Of a DNA stretch of 64,000 nucleotides, positions 1-64,000 are shown in pieces. The notes under the pieces are model-generated. The model was not told where the DNA came from. It ran no database searches and saw only the letters and a list, made by a program, of their open reading frames with translations. The position numbers and the translations under genes are program-made. The number at the start of each line of letters is the position of its first letter. Position 1 is the first letter of the stretch. This DNA comes from Terrirhizobium terrae (GTDB lineage Bacteria; Pseudomonadota; Alphaproteobacteria; Rhizobiales; Rhizobiaceae): contig NZ_CP104992.1 of assembly GCF_030323265.1 (NCBI RefSeq), forward strand, positions 1,959,501 to 2,023,500. The letters are read 5' to 3'.

Positions 1-211
1 CCTCGTCCGAATAGAAGGCCGAGACGAGGCCGGCACCCGCCATATAGGCGTGCTTGGTGATGAAGCGGACGAGCGGCAGGGCAGCGACCGGAGCGGTGAT
101 CACGAGGTCCTGGCCCTTTTCCAGCCCGAGCCCCACCTTCACCGCGACTTCTCCCAGCTTCTCGAGCTTGGCGGGATCTATGGCGGTCTGGAAATTCGGA
201 ACGATGGTCAT
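1..211 (-). CDS. M29-family aminopeptidase, N-terminal part
   Basis: Only the first 70 residues are present; the gene runs off the left edge. The start codon is at 211-209. The visible part (MTIVPNFQTAIDPAKLEKLG, then a GLGLEKGQDLVITAP-type segment and a run around KHAYMAGAGLVSAFYSDE) matches the N-terminal domain of M29 metallo-aminopeptidases (AmpS / aminopeptidase T). In that family the zinc ligands lie in the C-terminal half, so they cannot be checked here. Cytoplasmic peptide turnover is the expected role. The family call rests on recognition of the N-terminal pattern only. Confidence 0.72.
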   Translation of the reverse strand, partial: MTIVPNFQTAIDPAKLEKLGEVAVKVGLGLEKGQDLVITAPVAALPLVRFITKHAYMAGAGLVSAFYSDE

Positions 212-291
212 GGGCTTGCCTCTCTGATGTCGTGCGTGAACCAGACTTAGAGAGCTTTTGGGCGAAATTGAAGTGCGGCCGTATTGTTTCG

Positions 292-765
292 TCAGGCAAC
301 CAGCGGTGCAGCCACTGCTTTCAGCGCATCCTTCGCATCCATGGGCGCCAGCCGGATTTGCAATCCGCGCTGCCCGCCATTGATGAAGACATGGCTCTCG
401 TCGAGTGCGGTGATCTCGATTGCGGTCGGCACCAGCTTCTTCTGACCGAACGGGCTGATGCCGCCGACATGGTATCCCGTCAGCCGCTCGGCATCGGCAG
501 GCTTCATCATGCTGGCCGATTTGCCGCCGAACGCCGAGGCGAGCTTTTTCATCGACACTTCCCGGTCGGACGGCACCACGACGCAGACCGGCTTACCATC
601 CACCTCGGCCATCAGCGTCTTCAGCACCCGCCGAGGATCTTCGCCGATCGCCTCCGCCGCCTGCAGCCCGATCCGGTCCGCATTCGGATCGTATTCATAG
701 GTGACGGTGGTGAAGGCGATTTTCAGCCGGTCGAGCGTCTGCGTGGCGCGGGTGGTCTTCGACAT
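292..765 (-). CDS. ybaK: Cys-tRNA(Pro)/Cys-tRNA(Cys) deacylase YbaK
   Basis: A 157-residue protein of the YbaK/EbsC editing family, which hydrolyses Cys-tRNA(Pro) mischarged by prolyl-tRNA synthetase. The length is that of a stand-alone YbaK. The RVLKTL segment near residue 46 carries the lysine (K49) equivalent to the essential lysine of E. coli YbaK. GGKSASMMKP and the GGISPFGQKK loop are also family hallmarks. It lies 3 bases downstream of the ArsC-like gene on the same strand, so the two are probably co-transcribed. Confidence 0.9.
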   Translation of the reverse strand: MSKTTRATQTLDRLKIAFTTVTYEYDPNADRIGLQAAEAIGEDPRRVLKTLMAEVDGKPVCVVVPSDREVSMKKLASAFGGKSASMMKPADAERLTGYHVGGISPFGQKKLVPTAIEITALDESHVFINGGQRGLQIRLAPMDAKDALKAVAAPLVA

Positions 766-768
766 GGT

Positions 769-1122
769 TCAGGCAACCGAAAACGCGGCTTCATAGAGTT
801 CCGGCTTGAAGCCGATGACCAGCGCGCCGTTTGCCTCAAGCACCGGGCGCTTGATCATCGACGGCTGGGCGAGCATCAGCTCGATTGCCTTCGCACGATC
901 GACATTTGCGCGGTCCGCCTCGTCGAGTTTCTTGAAGGTGGTTCCAGCACGGTTGAGAACGGTCTCCCAGCCCATCTCCTCGGTCCAGGCTTCCAGGTGG
1001 GCGCGATCGATGCCCGAAGCCTTGTAGTCGTGGAACGTGTAATCGATGCCCTTCTGGTCCAGCCAGGTGCGGGCTTTCTTCATCGTGTCGCAGTTCTTGA
1101 TGCCGTAGATGGTGATCGCCAT
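769..1122 (-). CDS. ArsC/Spx-family reductase-like protein (YffB type)
   Basis: A 117-residue thioredoxin-fold protein. It opens with a beta strand and the KNCDTMKKA turn holding the single N-terminal cysteine (C11). The MIKRPVLE segment near residue 90 is the conserved arginine-proline region of the ArsC family. The length and the NCDTMKKAR pattern fit the YffB/Spx-like subgroup better than true arsenate reductases, and no arsenic genes lie nearby. It is probably a glutathione-dependent or regulatory thiol protein. It is the first gene of a likely two-gene operon with ybaK. Confidence 0.85.
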   Translation of the reverse strand: MAITIYGIKNCDTMKKARTWLDQKGIDYTFHDYKASGIDRAHLEAWTEEMGWETVLNRAGTTFKKLDEADRANVDRAKAIELMLAQPSMIKRPVLEANGALVIGFKPELYEAAFSVA

Positions 1123-1303
1123 TCCGTGGTCCTCAGGGTTTCTCTCGTGTGGCGAAGCGATAGCAATAGCACATCCCGTCTGGCAACAATTTGTGCAGGG
1201 TCAAATCATGGCGTGCCAAAACTGCATGGCTGCCCTGTCGGCTTATGCGTTGTGCAAGGGGCGGCTCTAAATCATATATCAGTCAACAACAAAGGAGTTG
1301 ATC

Positions 1304-1468
1304 ATGTCCGTCCAGAACAGCAACCGTGGTAACCGTTTCAGCCGCGCATTCGCCATTTTCGGCGCCGCTGTTTCCGCATCCGCAGCCGTTGAAAACGGCC
1401 GTCGCCCGCGCAACCGCGACCTCAACACGCTCGGCATCGACCCGAAGGCTTTCGAGCGCATCGGCTAA
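1304..1468 (+). CDS. Small conserved hypothetical protein, 54 residues
   Basis: This short frame has a strong ribosome-binding site (AAAGGAG, 1291-1297) seven bases before ATG. The product starts MSVQNSNRGNRFSRAF, has an alanine-rich middle (GAAVSASAAVE), and ends with a polar tail, RPRNRDLNTLGID, then PKAFERIG. I recall the ending, an R-D-L-x-x-L-G-I-D-P-x-A-F motif, from short rhizobial proteins of unknown function. The alanine-rich middle is too short and weak to call a membrane segment. A loose TTGTGC / TATATC promoter could lie at 1250-1280. The function is unknown. Confidence 0.7.
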   Translation: MSVQNSNRGNRFSRAFAIFGAAVSASAAVENGRRPRNRDLNTLGIDPKAFERIG

Positions 1469-1554
1469 TCGGCTTGAGACTTTCCCGCATGCCCGGCCGC
1501 CGTTATCGAATGGCAGCCTTGGGTTGAGGCGGGAAGCCGTCGGATATTGTAGCG

Positions 1555-2214
1555 TCATTTGAAAAGACGCAATTGCTCCGGCGGCAAGGGATAGGGGACG
1601 GCGTCGACATCAAGGCGCCACCGGCCCAATTCCTCATGGTGGGTTTCACCATTATGGCTGTAGATGAGCGAGAAATCGCGCGACAGCCAGATGTAATTCT
1701 TCTCCATAGTCAGCAGTTCTTTCGCGCGATACCCGTAGATCAGCGTGACATGCGGTGAGACGGATTTGAGCGGAGCGCGCGGCAGGTTGTGCCTCGTCAG
1801 CGTGATGTGCAGTTTCCGCACGAATGCCTGAAGATCCGGATTTTTCCGGCTGCTCGCCAGCACCAGATGCTGGTTGTTTCCATAGAGCGCGCTGCGATCC
1901 AGCGTCACATGCACCGGGCGAGCTGCAAGGCTGTCGACGGCATCCCTTATTTGCGTCGCCAGCGCATAAGGCGGCTCATCGTAATATCCGACATTCAGCA
2001 GGCTGACATGCAGCAGATGCGGCGGATGAGGCTCGCCTTTGCCGTAGCTCTGCGCATGGCTTGATGCCGCGTCATGCATGGCATGGGAGAGCTGGGGATC
2101 GGGCTTCAGCGCGAAAAACAGCTCGCTCGGGCGTCTGCCTCGTTGGTTGCGGTGTCTCGATATTCTTCGTTCGTCTTCCGACAAGGGGAATGATGTTTGC
2201 CGGTACTCCAACAT
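1555..2214 (-). CDS. 2H phosphoesterase / 2'-5' RNA ligase-like protein
   Basis: I choose the start at 2214 because a GGGAG box lies just upstream; an open frame continues to 2358 but reads like non-coding sequence. The 219-residue product carries the two H-x-S/T motifs of the 2H phosphoesterase fold, H69-V-S71 (HLLHVSL) and H155-V-T157 (SPHVTLIYG). In this superfamily they hydrolyse or ligate 2',5' or cyclic phosphodiester bonds. Members named 2'-5' RNA ligase (ThpR/LigT) have the same layout. The natural substrate is not predictable. The gene stands alone, divergent from the ogt-like gene. Confidence 0.72.
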   Translation of the reverse strand: MLEYRQTSFPLSEDERRISRHRNQRGRRPSELFFALKPDPQLSHAMHDAASSHAQSYGKGEPHPPHLLHVSLLNVGYYDEPPYALATQIRDAVDSLAARPVHVTLDRSALYGNNQHLVLASSRKNPDLQAFVRKLHITLTRHNLPRAPLKSVSPHVTLIYGYRAKELLTMEKNYIWLSRDFSLIYSHNGETHHEELGRWRLDVDAVPYPLPPEQLRLFK

Positions 2215-2401
2215 CTCGGACTCCCATGGATGCAGATTTCCAATGGTCTGGCCGGGGAGTGTACTCCTGGCATGGGAAATGATAAAGAACAAAAAGTGAA
2301 CGAAAATCTTGCTTGTGCAACCGATCGCACTCGCAAGAAACGGGTTGATTGTGCCCACGCGAAGCGCGATTTTCGGATCATCTCATTTGCGGAGGCACAT
2401 C

Positions 2402-2955
2402 ATGGCTGAGCATCGTTACACCGTGTTCGAAACAGATGGCGGCTTTTGCGGCATCGCCTGGAGCGAGGCCGGCATCGTCCGCTTCCAGCTGCCCACAGGC
2501 AGTGCCCATTCCACCGAAAACCTTCTTCTCCGCCGCGTGCCGGACGCTGTAAAGGCTACTCCTCCTGCCGGGATCCAGCAGGTTATCGATCGCGTGAAAC
2601 GCTACTTTGCGGGGAACAGATCGATTTTTCCGACATCCGCCTCGATCTCGCCGACCAGGACGATTTCTTCCGGAATATTTACACGGCCGCCCGGCGCATC
2701 GGCTGGGGGCATACGACGACCTATGGAACGATCGCCAAGGAACTCGGCGCCGGACCGGAGGCGGCGCGCGATGTCGGCCAGGCGATGGCGAAGAACCCCG
2801 TGGCACTGATCATTCCCTGCCACCGGGTACTGGCAGCAGGCGGCAAGATCGGCGGCTTTTCGGCACCCGGCGGTTCGACATCCAAGGCCCGGATGCTGGA
2901 ACTGGAAGGTGTCGTGCTCGCTGCTGCCGAGCCGGCGCAACAGTCGTTGTTCTAA
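2402..2955 (+). CDS. ogt: Methylated-DNA--protein-cysteine methyltransferase (frame broken by a 1-base deletion)
   Basis: Suicide DNA-repair enzyme that transfers alkyl groups from O6-alkylguanine to its own cysteine. The frame starts at 2402 after a GGAGG box and is lost at the GGGG run 2611-2614. Adding one G restores an uninterrupted protein of about 184 residues. The second part holds the helix-turn-helix region (WGHTTTYGTIAKELG) and the active site IPCHRVLAAGGKIGGFSAP with the acceptor cysteine. Both halves are clearly one gene, and a sequencing error is the likeliest cause of the break. Confidence 0.85.
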
Positions 2956-2958
2956 GAA

Positions 2959-3549
2959 CTAGTGCAGAACGAGCTTATAGATCGCATAGGCCGCAATCAC
3001 CACGACCGCGCCGATCATCGCAAGCTTGCCGAGTCGCTTCTCGATGAAATGACGAATATCCTCGCCGTAGCGGCGCAACAGCCATGCGAGCAGCAGGAAG
3101 CGCGCGCCGCGCGTCACCAGTGCTGAGACGGCGAAGAGCCAGAGGTTTACATGCACGGCGCCCGACAGGATGGTGACGACCTTGATCGGCGGCAGATGCG
3201 CGAAGCCCGAGGTCACCAGCATCAGCAGGATCGTCTCGTAGGTGATGCCGTCCTTGAGTTCGTTGAACGTGTCGAGCTTGCCCCAGAATTCCAGGATGGG
3301 CACTGCCACCGCATCGAAGGCGAAGGAGCCTATCCACCAGCCGGCAATGCCGCCCAGCACGGAAAAGGTTGTTGCGATAATCGCATAACGCCAGGCCCGT
3401 TCCGGTTTTGCCAGCGCCATCGGCAGAAACAGCACGTCGGCGGGAATCAGGAAGATCGAGCTTTCCACGAAGGCGATGACGGCGAGCCAGATTTCCGCAG
3501 ATTTGCGGGCGCTGAGCGCCATGGTCCAGTTGTAGAGGCTACGATGCAT
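2959..3549 (-). CDS. YqaA/DedA-type (VTT domain) membrane protein
   Basis: A 196-residue integral membrane protein with about four hydrophobic stretches, including one each near residues 17-45, 55-80, 120-150 and the C-terminus. The pattern of small residues, G-W-W-I-G-S-F around residue 72 and the LPPIKVVTILSGAVHV segment match the YqaA branch of the SNARE-associated / VTT family (DedA relatives). Members of the wider family are linked to lipid scrambling and membrane homeostasis. It converges with the ogt-like gene; the two stop codons are only a few bases apart. Confidence 0.72.
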   Translation of the reverse strand: MHRSLYNWTMALSARKSAEIWLAVIAFVESSIFLIPADVLFLPMALAKPERAWRYAIIATTFSVLGGIAGWWIGSFAFDAVAVPILEFWGKLDTFNELKDGITYETILLMLVTSGFAHLPPIKVVTILSGAVHVNLWLFAVSALVTRGARFLLLAWLLRRYGEDIRHFIEKRLGKLAMIGAVVVIAAYAIYKLVLH

Positions 3550-3733
3550 GGAGAGTTTATCCGAACAATATCAATGGCTGGCGCGATCGTCTTGCACAGC
3601 GCCACGCATTCCTGTCTCCGTTTATGGCGGCAATGAGATCGACGTCATCGTTCGTGGGAGGAAAGAAAGCGGATCGGCGTAAACTGTGTCTCAGATGTTG
3701 CGCTGTCCGCAGCCTCGGCGCTACTTCGGCCGG

Positions 3734-4423
3734 CTACCAGGACAACAGCCGGCCGCCAACCATGGCGCCGATCGCGGAGACGATGGCAACCGCCAGCGTG
3801 TACCAGATCGCCACGAAGGCTGCGCCGTCATTGACGCAGGCGATCGTATAGGCGAGCCCTCCGAGCGAGCCTGCAAGCAGTCCTACCAGCGCTCCGGCGC
3901 GGATCGGCCGTGTGGGAGCGCCGCGACGGATCGCGGAAAGCAGCAGCAACAGCGCGGGCAGGGATGCAAGCACGATCGCAGACACGCAATTGGGGATGGA
4001 CAGTGTTCTTGCGCCGGTGAGCGGAAATCCTGAAGGATCGAAGGCGAGGCCGACCAGCAGGAAGAGCGTGGCCGGCAAAAGCGCCTTGACCGGTGCGGTA
4101 GACAGTCCGGGTATGGCGGCATTCCGGACAAGAAGGCCTGCGCCGCCGGCCAGAAGCAGCATGGCCAGCACCTTGAACTGGAAGGTCCAGGTGAGGGCCA
4201 TGTCGATGAGTTCCGGGCGCGGGCCGATCACCAGCGCCACGACGGCAAATGCGCAGAGCAGGGCGATCACGATGCTGACGGGCAGGGCCAGGCGGAATGA
4301 CAGGCGCTCGAACAGCCCACGGGCAATAGGAGTTCCGCCGGCTTCGTCGGCCAGTGTGCGGATCAGGTCGTCTGTGGTCGGATTGATCAGATTGGAGGCA
4401 GTGGCGGTTTTCATCTGTGTCAT
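3734..4423 (-). CDS. nrsF: NrsF (DUF1109) membrane anti-sigma factor
   Basis: A 229-residue protein with a short soluble N-terminus (TTDDLIRTLADEAGG) followed by about six hydrophobic segments. This is the architecture of DUF1109/NrsF, the inner-membrane regulator that holds SigF-type ECF sigma factors inactive in Caulobacter. The ATG overlaps the stop of the sigma factor gene (ATGA overlap), so the two are translationally coupled. In Caulobacter, NrsF cysteines are important for signalling. Here a cysteine pair may be the one in SIPNCVS and the one in YTIACVND. The pairing with the sigma gene makes the call secure. Confidence 0.85.
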   Translation of the reverse strand: MTQMKTATASNLINPTTDDLIRTLADEAGGTPIARGLFERLSFRLALPVSIVIALLCAFAVVALVIGPRPELIDMALTWTFQFKVLAMLLLAGGAGLLVRNAAIPGLSTAPVKALLPATLFLLVGLAFDPSGFPLTGARTLSIPNCVSAIVLASLPALLLLLSAIRRGAPTRPIRAGALVGLLAGSLGGLAYTIACVNDGAAFVAIWYTLAVAIVSAIGAMVGGRLLSW

Positions 4424-4985
4424 CCTTCAAATCTCTTATGGGCGGCGGCCATCAATGTCTTGAGCGACCGATGGAATGCGACCCGTACGGCACCCTCGCT
4501 CATGCCCAGCTGTGACGCCGCTTCCCGAGGCGATGCGCCATCAAGGCCGATTGCCCGCACCACCGACTGCTGGCCCGAGGGAGAGCCGAAATCATCCGTT
4601 CGACATCGGCAGCGTTGTGCACGGGATCGGTGCCGTCCGATCCTGACAGGTCGGACCATTCATCGTCGGTCAGTTCGATCCGCAGGCGCACGTCCCGTCG
4701 CAGCCGTCGGGCCGTGTCGATCATCTTGTAGCGCGTAATGGCGTTCAGCCACGGCATCAGCGGACGTGAAGGGTCCCATTGGTCACGCTTGGAGTGCACG
4801 GCAATCAGCACGTCCTGCACCACATCCTCCGCCTCGGCGGCGCTGAGATGCAGGCGGGCGAGCCGCGCTCGGGCGATGTGGCGCAAAGAGACGGCGAATT
4901 CCCGCAGGAATGTTTCGTAGACAAGACGTTCGCCCCTGCGTTCGGCACACATCGCCTTCGCCCATGATTGCTCGCGCGTATTCAT
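4420..4985 (-). CDS. sigF: ECF RNA polymerase sigma factor, SigF type (frame broken by a 1-base deletion)
   Basis: The N-terminal frame from 4985 has region 2 (AEDVVQDVLIAVHSKRDQW and PWLNAITRYKMIDTARR). The C-terminal frame ending at 4420 has the region 4 helix-turn-helix (GASPREAASQLGMSEGAVRV). They join if one base is restored in the GGG run at 4579-4581, giving about 188 residues. The nrsF ATG overlaps the stop. An exact GTAACA-N16-CGAA promoter lies immediately upstream and suggests autoregulation. Its -10 element is only nine bases from this ATG, so the mRNA may be leaderless, or translation may begin at Met12. Confidence 0.85.
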
Positions 4986-4994
4986 GATGTCTCA

Positions 4995-5020
4995 TTCGAT
5001 TGGAGAAGGGAGGATGTTAC
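4995..5020 (-). promoter_or_regulatory. Putative SigF-dependent promoter of the sigF-nrsF operon
   Basis: Read on the minus strand the site is GTAACA, 16 bases, CGAA (-35 at 5020-5015, -10 at 4998-4995). This agrees with the GTAAC-N16-CGAA type of promoter that I recall for Caulobacter SigF. It faces the sigma gene whose own factor would read it, and its twin lies 67 bases away on the other strand. Confidence 0.65.
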
Positions 5021-5086
5021 GCGGCGACGGAAAAAATCTTGTCCGTTTCATCCGGCGAAGAAAACGGCACGGCGTGCGGCGGCCAT

Positions 5087-5112
5087 GTAACATCGGCCCG
5101 CATCGGTTCGAA
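5087..5112 (+). promoter_or_regulatory. Putative SigF-dependent promoter of the secreted hydrolase gene
   Basis: GTAACA at 5087-5092, exactly 16 bases, then CGAA at 5109-5112. It is identical in both boxes and in spacing to the promoter of the divergent sigma gene. The ATG of the downstream gene is 46 bases after the -10 box, which leaves room for the AAGGAG ribosome-binding site. Confidence 0.65.
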
Positions 5113-5158
5113 AGACTCCGGTGAAGCGCGTGCTTCATCACGAAAAGGAGCTAAGACG

Positions 5159-5944
5159 ATGAAGAATTTCGTTGCCACCATCCTGCTTGCAGCCGGCACA
5201 ATGGTTGCCGCCACCGCCGCACCGGCCTTCGCCCAAACCTCGGACCAGAAGGCGCCGGTCGAGCAGGCCAAAAATGTGGTTCTCGTTCACGGCGCATGGG
5301 CCGATGGGTCCAGCTGGTCGGAAGTCATTCCTTATCTCCAGGCCGCGGGCCTGAAGGTCACGTCGGTGCAGAACCCGCTCACCTCGGTCGAAGACGACGT
5401 CGCCGCCACCAAGCGGGCGCTTGCGCTTCAGGACGGCCCGACCGTGCTTGTCGGTCATTCCTATGCCGGCACCGTCATCAGTGAGGCGGGCGTCGATCCG
5501 AAGGTCAGCGCGTTGGTCTATGTCGCCGCCCGCGCGCCGGATGCGGGCGAGGATTTCACCGAACTGTCGAAGAAGTTTCCGACCATGCCGGTGCGTGCCG
5601 GCGTCGAAACCCATGATGGATACCAGGTGATCGGCGAAAAGGCCTTCATCGATCATTTCGCCAATGGCGTGCCGAAGAAGAAGGCGGAAGTCCTCTATGC
5701 CGTGCAGCAGCCGATCGCCTCGACGCTGTTTGCCGGCAAGACCACGGCAGCTGCCTGGCACGACAAGCCGTCCTTCTATGCCGTCTCCAAGAACGACCAG
5801 ACGACGTCACCCGATCTGGAGCGGTTTCTCGCCAAGCGCATGGATGCCAAGACCGTCGAGCTCGATTCTGGCCACCTGTCGCTGGTCTCCCATCCGAAGA
5901 AGATCGCTGATCTGATTCTGGAAGCTGCCGGCAAGAAGAAGTAA
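5159..5944 (+). CDS. Secreted alpha/beta-hydrolase
   Basis: A 261-residue protein starting after an AAGGAG box. Residues 1-25 form a signal peptide ending in APAFA, so the enzyme is periplasmic. The mature part has the oxyanion-loop strand VVLVHGAW (H44-G45), the nucleophile elbow G-H-S101-Y-A-G, and a C-terminal SGHLSLVSHP segment with the likely catalytic histidine H239. This fits the AB_hydrolase_6 (esterase/salicylate-esterase-like) family. The substrate is unknown. It is divergent from sigF and has the same promoter motif, so it is probably a member, perhaps the main one, of that regulon. Confidence 0.82.
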   Translation: MKNFVATILLAAGTMVAATAAPAFAQTSDQKAPVEQAKNVVLVHGAWADGSSWSEVIPYLQAAGLKVTSVQNPLTSVEDDVAATKRALALQDGPTVLVGHSYAGTVISEAGVDPKVSALVYVAARAPDAGEDFTELSKKFPTMPVRAGVETHDGYQVIGEKAFIDHFANGVPKKKAEVLYAVQQPIASTLFAGKTTAAAWHDKPSFYAVSKNDQTTSPDLERFLAKRMDAKTVELDSGHLSLVSHPKKIADLILEAAGKKK

Positions 5945-5966
5945 GGGCAATCATTGCCCTGAAACG

Positions 5967-5997
5967 AAAAATGCGGCGGAGCATAAGTCCCGCCGCA
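5967..5997 (-). terminator. Rho-independent terminator of guaA
   Basis: The stem TGCGGCGG (5972-5979) pairs with CCGCCGCA (5990-5997). On the minus strand it is followed by a T run (the A run 5967-5971 of the plus strand). It lies about 40 bases after the guaA stop. The hydrolase gene on the plus strand converges here too, but there is no good T run on that side. Confidence 0.65.
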
Positions 5998-6034
5998 CTT
6001 CAATGTGGATCAGCCCGTCAGGCGATGTCGGGGA

Positions 6035-7611
<1,577 letters not shown>

Positions 7612-7650
7612 GGCGAGCCTTTAATGAAGCTTCGCGTTTTTTGCAACTGC

Positions 7651-8288
7651 TCAGAGGCCCAAATCGCCGCTTTCAAGGGACTTCTCGAGTCTGTCGACCA
7701 CGCCTGCCAGCTTCTCGTCGATCACATGCAGATATTCGGTCCAGTTCTCGACGTGCTTCAGCTCTTCCTTGCCGTCGGAAATGCCGCGCAGGCCGATCAG
7801 GGGAATGCCAAAAAGCTGGCAGCAACGCATCACCGCGAAGGTCTCCATGTCGACCATGTCAGCTTCGATCAGGTCATAGGCGGCGCCCGAGATGATGTTT
7901 CCCCCAGTAGACAGAGACGCTTCCGGCACGCCGGGTATGGTGAAGGGCAGGGGCATGGTGGCCGGATGGTCGAGGAAAGGCGTGACGCCCTTCTCGAAGC
8001 CGAGCGGCGAGACGTCCATGTCGCGATAGGAAACCGAGGAGACCTGATAGACTTCGGTCTGCTCCAGGCCGCGCGAGCCGGCCGAGCCGAGGACACGACG
8101 AGACCCGGCAACCGGTTTTCCGCCTGCAGCTTGGTGAGCGCGCGCGACAGCACGATCGCCGCTTCCACCGGGCCGATGCCGGTCATCAGCGGAATGATGC
8201 GGGATTTCAGGTGCGGGCCGTATTCGGCATCGACGGCCATGACGAACAGCACCGAGCGTCCGGCAATCGTCTTCAGTTCAAAGCTCAT
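7651..8288 (-). CDS. mtnN: 5'-methylthioadenosine/S-adenosylhomocysteine nucleosidase-type phosphorylase (frame broken by a 1-base deletion)
   Basis: The start MSFELKTIAGRSVLFVMAVD at 8288 and the later segments LMTGIGPVEAA and ADMVDMETFAV belong to the PNP/UDP phosphorylase superfamily. DMETFA is the ribose-binding Met-Glu motif of MTA/SAH nucleosidases. The frame slips near 8091, where LVVSLGSAGSRG is expected. Restoring one base gives about 212 residues. The gene overlaps the upstream thioesterase by four bases. Its role would be clearing methylthioadenosine and SAH from methylation and quorum-signal synthesis. Other nucleoside phosphorylases of the fold remain possible. Confidence 0.82.
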
Positions 8289-8734
8289 TCGACGACATCC
8301 TGTCGGTTGCGGATGACCATCATTGATGAGGTCATCGAGGCGATCAGCTTGGCCGGCCCGTCGCCGACCGCATAGCCGCGGCCATCGGCGACGATGATCG
8401 TCGAACCCGGCTTGGTGATCTCGCCCCGAAACAGGAAACGCTCGCCGCGGCCGGGCGACATCAGGTTGACCTTGAACTCGATCGTCAGGATCGAGACTTC
8501 GGGCGCGATCACCGTATAGGCGGAATAGGTGCAGGCGGTTTCTAGCGCCGCGGAGATCACGCCGGAATGCAGAAAACCATGCTGCTGGGTGAGCTTCGGA
8601 TCGAAGGGAAGCTCGATCTCCACCATGCCCTGCTGGATGCGGGAAAGTTCCGCGCCGAGCATGCTCATCGCGTTCTGGTTCTGGAAGCTTCGGCGGATGC
8701 GTTGGTGAAAATCGCCCGGATCGGTAATCGTCAT
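8285..8734 (-). CDS. PaaI-family hotdog thioesterase
   Basis: I place the start at 8734 (MTITDPGDFHQRIRRSFQNQ); the frame extends upstream without family similarity. The 149-residue product has the hotdog core, with QQHGFLHSGVISAALETACTY as the helix-preceding HGG-type motif (here HGFLHSG) and ILTIEFKVNLMSP as the central strand. PaaI-type enzymes hydrolyse aromatic or medium-chain acyl-CoA. The stop overlaps the mtnN start by four bases, so the two genes form a coupled operon. The physiological substrate is not evident. Confidence 0.8.
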   Translation of the reverse strand: MTITDPGDFHQRIRRSFQNQNAMSMLGAELSRIQQGMVEIELPFDPKLTQQHGFLHSGVISAALETACTYSAYTVIAPEVSILTIEFKVNLMSPGRGERFLFRGEITKPGSTIIVADGRGYAVGDGPAKLIASMTSSMMVIRNRQDVVE

Positions 8735-8805
8735 GGCCTGCCCTTGTTCGGCGCCGAAAGTGGCATGGCACCGGACGATGGGCAAGCGGCGAAGAATGAC
8801 ATTTG

Positions 8806-9264
8806 TCAGTTGAGCATGACGATCGAAAGATTGAGCAGCGTGGCGAAGGCGACCCACAGCGCATAGGGCACGAAGAGCAGCGCCGCCTTGCGATCCGGCT
8901 GCCAGCTGATCGCGATGAACACAAGAATGGAGACCAGAAGTGGAACGATGACGAGAAGAGCAAGGACCGGCATCTGCATGCCGAAGAAGCTTGGCGACCA
9001 GAGAAGATTCAGCACCGCCTGTATGCCGAAGACGAAGAGCCGGCGATTGCGGCCGTTATCCTCATCGAACCATGTCTCGGCGAGCGCCAGGCCGATCAGG
9101 ATATAGATGCCTGCCCATACGGGGGCAAAGAGCCAGTCGGGCGGGTTGAAGAATGGCTTTTCCAGGGACTGGTACCATTCGCCCGGTGTATTGGCGAGGC
9201 CGCTGAGCGCACCGATGGTGACGCATGCGACAACGAAGAAAATCGCACTGAGAACCTTACGCAT
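8806..9264 (-). CDS. tspO: TspO/MBR family tryptophan-rich sensory protein
   Basis: A 152-residue membrane protein with five predicted transmembrane helices and the family signatures: KPFFNPPDWLFAPVW between helices 1 and 2, then NLLWSPSFF, and ISWQPDRKAA before helix 5. TspO proteins bind porphyrins and sterol-like ligands, and in alphaproteobacteria they link tetrapyrrole levels and redox state to gene expression. It stands alone between the thioesterase/mtnN pair and the iron cluster. Confidence 0.9.
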   Translation of the reverse strand: MRKVLSAIFFVVACVTIGALSGLANTPGEWYQSLEKPFFNPPDWLFAPVWAGIYILIGLALAETWFDEDNGRNRRLFVFGIQAVLNLLWSPSFFGMQMPVLALLVIVPLLVSILVFIAISWQPDRKAALLFVPYALWVAFATLLNLSIVMLN

Positions 9265-9302
9265 GCCGTGTGACTTAGGACGCTACGCAACCTGAGTAAA
9301 GA

Positions 9303-10387
9303 TCATTTTAGCGAAATGATATGTTGATCCCAGGCAACATCGCTGCGGGTGCCGTTGAAACGACCGTCATAGGAGGAGACGGCGATGCCATGGGGAGCCG
9401 CCGCCACGCCGGCCGCCTCGCGTACCGTTTCCTCCTTCAGCACCAGGCCTGACCGTGCATCGAGAATGACGGATGTGCCGCCGATCGGCGAAGTGAGGCC
9501 GACAATGTTGTCGCGCCGGTTGACGGCGATCGCGCCGACATAATTTGCAAGCTTCGCCGTCGTCTCTTCCGGCAGCGAGAGGAGCGCGATGTCTTCGCCC
9601 TTGGAAAACCAGCCCGCGAGCGGAGGTGTCTCGTTGCGCGCGCCTTCCCACTGACAGGCAAACCAGACGCGACCGTTCTCGGCAATATCGAGATGCCGCG
9701 TCGAGAGCTGGCGGAGCGAGGCGGGAAGGGTATGTTTCTGGATAACCGCCCCGCTCTTTGCGTCGAGCATGACCAGCGACGGTTCCATATGGTCGAGATT
9801 GAGCTTCGTGCGGCCGAAATCCGGATGGGTTTCGATGCCGCCATTGGCGATGACGAGCAGCGAGCCGTCATCCGAGACGGTCATGTCATGGGTGCCGATG
9901 CCATGCGCCTCGAATTCGCCGATGCGGCGAAACCGGTCGCGCGCATCATAGAGCCCGATCATGCCGCGATTGCCGTCGAAATCGTTCTCGCTGGCATAGA
10001 GTGTCATGCCGTCAGGGAGAAATGCCCATGGCCGTAGAAATGCCGGCCCTCGGGCGCGGTGATCATGACGGGCTCAGCCTGGCGCGACGGATCGAAGACC
10101 ATGGCGAACGTGCCGGGTCGCCTTGCAAAGGCTACGGCGCGGCCGGTGGCGGCGCTATAGGCCATGCCATGGGCGCGGGCGGGCAGAGCGACGCGGTCGA
10201 TGATCTCGCCGCGCTCGGACACGGTGGCGATGCCAAAAGACCCGTCGGCGGCGCGAAAGCCGGAGGCATAGACGGCGTCGGCCCGCTCCAGCGCCATGAG
10301 CTGGCCAGGCGCAAGTGCAGCGGCAAAGCCGATGCCGGCGGCTTTCAGGAATGCCCGGCGGTCGATCGCCTCGCCGTTCCATACCAT
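9303..10387 (-). CDS. Tat-exported DUF1513 protein (frame broken by a 1-base deletion)
   Basis: The N-terminus at 10387 has a twin-arginine signal, D-R-R-A-F-L-K-A-A-G, followed by a hydrophobic stretch. The rest is a beta-propeller-like DUF1513 domain with repeats such as HGIGTHDM and HLDIAENGRVWFACQ. The frame breaks at the GGG run 10015-10017 (HGHFSPDGMTLYAS expected). One added base gives about 361 residues. It is the last gene of a four-gene group with two imelysins and a di-haem cytochrome, a set seen in alphaproteobacteria and thought to serve periplasmic iron handling. The molecular function is unknown. Confidence 0.82.
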
Positions 10388-10391
10388 GGGA

Positions 10392-11504
10392 TTAGTCCCC
10401 GTCGGCGAACGAGAAGCCGGAGGAGAGGCCGATCGCACCGCCATAACCGTCGTTCAGCTTGGAGATCACGTCCTTGCCGTCGGCCAGCAGCGTATCGAGC
10501 CTCCTGCGCTCAGCCTCATCCGCCACGGCCTTTTCGAGATCGGGCGTCACCTCGGTGGCGAGCTTCGCCATCGCCTTGAACTGCGCCTCGGCGGCGGTAA
10601 CGATCGGTCTGTCCTTTTCCGGCAGTAGCTCGACCATGCCGGAGGTGACAAGCAGTTCGGACAGCCCGTCGAGATTGGCCTTGATCGTCGGCCATGTATT
10701 TTCCGAGCGCCAGAACAGAGCCTGCTTGGGGAACTTCGCCTTGTCGGCCCCCTTGTAGAATGTCTCGATCCGCTGGTCGCGTACGGCCTCCGCGCCATGA
10801 ACGAGAATGCCGAGCAGCCCGGTGATCGCCTCGCCGCCGGTGCGGAAGACTGGATTGTCCGGGCCGGGCTGCTCCCAAGCCTTTTGAATGCCGTCCGGTG
10901 CATCCCATATGCCGGCGACCTCTGCGGCGACATTGCCGACATTCTGCGCCACGGCCGCGCTGTAACGGCAACGGAAGGCATTTCCGGAAGAAAGCGTATC
11001 TGATCCGGTGCCGAAGAGCAGATATTCCAGCGCGCCAAGTCCCTGCGTCGCGACGCTCTTGGTGGCGAGCGTCTTCGGATCTGTCGCCGTCTCGTCGGAT
11101 TTGGCAAGCACCGCCTGCACCTGTTTCAGCCCCGTGCTCTTGCGGTCGGGATAGAAGAGGATGCGTTCGAACCGGTTCTGCTCGATGATCGGGCCAGTAC
11201 GGACGATTTCGATACGCGCCCAGCTCGCCGCGAGTTTGCCGAAGCCGGTCTTTGCAGCATCGTAATTGGCCTGCGATGGCTCTTCGCAGAGCGTCTTCAT
11301 CGTCGCGGCCATATCTTCCGCGGACTTTTGGAAGGCATCGTAGCCCGGCCGGATATAACCATCGACCGCGGCGGTCATCACCTTGGTGACGACGGCTTCC
11401 GGCAGTTCCACCGCCAGTGTCGGATCGGCTTCCTGTGCCTGGACATTGTGGGCGAAGGCTGCGGGCAGCAGCGCGACCAGGCCGGCGGCGATGATGTTGC
11501 GCAT
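10392..11504 (-). CDS. Imelysin-family periplasmic protein (second copy)
   Basis: A 370-residue protein with a signal peptide (cleavage near residue 24, VQAQE). The mature region is the helical imelysin (M75/IPPA) fold. The place of the family's G-x-H-x-x-E motif reads GLGALEYLLFG, so the histidine is replaced by glycine while the glutamate stays. It therefore may have lost metal binding, unlike the copy at 13410-14687. Its ATG overlaps the stop of the upstream cytochrome gene (TGATG). The DUF1513 gene follows 4 bases after its stop. The family is linked to iron uptake; peptidase activity is not established for bacterial members. Confidence 0.85.
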   Translation of the reverse strand: MRNIIAAGLVALLPAAFAHNVQAQEADPTLAVELPEAVVTKVMTAAVDGYIRPGYDAFQKSAEDMAATMKTLCEEPSQANYDAAKTGFGKLAASWARIEIVRTGPIIEQNRFERILFYPDRKSTGLKQVQAVLAKSDETATDPKTLATKSVATQGLGALEYLLFGTGSDTLSSGNAFRCRYSAAVAQNVGNVAAEVAGIWDAPDGIQKAWEQPGPDNPVFRTGGEAITGLLGILVHGAEAVRDQRIETFYKGADKAKFPKQALFWRSENTWPTIKANLDGLSELLVTSGMVELLPEKDRPIVTAAEAQFKAMAKLATEVTPDLEKAVADEAERRRLDTLLADGKDVISKLNDGYGGAIGLSSGFSFADGD

Positions 11505-13038
11505 CAGAGAGACTCCAGGAAGGTGAGAAGGGCGGTGCGATCATCCTTCGCCATGGCCGCAAATGCGTTGCGGGCCTTGTCCGCCTCGCCGCCATGCCAG
11601 AGGATCGCTTCGGTGAGATTGCGGGCGCGCCCGTCATGCAGGAAGAAGGTGTGGTTGTTGACGGTCTTCGTCAGGCCGATGCCCCAGAGCGGCTGGGTGC
11701 GCCATTCCTGGCCGTTGGCGACGCCCACCTGCTGTCCATCTGCGAGGCCTTCGCCCATGTCATGCAGCAGGAAATCCGAATAGGGCCAGATCAGCTGAAA
11801 GGCATGCGCCTTGTTGCCGGCGTCCCGGCGGGTGACGAATTTCGGTGTGTGGCAGCCGGTGCAGCCGGCCGCGTAGAACATTTCCTTGCCCTTCAGCACG
11901 GCCGGGTCGTCGATGTCGCGGCGGGCCGGCACGGCAAGGTTTTCCGAATAGAAAGTGACGAGCGGCAGAACCGGATCCGGCGCCTCGACGGGGCCGAGCC
12001 TCTCCTGCACGCCGGTCGGCATGGCGAGACAGTCGGCTTGCGCCTTGGTGCAGTCGCCATGGGAAAACGGATCGTCGGGTGTCGAGATGCCGAGGTCGCC
12101 GGCAAAGGCCGACGAGGTCTGGTCGCGGACCGAGGCGTTCTGCGCCTTGAAGCCGAAACGGCCGAGTTTCACCTCGCCGCTCAGGTGATCGCGCACGAGT
12201 GCCGGTTTTCCCGAAATGCCGTCGCCATCCTTGTCGTCCGGGTCGGCCTTGGCGAGGATGTCCGCCGGATGGATCGCCTGGATCAGGCCCATGCCAAGCA
12301 TTGGTGGCGCGATGCGGGGTGAGAGCGTCACGTCGCCCTCCAGCGGACCATAGCCGAGATTGGCGACGGAATAGGCTGGTTTACGGAGATTGACCGTTTC
12401 TCCGCCAGAAAGCGTTACTGAGGTTTCCTCATAGGATATCTCCAGCTTGCCCTCGGACTTCAGGCCCGGCACGGCGAGATCCTGCAGCTGCTCGCCATAG
12501 ACGGCATCGGGAAAATTGATCTTGCGATAGTCGGCAACCGCCTCGCGCTCCTCGTCGGTGCGGGCGGGGCGGGCAAGCCGCAGGAACATCGAGGTCGCAT
12601 CGGCCGCGCCTTCCGGCGGATGCCCGCGCCCGTCTTTCAGGTGACAGCTCTGGCAGGCGCGCGCATTGAACAGCGGTCCGAGACCGTCCGAGGCCTGGGT
12701 GGAGGAGGGGCCGACACCCAGAGCTTCGTGAACAGCGCATTGCCGAGCTTGAAATTCTGCTCTTCCTCGAAGGTGATGTTGGGCGAGAAATGCGAGAAAG
12801 CATCGCCATTGACGATCGCCTTCGTCGTCGCCGCACCGCCGGACATGGTCTCGAACTGCTCGGCCTTGGAAAAATCCGCCGTCGGCCTTGTCACGCGCTC
12901 GACGCGTTTCAGGTCTTTCGGGTTAAGGTCGGTGCGGGCCTGCGGCGAAAGGCTGTCGCTGCCCGTGGCGATCAGCGGCACGAGGACGAGGGCGCCGGAG
13001 AGAAGCGGAAGGAGGATATGGAGGCCGATGCGCTTCAT
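11504..13038 (-). CDS. Di-haem oxidoreductase family (DUF1111) cytochrome (frame broken by a 1-base deletion)
   Basis: It starts with a signal anchor (MKRIGLHILLPLLSGALVLV). Two c-type haem motifs are present once the frame is restored: C-Q-S-C-H near residue 130, just past the break, and C-T-G-C-H in the C-terminal half. The frame is lost at the GGGG run 12707-12710, and one extra base gives about 511 residues. The DUF1111 family is related to di-haem peroxidases (MauG/CCP). Set between two imelysin genes, it may oxidise or reduce iron in the periplasm for uptake; this is inference. A RIME-like repeat separates it from the upstream imelysin. Confidence 0.85.
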
Positions 13039-13095
13039 AGCCCCATCTCCGCCTTGGCGTAGTCGATGTCACGTCGGACGGTGCGGCGTATGCCC

Positions 13096-13228
13096 GATAA
13101 TCTCCCCCTTGTGGGGGAGATGTCACGAAAGTGACAGAGGGGGTAGCGCCGCGAACTCAATGGAAGAGGAGTGTGTGGAGACACCCCCTCTGCCCTGCCG
13201 GGCATCTCCCCCACAAGGGGGAGATCGG
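13096..13228. repeat. RIME-like intergenic palindromic element
   Basis: Two arms, 13096-13144 and 13181-13228, are largely inverted copies of each other. Each arm contains its own palindrome (CTCCCCC-TTGT-GGGGGAG and CTCCCCC-ACAA-GGGGGAG), and a smaller hairpin GTCAC-GAAA-GTGAC sits inside the left arm. This structure matches the Rhizobium-specific intergenic mosaic elements. It lies between the first imelysin and the di-haem cytochrome of an otherwise tight operon and could act as a processing or attenuation site. Confidence 0.75.
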
Positions 13229-13334
13229 CAAGAGGCGCTCTCCCCAATTCACAGCGGATAGCCCGCGAGGATTGTACCCACAGATCACCCGCTCACCGCC
13301 CGGAAATGCCAGGCGATGAGGGGGCGTCATGTTA

Positions 13335-13375
13335 AGCCCCTCCCCCTTGTGGGGAGGGGTTGGGAGGGGTCTTTT
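13335..13375. repeat. G/C-rich palindromic repeat, CCCCTCCCC type
   Basis: CCCCTCCCC-CTTGT-GGGGAGGGG followed by TTGGGAGGGGTC and a TTTT run. It is a perfect nine-base stem close to the 3' end of the upstream imelysin gene and of the same general kind as other dispersed rhizobial palindromes. With the RIME-like element it fills most of the 370-base gap 13039-13409; the remainder shows no coding signal. Confidence 0.6.
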
Positions 13376-13409
13376 GTCATTGGAGTGGCGTTATCGCCTT
13401 CTCATTCAC

Positions 13410-14687
13410 TCACTGAAAAACAGCGTCAGGATTATCGAGGCTGTCGGAACCTTCAAGCTCGATCTTGCCGAGATCCAGCGACGCGATGACGCGCTCGATG
13501 GTCTTGGTCTGGTCGATCAGGCCGTCGATCGCCTTCTGGACGACCTCGTTGCCCTTGACGTTGTTCTCGCCGATCATCTGGTCATAGGCCTCGACCTTCT
13601 GGGCGCGGTCCTTCATCACCGTCATGGCGGTCAGCGTCGTGTCGAGCTTGCCCTTCATCTCGGTATCGAGCGCCTTGTCCTTGGCGGTGACGAGATCGGA
13701 CAGCGACGGGCCGGTCATCTTGGTGCCGTCGGTGCGCGTGTACTGGCCGGTATAGGCGGACTTGATCCCGACCGCATCGTTGAGATGCGAGGCATAGGTG
13801 TTGTCGGAGAAGCAGTCATGCTCCTCTTCCGGATCGTGCAGCAGAAGCCCGAGCTTCATGCGCTCGCCGGCAAGTTCGCCATAGGAGAGCGATCCCATCC
13901 CGGTCAGGATGGCGGTGAGACCCGCCTTCGGATCCGCTTCGACATTCTTCGTTGCATCGCCATCCGGGGCCCAGGCCGTCACCATGTCCTTCAGGTCGGA
14001 GATCAGAAGGGTGGATGCGGCCTTCAGATAGGCGGCGCGGCGGTCGCAATTGCCGCCGGTGCAGTTCGCCTTGTCATAGTCTGTAAAGGGGCGGTCACCG
14101 GCGCCGGCTTCCGTGCCGTGCAGGTCCTGGCCCCAGAGCAGGAATTCGATGGCGTGATAGCCGGTCGCGACATTGGCCTCGATCTCGCCGGCCTCGTTGA
14201 GGCTGCGGATCGTCTCCGGCGTGATCTCGGTCAGGTCGATCGCCTCGCCGTTGATCTCGATCTTCGGATTGGCGATGACATTGGCGGTATAAAGAGCGTT
14301 CTCGTCGCTCTCGGTGCCGTAGGAGGCGTCGACATAATCAATCAGGCCTTCATCCAGCGGCCAGGCATTGACCTTGCCTTCCCACTCGTCGACGAGCGGG
14401 TTGCCGAAGCGATAGACTTCCGACTGCTGGTAAGGCACGCGGGCAGCGATCCAGGCAGCTTTGGCCGCCTTCAGCGTCTTCTCGCTCGGCGTTGCGATCA
14501 GCGCGTCGATCGCCGTGTCGAGTTTCTCCGCCGTCGTCAGCAGATCCTCGTATTTCGCATGCGCCAGCTCGGCATAATGTTTGAGAACGGCCTCGGGCGT
14601 CGTCTCTGCGCGGGCCGGAAGTGCGGTAAAGGCCGTCGAAGCGGCAAACAGCGCCAGGGCGGCGCCGATCAGGGTTTTGCGGGTCAT
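13410..14687 (-). CDS. Imelysin-family iron-regulated protein (IrpA-like)
   Basis: The start at 14687 follows a GAAGGAG box; the open frame upstream of it has no family features. The 425-residue product has a signal peptide (cleavage near ALPARA-ET) and the imelysin core with the intact motif G-Y-H-A-I-E followed by FLLWGQDLHG. It resembles the cyanobacterial iron-regulated protein A group. It heads the leftward cluster with a di-haem cytochrome, a second imelysin and a DUF1513 protein. An Irr-box-like sequence lies upstream at 14766-14788. A periplasmic or surface role in iron acquisition is the best guess. Confidence 0.87.
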   Translation of the reverse strand: MTRKTLIGAALALFAASTAFTALPARAETTPEAVLKHYAELAHAKYEDLLTTAEKLDTAIDALIATPSEKTLKAAKAAWIAARVPYQQSEVYRFGNPLVDEWEGKVNAWPLDEGLIDYVDASYGTESDENALYTANVIANPKIEINGEAIDLTEITPETIRSLNEAGEIEANVATGYHAIEFLLWGQDLHGTEAGAGDRPFTDYDKANCTGGNCDRRAAYLKAASTLLISDLKDMVTAWAPDGDATKNVEADPKAGLTAILTGMGSLSYGELAGERMKLGLLLHDPEEEHDCFSDNTYASHLNDAVGIKSAYTGQYTRTDGTKMTGPSLSDLVTAKDKALDTEMKGKLDTTLTAMTVMKDRAQKVEAYDQMIGENNVKGNEVVQKAIDGLIDQTKTIERVIASLDLGKIELEGSDSLDNPDAVFQ

Positions 14688-14765
14688 GTCCCTCTCCTTC
14701 GCAGCGTCGATCCCACGACGCCGCCAGAGAGATGTCTTTGCGCGAAACAAAACTAGTGTCAAATG

Positions 14766-14788
14766 TTCTAGTTTAGAACGATTTGAAG
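14766..14788 (-). promoter_or_regulatory. Possible iron-responsive operator (Irr/ICE-like)
   Basis: TTCTA-GTT-TAGAA (14766-14778) is a perfect palindrome. The overlapping TTTAGAA-CGA-TTTGAAG resembles the ICE element TTTAGAA-N3-TTCTAAA, with one half perfect and the other degenerate. It lies about 80-100 bases before the imelysin ATG, a suitable place to control the iron cluster. Confidence 0.35.
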
Positions 14789-14814
14789 CTCTAGTTGATC
14801 AAGAAGACGCAAAA

Positions 14815-16103
14815 TCAAACCTTGCGTTGCATGCGGCAGAAAAAGAATCCGTCCGTATCGGTACTTGCGGGCGTCAGTGTAACCGTGCCTGCATCCGTGG
14901 CGCGTGGAGCCGGCGCGTCCTTGCCGAAGATTTTCTGCCAGTCCGAGGCAGCTGACGTGATGGAGAAGGCCGGATTGTCGGCGCAGAAGCGCTCCGCCTG
15001 ACGGTCGTTCTCTTCCGGCAGCACGGAACAGGTGACGTAGAGCAGGTGGCCGCCAGGCTTGACGAAACGGGACGCCTCGGTCAGCGCGTCCTGCTGCTGC
15101 GCGATGCGTTCATCGAGGTTCTTTTGTGTCAGTCGCCACTTGGTATCCGGGCGACGGCGCCAGGTGCCGGTGCCGGTGCAGGGGCGTCGACCAGAACCGC
15201 GTCGAGCTTGTCCTTCAGGGCATCGAGCTGGCGCGGGTCGTCATGGACCTGGACATTGCGGGTGCCGGCGCGGCGCAGGCGCTCGATGATCGGCGCCAGA
15301 CGTTTGCGGTCGGCGTCATAGGCGTGAACCTGGCCCTTGTTGTTCATCGCAGCCGACATGGCGAGCGTCTTGCCGCCACCACCGGCGCAGAAATCCAGCA
15401 CCTGATCGTGCTCGCCGGGCTGCACCAGATCGGCGACGATCTGCGAACCCTCGTCCTGCACTTCGAACCAGCCCTTCTGGAAGGAAAGTTCGGCCGTGAC
15501 GTTGGGCAGGCGCGAAGGACCTTCACCGGCGGCAACACGAATGCCGTTGCGGGCAATCTTCGCGGGCTTGGCGCCGGCACGTTCCAGCGCCTTCACCACC
15601 TTGTCACGATTGGCCTTCAGCGTGTTGGCGCGCAGATCGAGCGTTGGGCGATCGGCAAGCGCCTTCGCCTCGGCCAGCCAGTCGTCGCCGAAATTGGCTT
15701 CGAACGAGGCCTGCACCCAATCCGGAATATCGCCCTGCACATGAAGGGGTGCGTCGTCGAGATTGCGGCTGGAAAAGGCGGCGAGATTGGCCTCGGTCAG
15801 AGCCGGAGGTGCAAACTTGTCATCGGCGAATTCTGCGTCGAGCGCGTCCTTGGAGAAACCCCATTGGCGCAGGAGAACCGCATAGGCGAGAGCCGTCGGG
15901 CTGTCGTCATCCATCAGGAATGCGTGGGAAAGCCGCATGCGCAAGGCATCGTAGACGATGTTGCCGATGGCCGCCCGGTCGCCGGAGCCGGCGAAACGAT
16001 GGGCAAGGCCCCAGTCCTTCAGTGCATCCGCCACCGGGCGTTTGCGCGCTTCGATATCCGCCAGAACCTCGATTGCTCCGGCTACTCGCCCGCCCAGTCG
16101 CAT
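14815..16103 (-). CDS. rsmB: RsmB/NOP-family RNA (cytosine-C5) methyltransferase (frame broken by a 1-base deletion)
   Basis: SAM-dependent methyltransferase acting on rRNA or tRNA cytosine. The N-terminal NusB-like domain (MRLGGRVAGAIEVLADIEAR) is followed by the SAM motif VLDFCAGGGGKTLAMSA. The motif IV cysteine (DAPCTGTGTWRRRPD) appears only after one base is restored in the GGGG run 15181-15184. The catalytic cysteine motif VTCSVLPEEN is in the second frame. The corrected length is about 429 residues. RsmB is the closest named relative; the exact target base is not certain for alphaproteobacterial members. Confidence 0.85.
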
Positions 16104-16216
16104 GTCACTCTCCGTCTCGGTTGAACCCGTATGGGGCCGGTCCTAACCGTGATTGTCCCGGAGAGCAAGGGGCAGGCCGTCAGGCCTGCGCCTTGAACTT
16201 CTGTCGTCAGAAGGCC

Positions 16217-16711
16217 TTAGCCGTCCTTCAGGCCCTTGCCGGCAACCTTCTGGCTATCGGCGGTGATGATCTGATAACAGACCTGCGCCGTGCCGGAGCG
16301 TACCATGCCGATATTGGCGGCGGCAGCCTTGGAAACATCGATGACCCGGCCGCGGATGAACGGGCCGCGATCGTTGATACGAACAACGACGCTCTTGCCG
16401 TTACGCTTGTTGGTCACCAGCACCTTGGTGCCGAAAGGCAGCGAGCGATGGGCAGCCGTCAGCTTGGCCGGGTTCATCCGTTCACCGGATGCGGTCTTGG
16501 AAGTGAGAGCATACCAGGATGCGTGTCCGCATCCGGGCGCAGCATTGGCCTGCGCGGAGCCGAGGAGTGCAAAAGCAGCAATGGCGGCCGCGGCGGCAGT
16601 CGAGCGTCGAATTTTTTCACGTCGGTCGTCCCCGTCGAATTGTCCCTGCACGTTGCGTGCACTTGGCTTAGGCGAGGCGAAAAGTGGCGGAAAAGTGGGA
16701 TTTGACATCAC
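16217..16711 (-). CDS. rlpA: RlpA-like septal/lytic transglycosylase-type protein
   Basis: Double-psi beta-barrel protein: [40 protein letters not shown] and [17 protein letters not shown] are the RlpA domain, which in Pseudomonas cleaves denuded glycan strands at the septum. An alanine-rich signal segment ends near QANAA. The long frame gives 164 residues, but its first 30 look unnatural. The true start may be the GTG at 16620, which would read M-K-K-I-R-R-S-T if the six-T run next to it is really seven. A GGGGA box precedes that codon. There is no SPOR domain. Confidence 0.82.
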
Positions 16712-17000
16712 GTAATATTAATGAATGTAATATTCGTGATTACATTGCTATCGATATTTTTAACGAGCCGGCTAATCGAAGCTGGAATAAAACCTTAGGA
16801 ATCAGCCGTTAAGTGAAATTCAGTTTCTGCTGAATCGTACACGGGCATCCGCTCACGAAAATGCACGAAAAAATTTATCGCCGCGCGAGGGTTTCTGCCC
16901 AAATTGGACAATTTCTGTGGCGGAAAGCCTCATATCTTAAGAAATATTAACCTGAGGATGGCCTCAGGATGGAAATTTCAACCGTTTCAAAACGGAAATT

Positions 17001-17873
17001 TCAGCCGCGCCAAACGTCGTCCGCCCACATTTGGGCGAGCGATTTCCTGTAATTCGGGAAGGCGAATGCGAAGCCGAGAGCACGCATCTTTTCGTTCGAG
17101 ACGCGCTTGTTGGCGCCATAGAAGGAGCGTGCCATCAGCGTCATCTCGGCGGTGTCGAAATCGAGTTCGGGCGGCGGTTCTACGCCCATAAGCCGGGCGG
17201 CTTCGACGATGACATCCTGGGGCGGGCAGGGCTCGTCGTCGGTGACATTATATATGCCGGCGAGCTGGCGTTGCGCGAGGAACAGGGTGGCCGCGCCGAT
17301 ATCCTCGACACGGATGCGGTTGAACACCTGATCTCTCTTTATAATGCGGCGCGCCGTGCCGCGATCGAGATTGACGAAGGCATTGCGGCCCGGACCATAG
17401 ATGCCGGAAAGCCGTAGCGCCGCAACCGGCACGCCGGCGGCGCGACCTTGCTCCGCCCAGGCCTCCTCAGTATCGACCCGCTCGATCGACCGGCCAAGGA
17501 TCGGGCTGCCGGGCGTCTCCTCGGTCACCCAGCCGCCGCCGTGATCGCCATAGACACCGACGGTCGACAGATAGCCGATCCATTGCAGCTTCGGGCAAAG
17601 CGACTTGAGCCGCCTGGAGACGAGTTTCAGCAGCGGATCGTGATCCTTGCCGGGCGGGATCGACTGGACGAGATGGGTGACCTCTCTCAGCGCCGCCTCC
17701 AGCTCGGAACCAAAGCCGCTGCCGTCGAAGATGAATGGCCTTATATCAAGGGCGGCGAGTGCCTCGGCGCTTTCCGGGCTGCGCACCGTGCCGGCGACGG
17801 AAAAGCCTTCTGCCGCGAAGGCCTTGGCGATCGCCTTGCCCGAATAGCCGCATCCGAAGATCATCACCGTCAT
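17001..17873 (-). CDS. NAD(P)-dependent epimerase/SDR-family protein (YeeZ-like)
   Basis: A 290-residue extended short-chain dehydrogenase. The N-terminal nucleotide-binding motif is M-I-F-G-C-G-Y-S-G, a G-x-G-x-x-G variant. STVGVYGDHGG is in the position of the Y-x-x-x-K active-site region, but no clear Y-x-x-x-K is present, and RLSGIYGPGRN follows. This matches the YeeZ group of atypical SDRs, whose substrate is unknown. Its ATG overlaps the queG stop (TGATG), so it is co-translated with queG. The start at 17873 is preferred over the longer frame from 17897. Confidence 0.8.
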   Translation of the reverse strand: MTVMIFGCGYSGKAIAKAFAAEGFSVAGTVRSPESAEALAALDIRPFIFDGSGFGSELEAALREVTHLVQSIPPGKDHDPLLKLVSRRLKSLCPKLQWIGYLSTVGVYGDHGGGWVTEETPGSPILGRSIERVDTEEAWAEQGRAAGVPVAALRLSGIYGPGRNAFVNLDRGTARRIIKRDQVFNRIRVEDIGAATLFLAQRQLAGIYNVTDDEPCPPQDVIVEAARLMGVEPPPELDFDTAEMTLMARSFYGANKRVSNEKMRALGFAFAFPNYRKSLAQMWADDVWRG

Positions 17874-19048
17874 CAATCCACTCCTGCCATCTGCCATTCG
17901 CGCCGAACCTCGGCATCGTCTTCGGCGCTTCGCGCCTGCGCAAAGTCGCTGAAGGCATCATCGTCCATTAGCCGCCTCAATGCCCATATGGCCATTCCGC
18001 GCACGACGGGCGAGGCATCACCGGCCAGAATACGACATTGGGGAATGAGCAGCGGATCGGCGGAGTTGCCGGCGGCAATCAGCACGTTGCGCACGAACCT
18101 GTCACGCCCGATACGCTTAACCGGGGAACCGGAAAAGAAGCTGCGGAAGCTTGGGTCATCCAGCGTCAGCAGGAAGGCTATCGACGGTTCCTTCAGGTCC
18201 TCGCGCGCCTTAAGCTTCATCTCGGATGAGCTCTCGGCGAACTTGTTCCACGGACAGGCGGACAGGCAATCGTCGCAGCCATAGATGCGGTTGCCGATCA
18301 GCGGCCGGAATTCGAGGTCGATCGGCCCCTTGTGCTCGATCGTCAGGTAGGAAATGCAGCGGCGCGCATCCAGCCGGTAGGGCGCCGGAAAGGCAGCGGT
18401 CGGGCAGGCGTCGAGACAGGCGCGGCACTTGCCGCAGTGATCCTTCTCAGGCTCGTCGATCAGAAGATCGGCCGTGGTGAACAGACTGCCGAGGAAGAGC
18501 CAGGATCCAAGCGTGCGGCTGACGAGATTGGTATGCTTGCCCTGCCAGCCGAGCCCGGCGGCTTCTGCCAGCGGTTTTTCCATGACAGGCGCAGTATCGA
18601 CAAACACCTTGACGTCCTCGCCTGCGCGGGCGGCGAAGCGCGTGGCGATTTCCTTCAGTCGTCCCTTGATGACATCGTGATAGTCGCGATTGCGAGCATA
18701 GACGGAAATCGCTGCCTTGTCCGTCATCGACTGGAGGTAGCGCGGATCGTCGTCCGGCCCGTAGTTGAGACCGAACATCACGATCGAGCGCACGTCGCTC
18801 CACAGCACTTTCGGGTCGGCGCGACGCTCCTGCGTCTCCGCCATCCACTCCATCGTGCCGTGATGGCTGTCGTCGAGAAAGGTCGCGAGCCGCTCCGGAG
18901 CGCGCGGAATGCTGCCGGGCAGGGTGATGCGACAGAGATCGAAGCCCTGCGCTGCCGCCTCTTCGCGAATGAAGGCGGTCAGCTTCTGCCGCCGGCGAAG
19001 CGCCTTGTCGTCGACAGCTGAAGCGGGGCTAGAAATCGAGGTCCGCAT
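17873..19048 (-). CDS. queG: Epoxyqueuosine reductase QueG
   Basis: Final step of queuosine tRNA modification: reduction of epoxyqueuosine, cobalamin-dependent. The 391-residue product has the N-terminal cobalamin-binding domain, two 4Fe-4S motifs (C-G-K-C-R-A-C-L-D-A-C-P and C-D-D-C-L-S-A-C-P-W) and a C-terminal HEAT-like tail (GDASPVVRGMAIWALRRL). The first 15 or so residues are weakly conserved, and an internal start is possible. The start overlaps the end of the GST gene by 20 bases, and the stop overlaps the YeeZ-like gene. Confidence 0.93.
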   Translation of the reverse strand: MRTSISSPASAVDDKALRRRQKLTAFIREEAAAQGFDLCRITLPGSIPRAPERLATFLDDSHHGTMEWMAETQERRADPKVLWSDVRSIVMFGLNYGPDDDPRYLQSMTDKAAISVYARNRDYHDVIKGRLKEIATRFAARAGEDVKVFVDTAPVMEKPLAEAAGLGWQGKHTNLVSRTLGSWLFLGSLFTTADLLIDEPEKDHCGKCRACLDACPTAAFPAPYRLDARRCISYLTIEHKGPIDLEFRPLIGNRIYGCDDCLSACPWNKFAESSSEMKLKAREDLKEPSIAFLLTLDDPSFRSFFSGSPVKRIGRDRFVRNVLIAAGNSADPLLIPQCRILAGDASPVVRGMAIWALRRLMDDDAFSDFAQARSAEDDAEVRREWQMAGVD

Positions 19049-19721
19049 AATGGGAGACCGGGGTGACGCCGCGAATGCGCTCCGCGAGCATGGGGCGGAA
19101 GGACGGACGCGACTTCAGCCGCTGGTACCAGTCCTTGGCGATGGGGAATTCCGACCACTCGATCTCGCCGAGATAGTCGAGGACGGAAATCGAGGCGGCA
19201 GCCGCAAGATCGGCATAGCTCAACCGCTCACCGGCCAGCCACTGGCGGGAGCCGGCAAGCCAGGAAAGATATTTCATATGCTGGCGGATATTGGCGCGCG
19301 ATGTGCGCAGCACCTTGGAATCCGGGGCACCGCCGCCCTGCGCGGCCGTCATCTGCAGCTTGTAGACGCGCTCGCGGGTCAGCGGCCGGGTGACGTCCTG
19401 CTCCATCTTCTGCAGGAACCATTCGGTCAGGCGCCGGATTTCGGCTCGCTGCCAAGGATCCTCGGCCAGTAGTCGGCGGTCGCGCTTCAGGACGCCATGG
19501 GTCTCGTCGAGAAATTCCATCAGGATCGAAGGGCCGCAAAGCGCGCGCATGCTGTCGTCGACATAGACGGGAAGTGTGGCCGCCGGGTTAATGCTCAGGA
19601 ACTCCCGACGCTTTTCCCAGGGTTGCTCCTCGACCAATTCGGCCTGGAATCCATATTCCGCCAAAATCAGGCGTACAAATCGCGAGGCGGACGACATGGG
19701 GTGATGATAAAGGGTGGGCAT
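19029..19721 (-). CDS. Glutathione S-transferase family protein
   Basis: A 230-residue protein with an N-terminal thioredoxin-like domain (MPTLYHHPMSSASRFVRLIL, with the active Ser/Tyr region at S10-S13, and the LSINPAATLPVYVDD cis-proline loop) and a C-terminal helical domain (SYADLAAAASISVLDY, the family N-capping/hydrophobic staple motif). It is the first gene of a likely three-gene unit with queG and the YeeZ-like protein, a common rhizobial arrangement. The substrate is unknown. Confidence 0.88.
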   Translation of the reverse strand: MPTLYHHPMSSASRFVRLILAEYGFQAELVEEQPWEKRREFLSINPAATLPVYVDDSMRALCGPSILMEFLDETHGVLKRDRRLLAEDPWQRAEIRRLTEWFLQKMEQDVTRPLTRERVYKLQMTAAQGGGAPDSKVLRTSRANIRQHMKYLSWLAGSRQWLAGERLSYADLAAAASISVLDYLGEIEWSEFPIAKDWYQRLKSRPSFRPMLAERIRGVTPVSHYADLDF

Positions 19722-19919
19722 CGTGGCTTAAGCTTCGGTCGAATTGTAAAGGAGTGACATGGCTGCGTCGCGCGCCCGCCTGACATAAGTCAGCTATATG
19801 GATTTGGTAGGGCCAACACAAGCAAGGGGTCGTAATCTCCCGAACCTGCATCTCCCAAGTCTTTATCTCGCAAGTCTGCTGCAAACTGCCGTTATTTTCT
19901 CAGCAAAGGATTAAGAAGA

Positions 19920-20723
19920 GTGGATCAACCGATCATCAGCGCCCTCGTGCTTGGCATCATCGAGGGGCTCACGGAATTCTTGCCCGTCTCCTCGACCGCG
20001 CATGTTCTCCTCGCCGGTCACTTTCTCGGCTTCAATTCCCCGGGCAACACCTTCGCCGTGTTGATCCAGCTTGGCGCCATCCTGGCGATCCTTCTCGTCT
20101 ACGCCCAAAAGCTCATCTCGATTGCCCTGACGATCCCGACAAGTGCGGAGTCCCGCCGCTTCGTTCTCGTCATTCTCGCGGGCTTCCTGCCGGCGGCCAT
20201 CATCGGCGCGCTGGCCCATGACTTCATCAAGACGGTCCTGTTCGAGACGCCGATCCTGATCTGCGTCATGCTGATCGTCGGTGGTTTCATCCTGCTCGCC
20301 GTCGATCGGATGAAGCTTGAGCCCAAATATCACGACGTGATGGAATACCCGCTGTCGCTCGCCATCAAGATCGGCTTCTGCCAGTGCGTGGCGATGATCC
20401 CCGGCACGTCCCGCTCGGGCGCGACGATCGTCGGTGCGCTGCTGCTCGGTGCCGACAAACGCTCGGCGGCGGAATTTTCCTTCTTCCTCGCCATGCCGAC
20501 CATGGTCGGCGCCTTCACGCTCGATTTGATCAAGAACCGCGATCTGCTGACCTTCGATGATGGTGCGCTGATCGCCATCGGCTTCATCGCATCCTTCGTC
20601 ACGGCGGTATTCGTCGTCCGCTCGCTTCTCGATTTCATCTCGAGCCGCGGTTATGCGCCCTTTGCCTACTGGCGGATCGTTGTCGGCGTTATCGGTCTGG
20701 TCGCCCTGATGGCCGGCGCCTGA
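19920..20723 (+). CDS. uppP: Undecaprenyl-diphosphatase UppP
   Basis: Integral membrane enzyme that dephosphorylates undecaprenyl pyrophosphate to recycle the cell-wall lipid carrier; also called BacA (bacitracin resistance). It has 267 residues, about eight membrane helices and both catalytic motifs: [14 protein letters not shown] near residue 16 and PGTSRSGAT near residue 162. The start is GTG at 19920, giving [12 protein letters not shown]. It stands between the GST gene and a bidirectional terminator. Confidence 0.95.
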
Positions 20724-20750
20724 GGCGGGACAACGAACAGGACAAAGAAA

Positions 20751-20780
20751 AAGGCGGCTCAAAAGGCCGCCTTATTTTTT
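20751..20780 (+). terminator. Rho-independent terminator after uppP
   Basis: AAGGCGGC (20751-20758) pairs with GCCGCCTT (20766-20773), followed by ATTTTTT. An A run on the other side makes it usable in both directions, but the small gene on the minus strand ends inside it. Confidence 0.8.
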
Positions 20781-20931
20781 AGTGTGGGATTGCAGCCGTG
20801 CTGCAGGGGTCCACACCATAGGCCGGTGCGCAATCCGACTTGCCGCCTGCGGCAGTCTGCGGAGCCATGAACGAGCCTGCCAGAATAACGAGTGCCGCAC
20901 ACGCAAAGAAAAGGGCGATAGGCTTGCCCAT
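20779..20931 (-). CDS. Small secreted hypothetical protein, 50 residues
   Basis: I take the inner start at 20931: MGKPIALFFACAALVILAGS, then a short mature part with two cysteines (SDCAPAYGVDPCSTAAIPH). The N-terminus is a typical signal peptide. The mature peptide would be about 25-28 residues, possibly held by one disulphide. Only a weak AAAGG ribosome site precedes the start. The stop lies inside the uppP terminator hairpin. There is no recognised family, and it could be a chance frame. Confidence 0.45.
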   Translation of the reverse strand: MGKPIALFFACAALVILAGSFMAPQTAAGGKSDCAPAYGVDPCSTAAIPH

Positions 20932-21166
20932 GAAGACGCCTTTCGAAACAAAATGATGGTCGAGACGAACCAATCTCGTGCGATCGATTTATTGGGCGCC
21001 TCCACCGAATTCAATATCGGTTTTTGCTAAACCCCCGGTTAACGGAGATAGCTCGCAGAGTGCGTTCTTTGTGCCACATCGACCGGCATCGGAATGCACA
21101 ATCCCGATGCGATGGCGAAGCCTGCCCAACGACTGGGCAGGAAAACGAAGCCGAAAAAACTGTTGC

Positions 21167-22147
21167 TCAGGCGGCCTTGCCGCTGCCGGTGAACTGGCCC
21201 TGCGGACGGAAGCGCACGAGATAGGATGCAAGGACGGAGCTTGCGATCACCGGGCGAATGCCGAGGCCCGCCAGCGTGCGGCCTTCCTTCGTCGCGGCGT
21301 CCGAGACGATATTGTCGGTCTTCAGCATCTCGACCTGATCGGCGGTGATCGGCGGAGCGATGAACGGAACGAGCGAGGCAATGCTGCCGATCATCGAGGC
21401 GATGCCGAAGGGCAGGGAGACAAGCGCGCGCTCGCGGTTGGTGACGCGCAGAACCGTCTCGAGACAGTCCTTGAAGCTCATGACTTCCGATCCGCCGAGT
21501 TCGTAGATCGTGCCGGCCTTGAGCGTGCCATCGACGGAACGGCCGACGACTTCGGCGACATCCTCGACATAGACCGGCTGCAGCTTGGTCTTGCCGCCGC
21601 CGATCAGCGGCAGGGCCGGGAACTGGCGGGCCATGCCGGCGAACTTGTTGAAGAAATTGTCGTCCGGTCCGAAGACGATCGACGGACGCAGGATCACGGC
21701 ATCGGAAACCAGCGACAGGACGCTTTCCTCGGCGCGGCCCTTGCTGCGCGCGTAGGACGAGCCCGAATTCACGTTGGCGCCGATCGCTGAAATATGGGTG
21801 AGCTTTGCGCCGGCATCACGCGCGGCTTCCGCCACAGCGCGGGCGCCGAAATCCTGGATGGCGTCGAATGTGTTGCGGCCGCTTTCAAACAGGATGCCGA
21901 CGCAATTGACGACATGCGACGCGCCCTTGACGGCACGGTCGATCGACGGGCGATTGCGCAGGTTGGCCTGAACGAGCGAGATCTGACCGACATAACCGGC
22001 CGGCAGCAGGAAGCCTGCGAGATCGGGACGGCGTACCGCCACACGGACGCGATAGCCGCGCTTGGCAAGCGTGCGAACGACCTGGCGCCCCACGAAACCG
22101 GAGCCTCCGAACACGGTGACGAGCGGCGGAAGGTTATTCACGGTCAT
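21167..22147 (-). CDS. NDUFA9-like NAD(P)-binding protein (atypical SDR, complex I type)
   Basis: A 326-residue protein starting with the Rossmann motif VTVFGGSGFVGRQVVRTL. It continues with SHVVNCVGILFESG and YARSKGRAEE, an SDR-like Y-x-x-x-K, then LRPSIVFGPDDNFFNKFA. This order is that of the NDUFA9-type atypical SDRs, found as accessory subunits of complex I in mitochondria and as stand-alone proteins in alphaproteobacteria. Rhizobial genomes often carry it near uppP. The function in bacteria is not defined. Confidence 0.85.
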   Translation of the reverse strand: MTVNNLPPLVTVFGGSGFVGRQVVRTLAKRGYRVRVAVRRPDLAGFLLPAGYVGQISLVQANLRNRPSIDRAVKGASHVVNCVGILFESGRNTFDAIQDFGARAVAEAARDAGAKLTHISAIGANVNSGSSYARSKGRAEESVLSLVSDAVILRPSIVFGPDDNFFNKFAGMARQFPALPLIGGGKTKLQPVYVEDVAEVVGRSVDGTLKAGTIYELGGSEVMSFKDCLETVLRVTNRERALVSLPFGIASMIGSIASLVPFIAPPITADQVEMLKTDNIVSDAATKEGRTLAGLGIRPVIASSVLASYLVRFRPQGQFTGSGKAA

Positions 22148-22354
22148 GGCATGCTCCGGAGTGGGCCTGTGGCGGGTTGTCGCAACCTATTAGCCGAAAC
22201 ACAGTCCCGCGTGAAGTGCGCGGGAAATGATTGTGCACCGCCTTGGGCTGCAATTCAAAGCGCAGGTTATCATAGCGTTTATCGGTCGCAACGATTTGAT
22301 CCTGCGCAAGCGCGAACAAATGTGTCATCGGGATCGATGTCGTTGCGAGAGGCG

Positions 22355-22642
22355 TCAGATGCCTTCGACGACCACCATTTCCGCATCCGCCGCTTCCTGG
22401 CGGATCTTCGCGGCGATCTGGTATTCCGGCGAATTGTAGCAGTCGACCGCGACCTGCATCGAGGGAAATTCGATCACCACATTGCGACCACGCGCCTTGC
22501 CCTCAAGCTCGGTAATTGCGCCACCACGGGCGAGAAAGTTCGCGCCGTATTTGTCGAAGGCCACCTTGGCCGCCGCGACGTAATCCTTATAGCGCTCCGC
22601 ATCGCGAACATCGACGCGGGCGATCCAGTATCCCTTTGCCAT
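22355..22642 (-). CDS. DUF1330 family protein
   Basis: The start at 22642 follows a GGAGG box. The 95-residue product begins MAKGYWIARVDVRDAERYKD and contains RNVVIEFPSMQVAVDCYNSPEY, which is the DUF1330 ferredoxin-like dimeric alpha-beta fold (related to Dabb and EthD). No catalytic function has been established. It is a single-gene unit. Confidence 0.88.
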   Translation of the reverse strand: MAKGYWIARVDVRDAERYKDYVAAAKVAFDKYGANFLARGGAITELEGKARGRNVVIEFPSMQVAVDCYNSPEYQIAAKIRQEAADAEMVVVEGI

Positions 22643-22955
22643 GAGACTTCTTCCTCCTTGCCTTGTGATGTCGCCAGGAGTTCGGTCGCATCGGTCCACA
22701 AGTCAAGACCAGACGGTCCGCATCCAATCCGGTCGTCGACATGGATGGCACTCGGGTTGCGTAACACTGGGTCGTTATACGTCAAATTTACTGTTGCGTA
22801 CTTCCCCGCTCGGTCGCCACGCATGATCCTGTTGTGCTGATAAGGCAGGGAGCGAAGGCGTTGCGGCTCGCGCATTCCCTGCCCGCGTCGCGACAGCCCG
22901 GCAATCACACCAATCGGCGGGAGGCCGGGTACCGGCCGACATGGAGGGGATACTG
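22643..22955. other. Intergenic region of 313 bases with one hairpin
   Basis: No coding frame is convincing. The only clear structure is an inverted repeat, GGCAGGGA (22844-22851) and TCCCTGCC (22876-22883). The bases between its arms could themselves fold. It lies about 70 bases before the membrane-protein/HlyD operon and may be part of its leader. A partial SigF-like motif (GTAACA-N16-CAAA, 22761-22786) is probably chance. Confidence 0.5.
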
Positions 22956-23439
22956 ATGGAGCAGTCCTATCACGCCGCGCTTACCGACCATGTGCCCGGA
23001 TTCATCGCAGGGCCGGGGAGACCGACTATCTGTTCACCGCGGTCGTCGTGCTTCTCGTCCTGATCGTTCTGGTTATAGGAAACCTCTACTTCCAACTGCA
23101 CGCGGTGCCGGAACGCATAGCTCATCGGACGAACAAAATGCAGATGGAGATCGTCGCGGTCCTCGCGCTGATCTCGCTCTTCACCCACAATCATCTCTAC
23201 TGGATCCTGGGCCTGCTGCTCGCCTTCATCCGTATCCCCGATTTCGCAACGCCGCTTTATTCGATCGCGCGTTCGCTGGTCAGGCTTTCCAGCCGCGAAC
23301 CGGTCAAGATCGACGAGCAGGTGGCGGCTGCAGCACGTCGTGCCGAGCCTACCGTCGGTACGCCCGCCGTGACGGATCGCGCAGCATCCCCTGGGATGCC
23401 TTCGCAGGCGAAGAGCAACCTAAAGCAAGAGGGGGCTGA
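22956..23439 (+). CDS. Small inner-membrane protein paired with HlyD, YiaW/DUF3302-like (two 1-base deletions)
   Basis: It starts MEQSYHAALTDHVPGFIAG. After restoring one G at 23015-23018 it reads through two hydrophobic helices (TAVVVLLVLIVLVIGNLYF and IVAVLALISLFTHNHLYWI). After one more G at 23431-23435 it stops at 23437-23439, three bases before the HlyD start. Without the second correction it would overlap that gene by 260 bases, which is unlikely. The size (about 161 residues) and partner resemble the E. coli yiaW-yiaV pair, but sequence similarity to DUF3302 is only suggestive. It is probably a membrane partner of the HlyD protein. Confidence 0.6.
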
Positions 23440-23441
23440 TC

Positions 23442-24667
23442 GTGCTCGAACTGCTGCTCTGTTCATTGGTGACCATTTTTCCGGACTATCTCTATCGCCG
23501 CTACCGGCAAGACAAGCGGATCGGTCGCGAGATCACTCTCTACAGCGTCTGGTACGAGCTGCGTTGTGGCATTTCCGCCTGTCTGGTCCTCACCATCGCG
23601 CTGATCACGATGATCTTCTATTTCCATCCATCGACGAAAAGTGTCACGGCCGTCTTTCGCACGGTCACCGTCCTGCCGGAGACGTCCGGGCGCGTTGCTG
23701 ATGTTTATGTCGGTATAAACGACAGGGTCGAAGCCGGAGCACCGCTCTTCCGGCTAGACGATGCCGAGCAGAAGGCCGCGTTGGAAACTGCCCGCCGGCA
23801 GATCGCCGAAGCCGATGCGGAGGCGAGAGTGGCCGAGACGGAACTGGCAAGCGCCGACGGTCAGATCCAGGAGGCCGAGGGTGCTCTCCAGGTGGCTGTC
23901 GACGAATTGGCAATGAAAACGCAGCTTCTGAAGAACGACGCCGTGGCCCGCAGAGAGGTCGACCGCCTGACCAACACGGTCGAAAGCAGAAAGGGGCAGT
24001 GAGCGCTGCCCTTGCCATGAAGCAGACGCTGGAGGCCAAACTGAACCTTCTTCTGCCGGCCCAGAGGGCGAGCGCCCGTGCCGCGGAAGCGCAGGCTCAG
24101 GTAGAACTGGACAAGACCATGGTAAGGGCAGGCGTGGCCGGCACGCTGCAGCAGTTCACTTTACGCCCGGGAGACGTACTGAACACGATGCTGCGCCCGG
24201 CCGGCATTCTTGTGCCCATCGAGGCAGGCCGGGGAACATTGATCGCCGGGTTCGGGCAGATCGAGGCGCAGGTCGTAAAGCCCGGCATGGTCGCCGAAGC
24301 GACCTGCGTCGGAAAGCCGTTCGAAATCATTCCGCTCGTCATCACCGAAGTGCAGGACGTGATAGCGGCCGGGCAATTGCGGCCGACGGACCAGTTGCTC
24401 GACGTGCAGCAGATGGCTAGGCCCGGAACGCTGACGGTGTTTCTGCAGCCGCTTTTTCCTGGTGGACTGGATGGCGTTCCGCCAGGCAGCAGCTGTATCG
24501 CCAATGCCTATACAAGCAACCACGAGGCGCTATCCGATCCCGATATCGGCATGATGCGCTGGCTTTTTCTGCACGCGGTCGATGCGGTTGCGATCGTGCA
24601 TGCGATGATCCTGCGCATGCAGGCGATGCTGCAGCCGGTTCAAACGCTGGTCTTTGGCGGCCATTGA
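23442..24667 (+). CDS. HlyD/EmrA-family membrane fusion protein (frame broken by a 1-base deletion)
   Basis: GTG start at 23442 with a purine-rich box. The N-terminal part has one transmembrane helix (ISACLVLTIALITMIFYF). The lipoyl half-motif TVTVLPETSGRVADVYV and a coiled-coil hairpin region rich in Ala/Glu follow. The frame is lost at GGGG 23993-23996. With one base added the second lipoyl half (DKTMVRAGVAGTLQQF) follows and the protein has about 408 residues. It is YiaV-like. No ABC or MFS pump or outer-membrane factor is adjacent, so the transported substrate is unknown. Confidence 0.8.
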
Positions 24668-24703
24668 GCCGAAGGTGTCGTCTTTGCCGACACGCCCTTC
24701 GGC
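24668..24703. terminator. Stem-loop between convergent HlyD and pyrF genes
   Basis: GCCGAAGG-T-GTCG (24668-24680) pairs with CGAC-ACG-CCCTTCGGC (24688-24703) with a small internal loop. It starts right after the HlyD stop and has no T run, so it may protect the 3' end or work as a weak bidirectional terminator. Confidence 0.5.
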
Positions 24704-24737
24704 AGCAGCGTGCTCCCGATACCCGGCACCGCTCTGT

Positions 24738-25430
24738 TCAGAGTGCGCCTTGCATTTCCTTCAGGATCGCCTCGGCCGATGCTTTCGGATCGGAGGCTGC
24801 GACGATCGGGCGGCCGACGACGAGATGGGTCGAGCCGTTGCGCAGGGCGTCACCCGGCGTCACGACGCGCTTCTGGTCGCCGGCATCGGCGCCGACCGGG
24901 CGAATGCCTGGAGTGACGACTGCCATGCCCGAGCCGACAATCTCGCGCACGGCGCGCGATTCTTCCGCCGAGCAGACGATGCCGCCCATGCCGGCTTCGC
25001 GGGCCTGGGCCGCACGGGTGCGGACAAGCTGGTCCGGTGTCTGCGCATAACCGGCCTCGGTCACGTCGGCAGCATCCATCGAGGTGAGGACAGTGACGCC
25101 CAGGAGGCAGAGATCGGAGCCCTTGGCAGCTTCGACGGCGGCGCGCATCGCCTTCGGATAGGCGTGCAGCGTCAGCATGGTCATGCCCATCTTTGCGATG
25201 TTCTCGACGCCCTTCGCCACCGTGTTGTCGATGTCGAGCAGTTTCATGTCGAGAAAGACCTGCTTACCGTCCTTTGCCAGGTCACGGGCGAATTCCAGCC
25301 CGCCGGCAAAGACGAGCTGATAGCCGATCTTGTAGAAGGAGACGGTATCGCCCAGGCTGGCGACCATCTTTTCGGCCTCTGCAATGGTTGGGATGTCGAG
25401 GCCCACGATCAGTCGGTCACGCGCTTGCAT
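24738..25430 (-). CDS. pyrF: Orotidine 5'-phosphate decarboxylase
   Basis: Last step of UMP synthesis. The start at 25430 gives [20 protein letters not shown] and 230 residues, normal for the bacterial subfamily 1. The catalytic D-x-K-x-x-D-I-x-x-T motif reads [10 protein letters not shown]. The phosphate-binding end [20 protein letters not shown] and LVVGRPI are present. A histidine-phosphatase gene ends 5 bases upstream of the start, so the two are probably co-transcribed. Confidence 0.95.
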
Positions 25431-25435
25431 GTGCT

Positions 25436-26023
25436 TCAGTCTCCCTGCCATGTTTCGATAGGGGTCCAGTCGCACGAGACGGCCTGATCCGCAAGGGTGA
25501 AGCGATAGAGATTTCCGCCGCCGCCCTTCTGGTCTTCGGCGCGCGAGATCGGGATCTGACGCAGGTGGCATTTCAGGAGGGTGCCGACACCGCCATGGCC
25601 GACAAAGGCGATCGGCACGGTCGGGTCGTGGTCGGCAAGAATGGCGTCGACCGCCGCAACGATCCGGGCCTGCGCGTCGGCGGCGCGTTCCCAGCCCTTG
25701 AAGCTTTCGCTCGGGTTGGCGAAGAACCAGTCAGCCGCCGCTTCGAATTCCGGCGGCGGCAGGAAGCCGGTCGCGGAGCGATCGTTCTCGTGCATGCCCT
25801 CGATAATCTCGATCGGCACGCCCGCCGCCTCTGCCAGGATATCGGCCGTCTCGATCGCCTTGGTCTCGTCGCTGGAAATGACGCGGCCGATCTGCTTCGC
25901 CCATCCCAGTGCAGCAGCCCTCTCGGTGCGTTCCCGACCGAGATCGGACAGGCCCCATTGCGGCACCGGCACGTCAGGGTCGATGCGGACTTGCGGGTGG
26001 GTAATGTAGAGGCCGAAGGTCAT
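25436..26023 (-). CDS. Histidine phosphatase family protein
   Basis: A 195-residue phosphoglycerate-mutase-like protein. The usual R-H-G catalytic motif is replaced by I-T-H-P, which keeps the phosphorylatable histidine (H9) but not the arginine. The second catalytic histidine is in [29 protein letters not shown] is the family R/S-S-x-x-x-R-A-x-x-T-A region in altered form. It matches a rhizobial subgroup with an ITHPxV-type start. The substrate is unknown. It lies directly before pyrF. Confidence 0.8.
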
Positions 26024-26155
26024 GTCGCGAGAAGTCTCCGTCTGCAGCAGATCCTGTCCGACTAAGGCACTCGATTGACGCTGGTGTGAAGGACGGTCTC
26101 TCTCCCGAAAAATGCTCAGCGATCTCGGGAGAAAGACACGCGCGGCATCAAGAAG

Positions 26156-26749
26156 TTAGCCCCGCGTATAGGTCCAGAGCTGCGCCGGCGGGATGTTGCG
26201 CACGACGAAGTCGTAATGCTTGATCTTGTAGCGGTCCGGGTTGGCGATGATCGGCGAGACCGGGCCATAGGTGATCTGCATCACCGGCCGTCCGGCAGGC
26301 ATGCGGTCGAGCAGGTCTTCCAGAAGCTCGATACGCTTCTCCATCGGGAAGCTCAGCATCGGGATTGCAGAGATCACACTGTCGAATTTGCGATCCTTGA
26401 AGGCCCCGAGGGTCCGGTCGAGATCGAAGGCGTCGCCGTTGATGAAGTTGACGCCGTGGAATTCCTTCAGCAGGTGCTGGTAGAAATCCGTCGAATATTC
26501 GATCGATACCAGATCCTGCGGCTTCGTTCCGCCCGTCAAAATCGCCTTGGTAATCACGCCGGTGCCGGGACCGAGTTCCAGAACCGGCAGCCCCGACGTC
26601 GTGTCGATGACGCTCGCCATCCGCTTGGCGGTGACGGAGGATGTGGGAATGATCGCTCCGACCTGTTTCGGTCCGTCGATCCAGCCTTTGAAGAAACGGA
26701 TTTCCTCGTCGAACTTACGGCCGAGCCGTTCCTTCAGGCGCAATTCCAT
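26156..26749 (-). CDS. pmtA: Phosphatidylethanolamine N-methyltransferase PmtA
   Basis: A 197-residue class I SAM methyltransferase with the motif VLELGPGTGVITKAI near residue 56 and FDSVISAIPMLSFP. The opening (RFFKGWIDGPKQVGAIIPTS) is the hallmark of the Rhizobium/Rhodobacter-type PmtA. This enzyme methylates phosphatidylethanolamine three times to phosphatidylcholine, a major membrane lipid of rhizobia needed for symbiosis or virulence. It is a single-gene unit at the membrane surface. Confidence 0.85.
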   Translation of the reverse strand: MELRLKERLGRKFDEEIRFFKGWIDGPKQVGAIIPTSSVTAKRMASVIDTTSGLPVLELGPGTGVITKAILTGGTKPQDLVSIEYSTDFYQHLLKEFHGVNFINGDAFDLDRTLGAFKDRKFDSVISAIPMLSFPMEKRIELLEDLLDRMPAGRPVMQITYGPVSPIIANPDRYKIKHYDFVVRNIPPAQLWTYTRG

Positions 26750-26854
26750 CTAGTGATCCTCTCCCAGTTCTTAATGCCTATCTTGCCTTCTATCCCGCAA
26801 AGGCAAGATGGATGGCGCAAATGCAATTCAGAATGTCGCATTCGGAAGGTGGCA

Positions 26855-26886
26855 CAAAAAAGGCGGCTCGGAACTTCCGGCCGCCT
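26855..26886 (-). terminator. Rho-independent terminator of dnaN
   Basis: On the minus strand AGGCGGC pairs with GCCGCCT (26880-26886 with 26861-26867), followed by six Ts (the A run 26855-26860). It begins about 9 bases after the dnaN stop codon. Confidence 0.8.
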
Positions 26887-26894
26887 CGATTGTT

Positions 26895-28012
26895 CTAAAC
26901 GCGCATCGGCATCAGCACGTAAAGGGCGTCGTCGCCGGCCATGTCCCTGACCAGCGTCGGCGAGCCGGCATCGGCCAGCATGAAGACCGCGTCGTCACCG
27001 GAAAGCTGCGCGGTGATGTCGAGCAGGTACTTGGCGTTGAAGCCGATTTCCATCGGGTCGTTGTCGTATCCGACGGCGACTTCTTCCGTAGCACTACCCG
27101 AATCCGGGTTGTTGACCGTAAGCATCAGCTGGCCGTCGGTCAGCGAGAGCTTTACCGCGCGGCCACGCTCCGACGAGATGGTCGAGACGCGGTCGACGGC
27201 CTTGGCGAAGGTCTGGCAATCGACGCGCATTTCCTTGTCGTTGCCCGTCGGGATGACGCGCTGGTAGTCCGGGAATGTGCCGTCGATCAGCTTCGACGTC
27301 ATGATGATGTCGGCGATCGTCAGGCGGATCTTGGCGTCGGAAACCTCGACGGTGACCTGTGCTTCCGGATCATCGACCAGCTTCTGCAGCTCGCCCACCG
27401 TCTTGCGCGGGATGATGATGCCCGGCATGCCTTCGGAGCCCGAGGGGCTTCGACATCGGCGCGGGCGAGGCGGTGGCCGTCGGTCGCGACGGCGCGCAGC
27501 TTCAGGTCGCCGCCGGCTTCGATCGTGTGGAAGAAGATACCGTTCAGGTAATAGCGGGTTTCCTCGGTCGAGATCGCGAACTGGGTGCGATCGATCAGCA
27601 TCTTGAGGTCGGTCGCCTTGAGCTTGAACGTGTGGCTGAACGAGCCGGCGGTCAGATCCGGGAAGTCCGTCTCCGGCAGGCATTGCAGCGAGAATTTCGA
27701 GCGGCCGGACTGGACCGTCATCGAGCCGCCATCCGGATTGGTGGCGAGCAGCACTTCCGAACCGTCCGGCAGCTTGCGGACGATTTCGTAGAGCAGATGC
27801 GCGGGAACCGTCGTCGCACCTGCCGTCTCGACCATGGCCGGCACGGACTCGGTGATCTCCAGGTCGAGGTCGGTCGCCTTCAGCTCGACATTGGCGCCAG
27901 AGGCGCGCATCAGGACGTTGGAGAGGATCGGAATGGTGTTGCGGCGTTCGACCACGCGATGGACGTGGTTCAACGATTTCAGAAGATTGGAACGCTCAAG
28001 AGTAATACGCAT
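26895..28012 (-). CDS. dnaN: DNA polymerase III beta subunit (sliding clamp) (frame broken by a 1-base deletion)
   Basis: Ring clamp that tethers the replicase to DNA. It starts MRITLERSNLLKSLNHVHRV at 28012. Domain features include RNTIPILSNVLM, the ATDGHRLA motif and the C-terminal YVLMPMRV used by clamp-binding partners. The frame is lost at GGGG 27444-27447, between VEAP and SEGMPGIIIPRK. One added base gives 372 residues, the family length. The gene is essential, so the break must be an error in the sequence. It has its own terminator and is 35 kb away from the expected dnaA site. Confidence 0.94.
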
Positions 28013-28262
28013 GGACTCAATCGCTTTCGACCTTGGCGTCCCGGGAGGCAGGCCGCCGGATATTCTTCGGCTTTTTGCAAGCCGTATGATGTGGACGGGC
28101 AAAATGGCAGCAATCGGCCTTTGAAAGCAAGAGGCGAACGGGAGGCGGCTGCGTCATTTCAATGCTCTCCGGCGCGCTTCTCACAGAAAACTTGGGCTTT
28201 CGCCGCTTGCGGGCCCGGCTGGGCTTGACCATAAAGGGGCATGATCACTCAATTGAGCATGT

Positions 28263-29173
28263 ATGCCCTTGGCCGGACAATCTGAGGCGCCGCGCGGCTA
28301 TCGCGTGGCCAACACTTTCGTACCATCGCGCCCGCTCGAGCCTGCGCTCTATCTGGTCGCGACGCCGATCGGCAATCTCGGCGATATCACTTTGCGCGCG
28401 CTGGAAACGCTCGGCGGGGCGGATGTGCTCGCCTGTGAGGATACCCGCGTCACCCGTGTGCTGCTCGATCGTTACGGCATCGCCAACAAGCCCTATGCCT
28501 ATCACGAGCACAATGCCGACGAGATGGGGCCGAGGCTGCTTGCGGCGCTGGAGGAGGGCAAGTCGGTGGCCCTGGTCTCCGATGCCGGCACGCCGCTCGT
28601 CTCCGATCCCGGTTACCGCCTCGGCCAGCTGGCGATCGAAGCCGGCCATCGCGTCGTGCCCATTCCCGGCGCCTCGGCGCCGCTCGCGGCACTCGTCGCG
28701 TCCGGCCTGCCGAACGATGCCTTCCTCTTTGCCGGTTTCTTGCCGGTCAAGGACAAGGCGCGCCGCGACCGGCTGACGGAACTGTCGAAGATCCCGGCAA
28801 CGCTGATCTTCTTTGAAAGCCCCCATCGTATCGCCGCGACACTTTCAGCTGCTGCCGATGTTCTGGGGCCGGCCCGTGCGGCCTGCGTCGGGCGCGAACT
28901 CACCAAGGCCTTCGAGGAGGTCAGCCGCGCTTCCTCGGCGAACTGGCCGCAGCCTTTGACGAGCGCACGGTCAAAGGCGAGATCGTCTTCCTTGTCGGCC
29001 CGCCGGCTGCGGATGAGATCTCGACGGCGATCGACGTGGATGCGCTTCTCGCCGAGCTTTCGGAATCCATGCCGGCGGCCAAGGCCGCGGCGGAGGCTGC
29101 CCGCCTGACCGGCCTTGCCAAGCGGGATCTCTACCAGCGGCTCACCGACATGAAGGGCAGGGATGGCGGCTAG
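28263..29173 (+). CDS. rsmI: 16S rRNA (cytidine1402-2'-O)-methyltransferase RsmI (frame broken by a 1-base deletion)
   Basis: Tetrapyrrole-methylase-fold enzyme that 2'-O-methylates C1402 of 16S rRNA. LYLVATPIGNLGDITLRAL, ACEDTRVT, LVSDAGTPLVSDPGY and PGASAPLAALVASG are diagnostic. The frame is lost near 28930 after KAFEEVSR. With one base added it continues GFLGELAAAFDERTVKGEIV to a stop at 29171-29173, about 303 residues. The stop overlaps the start of yraN, the usual rsmI-yraN order. Confidence 0.92.
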
Positions 29174-29546
29174 CGGCTCCATGCCGGAAGGCAGGCAGCA
29201 GAAGCGGCGGCGCGCGGAGCGTCGCGGCCATCTTTCCGAATATTGGGCGGCACTTTAACTGGTCATGAAGGGCTATCGCATTCTCGCGATCCGCTATCGT
29301 ACACGGGTCGGCGAGGTGGATATCGTTGCCCGCAGGAAGGCTCTGGTCGTCTTCGTCGAAGTGAAGGCGCGTGTTCGCGAAGGCGATGCGATCGACGCCG
29401 TCGGCTTCGATGCGCAAAGGCGCATAAGAGCAGCGAGCGAGATCTGGATTTCCAGGCGCCGCGACGCGCATCTTCTGTCTTTCCGCTATGATATCATCGC
29501 CATGCTTCCCCGCCGTCTTCCGCGCCATTTTCCCGATGCTTTCTGA
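29163..29546 (+). CDS. yraN: UPF0102 (YraN) endonuclease-like protein with an internal stop
   Basis: The natural start is ATG 29163 (MAASGSMPEGRQQKRRRAER), overlapping the rsmI stop. The frame stays constant but meets a TAA at 29256-29258 in the segment AAL-stop-LVMKGYRIL, where relatives have an aromatic residue. Downstream, RTRVGEVDIVARRKALVVFV and VEVKAR are the RecB/Holliday-junction-type nuclease motif of UPF0102. As written, either a 93-residue form starts at the ATG 29265 or the stop is a sequence error. The family function is unknown. Confidence 0.78.
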
Positions 29547-29578
29547 CGAGCTTGTGAAGTTTTTGCAAAGCTGTGCAC

Positions 29579-29618
29579 GCGTCACAAATCTGAAACAGAA
29601 CTGTTAAGAGCCTGTCAC
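29579..29618 (+). promoter_or_regulatory. Tandem Pho box (PhoB binding site) before ugpB
   Basis: Four 7-base units recur every 11 bases: GCGTCAC (29579), CTGAAAC (29590), CTGTTAA (29601) and CTGTCAC (29612), separated by AAAT, AGAA and GAGC. This is the direct-repeat architecture of the Pho box (CTGTCAT/C units). The ugpB ATG is 53 bases downstream. It agrees with phosphate-starvation control of glycerol-3-phosphate uptake. Confidence 0.75.
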
Positions 29619-29670
29619 GGGCAGGCCCTATTTCGATCCTCGATCCAACCAAGGCGGAGAGGACGAAACC

Positions 29671-30969
29671 ATGATCAAGAAGATTTCGATGGCCGCGATG
29701 GCAGTTGCTATGTCTGCAACGTCCTCGCTCGCAGCAACCAACATCACCTGGTGGCACGGCATGGGCGGCCGCAACGGTGAAGTCATCAACGAAGTGTCGC
29801 AGAAGTTCAACGCCGCGCAGACGGCTTGCGCCCTGACGCCGATCTCCAAGGGCACCTACGAAGAAGCGCTTGCCAGCGGCATCGCCGCCTTCCGTTCGGG
29901 CGAACAGCCGAACATCCTGCAGGTCTTCGACGCCGGCGCCGCGACCATCATCAACGCCAAGGGCGCGACCGTTGCCGCTGAAGATCTGATCAACAACGCA
30001 GGTTACAAGTTCGACCGCGAAGCCTTCATCGAAGGCGTCCGTTACTTCTACGCCGATCCGACCGGCAAGTTCATCGGCATGCCGTTCAACTCTTCGGCTC
30101 CGATCGCCTACATCAACACGCAGGCCTTCGAAAAGGCTGGCGTCGCCGTGCCGAAGACCTGGGAAGAATTCGAAGCTGCTGCTCCGAAGCTCAAGGAAGC
30201 CGGCTACATCGCCATGACCGCTTCGCAGCTGACCTGGCAGTTCACCGAGAACTTCTTCTCGCGTCACAACATCCAGTTCGCCACCAACAACAACGGCTAC
30301 GACACAGTTGTCGACACCAAGATGAACCTGACCGACAAGAACCTGGTCATGATGTTCGAAAAGCTGAAGTCCTGGTCGGACAACGGCTACTTCAAATATT
30401 ACGGCGCCGGCTGGAACGACAACCAGAAGCCGTTCGAAGAAGGCAAGGTTGCCATGTGGATCGGCTCGTCCGGTTCGTTCGGCGGCCTGCAGAAGACCGC
30501 GACCATGCCTTTCTCGGCTGACTTCCTGCCTTACTGGTCGGGCATCAAGGGCGCCGGCACCAACACTTTCATCGGTGGTGCAGCTCTCTTCGCCATGGCC
30601 GGCAAGCCGGAAGCCGAAAACAAGTGCGTCGCCGACTTCTTCCAGTTCCTGACCTCGCCGGAAATCCAGAAGTTCTACCACCAGGCCACCGGCTACGTCG
30701 CCATCACCGAGGCCGCCTACGAGCTGGCCAAGAAGGAAGGCTACTACGAGAAGCAGCCGGTTGCCGAAGTCGGCATCAAGCAGCTGATGCTGCCGTCGGG
30801 CGAATGGTCCAAGGGCTACCGCCTCGGCTTCTACCCGCAGATCCGCTCCATCATGGAACGCGAATACAACAAGATCTTCGCGGGTGAGACCACGGTCCAG
30901 AAGGCATTCGAAACCATCGAGAAGGAAGGCAACGACCTCCTCGCCCGTTTCGCCAAGACCGCCGGCTGA
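29671..30969 (+). CDS. ugpB: sn-glycerol-3-phosphate-binding periplasmic protein UgpB
   Basis: Solute-binding protein of the ABC importer for glycerol-3-phosphate and glycerophosphodiesters. It has 432 residues and a signal peptide ending near SSLAA-TN. The mature protein begins ITWWHGMGGRNGEVINEV, typical of UgpB, and contains ISKGTYEEALASGIAAFRSG and NSSAPIAYIN in the ligand-binding domain. It is the first gene of ugpBAEC and follows a four-repeat Pho box. A strong hairpin after it probably makes it the most abundant product. Confidence 0.96.
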   Translation: MIKKISMAAMAVAMSATSSLAATNITWWHGMGGRNGEVINEVSQKFNAAQTACALTPISKGTYEEALASGIAAFRSGEQPNILQVFDAGAATIINAKGATVAAEDLINNAGYKFDREAFIEGVRYFYADPTGKFIGMPFNSSAPIAYINTQAFEKAGVAVPKTWEEFEAAAPKLKEAGYIAMTASQLTWQFTENFFSRHNIQFATNNNGYDTVVDTKMNLTDKNLVMMFEKLKSWSDNGYFKYYGAGWNDNQKPFEEGKVAMWIGSSGSFGGLQKTATMPFSADFLPYWSGIKGAGTNTFIGGAALFAMAGKPEAENKCVADFFQFLTSPEIQKFYHQATGYVAITEAAYELAKKEGYYEKQPVAEVGIKQLMLPSGEWSKGYRLGFYPQIRSIMEREYNKIFAGETTVQKAFETIEKEGNDLLARFAKTAG

Positions 30970-30988
30970 TAACGCCTCCTGTAACGGT

Positions 30989-31020
30989 CCGTCCGCCTTT
31001 CGAAGGCGGGCGGGCCTTTT
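30989..31020 (+). terminator. Intercistronic hairpin between ugpB and ugpA
   Basis: CCGTCCGCCTT and AAGGCGGGCGG form an eleven-base stem (30989-31013) around TCG, followed by GCCTTTT. It probably ends part of the transcripts or stabilises the ugpB 3' end, giving more binding protein than permease, as is usual in ABC import operons. Confidence 0.7.
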
Positions 31021-31045
31021 GCACAAATAAGAAAAGGGGAGTGTC

Positions 31046-32023
31046 GTGGCCTATACGACGTCGCAGCCGCAGACCGGCGGCTTCCTGTCCCGTCTCGGGT
31101 TCGGCGCCAAGGCGCGCAAGCCTGCCGCCCAGGCAGAAGAGATGAAGCGCGTGCAGTTCACGTCGCCGATCCTCCCTTATGTCTTCCTGTTTCCGCAGCT
31201 CGCGGTGATTTTCGTCTTCTTCTACTGGCCCTCGGTCCAGGCCTTGAGCTCGTCCTTCTATATCGAGGACCCGTTCGGCTTCGGCTCGACCTTTGTCGGC
31301 ATGAGCAACTATACCGACGCGCTGTTCAGCTCCGAATACCAGTCGATCGCGCTGTTCACGGCAGTATTCACCCTGCTCGTCACGTTCTTCTCGCTGGCGA
31401 TCGGCATGCTGCTTGCGGTCAAGGCCGACCGGATCATCAAGGGCAGCTCGACCTACAAGACGCTGCTGATTGCCGTCTATGCTATCGCCGCACCTGTCGC
31501 GGGCCTGATCGGCATGATGTTCTTCGACCAGCATATCGGCACCTTCGTCAAGATGATGTCCTATGTCGGCTGGAACATGCAGGTGGGCCTGAACTACTAC
31601 GACACGGCCTTCGCCATGGTCGTCGTTGCGGTCTGGAAACAGATCCCCTACAACTTCATCTTTCTGCTGTCGGGCCTGCAGAATGTGCCGGTCTCGGTGC
31701 GCGAGGCGGCAACGATCGACTGCAGTTCCGGCTTGCGTCGTTTCTGGACCGTCACTCTGCCGCTGCTCGCCCCGACCGCCTTCTTCCTCCTGATCATCAA
31801 CGTCACCTATGCGCTGTTCGATACGTTCGGCCTGATCGACGTGATGGTGAAGGACAAGCCGGCCAACAACCCGATCACGCTGGTCTACAAGGTCTACAAT
31901 GACGGTTTCCGCGGCAACGATCTCGGCGGCTCCTCGGCCCAGTCCGTCATCCTGATGATCGTCGTCTTCGTTCTCACCATCTTCCAGTTCCGCTTCATCG
32001 AGAAGCGCGTCCATTACAATTGA
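31046..32023 (+). CDS. ugpA: Glycerol-3-phosphate ABC transporter permease UgpA
   Basis: The GTG start at 31046 follows AAAAGGGGA, giving 325 residues. An N-terminal extension of about 35 residues precedes the first helix, so a start at the internal ATG (31142, MKRVQF) is possible. Six transmembrane helices are present, with the EAA loop SVREAATIDCSSGLRRFWTV that docks with the ATPase. It is the second gene of ugpBAEC; ugpE follows 6 bases after it. Confidence 0.94.
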   Translation: MAYTTSQPQTGGFLSRLGFGAKARKPAAQAEEMKRVQFTSPILPYVFLFPQLAVIFVFFYWPSVQALSSSFYIEDPFGFGSTFVGMSNYTDALFSSEYQSIALFTAVFTLLVTFFSLAIGMLLAVKADRIIKGSSTYKTLLIAVYAIAAPVAGLIGMMFFDQHIGTFVKMMSYVGWNMQVGLNYYDTAFAMVVVAVWKQIPYNFIFLLSGLQNVPVSVREAATIDCSSGLRRFWTVTLPLLAPTAFFLLIINVTYALFDTFGLIDVMVKDKPANNPITLVYKVYNDGFRGNDLGGSSAQSVILMIVVFVLTIFQFRFIEKRVHYN

Positions 32024-32029
32024 GAGGGG

Positions 32030-32878
32030 ATGGCCATGTATCGCACCCGGTTTTCCGATCACCTCGTCCTCATCCTCGGCGCACTGTTTCTCTGCACGCC
32101 GGTCGTGGTGGCCTTCATGACCTCCACCCATACGGCGGCCGACATTCACAGTAACGGCCTGTCGCTCTCCTGGGGTGGCCATTTCGTCGAAACCTATGAG
32201 AAGGTGCTGACCCAGCGCGGCGGCTTTACCGGTGAGATCACCGGCGCCCGCATGGTGATGAATTCGCTGATCCTCGGCGTCGGCTTCGCGCTCGGCAAGA
32301 TCGTGCTGTCGATGATGGCCGCCTATGCCATCGTCTATTTCCGCTTCCCGATGGCGACGCTTTCCTTCTGGGTGATCTTCACCACGCTGCTCCTGCCGCT
32401 CGAAGTGCGCATCATGCCCTCCTACCAGGTCATGTCGGATCTCGGCCTCCTGAACAGCTATACGGGCCTCATCGTGCCGCTTCTCGCCTCGGCGACTGGC
32501 ACCTTCTATTTCCGCCAGTTCTTCAAGTCGGTACCGGAAGAGCTGCTGGAGGCCGCGCGCATCGATGGCGCCGGCCCGTTCAAGTTCTTCATCGACATCC
32601 TGATCCCGATCTCCCGCACCATGATCGCGGCGATCTTCATCATCATGTTCGTCTACGGCTGGAACCAGTATCTCTGGCCGATGCTGATGACGACCGATGA
32701 GCGCTTCTTCACCCTGATGCGCGGCATCAAATCCATCCTGCAGGTCTGGGTCGGCTCGCAGATCCCCGATTACAACGAGGCTTTCGCGCTGGCGGTTCTC
32801 GCCATGCTTCCGCCCGTGGCTATCGTGGTGCTCTTCCAGAGCTGGTTCATCAAGGGCCTGACCGAAAGCGACAAGTAA
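32030..32878 (+). CDS. ugpE: Glycerol-3-phosphate ABC transporter permease UgpE
   Basis: A 282-residue inner-membrane permease with six helices. The EAA loop is [20 protein letters not shown]. The typical C-terminal stretch [20 protein letters not shown] is followed by [10 protein letters not shown]. It forms the channel together with UgpA and is the third gene of ugpBAEC, only a few bases from its neighbours. Confidence 0.95.
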
Positions 32879-32889
32879 GGAACAAGACA

Positions 32890-33996
32890 ATGGCCGCGAT
32901 CGACATCAGCAGCGTTGGCAAGATCTATAATGGCGGCGTCCGTGCCGTATCCGACATCAATCTCGATATTCGGGATGGCGAGTTCATCGTCCTCGTCGGC
33001 CCCTCCGGCTGCGGCAAGTCCACGCTTCTGCGCATGGTGGCCGGCCTCGAGGCGATTTCCGAAGGCAAGGTGAAGATCGGCGACCGCGTGGTCAACGAGG
33101 TGGAGCCGGCCGATCGCGATATCGCCATGGTCTTCCAGAACTACGCGCTCTATCCGCATATGTCGGTGCGGCAGAACCTGGAATATGGCCTGAAGAACCG
33201 CAAGACGCCGAAGGCCGAGATCGACGAGCGCGTGGCGGAAGCCGCTCGCATGCTGGAGATCGCCCAGTATCTCGATCGCAAGCCGCGCGCGCTTTCCGGC
33301 GGTCAGCGCCAGCGTGTCGCCATGGGCCGCGCCATCGTCCGCAAGCCGGCCGTCTTCCTGTTCGACGAGCCTCTGTCCAACCTCGATGCCAAGCTGCGTG
33401 TTTCCATGCGCGGCGAGATCAAGCGCCTGCAGCGCCGCCTCGGCACAACCTCAATCTACGTCACCCACGACCAGCTGGAGGCGATGACGCTCGCCGATCG
33501 TCTCGTCGTTTTGAACGGCGGGAAGATCGAGCAGGTCGGCGCGCCGCTCGACGTCTATCACACCCCGGCCTCCACCTTCGTCGCAAGCTTCATCGGCTCG
33601 CCGGCCATGAACCTCGTCAAGGGCGAGGTCCACGGCGATCGCCTGGCAATCGGCCCCGGCCTGCTCGGCCTCAACGGCTTTGCTCCGGCCTCCGGCGCCG
33701 TCACGGTCGGCCTGCGTGCCGAAGACATCCGTCTCGCACCGGCCGGCGAGAACAGCCTGCCGTTCAAGGTGGAATATGCCGAGGAACTCGGCTCCCAGCG
33801 GCTCGTCCATGGTCTGATCGGGGATCAGCCCGTCACGGTGGCGGTTTCTTCCGAGGCCGAACTTGGCCCGGAACTGCATCTGTCGATCGATGCCTCGCGC
33901 CTGCATTTCTTTAACGCCGAGACCGGCAAGCGGCTGGAAGGCCGCGCCTCGACAGCGGCAGCTCCTGTGGCTGGAAAGATACAGCCGGTGGCTTGA
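32890..33996 (+). CDS. ugpC: Glycerol-3-phosphate ABC transporter ATP-binding protein UgpC
   Basis: A 368-residue ATPase with Walker [10 protein letters not shown], the signature [14 protein letters not shown], Walker [14 protein letters not shown] and the H-loop VTHDQ. The C-terminal third is the regulatory MOI/TOBE-type domain of the MalK/UgpC subfamily ([11 protein letters not shown]). It ends the ugp operon. A hairpin-like CGATCG...CGATCG pair at about 34013-34036 could terminate transcription. Confidence 0.95.
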
Positions 33997-34103
33997 TTGC
34001 CGTCATTGGCCGATCGCTAATATTTTAACGATCGCTTGAATGCACTGGTGATTTCTTTCTGCTACATCCCGGCGAAACTGGACTTGTTTCTCTTGAGGAT
34101 AGT

Positions 34104-34616
34104 ATGAGCTGGCACATGATCGTCGCGGCGGCAGCCATGGCAGTGGGATATCGCGCGCGTGCACAGCACGTCATGCCTGCGCCTCAGCCTGCGCCGGTAT
34201 TCGTCGGCGCCTGTCCGGACAGTATCGTGATGGAGCCACTTCCCATCGAACCGAGCTGGATCCTGTCCGGTGATCCCCAGGCACGCTCCGGCGCCCATTC
34301 CAAGGCGGAGGATGGATGTGCTGTGACCGGCGTATGGGACTGCACCGCCGGCAGCTTTCGCTGGTATTTTGGCTGGGACGAGACGGTCGTCATCCTGGAA
34401 GGCGAGGTCCATGTGACCGCCGAGGACGGCACCGAGCGCGTATTGCGCAAGGGTGACATCGGCTATTTCAAAGGCGGCACCTGGGCCACCTGGCATGTCG
34501 AAACCTATGTGCGCAAGATCGCCTTCCTGCGCAAGCCTTTCCCGTCGCCGATTGTCGCCATGTTCCGCTTCAAGAAGGCGCTTCGACCGAAGCCCGCACT
34601 CGGCCTCGCCGCCTGA
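34104..34616 (+). CDS. Cupin-domain protein (DUF861/EutQ-like)
   Basis: A 170-residue protein. The cupin barrel occupies the C-terminal two-thirds: GSFRWYFGWDETVVILEGEV is motif 1 and KGDIGYFKGGTWATWHVET is motif 2. The classic metal-binding histidines are partly replaced; H in WHVET is present. The N-terminal 45 residues contain a short hydrophobic run (MIVAAAAMAVGY). This could be a weak membrane anchor, or a later start may be used. It resembles the COG3450 cupins of unknown function. It is a single gene between ugp and gshB. Confidence 0.75.
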   Translation: MSWHMIVAAAAMAVGYRARAQHVMPAPQPAPVFVGACPDSIVMEPLPIEPSWILSGDPQARSGAHSKAEDGCAVTGVWDCTAGSFRWYFGWDETVVILEGEVHVTAEDGTERVLRKGDIGYFKGGTWATWHVETYVRKIAFLRKPFPSPIVAMFRFKKALRPKPALGLAA

Positions 34617-34719
34617 TCCGGCAGCGGCCTCGATTGCGGCTCTGATTGCGCCGCCCGCATTGCTTTCGGCCGGCCCCTATCCTACATCAGGCGGGCATTT
34701 TTCCCCGGGGGCATAAAAC

Positions 34720-35667
34720 ATGGCGCATGTTCGCAAGGTCGCAATTCAGATGGACCATATTTCCGGCATCAACATTGCCGGCGATTCCACCTTCGCAATG
34801 ACCTTGGAGGCGCAGTCCCGCGGCTACGAGCTCTTCCACTATACGCCCGATCGCCTGACCATGCGCGACGGCAAGATCTTCGCGGCGGTCGAGCCGCTGC
34901 AGGTCCGCGACATCAAGGGCGACCATTACACGCTCGGGGAAAAGCAGCGTGTCGATCTCTCGCAGATGGATGTCGTGCTGCTCCGCCAGGATCCGCCATT
35001 CGACATGGGCTACATCACCTCGACCCATCTTCTCGAGCGCATCCATCCGAAGACGCTGGTCGTCAATGATCCGGCCTGGGTGCGCAATTCGCCGGAAAAG
35101 ATCTTCGTCACCGAATTCGCCGACCTGATGCCGGCCACGCTGATCTCCCGTGACGTCACCGAGATCGCCGCCTTCCGCCAGGAAATGGGTGACATCATCC
35201 TGAAGCCGCTTTACGGCAATGGCGGCGCCGGCGTTTTCCACTCCACTCGCGACGACCGCAACTTCACCTCGCTGATCGAGATGTTCAGCCAGATGTATCG
35301 CGGCGAGCCCTTCATCGCGCAGGCCTATCTGCCGGCGGTGCGCAAGGGCGACAAGCGCATCCTGCTGGTCAACGGCGAGCCGGTCGGCGCAATCAACCGC
35401 GTGCCGGCTGAAACCGACAGCCGCTCCAACATGCATGTAGGCGGTCGCGCCGAGCCGACCGAACTGACGACACGCGAAAAGGAAATCTGCGCCCGCATCG
35501 GACCTGCGCTGCGCGAGCGCGGCTTCATTTTCGTCGGCATCGACGTCATCGGCGACTATATGACGGAGATCAACGTCACCTCGCCGACCGGCATCCGCGA
35601 GGTGCAGAAATTCGGCGGCGCCGATGTCGCAAGCCTTATGTGGGATGCGATCGAGGCCAGGAACTAA
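34720..35667 (+). CDS. gshB: Glutathione synthetase
   Basis: ATP-grasp enzyme that joins gamma-glutamylcysteine and glycine. The 315-residue product begins [23 protein letters not shown]-grasp features include [16 protein letters not shown] and the end segment [19 protein letters not shown], the GshB signature. A clear terminator follows. The length and all key segments are normal. Confidence 0.95.
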
Positions 35668-35693
35668 GGTTTCGCGTATCAAGGAATAGACAG

Positions 35694-35719
35694 TGGGCGC
35701 TCCGGGCGCCCATTTTTTT
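35694..35719 (+). terminator. Rho-independent terminator after gshB
   Basis: TGGGCGC (35694-35700) pairs with GCGCCCA (35706-35712), followed by seven Ts. It starts 26 bases after the gshB stop. Confidence 0.85.
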
Positions 35720-35846
35720 ATTCCGTATGTTCGATTTTTGTTCTTGTTAAAAATATGGCACTATGTCAGCTTATGGTTGTGCTGGCGCGAAGGCAGGCCA
35801 AGGGGGCAAGGCTGCGTTCCGGACATGATGTTTGGGAGCGGTTCGC

Positions 35847-37382
35847 ATGGTTTCACGCGTCAGTACCGTTGCATTCCAGGGGATAGAAGGTGTCTCCGTC
35901 GACGTCCAGGTCATGGTCGGGCCGGGCAAGATGGGCATGCATATCGTCGGCCTGCCGGACAAGGCGGTGGCCGAGAGCCGCGAGCGGGTGCAGGCGGCCC
36001 TCCATGCCTCGGGTCTCGCCATGCCGCCGAAGAAGGTGACGGTCAATCTGGCCCCCGCTGACCTCCCCAAGGAGGGCTCGCATTTCGATCTTGCGATTGC
36101 GCTCGGCCTCATGGCAGCCCTCGGCGCCATCCCGGCGGATGCGATCGCAGACTATGTGGTGATCGGCGAACTGAACCTCGACGGCACGCTGGCGGCCGTG
36201 GCCGGCGCGCTTCCGGCGGCGATCAGCGCCAATGCGCTCGGCAAGGGACTGATCTGCCCGGCCGACAGCGGTCCGGAAGCGGCCTGGGCCGGGCCGGATA
36301 TCGATCTTCTGGCACCCCGCAGCCTGATCGGTCTTGCCAATCATTTTCGCGGCACGCAGGTCATGTCCCGGCCGCAGCCGGCGATCCGCGCTCTGCCCGC
36401 CAATCTGCCGGATCTCGCCGAGATAAAGGGCCAGGAAAGCGCGAAGCGGGCGCTGGAAGTGGCGGCCGCCGGCGGTCATAACCTCCTGATGGTCGGCCCG
36501 CCGGGCTCCGGAAAATCAATGCTGGCGGCGCGGCTGCCGTCCATCCTCCCGCCGCTCTCGGCTGCCGAGTTGCTGGAAGTCTCGATGATCCATTCGATCG
36601 CCGGACAATTGTCGGGCGGCAAGCTCTCGGATCGTCGGCCCTATCGCGCGCCGCACCATTCAGCCACCATGGCGGCCCTTGTCGGCGGTGGCCTGCGCGC
36701 GCGGCCGGGCGAAGCCTCGCTCTCGCATCACGGCGTGCTGTTTCTCGACGAGTTTCCCGAATTTTCGCCGCAGGTGCTGGATGCATTGCGCCAGCCGCTG
36801 GAAACCGGCGAATGCGTCATCGCCCGCGCCAACCATCGTGTTTCCTATCCGGCCAATATTCAGCTCGTCGCGGCCATGAACCCCTGCCGCTGCGGCATGG
36901 CAGGCGAGCCGGGCCACGCCTGTGCCCGCGGCCCGCGCTGCGCCGCCGACTATCAGGGCCGCATCTCTGCGCCGCTGATGGACCGTATCGATATCCGCAT
37001 CGACGTGCCGGCGGTATCGGCGAGCGACCTCATTCGCCCGGCTCCGGCCGAAAGCAGTGCCGACGTCGCCCGCCGGGTCTTTGCGGCGCGAGAGTTGCAG
37101 CGGGATCGCTATGAGACGGCAGAAGCGCGTGGCCCACTCACCAATGCGCGGTGTTCGACGGCGATGATCGAGCGCTTTGCCGAGCCCGATCCATCCGGCC
37201 TGCAATTGCTGCGGGATGCGGCGGAAAAGCTGAAATTTTCCGCCCGCGGCTATCATCGCGTCCTGAAAGTCGCGCGGACGCTCGCGGATCTCGACGGCAA
37301 GCCGACAGTCGGGCGCCTGCATCTGGCCGAGGCGATCTCCTATCGCATGGCGAGCGAACGGCTTGCGATTGCCGCAGCGTAA
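35847..37382 (+). CDS. comM: YifB/ComM-family Mg-chelatase-like AAA+ ATPase
   Basis: A 510-residue protein; the start at 35847 follows a GGGAG box. The N-terminal ChlI/Lon-like domain (residues 1-170, beginning MVSRVSTVAFQGIEGVSVDV) is followed by the AAA+ core with Walker A GPPGSGKSM, Walker B VLFLDEFPEF and the AMNPCRCG zinc-finger-like segment. The C-terminal part has the YHRVLKVARTLADL helix. In naturally competent species ComM is a branch-migration helicase for integrating DNA. Here it stands alone next to gshB, a common rhizobial order. Confidence 0.9.
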   Translation: MVSRVSTVAFQGIEGVSVDVQVMVGPGKMGMHIVGLPDKAVAESRERVQAALHASGLAMPPKKVTVNLAPADLPKEGSHFDLAIALGLMAALGAIPADAIADYVVIGELNLDGTLAAVAGALPAAISANALGKGLICPADSGPEAAWAGPDIDLLAPRSLIGLANHFRGTQVMSRPQPAIRALPANLPDLAEIKGQESAKRALEVAAAGGHNLLMVGPPGSGKSMLAARLPSILPPLSAAELLEVSMIHSIAGQLSGGKLSDRRPYRAPHHSATMAALVGGGLRARPGEASLSHHGVLFLDEFPEFSPQVLDALRQPLETGECVIARANHRVSYPANIQLVAAMNPCRCGMAGEPGHACARGPRCAADYQGRISAPLMDRIDIRIDVPAVSASDLIRPAPAESSADVARRVFAARELQRDRYETAEARGPLTNARCSTAMIERFAEPDPSGLQLLRDAAEKLKFSARGYHRVLKVARTLADLDGKPTVGRLHLAEAISYRMASERLAIAAA

Positions 37383-37548
37383 GGGGAGTGGGGTCCGGTC
37401 GGCGTGGTGGGTTCCAGTTGGTGAGGCATTCCAACTGAGCGGCAATGCTGGCTGCTGGAAAGGCGGATGTCGCATGGAGGAAGCGCGCCGCTTTTGGATG
37501 AAGGGCGCGCTTGGGGATCACAAGCCGCTGCTGCGGCGTATCCGGGGG

Positions 37549-38516
37549 CTACTCGCCCAGGCCGTCGAACAGCGCAGTCGAAAGATAGCGCTCGGCGAAC
37601 GAGGGGATGATGACGACGATGGTCTTGCCGGCGTTTTCCGGGCGGCTGCCCACTTCGATCGCGGCGGTGAGTGCGGCGCCGGAAGAGATGCCCACCGGCA
37701 CGCCTTCGAGCCGGGCGACGAGCCGTGCCATATCCATGGACTCAGGCGCGCTGACGGTGACGACCTCGTCATAGACATGCGTGTCGAGAATTTTGGCGCA
37801 AAGCCCGCACCGATGCCCTGGATCTTGTGCGGGCCGGGTTCGCCACCGGAAAGAACGGGCGATTCTTCCGGCTCGACGGCGATCACCTTGAGGCCGGGCT
37901 TGCGGGCCTTGAGCACCTGTCCGGCGCCGGTAATCGTACCGCCCGTGCCGATCCCGGCAACGAGAATGTCGATCGCGCCGTCCGTATCGTTCCAGATCTC
38001 CTCCGCCGTCGTCTTGCGGTGGATTTCTGGATTGGCCGGGTTTTCGAACTGCTGCGGAATGATGGCGTCGGGCAGCGAGGCGGCAAGTTCCTCGGCCTTG
38101 GCGATCGCACCCTTCATCCCCTTCGGGCCTTCGGTAAGCACCAGTTCCGCGCCGAGCAGGGCCAGCATCTTGCGGCGCTCGACAGACATCGTCTCCGGCA
38201 TGGTCAAGATCAGCTTGTAGCCCTTGGCGGCGGCGGCAAAGGCAAGCGCGATCCCGGTATTGCCGGATGTCGGCTCGACCAGCGTCGACTTGCCGGGCGT
38301 GATCTTGCCCTGTGCTTCCAGGCTTTCGATCATGGCGACGCCGATGCGGTCCTTCACCGAAGCGATCGGATTGAAGAATTCGAGCTTGGCCAGAAGATTG
38401 GCCTTCACACCCTTTTCCTTCGCCAGCTTGTCGAGCCGCACGATCGGCGTATCGCCGATCGTCTCCGTGATCGACGCATAGACCTTGCCGCGTCCGGGTT
38501 TCTTCGTGTCCGTCAT
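37549..38516 (-). CDS. cysK: Cysteine synthase A (O-acetylserine sulfhydrylase) (frame broken by a 1-base deletion)
   Basis: PLP enzyme making cysteine from O-acetylserine and sulfide. The PLP lysine is in [11 protein letters not shown]. The substrate loop [11 protein letters not shown] and the glycine-rich phosphate loop [10 protein letters not shown] are present. The frame is lost near the TTTT run 37791-37794, before [11 protein letters not shown]. With one base restored the product is 322 residues, ending ALFDGLGE at 37549. It is a single gene with normal motifs otherwise. Confidence 0.92.
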
Positions 38517-38710
38517 GACCGTCTCCCTTAGAATGCCTTCGTTCTTGTCGGGAGAATAGGGCTGCGATCACTCTATGACCAGAGCGTCATCATTGCGCGG
38601 GCACCCGGGATTTGGCGAAAACAGTTGCAAGGAAACTGCCCGGCCTGGTCGCGGCGGTTCAGCTGGCTCAAGCCGTTTTCGGCAGCGGGAAAGCAGGATG
38701 GAGGACGGCG

Positions 38711-39181
38711 TCAGACGCCGGTTGAGCCGAAGCCGCCGGCACCGCGGGTTGTTTCGGTCGTCTCGCTGATCTCCGCCACCTGCACCTGGGTCACGGGCGC
38801 CACCACCATCTGGGCGATCCGCATGCCGCGCGTGATGACGAAATCCTCATCACCCAGATTGACCAGCAGCACCTTCACTTCGCCGCGGTAATCGCTGTCG
38901 ATCGTGCCGGGCGTGTTGAGGCAGGTAATGCCGTTCTTGAAGGCAAGGCCGGAGCGCGGACGGATCTGCGCCTCGAAACCGGCGGGGATCTCGAAGATGA
39001 AGCCGGTCGGCACCAGCGCCCGCTTGCCTGGCGCGATCGTCAGGGGCTCGCCCTCGGCCACGGCGGCGCGCATATCCATGCCCGCAGCGCCGGAAGTCTC
39101 GTAAGCGGGAAGGTCGAGGCCGTCGCCATTGGCAAGGCGGATGAGGTTGAGCAGGGGAGCGGAGGCGGAGTGAACGTTCAT
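38711..39181 (-). CDS. dut: dUTP diphosphatase
   Basis: Trimeric dUTPase that hydrolyses dUTP to dUMP, keeping uracil out of DNA. It has 156 residues from the ATG at 39181. All five motifs are seen: [45 protein letters not shown] and the C-terminal [10 protein letters not shown] arm. The frame continues far upstream, but that part is antisense to prfC. In many alphaproteobacteria dut is next to coaBC; here about 11 kb of other genes lie between. Confidence 0.94.
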
Positions 39182-39280
39182 GGGCGCATTAGCCCGTCCT
39201 GTGCCTTGGGGGTCAAACACGAATTGAAAGTTATCCACTAAGTCGTTAGATACGCGGCAACTCGAAGGATTGTTGCTCCC

Positions 39281-40821
39281 ATGGCCGAAACACTGGCAGA
39301 GGCGGTTTCCCGCCGCCGCACATTTGCGATCATTGCCCACCCCGATGCAGGTAAGACCACACTCACCGAAAAACTGCTGCTGTTCGGCGGTGCCATTCAG
39401 CTCGCCGGTGAGGTCAAGGCCAAGAAGGATCGCATCCAGACCCGGTCGGACTGGATGAAGATCGAGCGTGAGCGCGGCATCTCCGTCGTCACCTCGGTCA
39501 TGACCTTCGAATATGAAGGCAATGTCTTCAACATCTTGGATACGCCCGGTCACGAAGACTTCGCCGACGATACCTATCGCACGCTGACGGCGGTGGATGC
39601 GGCCGTCATGGTCATCGATGCTGCCAAGGGTATCGAGCCGCGGACGCTGAAGCTGTTCGAAGTCTGCCGCATGCGCGACATCCCGATCATCACCTTCGTC
39701 AACAAGATGGACCGCGAAAGCCGCGACATCTTCGAGATCCTCGACGAGGTCGAGGAGAAGCTGGCGCTCGACACCGCTCCGATCACCTGGCCGATCGGTC
39801 GCTCCAAGAGCTTCTGCGGTTCCTACAATCTGGCCGACAACACCGTGCGAGGGTCGGATACGGAAGTGGTGCCGACCAAGGTCAACGGGCCGCAGGCCGT
39901 CGCCGACCGACTGCCGGAAAACGAGCGCAGCGCTTTTGTCGACGAAGTGGAGCTCGCCATCGAGGCCTGCCGCCCATTCGATCGTCAGGCCTTCCTCGAA
40001 GGTCATATGACGCCGGTCTTCTTCGGCTCGGCCTTGAGGAATTTCGGCGTCCGCGATCTCATCAACGCGCTCGGCGATTTCGCCCCGCCGCCGCGCGACC
40101 AGGTTGCCGATATCCGCACGGTTCATGCCGCCGAAGACAAGATGACGGCCTTCGTCTTCAAGATCCAGGCGAACATGGACCCCAACCATCGCGACCGCAT
40201 CGCCTTTGCCCGCATCTGCTCCGGCAAGCTGGAGCGCGGCATGAAGGCGCGGCTGGCGCGTACCGGCAAGCAGCTCGGCCTCACCGCGCCGCAATTCTTC
40301 TTTGCCTCGCAGCGCCAGCTGGCCGATACCGCCTTTGCCGGCGATGTCGTCGGCATTCCGAACCACGGCACGCTCCGGATCGGCGATACGCTGACCGAAG
40401 GCGAGGCGCTGGTCTTCCAGGGGTCCCGAACTTCTCGCCGGAAATCCTGCGCCGCGTGCGCCTCGGTATGGCGGAAGAAGGCGTCGTACAGCTCTTCCAG
40501 CCGGAAGACGGTTCGCCCGCCATCGTCGGCGTCGTCGGCGCGCTGCAGCTCGACGTGTTGAAGGAGCGTCTGTCAGCGGAATACTCGCTGCCGGTCACCT
40601 TCGAAATGTCGCGCTTCTCGGTCTGCCGCTGGGTCTCGTCGGACAACAAGGCGGATCTGGAAAAGTTCGTCACCGTCAAGCGCGGCGATATCGCCCGGGA
40701 TCTCGACGGCGATCCGGTCTTCCTGGCGCAGGATGCGTTTTCGCTGCGTTACGAGGCGGAACGCTACCCGTCGATCAAGATGGCCGCAATCAAGGAATAT
40801 CACGTCGCCAAGGCGGCGTGA
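39281..40821 (+). CDS. prfC: Peptide chain release factor 3 (frame broken by a 1-base deletion)
   Basis: GTPase that recycles RF1 and RF2 from the ribosome. G motifs: [31 protein letters not shown] and VNKMDRES; the effector region is [10 protein letters not shown]. The frame is lost at GGGG 40420-40423, after EALVFQG, where [20 protein letters not shown] is expected. One added base gives about 513 residues to the stop at 40819-40821. It is divergent from dut, and a DnaA-box-like TTATCCACT lies in the shared promoter region at 39231. Confidence 0.93.
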
Positions 40822-40827
40822 TTGACC

Positions 40828-41412
40828 TCAGTCGATAACCAATTCGGCTCGACCGCTCGTAAGATCGGTCACCAGTTGCGACACCGTACCGACTTCCGCC
40901 TCCGGTATGTGGAGCATCAGGTCGGCGCCGGTCGCGGTAAACGCTTCTTCGGCAATCGTCAGATCGGGGACGGACAGAAGCCTGGCCTTCATCCGCGCAA
41001 GGTCGGAAAACTCCAAGCTTACCATGCCCTCGATGGTCGGCTTCAGTTCCACCATCGGTGCGACCTTGAGACAGGCGGCCGCCGTGCCGCCATAGGCGCG
41101 CACCAGCCCGCCGCTGCCCAGCAATATGCCGCCGAACCAGCGGGTGACGATGACGACGACATGGTCGAGCGACTGGCCGTCGATCGCGGCGAGGATTGGC
41201 TTGCCCGCCGTGCCGCTCGGCTCTCCGTCATCGGAAAAGCGATAGGCCGCGCCGATCCGCCATGCCCAGCAATTGTGGTTGGCGCCGGCATCGCCATGCG
41301 CCGCCAGTGCCGCCTTCGCCTCCTCTTCGGTTGCGACGGGAAGCGCGATCGCCAAAAAGCGGCTCTTCTTGACGATCTGCTCGAATGTGGCGGCTTGCGT
41401 GAGCTGGAACAT
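40828..41412 (-). CDS. YigZ/IMPACT family protein
   Basis: A 194-residue two-domain protein. The N-terminal UPF0029/IMPACT domain has NHNCWAWRIG, FSDDGEPSGTAGKPIL and VTRWFGGILLGSGGLVRAYG, the family's most conserved segment. The C-terminal domain is an EF-G-V-like fold. The eukaryotic relatives regulate translation through GCN2; bacterial YigZ function is unclear. It converges with prfC; the genes end 6 bases apart. Confidence 0.9.
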   Translation of the reverse strand: MFQLTQAATFEQIVKKSRFLAIALPVATEEEAKAALAAHGDAGANHNCWAWRIGAAYRFSDDGEPSGTAGKPILAAIDGQSLDHVVVIVTRWFGGILLGSGGLVRAYGGTAAACLKVAPMVELKPTIEGMVSLEFSDLARMKARLLSVPDLTIAEEAFTATGADLMLHIPEAEVGTVSQLVTDLTSGRAELVID

Positions 41413-41452
41413 GGTGGAGCCTTACCGCCCGAAAAGCGACGAGGAAGCGGTC

Positions 41453-42397
41453 TCAGCCGAAGTTGACGGCGGTCGTGTTCGATCCACAGACCAGCACGCA
41501 GACCCGCTCGCCGGGCTTCGGAACATATTTGCCGGAAAGCAGCGCGGCGAAGGCGGCGGCTCCGCCCGGCTCGGCCACCAGCCGCGCGCCGGACCACAAT
41601 GCCTTCTGGGCGTTCAGGATGTCGGCGTCGGTTACGAGAACCGGCGGCTCGACGAATTCCTGCGCCACCGGAAACATCAGCCGGCCCACCTTTTTCGGCG
41701 CAAGAGAATCCGCCGCGATACCGCCCGCAGGCGCATCCACCGGGTGGCCTGCCTTGAACGCTTCATAAAGCGTCGGGGCGCCGTCGGATTCCACCGCGAC
41801 GATCTTCACCCGTCCGCGCAGCCAGGATGCAATGCCGCCGATCAGGCCGCCGCCGCCGACGGCCACGAGAAGCGTGGTCATATGCGGCAGGTCTTCCTCG
41901 ATCTCCTTGCCGAGCGTGCCCTGACCGGCCAGCGTCTCGGGCTGGTCGAAGGCGTGGATAGCGAGCGCTCCGGTCTTTTCGACATAGGCCTCGCTGGCGG
42001 CCAGCGCGTCCGCGTAGCGGTCACCTCCGACGACGAGTTCTGCCCCGTAGGAGCGGATCAGGTCGATCTTCGCCTTGGACGAAACGCTGGGCACGAAAAT
42101 ATGCGCCGGCACGCCCAGCTTATGGGCGGCATAGGCGACGGCTGCGCCATGATTGCCGCCGGAGGCCGCGACCACGCCGGTTTCCGGTACGTCGCGTGTC
42201 AGAAGGTTGGTGAAGGCGCCGCGCGCCTTGAACGAACCGGAATGCTGCAGCAGTTCGAGCTTCAGGTCGACCGGCATCGGCTGGCCGCCGAAGGCCTGCA
42301 TGTCGACCCGCATCACCGGCGTGTGGCGTATATGCGGTCGGATGACCGCCTCCGCATGGGCAATGTGCTCTGCAGTGACGGGGGCGGTGATCAGCAT
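41453..42397 (-). CDS. Threonine/serine dehydratase-type PLP enzyme
   Basis: A 314-residue fold-type II PLP protein. The lysine is in SGSFKARGAFTNLL, the substrate loop is ASGGNHGAAVAYAA and the phosphate loop is VGGGGLIGGIASWL. It has no C-terminal ACT regulatory domain, so it resembles catabolic threonine dehydratase, serine racemase or hydroxy-aspartate dehydratase enzymes rather than biosynthetic IlvA. It is a single gene, with the ABC transporter operon divergent from it. Confidence 0.87.
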   Translation of the reverse strand: MLITAPVTAEHIAHAEAVIRPHIRHTPVMRVDMQAFGGQPMPVDLKLELLQHSGSFKARGAFTNLLTRDVPETGVVAASGGNHGAAVAYAAHKLGVPAHIFVPSVSSKAKIDLIRSYGAELVVGGDRYADALAASEAYVEKTGALAIHAFDQPETLAGQGTLGKEIEEDLPHMTTLLVAVGGGGLIGGIASWLRGRVKIVAVESDGAPTLYEAFKAGHPVDAPAGGIAADSLAPKKVGRLMFPVAQEFVEPPVLVTDADILNAQKALWSGARLVAEPGGAAAFAALLSGKYVPKPGERVCVLVCGSNTTAVNFG

Positions 42398-42522
42398 GGC
42401 GGCTCCTCAAATCATGTTCCCAATGGGTACCGGCTGATCGTCGTCATGGGAAGATCATGGAGGGAAGAACCTTCCATGCGGCGATCACGAGAAACGGCGC
42501 GTGGTGCCGAGGCGACATATTC

Positions 42523-42546
42523 CATCGGATATCTCGTCATGCCATA
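42523..42546 (+). promoter_or_regulatory. Inverted repeat upstream of the FecCD-type ABC operon
   Basis: CGACATAT (42523-42530), eight bases, ATATCTCG (42539-42546): an inverted repeat with one mismatch, 29 bases before the first ATG. The CG-N2-ATAT half-sites resemble the ModE consensus (CGCTATAT-type half-sites) but are not identical. It could be an operator for a metal- or oxyanion-responsive regulator. Confidence 0.4.
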
Positions 42547-42575
42547 CTGCGCTTCAATTCACCTGGAGGCTCCTC

Positions 42576-43613
42576 ATGCTGAAGCTGGTCAGCGCCGTCG
42601 CGATCGCCTTCCTGTCCTTCTGCTCCGCCACCGTATTTGCCCGGCCTTTCACCGATGCCGGCGGGCGGATAGTGGAAATCCCGGACAATGTCACCCGTGT
42701 GCTGACGGCCGGGCCGCCTGCCTCGGTTCTGGTTTATGTGCTGGCACCGGACAAGCTGACGGGCTGGGTGCGCGAGCCGGGCGCGGCCGAGAAGGAGTTT
42801 CTCGCGCCCTCCGTCCGTGACCTGCCGACCTTCGGCCGGCTGACCGGACAGGGCGGCACGGCAAATATGGAGGCGGTGATCGCGGCTAAGCCCGATCTCA
42901 TCATCGATGTCGGCAGCGTCAACCCGACCTATATCTCGCTTGCCGACAAGGTGCAGCAGCAGACCGGCATTCCCTATGTGCTGATCGACGGCAGTTTCAA
43001 AAACTCGGCTGAGACTTTGCGGCAGGTGGGTGATCTGCTGGGCGTCAAGCCGCGTGCCGAGGAACTGGCCACCTATGCGGAAAACACCTTGAAATCCCTC
43101 GATGAAGGACTGGCGAAAGTACCGGCCGGCGAACGCGCCAAGGTCTATTACGGACGTGGGCCGGAAGGACTGGAGACCGGGCTTGCCGGCTCCATCAATC
43201 TGGAAATCCTGGAAGCGGCCGGTGCCACCAATGTCGCGGCGTCCGCCGGCAAGGGCGGGCTCACCAATGTCTCGCTCGAACAGGTGCTCGGCTGGAACCC
43301 GCAGGTCATTCTCGCCGCGAGCCCCAAATTTGCATCCAGCGTGAGAAGCGATCCGTCCTGGGCCAGCGTCACAGCGGTGAAGGATGGCAAGGTGTTTGCC
43401 ACGCCGTCGCTGCCCTTCGGCTGGTTCGATGCGCCTCCTGGCATCAATCGCCTGATCGGCATTCGCTGGCTGGAAGCGCTGCTCTATCCAAAGGCCTTTC
43501 CGGGCGATCTCAGGGCGGATGTCAAAACCTTCTTCAAGCTCTTCTATCAGGTCGACGTGACCGACGCCCAGCTTGACACGCTGCTCAAGGGCGCCACAGC
43601 TAATCCCGGATGA
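42576..43613 (+). CDS. FecB/BtuF-type ABC transporter substrate-binding protein
   Basis: The start at 42576 follows a GGAGG box. The 345-residue product has a signal peptide ending near TVFA-RP and a class III (Peripla_BP_2) domain beginning FTDAGGRIVEIPDNVTRVL. This is the family of siderophore, haem, cobalamin and, in a few cases (MolA), molybdate/tungstate binders. The ligand cannot be read from sequence. The ATG of the permease overlaps its stop (ATGA). The operon ends with trmO, and a molbindin gene lies about 1 kb downstream on the other strand. Confidence 0.85.
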   Translation: MLKLVSAVAIAFLSFCSATVFARPFTDAGGRIVEIPDNVTRVLTAGPPASVLVYVLAPDKLTGWVREPGAAEKEFLAPSVRDLPTFGRLTGQGGTANMEAVIAAKPDLIIDVGSVNPTYISLADKVQQQTGIPYVLIDGSFKNSAETLRQVGDLLGVKPRAEELATYAENTLKSLDEGLAKVPAGERAKVYYGRGPEGLETGLAGSINLEILEAAGATNVAASAGKGGLTNVSLEQVLGWNPQVILAASPKFASSVRSDPSWASVTAVKDGKVFATPSLPFGWFDAPPGINRLIGIRWLEALLYPKAFPGDLRADVKTFFKLFYQVDVTDAQLDTLLKGATANPG

Positions 43614-44635
43614 GACCTGAAGCGGATATGGAGCGCGCAAACTGGAAGCTGATCGCCCTTGGCGTTACCGGCCTGGTGCTGCTGACGCTGGGGTCCCTGG
43701 CGATCGGCAAATACTGGGTGCCGCCCGGCACCATCCTGCGGGCACTGGCCGCAGGTCTTACGGGCGGCGAGGGAAATATCGATCCGATCCAGCAGACGGT
43801 GATCTGGAACGTCCGGCTGCCGCGCGTCATGGCTGGTCTGCTGATCGGCGCGGCACTGGCGGCGGCCGGCGCCACCTATCAGGGCCTGTTCCGCAATCCG
43901 CTCGTCTCGCCGGATATTCTCGGCGTCTCCGCCGGCGCAAGCCTCGGCGCGGTTCTGGCGATCTTTCTACGCATGCCGGTGCCGGTGATCCAGGCCATGA
44001 GCTTTTGCGGCGGGCTTCTGGCCGTCGGCGCGGTTTATGCGGTGGGCGCAGCGGTGCGCGGGCGTGATCCGGTGCTGACGCTGGTGCTGGCAGGCGTGGC
44101 GATCGGGGCGGTCGTCGGTGCCGGCATCTCGCTGATAAAAATCCTTGCCGATCCCTATGACCAGCTCCCGGCGATCACCTATTGGCTGCTCGGCAGCCTG
44201 ACGGCGGTCAACCGTGCCGATGTCGCCTCCATCCTGCCCGCCATGGTCCTCGGCCTTCTGCCGCTCTTTCTGTTGCGCTGGCGCATGAACGTGATGACGC
44301 TGGGTGACGAGGAAGCGCAGACGCTGGGCGTCGATACGCGCGTGACGCGGCTGGCGCTGATCGTCGGCGCAACGCTGATCACCGCCGCCTCTGTCTCGAT
44401 CGCCGGCATCGTCGGCTGGGTCGGGCTCGTCATCCCCCATATCGCCCGGCTGCTCGTCGGGCCGGATTTCCGTCGCCTTCTGCCTGCCTCCATCGTGCTC
44501 GGCGGCGGCTATATGCTGATCGTCGATACGCTCGCCCGCAGCATCGCCCTCACGGAAATTCCGCTCGGTATTCTCACCGCCGTCGTCGGCGCGCCCTTCT
44601 TCCTCTGGCTGCTGGCATCGGGAAAGCGGGGCTGA
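43610..44635 (+). CDS. FecCD-family ABC transporter permease
   Basis: A 341-residue inner-membrane permease with about ten helices. Signatures: RLPRVMAGLLIGAALAAAGA, FRNPLVSPDILGVSAGASLG and GIVGWVGLVIPHIARLLVGP. These are the BtuC/FecCD motifs for dimerisation and ATPase docking. The first ATG overlaps the stop of the binding protein; an internal ATG six codons later (MERANWK) is an alternative. It is a single-polypeptide permease type, so a homodimer is expected. Confidence 0.92.
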   Translation: MRPEADMERANWKLIALGVTGLVLLTLGSLAIGKYWVPPGTILRALAAGLTGGEGNIDPIQQTVIWNVRLPRVMAGLLIGAALAAAGATYQGLFRNPLVSPDILGVSAGASLGAVLAIFLRMPVPVIQAMSFCGGLLAVGAVYAVGAAVRGRDPVLTLVLAGVAIGAVVGAGISLIKILADPYDQLPAITYWLLGSLTAVNRADVASILPAMVLGLLPLFLLRWRMNVMTLGDEEAQTLGVDTRVTRLALIVGATLITAASVSIAGIVGWVGLVIPHIARLLVGPDFRRLLPASIVLGGGYMLIVDTLARSIALTEIPLGILTAVVGAPFFLWLLASGKRG

Positions 44636-44640
44636 TCCTG

Positions 44641-45420
44641 ATGCTGGAGCTGCGAGACCTCTCCTTCGGCTATGGCGCCCGCACCATCGGCAGCAGCGTT
44701 TCGCTGACGCTCGGTCCCGGCGAGGTTCTGGCGCTGCTCGGGCCGAACGGTGCTGGCAAGACGACGCTGTTCAAGACCATGCTCGGGCTTCTGCCGCCCC
44801 AGGCGGGCGATGTGCTGTTCGATGGCGCCTCCCTCGCGACGCTCAGCCGCGCGGAGCGGGCGAAACGGATCGCCTATGTTCCACAGGCCCATGCGGCTCT
44901 CTTTCCCTTCACTGTGCGTGACGTTGTGCTGATGGGCCGGGCGGCAAGGGTGGCGCCCTTTTCCGCGCCGGGCAGGCGGGATCGCGAGATCGCCGCGGAT
45001 GCGCTCGACCGGCTCGGCATGTCCCATCTGGCTGATCGTCCCTATACGGAAATCTCCGGCGGCGAGCGGCAGATGACGCTGATTGCCCGCGCGCTGGCGC
45101 AGGAGCCGAAGGTTCTCGTCATGGACGAGCCGACCGCCAGCCTCGATTACGGCAACCAGATGCGGGTGCTCTCCCATGTCCGCCGACTGGCGGCGGAGGG
45201 CATGGCGATCGTGCTCTCCACCCACAATCCCGACCATGTCTTCATGGTCGCCGATCAGGTGGCGCTGCTGCACGAGGGGAGGCTTGCGGGATTGGGACCA
45301 CCGGCCGAGGTGCTGACGCCTGCGACGGTCAAACGGCTTTATGATATCGATGTGGTGATGGGCGTGCTGCCGGGCGGCAGTTTCCAGGTCTCATCGCCGC
45401 GTCTCAACACGGGAGAATGA
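44641..45420 (+). CDS. FecE/BtuD-type ABC transporter ATP-binding protein
   Basis: A 259-residue ATPase with Walker A GPNGAGKTT, signature SGGERQMTLIARAL, Walker B VLVMDEPTASLD and H-loop STHNPDH. The signature has M in place of the usual R-V/L residues (ERQMTL), a change I associate with some molybdate-type members, but this is not decisive. It energises the permease upstream. The following trmO start overlaps its stop (ATGATG). Confidence 0.92.
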   Translation: MLELRDLSFGYGARTIGSSVSLTLGPGEVLALLGPNGAGKTTLFKTMLGLLPPQAGDVLFDGASLATLSRAERAKRIAYVPQAHAALFPFTVRDVVLMGRAARVAPFSAPGRRDREIAADALDRLGMSHLADRPYTEISGGERQMTLIARALAQEPKVLVMDEPTASLDYGNQMRVLSHVRRLAAEGMAIVLSTHNPDHVFMVADQVALLHEGRLAGLGPPAEVLTPATVKRLYDIDVVMGVLPGGSFQVSSPRLNTGE

Positions 45421-45950
45421 TGATGGTGCGCGAAAACGAAGTCCGCGAGAACGAGGTTCAGGTCTCGGCGCCAGAACCGACCGATGCCGGTCTCACTTTT
45501 ATCGGCCGCATCTCCACCCCTTGGACATCGCGCATGGAAACGCCGCGCCAGGGCCGTCATGACGGGCCGATCTGCCGCATCGAGATCTACGAGCCATGGG
45601 TGCCGGCCCTGAAGGGTGTGGAGGTCTTCGAGCGGCTGGAAATCCTCTACTGGCTGCATCAGTCCCGCCGCGATCTCGTGCTGCAGAGCCCGGCGAGCAA
45701 TGGCAAGGTGCATGGCACGTTTTCGCTCCGCTCCCCGGTCAGGCCGAACCCGATCGGCACCTCGATCGTGAAGTTAGAGGGTGTTGAGGGCAATGTGCTG
45801 CTGGTGCGCGGGCTGGATTGCCTCGACGGCACGCCGCTTCTCGATCTGAAACCGGATCGCACCCTGTTCAAGCCCATCGCGCCGCCCCAGCCCGGCGATT
45901 TCCAGACGGATGAGACTGCGCCGACTGCCCATTACTGCCAGAAGGCGTGA
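45417..45950 (+). CDS. trmO: TrmO/TsaA-family tRNA methyltransferase
   Basis: A 177-residue protein; the start overlaps the ATPase stop, and one of the clustered Met codons is used. The core begins TFIGRISTPWTSRMETPRQG and includes RSPVRPNPIGTSIVKL and GTPLLDLKP, the UPF0066/TsaA signatures. E. coli TrmO methylates N6-threonylcarbamoyladenosine 37 in tRNA-Thr. Its position as last gene of a metal-type ABC operon is unusual for a tRNA enzyme, and the family's fold may serve another SAM reaction here. Confidence 0.87.
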   Translation: MMMVRENEVRENEVQVSAPEPTDAGLTFIGRISTPWTSRMETPRQGRHDGPICRIEIYEPWVPALKGVEVFERLEILYWLHQSRRDLVLQSPASNGKVHGTFSLRSPVRPNPIGTSIVKLEGVEGNVLLVRGLDCLDGTPLLDLKPDRTLFKPIAPPQPGDFQTDETAPTAHYCQKA

Positions 45951-46106
45951 GCGCGGCGCCAAGGCCTGATGACCAGAGGCGATTTGCAACCTCCCGTCCC
46001 TTGAATGCGCCGGATAATTTGGCTCCCATCGATGGCGCGACACTGTCGTCCCGCCTCTTGGCCCCATATCCCCAGGGCCAATATTTTATCGATCAGGAGC
46101 CATCAC

Positions 46107-46394
46107 ATGATTGAAGCCATTTTCGCCTTCCGCGCCAAGCCGGGCAAGGAAGACCAGTTGCGCGAGGCAACGCTTGCGATCGTAGAGCCGACCCGCCGGG
46201 AGGAAGGCTGCATCCAGTTTGTCGTGCTGGAAGATGTCGATGCGCCGGGCACCTTCTTCATCCGCGAAACCTGGCGGGATCAGGCGGCGCTCGACGCCCA
46301 TTTCGCCCAGCCCTATCTGCAGGAACTGGCCGAGATCCATAGGCAAATCCTCGCCGAGCCGCTCAAGCAGCACACACTCAAGGTCTATGCCTGA
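46107..46394 (+). CDS. Putative quinol monooxygenase (ABM domain)
   Basis: A 95-residue ferredoxin-like protein starting at 46107 after CAGGAG. FAFRAKPGKEDQLREATLAI, RREEGCIQFVVLEDVDAPGT and the aromatic-rich FFIRETWRDQAALDAHFAQP match the antibiotic-biosynthesis-monooxygenase/YgiN family. These cofactor-free enzymes oxidise quinols or polyketide-like aromatics. No pathway context is visible. It is a single gene. Confidence 0.87.
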   Translation: MIEAIFAFRAKPGKEDQLREATLAIVEPTRREEGCIQFVVLEDVDAPGTFFIRETWRDQAALDAHFAQPYLQELAEIHRQILAEPLKQHTLKVYA

Positions 46395-46451
46395 TTTTCA
46401 GACTCTATAGGCGAACGATGGGGGCGGACACACTCCGCCCCGTCTGCAATC

Positions 46452-46661
46452 TCAGTCGACGGCTACCATGACATCGGATGCCTTGATGACCGCATAGGCG
46501 TCGCCACCGACGGCGAGGCCGAGCTCGTCCACAGCCTCGTTGGTGATCGAGGATGTGACGATCAGGCCGTTGCCGAGGTCGATACGGACATGGGCCGTGG
46601 TCGCGCCCTTCTTGACGTCGACGACCTTGCCCTTGAAGCGGTTGCGCGCGCTGATCTTCAT
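46452..46661 (-). CDS. mop: Molbindin (single Mop/TOBE domain protein)
   Basis: A 69-residue protein from the ATG at 46661, beginning MKISARNRFKGKVVDVKKGA. It is one complete Mop domain, with VRIDLGNGLIVTSSITNEAV and the conserved AVIKASDVMVAVD end. Molbindins form hexamers that store molybdate or tungstate. It has no neighbouring modABC genes. The nearest transporter is the FecCD-type operon about 1 kb away, which makes an oxyanion substrate for that transporter worth considering. Confidence 0.9.
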   Translation of the reverse strand: MKISARNRFKGKVVDVKKGATTAHVRIDLGNGLIVTSSITNEAVDELGLAVGGDAYAVIKASDVMVAVD

Positions 46662-46744
46662 GATGGCTCTCCGGTTTGAACAGGCTGCTGAGAAGCCGCC
46701 AACCAACCCGGTCCGCGGCTGTCACTCAAGTAATATGACGCGCC

Positions 46745-48124
46745 TCAGTCCGATGTCAGATCCTTGAGAAAATCGTCGCACCAGCGATTGATGTCGTATT
46801 CGGTAAGATGGTCCATCATCGCCTGCCAGCGCTGCTTGCGCTCTTCCAGCGACATGCTGAGGCCGCGGGCGATCGCATGGGCCGTTCCCTCGATATCGTA
46901 GGGATTGACCAGCAGCGCGCCCTGCAGTTCGCGGGCAGCACCGGCAAAGCGGGAGAGCACCAGAACGCCCGGATCCTCCGGATCCTGCGCCGCCACATAT
47001 TCCTTGGCGACAAGGTTCATCCCGTCGCGCAGAGGCGTGACGAGCCCGATCTTGGCCAGCCGGTAAAGACCGGCAAGCAGCGGCCGTGCGATCGACCGGT
47101 TGACGTAGCGGATCGGCGTCCAGTCGACCTGGCCGAGCGCTCCGTTCACCCGGCCCGCCTGTTCGGCGACCGTCCGCTGCATCTGCTCGTATTCCGGCAC
47201 TTCCGAGCGGGATTTCGGGGTGATCTGCAGATAGGTCACCTGGTTCTGATAGGCGGGATTCAGGCGCACGAATTGCTCGAACGCGTCGATGCGCTGGGTA
47301 ATGCCCTTGGAATAGTCGAGCCGGTCGACACCTATGATGAGATCCCGGCCCTCGATACTCTCGCGGGCCTTCTTCACCATCGGATTGCGCGCAGCCTTCA
47401 CCGCATACTGCGCGAAAGGCTTGGTCTCGATCGAGATCGAATAGGCGCCGCCCTTGAAGGTGCGGCCGTAGGTGGAAAATTTCTTGCCGCCTTCGAGCCG
47501 CTCGCCGATCCCCTCACGCACCAGACCGCCGCCGAAATTGTCGAGGTCGTAATCGGTCTGGAAGCCGACGAGGTCATATTGCGACAGCCCGCGCATGATC
47601 TGCTCGTGCACCGGCATGGCAAACAGCACGTCGGCCGGCGGCCAGGGGATGTGCAGGAAGAAACCGATCTTGTTCTTGAAACCCATCTGCCTGAGTTCTG
47701 CGGCGAGCGGGATCAGGTGATAGTCATGCACCCAGATGATGTCGTCTTCTTTGAGAAGCGGCGCCAGCTTGTGGGCGAAGAAGCGGTTGACGCGGAAATA
47801 GCCGGCCATTTCCTTGCGGCCGTATTCGGCGAGATCCAGTCGGTAGTGACAGATAGGCCAGAGCACCCGGTTGGCAAAACCGTGGTAATATTCCTCGATA
47901 TCGCTGTCCGTCAGGTCGGTCAGTGCATAGGTGATGTTGCCGTGTTCGCGGATATCCATTTTTTCCGGATCCCGCTCGCCACTGGTATTGCCCGACCAAC
48001 CCATCCAGATGCCGCCGCGCTCTTCGAGAGCGGCCTGCAGGGCGACGGCGAGCCCGCCTGCGGGGGCGTCACCGACCTTTTTCGGGACGGTGACACGGTT
48101 CGAAACGACCACGAGGCGGCTCAA
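46745..48124 (-). CDS. otsA: Trehalose-6-phosphate synthase OtsA
   Basis: GT20 glycosyltransferase joining UDP-glucose and glucose-6-phosphate. The 459-residue product begins MSRLVVVSNRVTVPKKVGD and contains GGLAVALQAAL, the WVHDYHLIPLAAELR signature, GVDRLDYSKGITQRI and the nucleotide-binding PLRDGMNLVAKEYVA. The length is standard. It lies 64 bases downstream of otsB on the same strand, forming an otsBA trehalose operon for osmotic and desiccation stress. Confidence 0.95.
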   Translation of the reverse strand: MSRLVVVSNRVTVPKKVGDAPAGGLAVALQAALEERGGIWMGWSGNTSGERDPEKMDIREHGNITYALTDLTDSDIEEYYHGFANRVLWPICHYRLDLAEYGRKEMAGYFRVNRFFAHKLAPLLKEDDIIWVHDYHLIPLAAELRQMGFKNKIGFFLHIPWPPADVLFAMPVHEQIMRGLSQYDLVGFQTDYDLDNFGGGLVREGIGERLEGGKKFSTYGRTFKGGAYSISIETKPFAQYAVKAARNPMVKKARESIEGRDLIIGVDRLDYSKGITQRIDAFEQFVRLNPAYQNQVTYLQITPKSRSEVPEYEQMQRTVAEQAGRVNGALGQVDWTPIRYVNRSIARPLLAGLYRLAKIGLVTPLRDGMNLVAKEYVAAQDPEDPGVLVLSRFAGAARELQGALLVNPYDIEGTAHAIARGLSMSLEERKQRWQAMMDHLTEYDINRWCDDFLKDLTSD

Positions 48125-48188
48125 GGCAAATTCCTTTCAGGTATCAATAGTGCGGCTGTACCCGTTGCTGGGCCCTTGTCGGGCCCCG

Positions 48189-48996
48189 TCAACGGGAGAG
48201 ACCGGCCAGAATGTCACGCAACTCGGCACTGGAGGAGAGAAGCATGGTTGCCTCCGTCGGGCTTCCATCGGGAAGGCTGGCCTCACCGATCCGCACCGAG
48301 CGACCGCCAAGCGCATTGGCCGCCTTGAACATCGCCTCGTCCGTCAGGTCGTCGCCGATCGCGATCGGCAGGCGGCCCGCAAAGGCGTCTCGCTCAGAAA
48401 GGCTTTCAGCGCCTCCCCTTGCTGGCGCGGGCGGGGCGAAGCTCGATCACCATCTTGCCGCGCTGCAGCTTGAATTCGTCGCCGGCCTCAGTCGCCGCCT
48501 TTTCCATCAGGCGCTCGAGATCCGCCTGACGCTCCGGCGCCTGCCGGTAATGGGCGCCGACGGCCGCACCCTTGTCCTCGATCAGCACACCGTCCCATCC
48601 GGCGGTCTCAGTCGCGAGACGTGTTTTCAGAGCTTCGAATTCGGGCGTGACGCTGACGCGATCGATTGTGCCATCCGCCATCCGGCGCTCGGCGCCGTGA
48701 AGGCCGGCGATCGGAAACTCGAACGGTTTGAACAGCTTGTCGGCATAGGGCAGGGCACGTCCCGTCACCAGCGCCAGCGCGCCGCCGAGCTTTTTCGAAA
48801 CGGCGTCGAGATGGCCGGGCAGATCAGGCGGCACCACAATGCCATCAGGCGTCTCCGCAAGGTCGATCAGCGTTCCGTCGATATCAAGAAAGAGGGCCCA
48901 GCGATCGGTATCGTTGAGAAGGTCCGAAAGCGATGTTTCGGACGATGTGAGGCCGGCCGAGGTCGGGCCTGGCCTGGACTGTGCTTGCTGCGACAT
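48189..48996 (-). CDS. otsB: Trehalose-6-phosphate phosphatase OtsB (two 1-base deletions)
   Basis: HAD-family phosphatase converting trehalose-6-phosphate to trehalose. The start is at 48996 (MSQQAQSRPGPTSAG). The HAD motif I is FLDIDGTLIDLAETP; VTGRALPYADKLF is motif II. The frame is lost at CCCC 48415-48418 (SKGEALKAFLSE expected) and again near AAA 48381-48383 (PFAGRLPIAIGDDLTDEAMF, motif IV, expected). With both bases restored it has about 269 residues. It is the first gene of otsBA. Confidence 0.9.
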
Positions 48997-49262
48997 GACA
49001 GGGTATCTAGTCCGCGCTAGGCCGCCGGCAACCCTCGCCGCCACGGAATGGCCGCAAATCGGGCCTTCTGTACGGTTTCGTCCCAACGCGATGCAGCCGT
49101 TGCGGATGCGCCACAGTTTACTATGCGTTGCAAAATGTGGGGTCATGACCGTCGCAATTTTGTCGCGAATACTGATAGCTTAACCATTCATTAGCCGAAT
49201 AATTCCACCCTTCCTTAACAGCCGGCTTCGTTGCGCCGGCATCGTTCGGAGAAACTGGACCG

Positions 49263-50068
49263 ATGTGCCGTTGGGCAGCCTATCGCGGTGAGCCGCTTTA
49301 TCTGGAAGAGCTTGTCTCGTCTCCTGCCCATTCGCTCATAGAGCAATCCCATTGCGCCACCCGCGCCAAGACGGCGACCAACGGCGACGGCTTCGGCATC
49401 GCCTGGTATGGCGACCGGCCGGAGCCGGGCCGCTACCGCGATGTTCTCCCCGCCTGGTCCGACTGCAATCTGAGAAGCATCGCCCGGCAGATCCGCTCGC
49501 CGCTGTTTCTCGCCCATGTCCGCGCCGCCACGACGGGTGCCACGCGCCGCGACAATTGCCATCCCTTCGTGCACGGCCACTGGTCCTTCATGCACAACGG
49601 CCAGATCGCCAATTTCGAGCGCATCCGCCGCCCTCTCGAAAGCCTCCTGTCGGACGAGCTTTTCGGCTCCCGCACGGGAACGACGGATAGCGAGCTGATC
49701 TTCATGCTTGCCCTGCAATTCGGCCTCGATGCCGACCCCTCAGCGCGATGGAACAGGCGATCGCGACGGTCGAGGTGCTGTCGATGGAAAAATCCGGCGA
49801 GGCTCTGGTGCGGTTCACCGCCTGTTTCTCCGACGGCAAGCGGCTCTATGCAGTGCGCTATGCGACCGATCACAAGCCGCCGACGCTTTATGCCGCGCCG
49901 ATGGGCGGCACGGCGGGCGCCAAGAGCGGCTATTGTCTGGTCTCCGAGCCATTGAACGATGAGGCCGATACCTGGGTGGAAATCCCCGACGGCAGCGCAG
50001 TTCGCGTCTGCCCCGACGGCATGCAGGCACTGCTGTTCCAGCCGAAGCTTCTGTCGCAAGCAGCATAA
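49263..50068 (+). CDS. Class II glutamine amidotransferase, YafJ-like (frame broken by a 1-base deletion)
   Basis: Ntn-type glutaminase with the N-terminal catalytic cysteine at position 2 (MCRWAAYRGEP). TNGDGFGIAWYG, FLAHVRAATTG and HPFVHGHWSFMHNGQI are the active-site loops of the YafJ/YerR group. The frame is lost at CCCC 49736-49739. One added base gives about 268 residues ending PKLLSQAA. There is no acceptor domain, so the ammonia acceptor is unknown. Some relatives act with ergothioneine-type or other amide-forming pathways. Confidence 0.87.
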
Positions 50069-50080
50069 AGCGAACGGCCG

Positions 50081-50445
50081 TCATTTCGCCGGAAGCGTAA
50101 TCCCGAATTCCTGCCGCAATTTTTTCGTCAACCCGGCCGCGACCAGTTCGTAGGACCGGGTGAGATAATGCGCCACTTCGTCCTGCGACAGCGGTGCGCT
50201 CGCATGGATCTCCACCCATTTGCGCTTGGCGAAATAGGGCGCCTGGTTGATCCCTTCGAGCGCGGTCAGATTTCAAAACTCTCCTCCGTGCATTTTGCGA
50301 CGACGCGGGCATCACCGCCTTCATTGAGCAGGGTGAAAACCTTCTCGCCGACCTTGGCGACATGCGAGCCCCACTGATCGACAAGGAATGTGCCGGGCAG
50401 CGCCGTCACGAAGGCATCAAACCCTTTCCGCGTGAACAGGCTCAT
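50081..50445 (-). CDS. MmcQ/YjbR family protein (frame broken by a 1-base deletion)
   Basis: It starts at 50445 after a GGAGG box: MSLFTRKGFDAFVTALPGTF. The first frame stops after TEESFEI. Restoring one base near 50269-50271 continues LTALEGINQAPYFAKRKWVE to the stop at 50081, giving 121 residues. The combination of LPGTF, the GGDARVVAKCTEE-like strand and the KRKWVEIHA segment matches the YjbR double-wing DNA-binding-like family. The function is uncertain. Its frame is too broken to appear as one long reading frame. Confidence 0.72.
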
Positions 50446-50460
50446 CCCATGCCTCCTCCG

Positions 50461-51669
50461 TCAGTTAGAAAGCTTGGCCGCAATCAGCGCCGCCAGCCGG
50501 TCGGCCACTTCATCCTTGGAAAGATCCGGCCATTCATCGATGCCGTCGGTGGAGATGATCTTCACGCGGTTGCGGTCACCGCCCATGATGCCGGTCTGCG
50601 GCGAAACGTCATTGGCGACGATCATGTCGGCGCCCTTGCGCTCCAGCTTGGCCTGGCCGTTCGCCTCGACATTCTCCGTCTCGGCGGCAAAGCCGACGAC
50701 CAGCGCGGGGCGCTTATCATGGTGCCCGACCGTTTTCAGGATATCCGGGTTCTCGGTGAGCTGCAGCGGAGCGGGAGCCTCGCCCGGCTGTTTCTTGATC
50801 TTCTGCCCGGCCTCGCTCGCAACCCGCCAATCGGCGACTGCCGCCACCATCACGGCGATATCGGCGGGAAGGCGAGAGGCGACGGCATCCAGCATTTCGC
50901 TTGCCGTTTCTACACGCACGGTCGTCACACCGGCCGGACCGGGGATCGTCACCGGGCCGGAGACCAGTGTCACCTCGGCGCCGAGCTTCGCCAGCGCGGC
51001 GGCAATCGCATGTCCCTGCTTGCCGGAGGAGCGGTTGGCGATATAGCGCACCGGGTCGATCGGCTCATGGGTCGGGCCGGAGGTCACGATCGCCGTGCGG
51101 CCCTTGAGCGGCTTCGGCGCGCTGTCGAACAGAGCGATCACCGCATCGACGATCTGCAGTGGCTCGGCCATGCGTCCGATACCCGCTTCCCTGCTTTCGG
51201 CCATCTCGCCGACCATCGGGCCGATGAAGGCTATGCCGTCGCCCTTGAGCATCTCGGCATTGCGCTTCGTCGGCGCGGCATTCCACATTTTCGGGTTCAT
51301 CGCAGGCGCGATCAGCACCGGCCGGTCGGTGGCCAGAAGCACGGCGCTCGCCAGATCGTCCGCCAGCCCATGGGCCATCTTCGCCATCAGGTCCGCCGTC
51401 GCCGGCGCCACAAGCACGAGGTCGCAGTCGCGCGCCAGCCTGATATGGCCGACATCCTGCTCGTCCTCGCGCGAGAAGAGATCGGTATAGACATGCCCGC
51501 CGGACAGCGCGCCGACGGCAAGCGGCGTCACGAATTCCTGCGCGCCCGTGGTCATGACGGACCGGACCTCGGCGCCGCGCTCGCGCAGCCGGCGGATCAG
51601 GTCGAGGCTCTTGTAGGCCGCGATGCCGCCGGAAATGATCAGAAGAATGCGCTTGCCGTTCAGTTCCAT
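50461..51669 (-). CDS. coaBC: Bifunctional phosphopantothenoylcysteine decarboxylase / phosphopantothenate--cysteine ligase
   Basis: Coenzyme A synthesis. The N-terminal CoaC flavoprotein half begins MELNGKRILLIISGGIAAYK, with APAMNPKMW as the substrate clamp region. The C-terminal CoaB half has VTSGPTHEPIDPVRYIANRS, SSGKQGHAIAAAL and MIVANDVS. It has 402 residues and normal length. In many relatives it lies directly between ubiB and dut; here both neighbours are displaced. Confidence 0.95.
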   Translation of the reverse strand: MELNGKRILLIISGGIAAYKSLDLIRRLRERGAEVRSVMTTGAQEFVTPLAVGALSGGHVYTDLFSREDEQDVGHIRLARDCDLVLVAPATADLMAKMAHGLADDLASAVLLATDRPVLIAPAMNPKMWNAAPTKRNAEMLKGDGIAFIGPMVGEMAESREAGIGRMAEPLQIVDAVIALFDSAPKPLKGRTAIVTSGPTHEPIDPVRYIANRSSGKQGHAIAAALAKLGAEVTLVSGPVTIPGPAGVTTVRVETASEMLDAVASRLPADIAVMVAAVADWRVASEAGQKIKKQPGEAPAPLQLTENPDILKTVGHHDKRPALVVGFAAETENVEANGQAKLERKGADMIVANDVSPQTGIMGGDRNRVKIISTDGIDEWPDLSKDEVADRLAALIAAKLSN

Positions 51670-51975
51670 GACTTTGCTCAGATGACTTTGCTCACTTGCG
51701 AAACTGGCCGGAAGCTAAGGTTTCACCCTTCAACTTGCAATCGCCTTTCCGCCCGCGTGGTGAACGAGGAGGGCGCTTGCGCGGCTCCCGGCGCTGCGCT
51801 AGCATTCGCCCATGGCCGGATGCGGCCAGCCGCCCGCAGCGCGCAAGCGCCATGGTGAATGCATCCACCCGACCTTCATCGCAAGCCATCCGGCCAATGA
51901 TGACGAACGGATCAGCAATGCGGGCCCTGATCGGGTTGAGACCCTTTATCGTTCGTCCATTGAAAGGATGATGTC
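51670..51975. other. Intergenic region of 306 bases, no feature found
   Basis: No frame has credible codon use and no ribosome-binding site precedes any start. The only strong signal is near the right edge: AAAGGATGATGTC, with ATG at 51976, which serves the glyoxalase-type gene. Nothing else is seen. Confidence 0.5.
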
Positions 51976-52526
51976 ATGCGCGATTTCCGCGATGCGAAAC
52001 TGATGGCCAAGAGCCTGCGCGAAGCGCTGGCCGAACAGGCGATTGAAATCCCCCACAGCAAGGCTCTCGAAGTCGTCGCGGCCCAGTTCGGTTATGACGA
52101 CTGGAATATTCTGGCTGCAAAGATCGAGGCGGCGGATCCGGCCGAACGGAAAGATCAGATCTCCATCCAGCCGCCCATTCCGATCTTCCGAATCTTCGAT
52201 GTGGCGAAAGCAATGGAATTCTACCGGGATTTCCTCGGTTTCACGGTGGATTGGGAACACCGCTTCGGCCCAAACGCTCCCTCTATTGCCAGGTGTCGCG
52301 CAGCGGCATGCTGCTGCATCTCTCGGAGCATGCGGGCGACGCCTCGCCCGGTGCCCGCGCCTTCGTACCGATCACGGGTGCCGCAGCCTTCCAGAAAGAG
52401 CTGATCGGCAAGAACTACTCCTATATGCGGCCGGGTCTCGAACAGGCGCCCTGGGGCCTTGAAGTGACGGTCATCGACCCGTTCAACAACCGCATCACCT
52501 TCTGCGAGCGGGAAATCAAGGGCTGA
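51976..52526 (+). CDS. Glyoxalase_8-VOC domain protein (frame broken by a 1-base deletion)
   Basis: Two domains. Residues 1-55 (FRDAKLMAKSLREALAEQAI, SHSKAL-like segment, GYDDWNILAAKIEA) are the small helical glyoxalase-related module. Residues 65-183 are a VOC/bleomycin-resistance-like domain beginning IPIFRIFDVAKAMEFYRDFL. The frame is lost at CCC 52279-52281 (APLYCQVSRSGMLLHLSEH expected). One added base gives about 183 residues. Metal-binding H and E positions of VOC enzymes seem present in part (HLSEH, FCERE). It may bind or detoxify a small molecule; the substrate is unknown. Confidence 0.75.
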
Positions 52527-53399
52527 TCAGGCCAGTGCCACCATGTTGAGCGCGACCGGGGACCGCTGGCTTTTCAGCATGGCGATCCCCAACCGCGCGA
52601 TCAGCGGCGGCCCGTCGATCGGCTTGAAGACGACGCCTTCGATAGCGATCTTGGCGATCGAAGCCGGTACGATCGACACCCCGAACCCGGCGGCAACGAG
52701 ATTGACGACGGAAGGGATCTGCGGCGCTTCCTGGGAGACGGAAAGCTCGAACCCCGCCTCTCGGCAGGCCTTGGCGATATCGTCATAGAGGCTGAGACCG
52801 ACGAAGCGCGGGAACAGCACGAACGGGTCTTCAGCAAGTTCGGCAAGCCGGATGCTGGCGGAAGCGGCAAGTGGGTGGTTGGCGGGCAGCGCCACCAGCA
52901 TCGGCTCGTCCTCCATGCGCTTCAGCCGCATTTCCTGCGGGTCCTCCAGCCCGGGCCGGATAAAGGCGGCGTCGATCTCGCCGCGTGCCAGTTTTTCCAC
53001 CAGAAGCTTGCTATTCATCTCGAAGAGCGAGAGCGACACGCCCGGCCACTCGGCGCGGAACCGGCGGATCGTACCGGTAACCGCCGGGTTGAACGCGGCT
53101 GATGCCGTGAAGCCGAGCGCCAGCCTGCCCGTCTCGCCACGAGCGGCGCGCTGGGCGGCGAGCTTGGCATTCTCTGCTGCAGCAAGCGCTATCCGGGCAT
53201 CGATCATGAAGGCCTGGCCCGCTTCCGTCAGCTCCGCGCCATGGGGCACCCGGTGGAACAGCTGCGCGCCGACCTCCGTCTCAAGATCGCGGATCTGCTG
53301 GCTGAGCGGCGGCTGGCCGATGCCAAGTTTCTCCGCCGCCCGGGTAAAATTATGCGCCTCGGCGACGGCGAGGAAGTAGCGGATGTGCCTAAGTTCCAT
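52527..53399 (-). CDS. LysR-family transcriptional regulator
   Basis: A 290-residue LTTR. The winged helix-turn-helix is at residues 1-60 (MELRHIRYFLAVAEAHNFTR, then AAEKLGIGQPPLSQQIRDLE), followed by a periplasmic-binding-like effector domain (LGFTASAAFNPAVTGTIRRF). The sequence is close to the BenM/CatM/YnfL type. It is divergent from an MFS gene, the standard layout for a regulator and its target; a palindrome lies in the shared 95-base region. The effector is unknown. It converges with the glyoxalase-type gene with no gap. Confidence 0.9.
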   Translation of the reverse strand: MELRHIRYFLAVAEAHNFTRAAEKLGIGQPPLSQQIRDLETEVGAQLFHRVPHGAELTEAGQAFMIDARIALAAAENAKLAAQRAARGETGRLALGFTASAAFNPAVTGTIRRFRAEWPGVSLSLFEMNSKLLVEKLARGEIDAAFIRPGLEDPQEMRLKRMEDEPMLVALPANHPLAASASIRLAELAEDPFVLFPRFVGLSLYDDIAKACREAGFELSVSQEAPQIPSVVNLVAAGFGVSIVPASIAKIAIEGVVFKPIDGPPLIARLGIAMLKSQRSPVALNMVALA

Positions 53400-53464
53400 C
53401 GGTATCTGTAGAACCTATCAGGAAAGCCTGCCCCATATATTGGACTGATATGCACCGATTGGCT

Positions 53465-53485
53465 ACCTTTCTCGTATCGAAAGGT
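53465..53485 (+). promoter_or_regulatory. Palindrome overlapping the MFS ribosome-binding site
   Basis: ACCTTTC (53465-53471), seven bases, GAAAGGT (53479-53485): a perfect 7-base inverted repeat ending nine bases before the MFS ATG. It includes the AAAGG that would be the ribosome-binding site. It may be the binding site of the divergent LysR protein or an RNA hairpin hiding the translation start. Confidence 0.4.
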
Positions 53486-53494
53486 TTTCAAGAC

Positions 53495-54759
53495 ATGCCC
53501 TCCACCGCCTCGCTGAAGGTCGCCACCGCGTCCTCAAATCCCTCCGTTCAAGTGCAACAGCCGGAACCGGAGGAGAGGCAGTTTCTGGTCAAGGGCACGC
53601 CGGCCTATAAGCGCGCCAGCCTCGCCTTCTTCATGTCCGGCTTCTCCACCTTCGCGCTTCTCTATTGCGTCCAGCCGCTGATGCCGATCTTCGCGGAAGA
53701 GTTTTCGGTCAGCCCGGCGGCAAGCTCGCTCTCGCTCTCCCTGTCGACCGGCTTCCTCGCGGTCGCGATCTTCTGCGCCGCCGCCGTCTCGGAGCGTTTT
53801 GGCCGCAAGAGCCTGATGTTCGTCTCGCTGCTCGGCGCTTCCTCTGCACCATTGCCTGCGCCCTCGTTCCGGGCTGGAACGCGCTCCTGGCCATCCGCGC
53901 GCTGGAAGGCCTGCTGCTCGGCGGCGTGCCGGCCGTCGCCATGGCCTATCTGTCGGAAGAGATCGATCCGAAGGGGCTCGGCGCCGCGATGGGGCTCTAT
54001 ATCGCCGGCAATGCCTTCGGCGGCATGTCGGGCCGCGTCATCGTCGGCATGCTGACGGAATATGTTTCATGGCGCGGCGCCATGGCCGGCATGGGGCTTA
54101 TGGGCATTGCCGCAGCCATCGCGTTCCTCGTGCTTTTGCCGCCATCGCGCAATTTCACGCCGCGGCGCTCGACCGCCCGCTACCATGTCACGGCCTGGAG
54201 CGGGCATGTCAGGCATCCGGCGCTGGCGCTTCTGTTTGCCGTCAGCTTCCTGCTGATGGGCTCCTTCGTCACCATCTACAACTATATCGGCTTCCGCCTC
54301 TTGAACGAGCCCTATCACCTGAACCAGACCCAGCTCGGCCTGATCTTCACGGTCTATCTCTTCGGCGTCGCGGCCTCTTGGATCGCGGGACAGGCGGGCG
54401 ACCGCTTCGGCCATTTCCTTGTCATGCCGGCAGGGGTGCTGTTGGCATTGCTCGGCGTCATCGCAACGATCTTTGCACCGCTGCCGATTATCATATTCGG
54501 CATCGTGCTGATCACGATAGGCTTCTTCATCGCCCATTCGGTGGCGAGCGCGCTGGTCGGACGTCTTGCCCGCGGCACCAAGGGCCATGCCTCATCGCTC
54601 TACCTGCTCGGCTATTATCTGGGCTCCAGCGTCGCCGGCTCCCTCGGCGGCCATTTCTGGAGCGCCGATGGCTGGTGGGCTGTCGCGGCCTTCACCGGAG
54701 GCATGCTGCTTCTGGCACTGCTTGCCGCACTCGGCTCGCGCAGGCTGGCTAGGATCTGA
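53495..54759 (+). CDS. Major facilitator superfamily transporter, YnfM-like (frame broken by a 1-base deletion)
   Basis: ATG at 53495 (MPSTASLKVATASSNPSVQV). Twelve predicted helices begin near residue 45 (RASLAFFMSGFSTFALLYCV). The MFS motif A region is SERFGRKSLMFVS. The frame is lost near 53838 (LLGGFLCTIACALVPGWNAL expected). One added base gives about 421 residues. It resembles the YnfM/arabinose-efflux-like drug:proton antiporters. It is divergent from a LysR regulator, the same pairing as E. coli ynfL-ynfM. The substrate is unknown. Confidence 0.87.
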
Positions 54760-54762
54760 CGA

Positions 54763-55545
54763 TTAGCTCCCGGCCTTCTGCTGTGCCGGCGAGATAGGCT
54801 TGGTGACAAGCCTGAAATCCGTCATCTCCTTCTCCGTCAGGTAATAGAGCCGGTCGGGCGGCGTCTCCAGCGCATGCAGCCACAGACCCGATCCGATGCC
54901 CATTTCCTCCAGATGCCGCGCCACGCGTGCGGTGGTCGATTGGGCCGATGACATGGCCTGTTCCGCCGACGGCCGCTCGCGGCTGCCGTTGAACACCTGA
55001 TGCACGCCGATCACGGCATCCTTTTCCGCCACGCGCTCGGCCCCTCCGGCAAACACGATCGGGCAGGACGAGGCGCAAAGCGCCCGCGCTGCAATCTTGG
55101 TCTCAAGCTTCTTCTCGCGGATCAGCTTCGACATGGCGATCGCATCGTCAACAGAGCCACCCGGCGAGTTGAGGTCGATGCGCTTCACATATTCCCCACG
55201 CGCCTCGATCTCCTCAGCGAAGCGAGCAGCGGCACCGGGATCGATCGTCCCTTCCGCCATCATCACGCCGCCGGGCTTCAGTTCGAACTTGATCGGCTGG
55301 CGCAGCACTTCGCTCGGGCTCGCCGGCTCGACGGGAGGTGCCGCGGGCCGTCCGTCGGTCAGGGCAGGCGGCAGCACGGGCTGGTCTTCGTGCATAGGGT
55401 CGAAGCCCGGCAGTTCGGCATTCGTTGCCACCATCTCGCGGACATCGACCACCAGAAACGTCGCCGATGCCGCAAGCAGGGTGTAGAAGGCACAGCGCAT
55501 CACCATGCCGTCGTCGATGCGGCGCAACGCGTCACCGATCTTCAT
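54763..55545 (-). CDS. ClpP-like periplasmic/membrane-anchored protease-type protein (COG3904)
   Basis: A 260-residue protein with one N-terminal membrane helix (residues 16-36), a proline-rich linker (45-80) and a ClpP/crotonase-fold domain. D-L-N-S-P-G-G-S (124-131) is the oxyanion-loop motif. A-L-C-A-S-S-C-P (155-162) places a serine at the usual nucleophile position, flanked by two cysteines that could form a disulphide in the periplasm. The start overlaps the end of the upstream coiled-coil membrane protein by 14 bases, so they form a unit. The substrate is unknown. Confidence 0.75.
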   Translation of the reverse strand: MKIGDALRRIDDGMVMRCAFYTLLAASATFLVVDVREMVATNAELPGFDPMHEDQPVLPPALTDGRPAAPPVEPASPSEVLRQPIKFELKPGGVMMAEGTIDPGAAARFAEEIEARGEYVKRIDLNSPGGSVDDAIAMSKLIREKKLETKIAARALCASSCPIVFAGGAERVAEKDAVIGVHQVFNGSRERPSAEQAMSSAQSTTARVARHLEEMGIGSGLWLHALETPPDRLYYLTEKEMTDFRLVTKPISPAQQKAGS

Positions 55546-56908
55546 GCAGCCGGTCCCTGCCGCGCGATCGGGCGTCGAGATTGGTGATGTTGTTCGGCTC
55601 GTCCGAGCTGTCGGTTTCCTCGGCCTTCACTTTGTCGGCCTTGGTGTCGCCGATCTCCGGTTTGGTGACCGCTGCGGCCTCCTTTTTCTCGGCGTCGGCT
55701 AGGGCCTTCTCCAGATCCACGCCATTGGCGGCGAGCGCCCGCTGGACTTCCAGTGCCCGCAGCAATTCGCCGGCGGTGATGCGGTCGGCGAAGGGCAATC
55801 TCTCCTCCTGCCTGCGGATGGCGCCGTGAACGACGGCGAGGATGAAGACGAGCACGCCCGGCAGAAGGTCGATCGAGATCGCACCGGCCCAGGCGGGAAT
55901 GAAATCCTGCGCGTAAGTCAGCACGGCTTCAGCTGAGGAGAGAGGCACGAAGCGGCGCTCCCCGACAGGCGGATTGGCAAGGATTTCGTCAGCCGCCTTG
56001 GCCAGCGCCTTCGATTGGGCGGCGACCGAGGTGCGGATCGTCTCCATCACCTGTTCCTGGCGATTGACCAGATTGGCGTCGCTGCCATCGGCAACCGGCG
56101 CAATGAAGCCGAGCGACAGGTCGTCGGCGGCGCGGCGGATGGACGGCGCGATCGAGGTCTGTGCCAGCGACGTCATGATGCCGGTCAGCGCGACGGCTTC
56201 GTTGCCGAACTGGTCGGAACGCGGCGAGATCAGGCCGGGTGCCGAGACGAGCGATCGCATCGTCTCCAGCCGCTTTTGTCCCTGTTCGAAAAGTTCGCTC
56301 ACCTGTTCGCGCGAGCCGTTGATGCTGGCCTCGAGCGAACGCATCTGGCCCGACATCTGGGTGAGCAGCTGCACGACGCTGCCGGAGCCGGTCGTGCCGG
56401 TCAGCGAACCCGACTGCCGCTCGACGGCGGCAAGCTGGGAGAAGCGTTCTGCGGCCCGCTGGATGTCCGGCAACAGGCTCTGGGCGGAGAGCGCGTTCTG
56501 ATGCGCCCGGTCTAGATCGGCCGTGTACTCCTCGACCGTTTCCGCCAGATGCTGTTCGACCGCCGCCGAACCTGCAAGGGCGGCGGCATTGAGCCAGCTC
56601 GACATGGCGATGATCATCGCCGAACCCGCCGCCATGACGCAGAGCATCGCCGCGCGCCCGGTATGGGATGTCACATGCGGATAGAAGCGCGCCATATAGG
56701 ACCAGAAGGCATAGATGCCGACCGAGACCGAGGCGGAGTAGATGATTGCGGCGAAGAAGACTGCGGTCGGCGAGCCGTCAAGGATCGAACGCACACCCAG
56801 ATAGGTATAGACGCCGGATGCCAATGCCAGCACGGCAAGCGCGAACCGGGTCATCGTCTCGACGGCAGTAACGCCGTCATTCAGCCGCTGCGAAGCGCCA
56901 AGCGCCAT
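55532..56908 (-). CDS. Hypothetical membrane protein with a long coiled-coil region
   Basis: About 458 residues (start at 56908 or, two codons earlier, 56914). Three hydrophobic helices lie in the first 110 residues. A long Ala/Glu/Gln-rich region with heptad character follows (about 115-330), including a VSELFEQGQKRLETMRSLVS segment. A fourth helix near 355-385 (SIDLLPGVLVFILAVVHGAI) comes next, and last a highly charged cytoplasmic tail ending SRGRDRLHEDR. No domain family is recognised. It overlaps the ClpP-like gene and probably works with it, perhaps as a substrate, sensor or scaffold. Confidence 0.65.
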   Translation of the reverse strand: MALGASQRLNDGVTAVETMTRFALAVLALASGVYTYLGVRSILDGSPTAVFFAAIIYSASVSVGIYAFWSYMARFYPHVTSHTGRAAMLCVMAAGSAMIIAMSSWLNAAALAGSAAVEQHLAETVEEYTADLDRAHQNALSAQSLLPDIQRAAERFSQLAAVERQSGSLTGTTGSGSVVQLLTQMSGQMRSLEASINGSREQVSELFEQGQKRLETMRSLVSAPGLISPRSDQFGNEAVALTGIMTSLAQTSIAPSIRRAADDLSLGFIAPVADGSDANLVNRQEQVMETIRTSVAAQSKALAKAADEILANPPVGERRFVPLSSAEAVLTYAQDFIPAWAGAISIDLLPGVLVFILAVVHGAIRRQEERLPFADRITAGELLRALEVQRALAANGVDLEKALADAEKKEAAAVTKPEIGDTKADKVKAEETDSSDEPNNITNLDARSRGRDRLHEDR

Positions 56909-57046
56909 GGGCAATCTCCCCGAAAGAGACGAGTAAAGGAAAGTATTCCTTCAAGAAGGAAGGAAGAAGCTGGCGGAATCAAGGCCCGGTTGCGTTGCCG
57001 CTGTGGCGAAAGCGCTGGAAAACCGGCGCTTTCGATCAAAACGGAG

Positions 57047-58621
57047 TTATGCCTCGACACCCTGCAGGCCGTAACCTCCGAGCGCGAAGAAGTCGTCGAT
57101 CGCATGGATCGGCGAAATCGCGATCAGTCGTTCGAGGAATTCGTCGGAAGCGAGTTCTTCCTCGATCGCCTCTACTTCGGCCGAAAGCGCCCGATCGAGC
57201 GTGTAGAAGGCCGCATGCTTGCGCACCACTTCGTAGATCAGTCCCACCGCGCCGCCCGGCTGGTCGCCATGGATGTCCATGGCCTGCGCGGCAAGCAGCG
57301 CCTCGAGGCCGGCGAGGCGCCGGATCGCACGGACCTGACGCTCGAAGCGTTCGATGACAAGTGGCAGGAAGGCCGCCTCGTCCTCCATGCCGCCGGCGAC
57401 GACGAGCGACTGCGCCGAGACGGGATTGCTCATCGACAGAACCCGGGAAAAGATCTCGCCGGCCAACTTGATGATCGGGCCGAAGCCGGTGGCGATCGCG
57501 CCATAGGGCACGAGATTGACCGGCAGGTCGCGCCGCTGGCCGTTGCCGAGCAGGACGCAGCGATTGAACGAATTGCGCGCCGCATGGGCCATGCACAGCA
57601 CGGCCGATTCCATCAGCACGGTGACATCGAGCGGAAGCGATCCGCCGGAGGTCAGCACGCGGCCTTCCGCGATCACCGGGTTGTCGTCGGAGCGTCCCGT
57701 CGCCGCCAGGATCTTGTGACCGGAAGTGAGCACGCTTTCGAAGACCGCGCCAAAAACCTGCGGGATCATGCGCAGGCTGAGCGGATCCTGCACATGGGTG
57801 CCGCTCGGCCAGTCCCATCCCTGGGACGCGTTGAGCAGCCAGGAACCGATCATCGCCTCGCGCGCCGTGCCCACATGGGTGACGGCGAGCCAGGGATCGC
57901 GGGAAGCACCCATCGCACCCGCCGCTGAAAGTCCGGTGGCGAGAAGCACGCGCAGCGCCCCCGCCGCCGCACGCATGGTGCGTGCCGCAGCGGCGAAGCT
58001 GACGGAATTGACGCTGAGTGAGGCGAGGCTGTCGCGTGGCGCCATTTTCTGCGGCGAGATCCCGGCTGCGGCGAAGGCTTGCGCCGCAGGCATCCGCTTG
58101 CCTTGATAGACCGCTTCACCGACGCCGGTCAGCACGGCGCCGATCTGGCCCATCAGGCCGATATCGGCACAGCCGATCGAGCCGGTACGCCGCACGATCG
58201 GGATCACGTCAGCGGCGAGAAGCTCCAGATAGCTGTCCACCAGTTCCGTCGTGCAGCCGACGTAGCCGGTCAGGGCCGTATTGACCCGAAGCGCGATGGC
58301 GCTGCGCACGACCGAGGTGGGGAAGGGCTCGCCCGTGCCGAAATGGTGAGCGCGTACGAGGCCGAGATTGAACTGGTCGAGTTCCTCGTTCGACCAGGCG
58401 ATGTCCTTCATCGCGCCAACCCCGGTGGTCGCGCCATAGACGGGCATGCCGTCGGCAATCGCCTGCTCCAGCACAGCGCGGGCCGCCCGCACACGACCCA
58501 TGCCGTCAGGGTCTGCGCTAACCTTCGCCCGGCCCTCGCCGATGACGAGAAGCTCAGCAAAACCCAGCGGTTGGCCATTCAGTTCGATATGGATTTTCGG
58601 ATCGGATATGTGTGTTCCCAT
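57047..58621 (-). CDS. Divergent histidine/phenylalanine ammonia-lyase family protein
   Basis: About 524 residues of the HAL/PAL fold. VYGATTGVGAM (Y62) matches the catalytic Y-G-x-N-T-G-F-G loop, though N is replaced by T. HVQDPLSLRMIPQVFG matches the Q-D-P-Y-S-L-R-C motif with Y changed to L, and QSLVVAGGMEDEA keeps the late glutamate. The MIO-forming A-S-G triad is not present: the segment reads G-S-I-G-C151-A-D-I. If the loop is one residue shorter, cysteine takes the place of the MIO serine. Substrate and even lyase activity are uncertain. It is a single gene. Confidence 0.75.
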   Translation of the reverse strand: MGTHISDPKIHIELNGQPLGFAELLVIGEGRAKVSADPDGMGRVRAARAVLEQAIADGMPVYGATTGVGAMKDIAWSNEELDQFNLGLVRAHHFGTGEPFPTSVVRSAIALRVNTALTGYVGCTTELVDSYLELLAADVIPIVRRTGSIGCADIGLMGQIGAVLTGVGEAVYQGKRMPAAQAFAAAGISPQKMAPRDSLASLSVNSVSFAAAARTMRAAAGALRVLLATGLSAAGAMGASRDPWLAVTHVGTAREAMIGSWLLNASQGWDWPSGTHVQDPLSLRMIPQVFGAVFESVLTSGHKILAATGRSDDNPVIAEGRVLTSGGSLPLDVTVLMESAVLCMAHAARNSFNRCVLLGNGQRRDLPVNLVPYGAIATGFGPIIKLAGEIFSRVLSMSNPVSAQSLVVAGGMEDEAAFLPLVIERFERQVRAIRRLAGLEALLAAQAMDIHGDQPGGAVGLIYEVVRKHAAFYTLDRALSAEVEAIEEELASDEFLERLIAISPIHAIDDFFALGGYGLQGVEA

Positions 58622-58696
58622 GCGGCTCACACTATTGCAGGAGAACGGTTTCACAATGCCTGAAATGCGTCGCGTCAGGCATTATTCGGGACATGA

Positions 58697-60256
58697 TCAG
58701 ACCGTGAGCGCGATATAGACGAGCGCGATCGCGATAATCCACAGCGCCACACGGCCGCTGCGGCTGTGGCGTGCCTCCGACCTGCCGATCGCTTCGGCCG
58801 TGTCGGCATCGAAACGCAGTCCGTTCTCGCTCATATTCACGAGTTCGCGATGCAGCGTCTCGGTCTTGGCGGCGATCTCCGGCAGCGCTTCGGCAAGCTT
58901 CACCGCGGCCTTGGCGCCATCCTTCAGGTCGGAGAGAACACGCTTCGGGCCAAGATTGTCGCGGATCCAGTCGCCGACGACCGGCTCCGACGCCTTCCAC
59001 ATGTTGAAGCGCGGGTTGAGCATGCGCGACACGCCTTCGACGACGACCATGGTCTTCTGCAAGAGGATCAGCTGCGGCTGCGTCTGCATCTCGAAAAGGT
59101 CGGTCACTTCGAAGAGCAGGGCAAGCAGGCGCGCCATCGAGATCGTCTCGGCCGGCTGACCGTGGATCGGCTCGCCGATTGCGCGGATCGCCTGGGCGAA
59201 GGCGGAGACGTCATGATGGCCGGGCACATAGCCGGCCTCGAAATGAACCTCGGCGACGCGCATGTAGTCGCGGGTGATGAAGCCGAACAGGATCTCGGCA
59301 AGGAACCGCCGCTCCTTCTTTCCGAGCCGTCCGGTAATGCCCATGTCGACGGCGACGATCGTGCCGTCCCGCTCTACGAACAGATTGCCCGGATGCATGT
59401 CGGCATGGAAGAAGCCATCGCGCAGCGTGTGGCGCAGGAAGGACTGGATCAGGACCTCGGCGAGCTTTTCCAGGTTATGTCCGGCAGCGCGCAACGCCTC
59501 GATGTCGTTCATCTTAACGCCGTCGATCCACTCCATGGTGATGACGTCGCGGCCGGTGCGCTCCCAATCGACGGTCGGCACGCGGAAGCCCGGGTCGTCC
59601 TTGGTGTTCTCGGCGATCTCGGAAAGGGCGGCCGCTTCCAGCCGTAGGTCCATTTCCATCTTGGTCGTCTGTTCCAGCGTGCGCGTCACTTCCACCGGCC
59701 GCAGACGACGGCTGGAGGGCATCAGGCGTTCCTGCATGCGGGCGATCACATACATGCCCTCGATGTCATGGGCGAAACGCTGACGTACACCCGGACGCAC
59801 GACCTTCACGGCAACCTTTTTACCGTTGACGATTGCCGGATGAACCTGCGCGATGGAGGCGGCCGCGATCGGCTCCTCGAAGGATGTGTAGAGATCCTCG
59901 ATCGGCCGACCGAGCGAGGTCTGGATCGCGGATTTCGCAGCCGCCGTCGGGAAAAAGGCCATCCGGTCCTGCAGCATGGCAAGATCGACGGCCCAGTCGA
60001 CGCCGACGACATCCGGACGGGTGGCAAGGAACTGGCCGATCTTCACATAGGAAGGGCCGAGCCGGTCGACCGCACGGGTCAGCCGCTCGCTGCGGGCCTG
60101 TTTCTTGGCCCGAAAGCGGGTCAGCGGCGCAACCAGCGATTTGACGAAGCCGACGGCAGGCGGCATGTCCTCGGTCGGCAGGGCCGAGACCACGCCTTCG
60201 CGAACAAGGACCCAGCCGACACGGGCGAGCCGGAAATAGGCGCCGATCGTGCTCAT
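58697..60256 (-). CDS. ubiB: UbiB-family ABC1 kinase-like protein, ubiquinone biosynthesis
   Basis: A 519-residue ABC1/ADCK protein needed for ubiquinone synthesis. The N-terminal KxGQ motif is LGPSYVKIGQFLATRPDVVG. AAASIAQVHPA is the Ala-rich nucleotide loop, KKVAVKVVRPGV the lysine strand, and HADMHPGNLFVERDGTIVAV the catalytic Asn/Asp region. A C-terminal membrane helix (VALWIIAIALVYIAL) anchors it. It starts 4 bases after ubiE, in the usual ubiE-ubiB operon. Confidence 0.94.
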   Translation of the reverse strand: MSTIGAYFRLARVGWVLVREGVVSALPTEDMPPAVGFVKSLVAPLTRFRAKKQARSERLTRAVDRLGPSYVKIGQFLATRPDVVGVDWAVDLAMLQDRMAFFPTAAAKSAIQTSLGRPIEDLYTSFEEPIAAASIAQVHPAIVNGKKVAVKVVRPGVRQRFAHDIEGMYVIARMQERLMPSSRRLRPVEVTRTLEQTTKMEMDLRLEAAALSEIAENTKDDPGFRVPTVDWERTGRDVITMEWIDGVKMNDIEALRAAGHNLEKLAEVLIQSFLRHTLRDGFFHADMHPGNLFVERDGTIVAVDMGITGRLGKKERRFLAEILFGFITRDYMRVAEVHFEAGYVPGHHDVSAFAQAIRAIGEPIHGQPAETISMARLLALLFEVTDLFEMQTQPQLILLQKTMVVVEGVSRMLNPRFNMWKASEPVVGDWIRDNLGPKRVLSDLKDGAKAAVKLAEALPEIAAKTETLHRELVNMSENGLRFDADTAEAIGRSEARHSRSGRVALWIIAIALVYIALTV

Positions 60257-60260
60257 GCGG

Positions 60261-61037
60261 TCAGAGTTTCCAGCCGGAATGCAGGGCAGCGATGCCGCCG
60301 GTATAGTTGGTATAAGTCACGCGGGAGAAGCCTGCGGTGCGGATCATCGCGGCAAAATTCTCCTGGTTGGGGAATTTGCGGATCGATTCCACCAGATACT
60401 GATAGGGCTCGGCATCGCCGGTGATCATCTTGCCGAACTGAGGAATGGCCTTGAACGACCATTCTTCATAGAAACGCTCGAGAAGCGGCATCTCGACCTC
60501 GGAAAATTCCAAGACCAGCAGGCGGCCGCCGCGCTTCAGCACGCGATAGGCTTCAGACAGCGCGACATCGATGCGCGGCACGTTGCGGATGCCGAAGGCG
60601 ACCGTATAGGCGTCGAAGGAATTGTCCTCGAAGGGCAGGGATTCCGCATTGGCCTCGACAAAATCGAGATTGCCGGACAGCTTCTTCTTCTCCGCGCGCT
60701 CGGCGCCGACGGCGAGCATTGAGCCGTTGATGTCGAGCACGGTCGTATGCGCCTTGCGGCCGGATGCCTCGACGATGCGAAACGCGATGTCGCCGGTGCC
60801 GCCGGCCACGTCGAGTGTCTTGTAGCCCTCATCCTTGCGCGGGTTCAGCGCGGCGATCATCGCATCCTTCCAGACGCGGTGCATGCCGGCCGACATCACG
60901 TCGTTCATGATGTCGTAGCGCTTGGCCACCTTGTGGAAGACGTCGTTGACGAGACCCTGCTTTTCGCCATCCGCGACCTGGCGAAAACCATAGGAGGTTT
61001 CCATTCCGCCGTCGGCTCCGGTTCGGGCTTCGGTCAT
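60261..61037 (-). CDS. ubiE: Ubiquinone/menaquinone C-methyltransferase UbiE
   Basis: SAM-dependent methyltransferase of quinone biosynthesis. The start at 61037 ([20 protein letters not shown]) gives 258 residues; the open frame further upstream is not coding. Signature 1, [18 protein letters not shown], the SAM motif [15 protein letters not shown] and signature 2, [15 protein letters not shown], are all present. It is the first gene of ubiE-ubiB and is divergent from mutM, also a standard arrangement in alphaproteobacteria. Confidence 0.96.
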
Positions 61038-61213
61038 CGAGTACTCCTTAAAGTCTGTCCTCAGGCCCGGACCATAGCGAAACCAGTGCCGGATCGCTAT
61101 GTGGTGCATGGTCCCGATTGTGATGGCCCCGCGGTTGATGGTCCGAGGGTGATATTTGTCTGCCCGGTCTATAGAACAATGGCGGCGTTGTTGAAACAGG
61201 AAGTTAGGTACCC

Positions 61214-62092
61214 ATGCCCGAATTGCCAGAGGTCGAAACGGTCAGACGCGGGCTTGCCCCGGTCATGGAGGGCGCCCGGCTCGAAAGGCTCGATCTCAAC
61301 CGCCCCGACCTGCGCTTTCCCTTCCCGCAGGACTTCGCCGATCGTGTCGCCGGCCGCCGCATTGTCTCGCTCGGCCGACGGGCAAAATACCTTCTTATAG
61401 ACCTGGAAGACGACCTGACCGTCATCAGCCATCTCGGCATGTCCGGCTCCTTCCGCATCGAGGAAGAAGTGCAGGGCGATTTCCATCATCCTCGCTCGAA
61501 GGATGAGAAGCACGACCATGTCGTCTTTAATCTCACCGGCGAGGCCGGGCCGCGCAAGGTGATCTACAATGACCCGCGCCGTTTCGGTTTCATGCATCTG
61601 TGGAAGCGCAGCGAGCTCGATCTCTACCCGGCCTTTGCCGAACTCGGGCCGGAGCCGACCGGCAATGCGCTCGACGCCGACTATCTGGCGACAAGGCTTG
61701 CAGGCAAGAACCAGCCGCTCAAGGGCGCGCTGCTCGACCAGACGGTGATCGCGGGCCTCGGCAATATCTATGTCTGCGAGGCGCTGTGGCGCTCGCATCT
61801 GTCGCCCAAGCGCCAGTCCGGCACGCTGGTCACGCCGACCGGAAGGCCGAAGAAGGAACTTCTGGCGCTGACAGATGCCATCCGGGCCGTCATCGCCGAT
61901 GCGATTGCCGCCGGCGGCTCCTCGCTGCGCGACCATATCCAGACCGACGGTTCGCTCGGTTATTTCCAGCATTCCTTTTCCGTCTACGATCGCGAGGGCG
62001 AGGCTTGCCGCACGCCGGGATGCGGCGGTACGGTTTCGCGCATTACCCAGTCCGGCAGGTCGACCTTCTATTGTGCCGCCTGCCAGAAATAA
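61214..62092 (+). CDS. mutM: Formamidopyrimidine-DNA glycosylase
   Basis: Base-excision repair enzyme for 8-oxoguanine and formamidopyrimidines. The N-terminus [13 protein letters not shown] supplies the catalytic proline (P2) and E3. The H2TH helix region [20 protein letters not shown] is present. The C-terminal zinc finger has cysteines in CRTPGCGG and FYCAACQK. It has 292 residues, the standard length, and is divergent from ubiE. Confidence 0.96.
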
Positions 62093-62137
62093 CGGCCGGA
62101 CACGTCCCGGCGACAATCATATGAGGAGGAACACCCG

Positions 62138-62911
62138 GTGAGCTATGAAACGATCCTGACCGAAACGCGCGGCGCCGTCGCCATCGTCACGCTGAACCGC
62201 CCGCAGGCGCTGAACGCCCTGAACTCGACGGTCATGGCCGAACTGACCGCTGCACTGGCAGCCTATGACAAGGATCCGGCGATTGCCGCCGTCGTGCTCA
62301 CCGGCTCGGAAAAGGCATTCGCCGCCGGTGCCGATATCAAGGAAATGCAGTCGATCTCGTTCGTCGATGCCTATGTCGGCGACTTCATCTCCGGCTGGGA
62401 TGCGGTTGCCGCCTTCCGCAAGCCGCTGATCGCCGCCGTCTCCGGCTTTGCGCTCGGCGGCGGCTGCGAGCTTGCCATGATGTGCGACTTCATCATCGCG
62501 TCCGACACCGCGAAATTCGGCCAGCCAGAGATTACGCTCGGTGTCATCCCCGGCCTCGGCGGCTCGCAGCGGCTGACGCGCGCCGTCGGCAAGGCCAAGG
62601 CCATGGATCTCGTGCTCACCGGCCGGATGATGGATGCGGCGGAGGCAGAGCGTGCGGGACTCGTATCGCGTGTGGTCGAGAGCGGAAAGCTGATGGACGA
62701 GGCGGTCACCGCAGCAGAGAAGATCGCGGCCTTCCCGCGGGCGGCGGTGTTGATGGCCAAGGAGGCGGTCAATCGCTCTTTCGAGACGACGCTTGCCGAA
62801 GGCCTGCGCTTCGAGCGGCGCCTGTTTCACTCGCTTTTTGCCACCGCCGACCAGAAGGAAGGCATGGCCGCCTTTGTGGAGAAGCGCAAACCCAGCTTCT
62901 CCAACAGATAA
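62138..62911 (+). CDS. Enoyl-CoA hydratase
   Basis: Crotonase-fold enzyme of 257 residues with a GTG start at 62138 after AGGAGGA. The CoA-binding oxyanion loop is [12 protein letters not shown]. The catalytic glutamates lie in [14 protein letters not shown] and [14 protein letters not shown], in the positions of mitochondrial short-chain enoyl-CoA hydratase. It hydrates trans-2-enoyl-CoA in fatty-acid beta-oxidation. It follows mutM by 45 bases and may be co-transcribed. The mutM/ech/rpsT order is typical for Rhizobiales. Confidence 0.92.
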
Positions 62912-62926
62912 TGCCCAAAAAGCGCG

Positions 62927-62955
62927 TTGACTGGTGCGGGTATTCCCGCTATATG
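62927..62955 (+). promoter_or_regulatory. Strong sigma-70-type promoter of rpsT
   Basis: TTGACT (62927-62932), a 17-base spacer, TATATG (62950-62955). Both boxes are near consensus with ideal spacing. The rpsT ATG is about 115 bases after the expected start of transcription, leaving a long leader. Confidence 0.7.
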
Positions 62956-63077
62956 CCCGGCCACAGTTGGGAAAGCCTCTTCACGGCTTCCTCTATTGCT
63001 CCCGAATTGCTGGATAAAGGGTCGCATGACCGGCGGCAACGGTGGAGTGTTGGTTCGAATTCGTAGAGAGGCATGAA

Positions 63078-63344
63078 ATGGCCAATACAACTTCGGCGAA
63101 AAAGGCGACCCGCAAGATCGCTCGCCGTACCGCAGTCAACAAGGCTCGCCGTTCGCGCGTCCGTGGCTTCATCCGTAAGGTTGAGGAAGCGATCGCAACC
63201 GGTGATCTGACGGTTGCTGCAGCAGCACTGAAGGCCGCGCAGCCGGAGATCGCTCGCGCTGCTACCAAGGGCGTCCTCCACAGCAACACGGCATCCCGCA
63301 AGGTGTCCCGTCTGGCTGCTCGTGTGAAGGCCCTGTCGGCCTAA
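63078..63344 (+). CDS. rpsT: 30S ribosomal protein S20
   Basis: An 88-residue basic protein beginning [20 protein letters not shown], rich in Lys, Arg and Ala, as expected for S20, which binds the 5' domain of 16S rRNA. The start at 63078 is fixed by similarity and a GAGAGG box; the reading frame extends upstream without family features. A strong promoter and a perfect terminator flank it, so it is monocistronic. Confidence 0.97.
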
Positions 63345-63370
63345 TCCGGCTAACGAAATTTTGATCTGCA

Positions 63371-63398
63371 AAAAGCCTGGTCTCACGACCGGGCTTTT
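63371..63398 (+). terminator. Rho-independent terminator of rpsT
   Basis: AAAAGCCTGGTC (63371-63382) pairs with GACCGGGCTTTT (63387-63398) around a four-base loop, with one G-T pair. It begins 27 bases after the stop codon. Confidence 0.88.
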
Positions 63399-64000
63399 CG
63401 TGATTCTGCCTTATTCATAGATCGTTGCCCGGCTTATTAACAATTTCATGTCGAGTGCGTGACATGGAATATTCAACCTAATCAGTTGCTTATGGGCCAT
63501 TTTTGAATCTTTTTCGGAATTTTGGCCGGCGCCCGGTAGCCGGATTCGAGTCAAGCGAATTTTTATTTTTCCTGTGAATCATGCTCGCCAGAGATGGCCA
63601 AATTTGAATCCCATTGATTCAACTACGATTCTTTATGACAGCTTTCGCCGCATTCAAATCGCGCCGCAAGAGTCAACGGCCGTGCCTTAAGTTTGGGTAA
63701 AAACGCTGTTGATCTTGCCAAGTGATCCTGCCTAAATGGCCTCCAGCAAGGGGCGCGGGGACATCTTCAAAAGCTTCCGCAGAACGCTTTTCCAAGAAGG
63801 CGTGAACGGTGCTTTATGCCCCTTGCGGCGGGATCGCAATTCCCGTTCTCCATAAACTGCAGGTTGTATACCGAAAAATCCTGTTTTTCGGATGCAGCCG
63901 TTTTGCGCCCAGCTGGCTGGTAACGGCAAGCGAGGGGACATTGGAATAAGGCGGCTCATGACGAGGATGAGGCGCCATGGTGGGGTCACCCGCACCTGTC
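63399..64000 (+). other. Non-coding region, probably upstream of dnaA, with clustered GANTC sites
   Basis: About 600 bases with no convincing gene. The part 63420-63700 is distinctly A+T rich and holds eight GANTC sites (63505, 63543, 63548, 63576, 63607, 63617, 63628, 63670). From the conserved order after rpsT, the next gene should be dnaA, starting outside the window. I see no exact DnaA box. The right-hand 270 bases contain a minus-strand frame (63732-63995) that does not look coding. Confidence 0.55.

Follow-up and report, generated by a model that had tools for sequence, protein, structure and literature searches.

A predicted ECF16-type SigF-NrsF unit in Terrirhizobium terrae with a probably exported alpha/beta-hydrolase as its likely output

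The closest described relatives of the locus reported here are ECF16 pairs of a sigma factor and a DUF1109 (PF06532) anti-sigma factor. SigF-NrsF of Azospira suillum is reportedly such a pair, grouped with BcrS-AbcS of Brucella. The anti-sigma family is described in print as six-pass membrane proteins, and the outputs of the published ECF16 systems considered here are methionine-sulfoxide repair or metal- or sulfur-related functions. DUF1109 anti-sigma factors keep their sigma factors in check, with two cysteines needed under dichromate or peroxide (PMC3511200, PMC3420878), and the ECF16 promoter consensus has been given as (T/C)GTAAC-N17-CGAA (PMC8315932). In Caulobacter crescentus, ECF16 SigF-NrsF controls CC3254-3257, CC2905-2907, and CC2748 from promoters of the form GTAACC-N16-CGAA; its outputs are DUF2282, DUF692, DUF2063, DoxX, and YedY-like proteins, and the word “hydrolase” is absent from the main text of that paper (PMC3511200). 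RpoE7-EcfR7 of Sinorhizobium meliloti, an ECF16 pair on pSymB, lies divergent to its target genes SMb20527-20530, and a reporter test showed no response of RpoE7 to peroxide, cadmium, or chromate (PMC6180224). The ECF16 pair BcrS-AbcS of Brucella melitensis uses TGTAAC / GCGAA-type promoters and, when exposed to HOCl, activates its own expression and that of an adjacent operon, with a methionine-rich peptide and MsrPQ-type repair as outputs; neither “hydrolase” nor “esterase” appears in the main text (PMC8315932). EcfF-OsrA of Bradyrhizobium japonicum is autoregulated and has a DUF1109 anti-sigma factor. Its mRNA starts 6 bases past the -10 element and overlaps the annotated start codon, which was moved downstream, and the one hydrolase named in the paper, a peroxide-induced putative epoxide hydrolase, is not said there to be an EcfF target (PMC3420878).

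Here, we compare with these systems a three-gene block of T. terrae that lies in a window of 64,000 bases, by which we mean the whole stretch of DNA analysed (C1:1959501-2023500; the genome comprises 5.89 Mb on three contigs). The block consists of sigF and nrsF on one strand and, divergent from them, a gene for an alpha/beta-hydrolase (Table 1). The original prediction had named the first two as genes for an ECF sigma factor and an NrsF anti-sigma factor, and the profile matches to sigma region 2 and PF06532 bear this out. A DUF1109 gene directly follows the sigma gene, and the start of nrsF overlaps the end of sigF. The two NrsF cysteines are invariant in 10 of 10 aligned rows and stand 50 residues apart, as do C131/C181 of Caulobacter NrsF (PMC3511200) and Cys129/Cys179 of OsrA (PMC3420878), with which we equate them by this spacing rather than by alignment. 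The motif (T/C)GTAAC-N16/17-CGAA is found upstream of both the sigma gene and its presumed target, in a divergent layout like that of RpoE7 and with promoters like those of BcrS. By these anti-sigma, promoter, and cysteine features, rather than by ECF group models, the locus is classed from its sequence as an ECF16-type SigF-NrsF system. The NCBIfam equivalog AntiSigF_NrsF gave the window NrsF 63.8 bits vs. a cut-off of 300 bits. Classic SigF outputs (DUF2282/DUF692/DoxX or MsrP) were not found adjoining the sigma locus in the window, the other ECF16 loci of the genome having been read in part; the neighbours are instead the hydrolase, a protein that matches VTT weakly and below threshold, and guaA (by eye).

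Table 1. Features of the sigF-nrsF-hydrolase locus, in window positions.
Feature	Position	Strand	Basis
ECF16-type predicted promoter facing sigF, GTAACA-N16-CGAA	4995..5020	-	Motif search; sigF-side site in 22/23 block loci
ECF16-type predicted promoter facing hydrolase, GTAACA-N16-CGAA	5087..5112	+	Motif search; GTAAN-N15/16-CGAA on hydrolase side in 22/23 block loci
Small inverted repeat GAAGC-GCGT-GCTTC, predicted 5' leader of hydrolase mRNA	5123..5136	+	Leader comparison
Likely ribosome-binding site AAGGAG of hydrolase	5145..5150	+	Sequence by eye
Alpha/beta-hydrolase, 261 residues	5159..5944	+	Abhydrolase_6 1.5e-23; signal-like N-terminus by eye; putative triad Ser101-Asp213-His239
sigF, frame with sigma region 2	4500..4985	-	Sigma region 2 profile match 7.5e-10
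sigF remainder	Other frame, to about 4420, overlapping nrsF start	-	Frame analysis
nrsF, anti-sigma family PF06532/DUF1109	3734..4423	-	PF06532 1.2e-36; Cys146 + Cys196

The original prediction for this locus was a pair of identical, outward-facing promoters of the Caulobacter SigF type. GTAACA-N16-CGAA does occur exactly twice in the window, the two sites point away from each other, and the motif agrees with the published Caulobacter consensus given above. The sites share their hexamer and tetramer, but their 16-base spacers are not the same. Dinucleotide shuffles of the window (n = 100) gave a mean of 0.04 matches, and none contained two; on this and on the conservation across block loci described below, we reject a chance origin of the pair. 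Across the genome, the looser GTAAC-N17-CGAA was found at 28 places vs. 52 for the reversed-pattern control. The looser motif is thus not enriched and most of its matches are apparently noise, and we set aside a wider regulon drawn from it. GTAACA was present at 5 of the 28 places, with ~5 expected from the base composition of the window, so the number of such sites is unremarkable and their location is what stands out. All five lie within ~2 kb of one of the genome's five nrsF genes, which are spread over four sigF-nrsF loci; two are the window pair, and the other three are independent of it. At another ECF16 locus of the genome (C2:349621-350892; L082, L018), two nrsF genes stand in tandem. 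GTAACA-N16-CGAA also precedes a gene near this tandem (C2:347747), whose product looks secreted and matches a YHS domain with a score that falls just short of the Pfam cut-off.

The -10 element on the sigF side ends 9 bases 5' of the sigF ATG in the window, and 9-11 bases from it in the 22 loci that have this site. With the 6-base distance of EcfF, the hydrolase mRNA would have a leader of ~40 bases and the sigF mRNA one of just a few, which makes a nearly leaderless sigF mRNA the prediction (window 4985-4995). A downstream sigF start codon, by analogy with EcfF, is unlikely because L070 and L073 lack the internal Met and the 22 sigF-side sites all keep their distance to the upstream ATG; unlike in EcfF, the upstream start looks conserved. 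The predicted hydrolase leader contains an inverted repeat, GAAGC-N4-GCTTY, that is conserved in homologous leaders ~10 bases past the -10 element, with a loop that seems shorter in L070 but longer in L073. The stem is kept, with 93.8% of cells paired, but none of 13 distinct rows showed a two-sided change, and pair types were no more numerous than in shuffles. On this basis, we regard the repeat as a candidate element that may act as RNA or as DNA.

To place the locus among its relatives, we gathered 23 block loci in which the hydrolase stands beside sigF-nrsF, drawn from plasmids, species genomes, and sampled genomes. Fourteen plasmid records matched and 10 were taken in (H2, H3, H5, and H7 were left out), the species genomes gave 11 loci, 10 of them with the hydrolase, and L033 and L069, which we treat as one contig, were counted once. 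By their site sequences, 18 loci are distinct, many of the Agrobacterium-type loci being close copies. Relatives with the same three genes but no motif would have spoken against the original prediction; instead, both sites (as GTAAN-N15/16-CGAA) are present in 21 of the 23 loci (16 of 18 distinct). The exceptions are L073, which has no sigF-side site, and L075, whose hydrolase side reads GTTTC instead of GTAAC. The trio was found on Agrobacterium plasmids and in Pararhizobium, Rhizobium, Neorhizobium, Shinella, and other Rhizobiales, as well as in two members of other alphaproteobacterial orders, Arenibaculum pallidiluteum (Rhodospirillales) and Neoroseomonas alba (listed under Acetobacterales), in a genome of another family of the same class (G553), and in a MAG labelled Stenotrophomonas. 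The nearest named relative found was Rhizobium sp. NFR07 (L064), at 86% DNA identity over 6.1 kb. Matches to nrsF and the hydrolase stood side by side only in the T. terrae genome and G169 among 199 genomes sampled from the family, and only in the T. terrae genome and G553 among 385 sampled from the class, at the cut-offs used. These few cases indicate that the block is sparse, and it is often plasmid-borne.

The motif did not extend to the sampled hydrolases that stand alone. Nine homologues (L076, L077, L078, and L086-L091) were chosen from the stronger matches; they are 49-67% identical to the window protein, and 6.0-8.5 kb of sequence at each contained no match to sigF or to nrsF. The motif was absent from all nine 300-base upstream regions. 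In 18 of the 23 block loci (e.g., L054 and L075), a TCAC-N6-GTGA dyad sits between the promoters, just 5' of the -35 element that faces the hydrolase, which suggests that a second regulator may act there. The dyad is absent from the window and also stands 5' of the unlinked hydrolase in L076. Such a regulator would suit an explanation in which shared descent alone has left the hydrolase beside sigF, its expression comes from another promoter or regulator, and the promoter-like site is due to chance or a relic; that the hydrolase is broken in 4 of the 23 loci (L021, L056, L062, and L069) could be read the same way. However, the hydrolase-side site is kept in all block loci but one, across two deep hydrolase lineages, and was missing from all nine unlinked homologues, and we consider this explanation very improbable.

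Conversely, other ECF16-type loci did not have the hydrolase. No window-type hydrolase was found in 3.6-8.6 kb around each of 19 other nrsF loci or at three nrsF loci besides these. From 37 matched genomes, four loci were read for their neighbours, and none had the hydrolase. Two divergent GTAAC...CGAA sites were nevertheless present in 11 of the 19, two of which are S. meliloti strains with near-identical loci. This indicates that an outward promoter pair is ordinary for such loci and that only the hydrolase partner is unusual. One such pair is at L092, which we infer to be the RpoE7 locus from its position on pSymB and its promoter sequence; the related locus L095 encodes DUF2282 and DoxX proteins. 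Another sigF-nrsF pair, that of R. etli p42f, has an annotated alpha/beta-hydrolase-fold gene ~2 kb from its sigF, cut by the end of the stretch (L093 1-296); these 296 bases had no match to the window hydrolase or to the second hydrolase described below at E 0.01.

Trees of the two regulatory proteins agreed with this division. The hydrolase-linked NrsF sequences form one clade (support 100/99; 19 rows vs. 18 others, including S. meliloti pSymB, which places the NrsF of RpoE7-EcfR7 outside the clade, and R. etli p42f), as do the hydrolase-linked SigF sequences (support 98/96; 19 rows vs. 13 others). L058, L059, L062, and L071, although counted among the 23, were left out of both trees. Because the linked rows were gathered with linked queries, these clades set the linked type apart but need not consist of linked members alone. 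L107 (G848:C6) encodes a truncated NrsF of the hydrolase-linked kind, with no sigF or hydrolase match in 6 kb, and a 66-residue Ancylobacter fragment (L074), which has neither hydrolase nor motif, was too short for the tree. The hydrolase tree (17 of the 23 linked and 12 unlinked; L021, L056, L059, L062, L069, and L071 were left out as broken or near-duplicate) contains two deep lineages, one with Sec-like starts (the window, L064, L073, L075, and the unlinked L076) and another in which most members have RR-containing, Tat-like starts. Linked and unlinked members are intermixed, so a hydrolase clade cannot serve as proof of linkage, and the enzyme evidently also exists without the SigF of the block. 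The simplest reading of these trees would be an old, lasting association of one sigma/anti-sigma branch with a hydrolase family, some copies of the enzyme standing alone.

The sigF frame of the window is interrupted between regions 2 and 4, whereas both regions lie in a single frame in the closest relative, NFR07. This interruption is probably an assembly error. The guaA frame (window 6241-7611) also looks broken by eye, and the two interruptions together suggest indel errors in the assembly, which is 91% complete. Across the block loci, sigF matches were whole and without a stop in 19 of 23, NFR07 included; the gene is fragmented in the window, L021, and L072, and has a stop in L066, where it is possibly broken, while nrsF is in pieces or has stops in L058, L062, and L072. 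A second, diverged copy of the block, with both promoters present, lies on contig C2 of the same genome. It resembles the window copy at 52% in nrsF, ~60% in sigF, and 51-57% in pieces of the hydrolase in several frames; its hydrolase is broken, and its sigF is interrupted at about the same place as in the window. A programmed frameshift could explain why both copies break at about the same codon, but given the 19 whole sigF genes, it is less likely than an assembly error.

An interrupted sigF also allows for a unit that is a relic under cross-control, its promoters real but served mostly by a different ECF16 sigma factor in that cell. The genome's four sigF-nrsF loci make cross-recognition possible, and the other C2 locus uses the same GTAACA-N16-CGAA. 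Still, the whole sigF of most block loci, closest relative included, the company that the hydrolase keeps with its own sigF and nrsF clades, and the apparent frequency of frame breaks in this assembly (guaA, and 60 gap openings in 6.1 kb vs. NFR07) argue against a dead sigF, and we think such a relic unlikely.

The hydrolase itself was placed by profile and fold searches in the hydroxynitrile lyase / SABP2 methylesterase / PytH group. Its AlphaFold model (pLDDT 83) matched these folds at a TM of ~0.7 and E values of 1e-12 to 1e-14 among the 50 matches listed. Ser101, Asp213, and His239 do not vary among the 10 hydrolases compared and may form the Ser-Asp-His triad usual for an SABP2/HNL-type fold, a triad that we take from conserved residues rather than from a superposed active site. 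Despite the shared fold, the protein is only ~20% identical to the methylsalicylate esterase SABP2, hydroxynitrile lyase, and the pyrethroid hydrolase PytH and, unlike them, carries a signal-like N-terminus. As this N-terminus appears Sec-like by eye, the enzyme is probably exported.

Taken together, we consider it likely that the locus is an ECF16-type (SigF/NrsF) signalling unit with this probably exported hydrolase as its dedicated output, since the same arrangement in distant bacteria suggests that the enzyme is the dedicated product of the switch. In such a unit, NrsF would hold SigF at the membrane until an oxidising or thiol-reactive signal, read by its two conserved cysteines, released the sigma factor. 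SigF-RNA polymerase would then fire both outward promoters, one amplifying sigF-nrsF from an almost leaderless mRNA and the other producing the hydrolase, which would leave the cytoplasm through its Sec-like start in the window type or its Tat-like start in the Agrobacterium type and may cleave an ester-like or cyanohydrin-like substrate. Given the lack of response of RpoE7, the inducer of the window system cannot be assumed from other ECF16 pairs. It is also conceivable that the hydrolase is part of the sensing step, for example by making or removing a ligand that frees SigF. Its adjacency and divergent promoter would permit such feedback, and genes co-transcribed with ECF factors often tune them, as does SMc01418, although that gene is co-transcribed rather than divergent (PMC3511301). 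However, the ECF16 anti-sigma factors studied respond through their own cysteines (PMC3420878, PMC3511200), and the ECF16 locus L095 has other genes in the divergent position, so a role in sensing seems improbable next to a role as output.

What sets the locus apart from the published ECF16 systems considered here is the hydrolase output, not the divergent promoter pair. Among the matches listed in the literature that we searched, and for that search only, we found no description of an ECF16/NrsF system with a window-type hydrolase output or of its clade and spread. Neighbours of chlorite dismutase include alpha/beta-hydrolase families and a DUF1109 anti-sigma factor (PMC9751292); the window-type hydrolase may or may not belong to those families. 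A clade that keeps the hydrolase as divergent partner, with both promoters, across distant bacteria points to envelope damage or chemical attack being answered enzymatically. More speculatively, and with little confidence, we suggest that this separate, ancient ECF16 branch might respond to a redox or chlorine trigger by releasing exported methylesterase-like enzyme in a burst, which would destroy or activate an ester or cyanohydrin made by a host or competitor. Envelope chemistry, in place of methionine repair or metal binding, would then be the answer to oxidative attack by a plant or rival. Because the unit is small (two promoters and three genes), its inducer and substrate should be directly screenable, and it supplies a clean target gene with which to study the signal that the NrsF cysteines detect.

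The block is longer on Agrobacterium-type plasmids and on C2, where it goes on with a second hydrolase (Abhydrolase_3), an SDR, HxlR and TetR regulators, and an MFS transporter, none of which accompany the window copy. This extension would fit a detoxification role. The second hydrolase is in two pieces on C2, and in L063 (4821-7139) an IS3-like ISRm1 transposase gene splits the second hydrolase gene of an Agrobacterium-type cluster.
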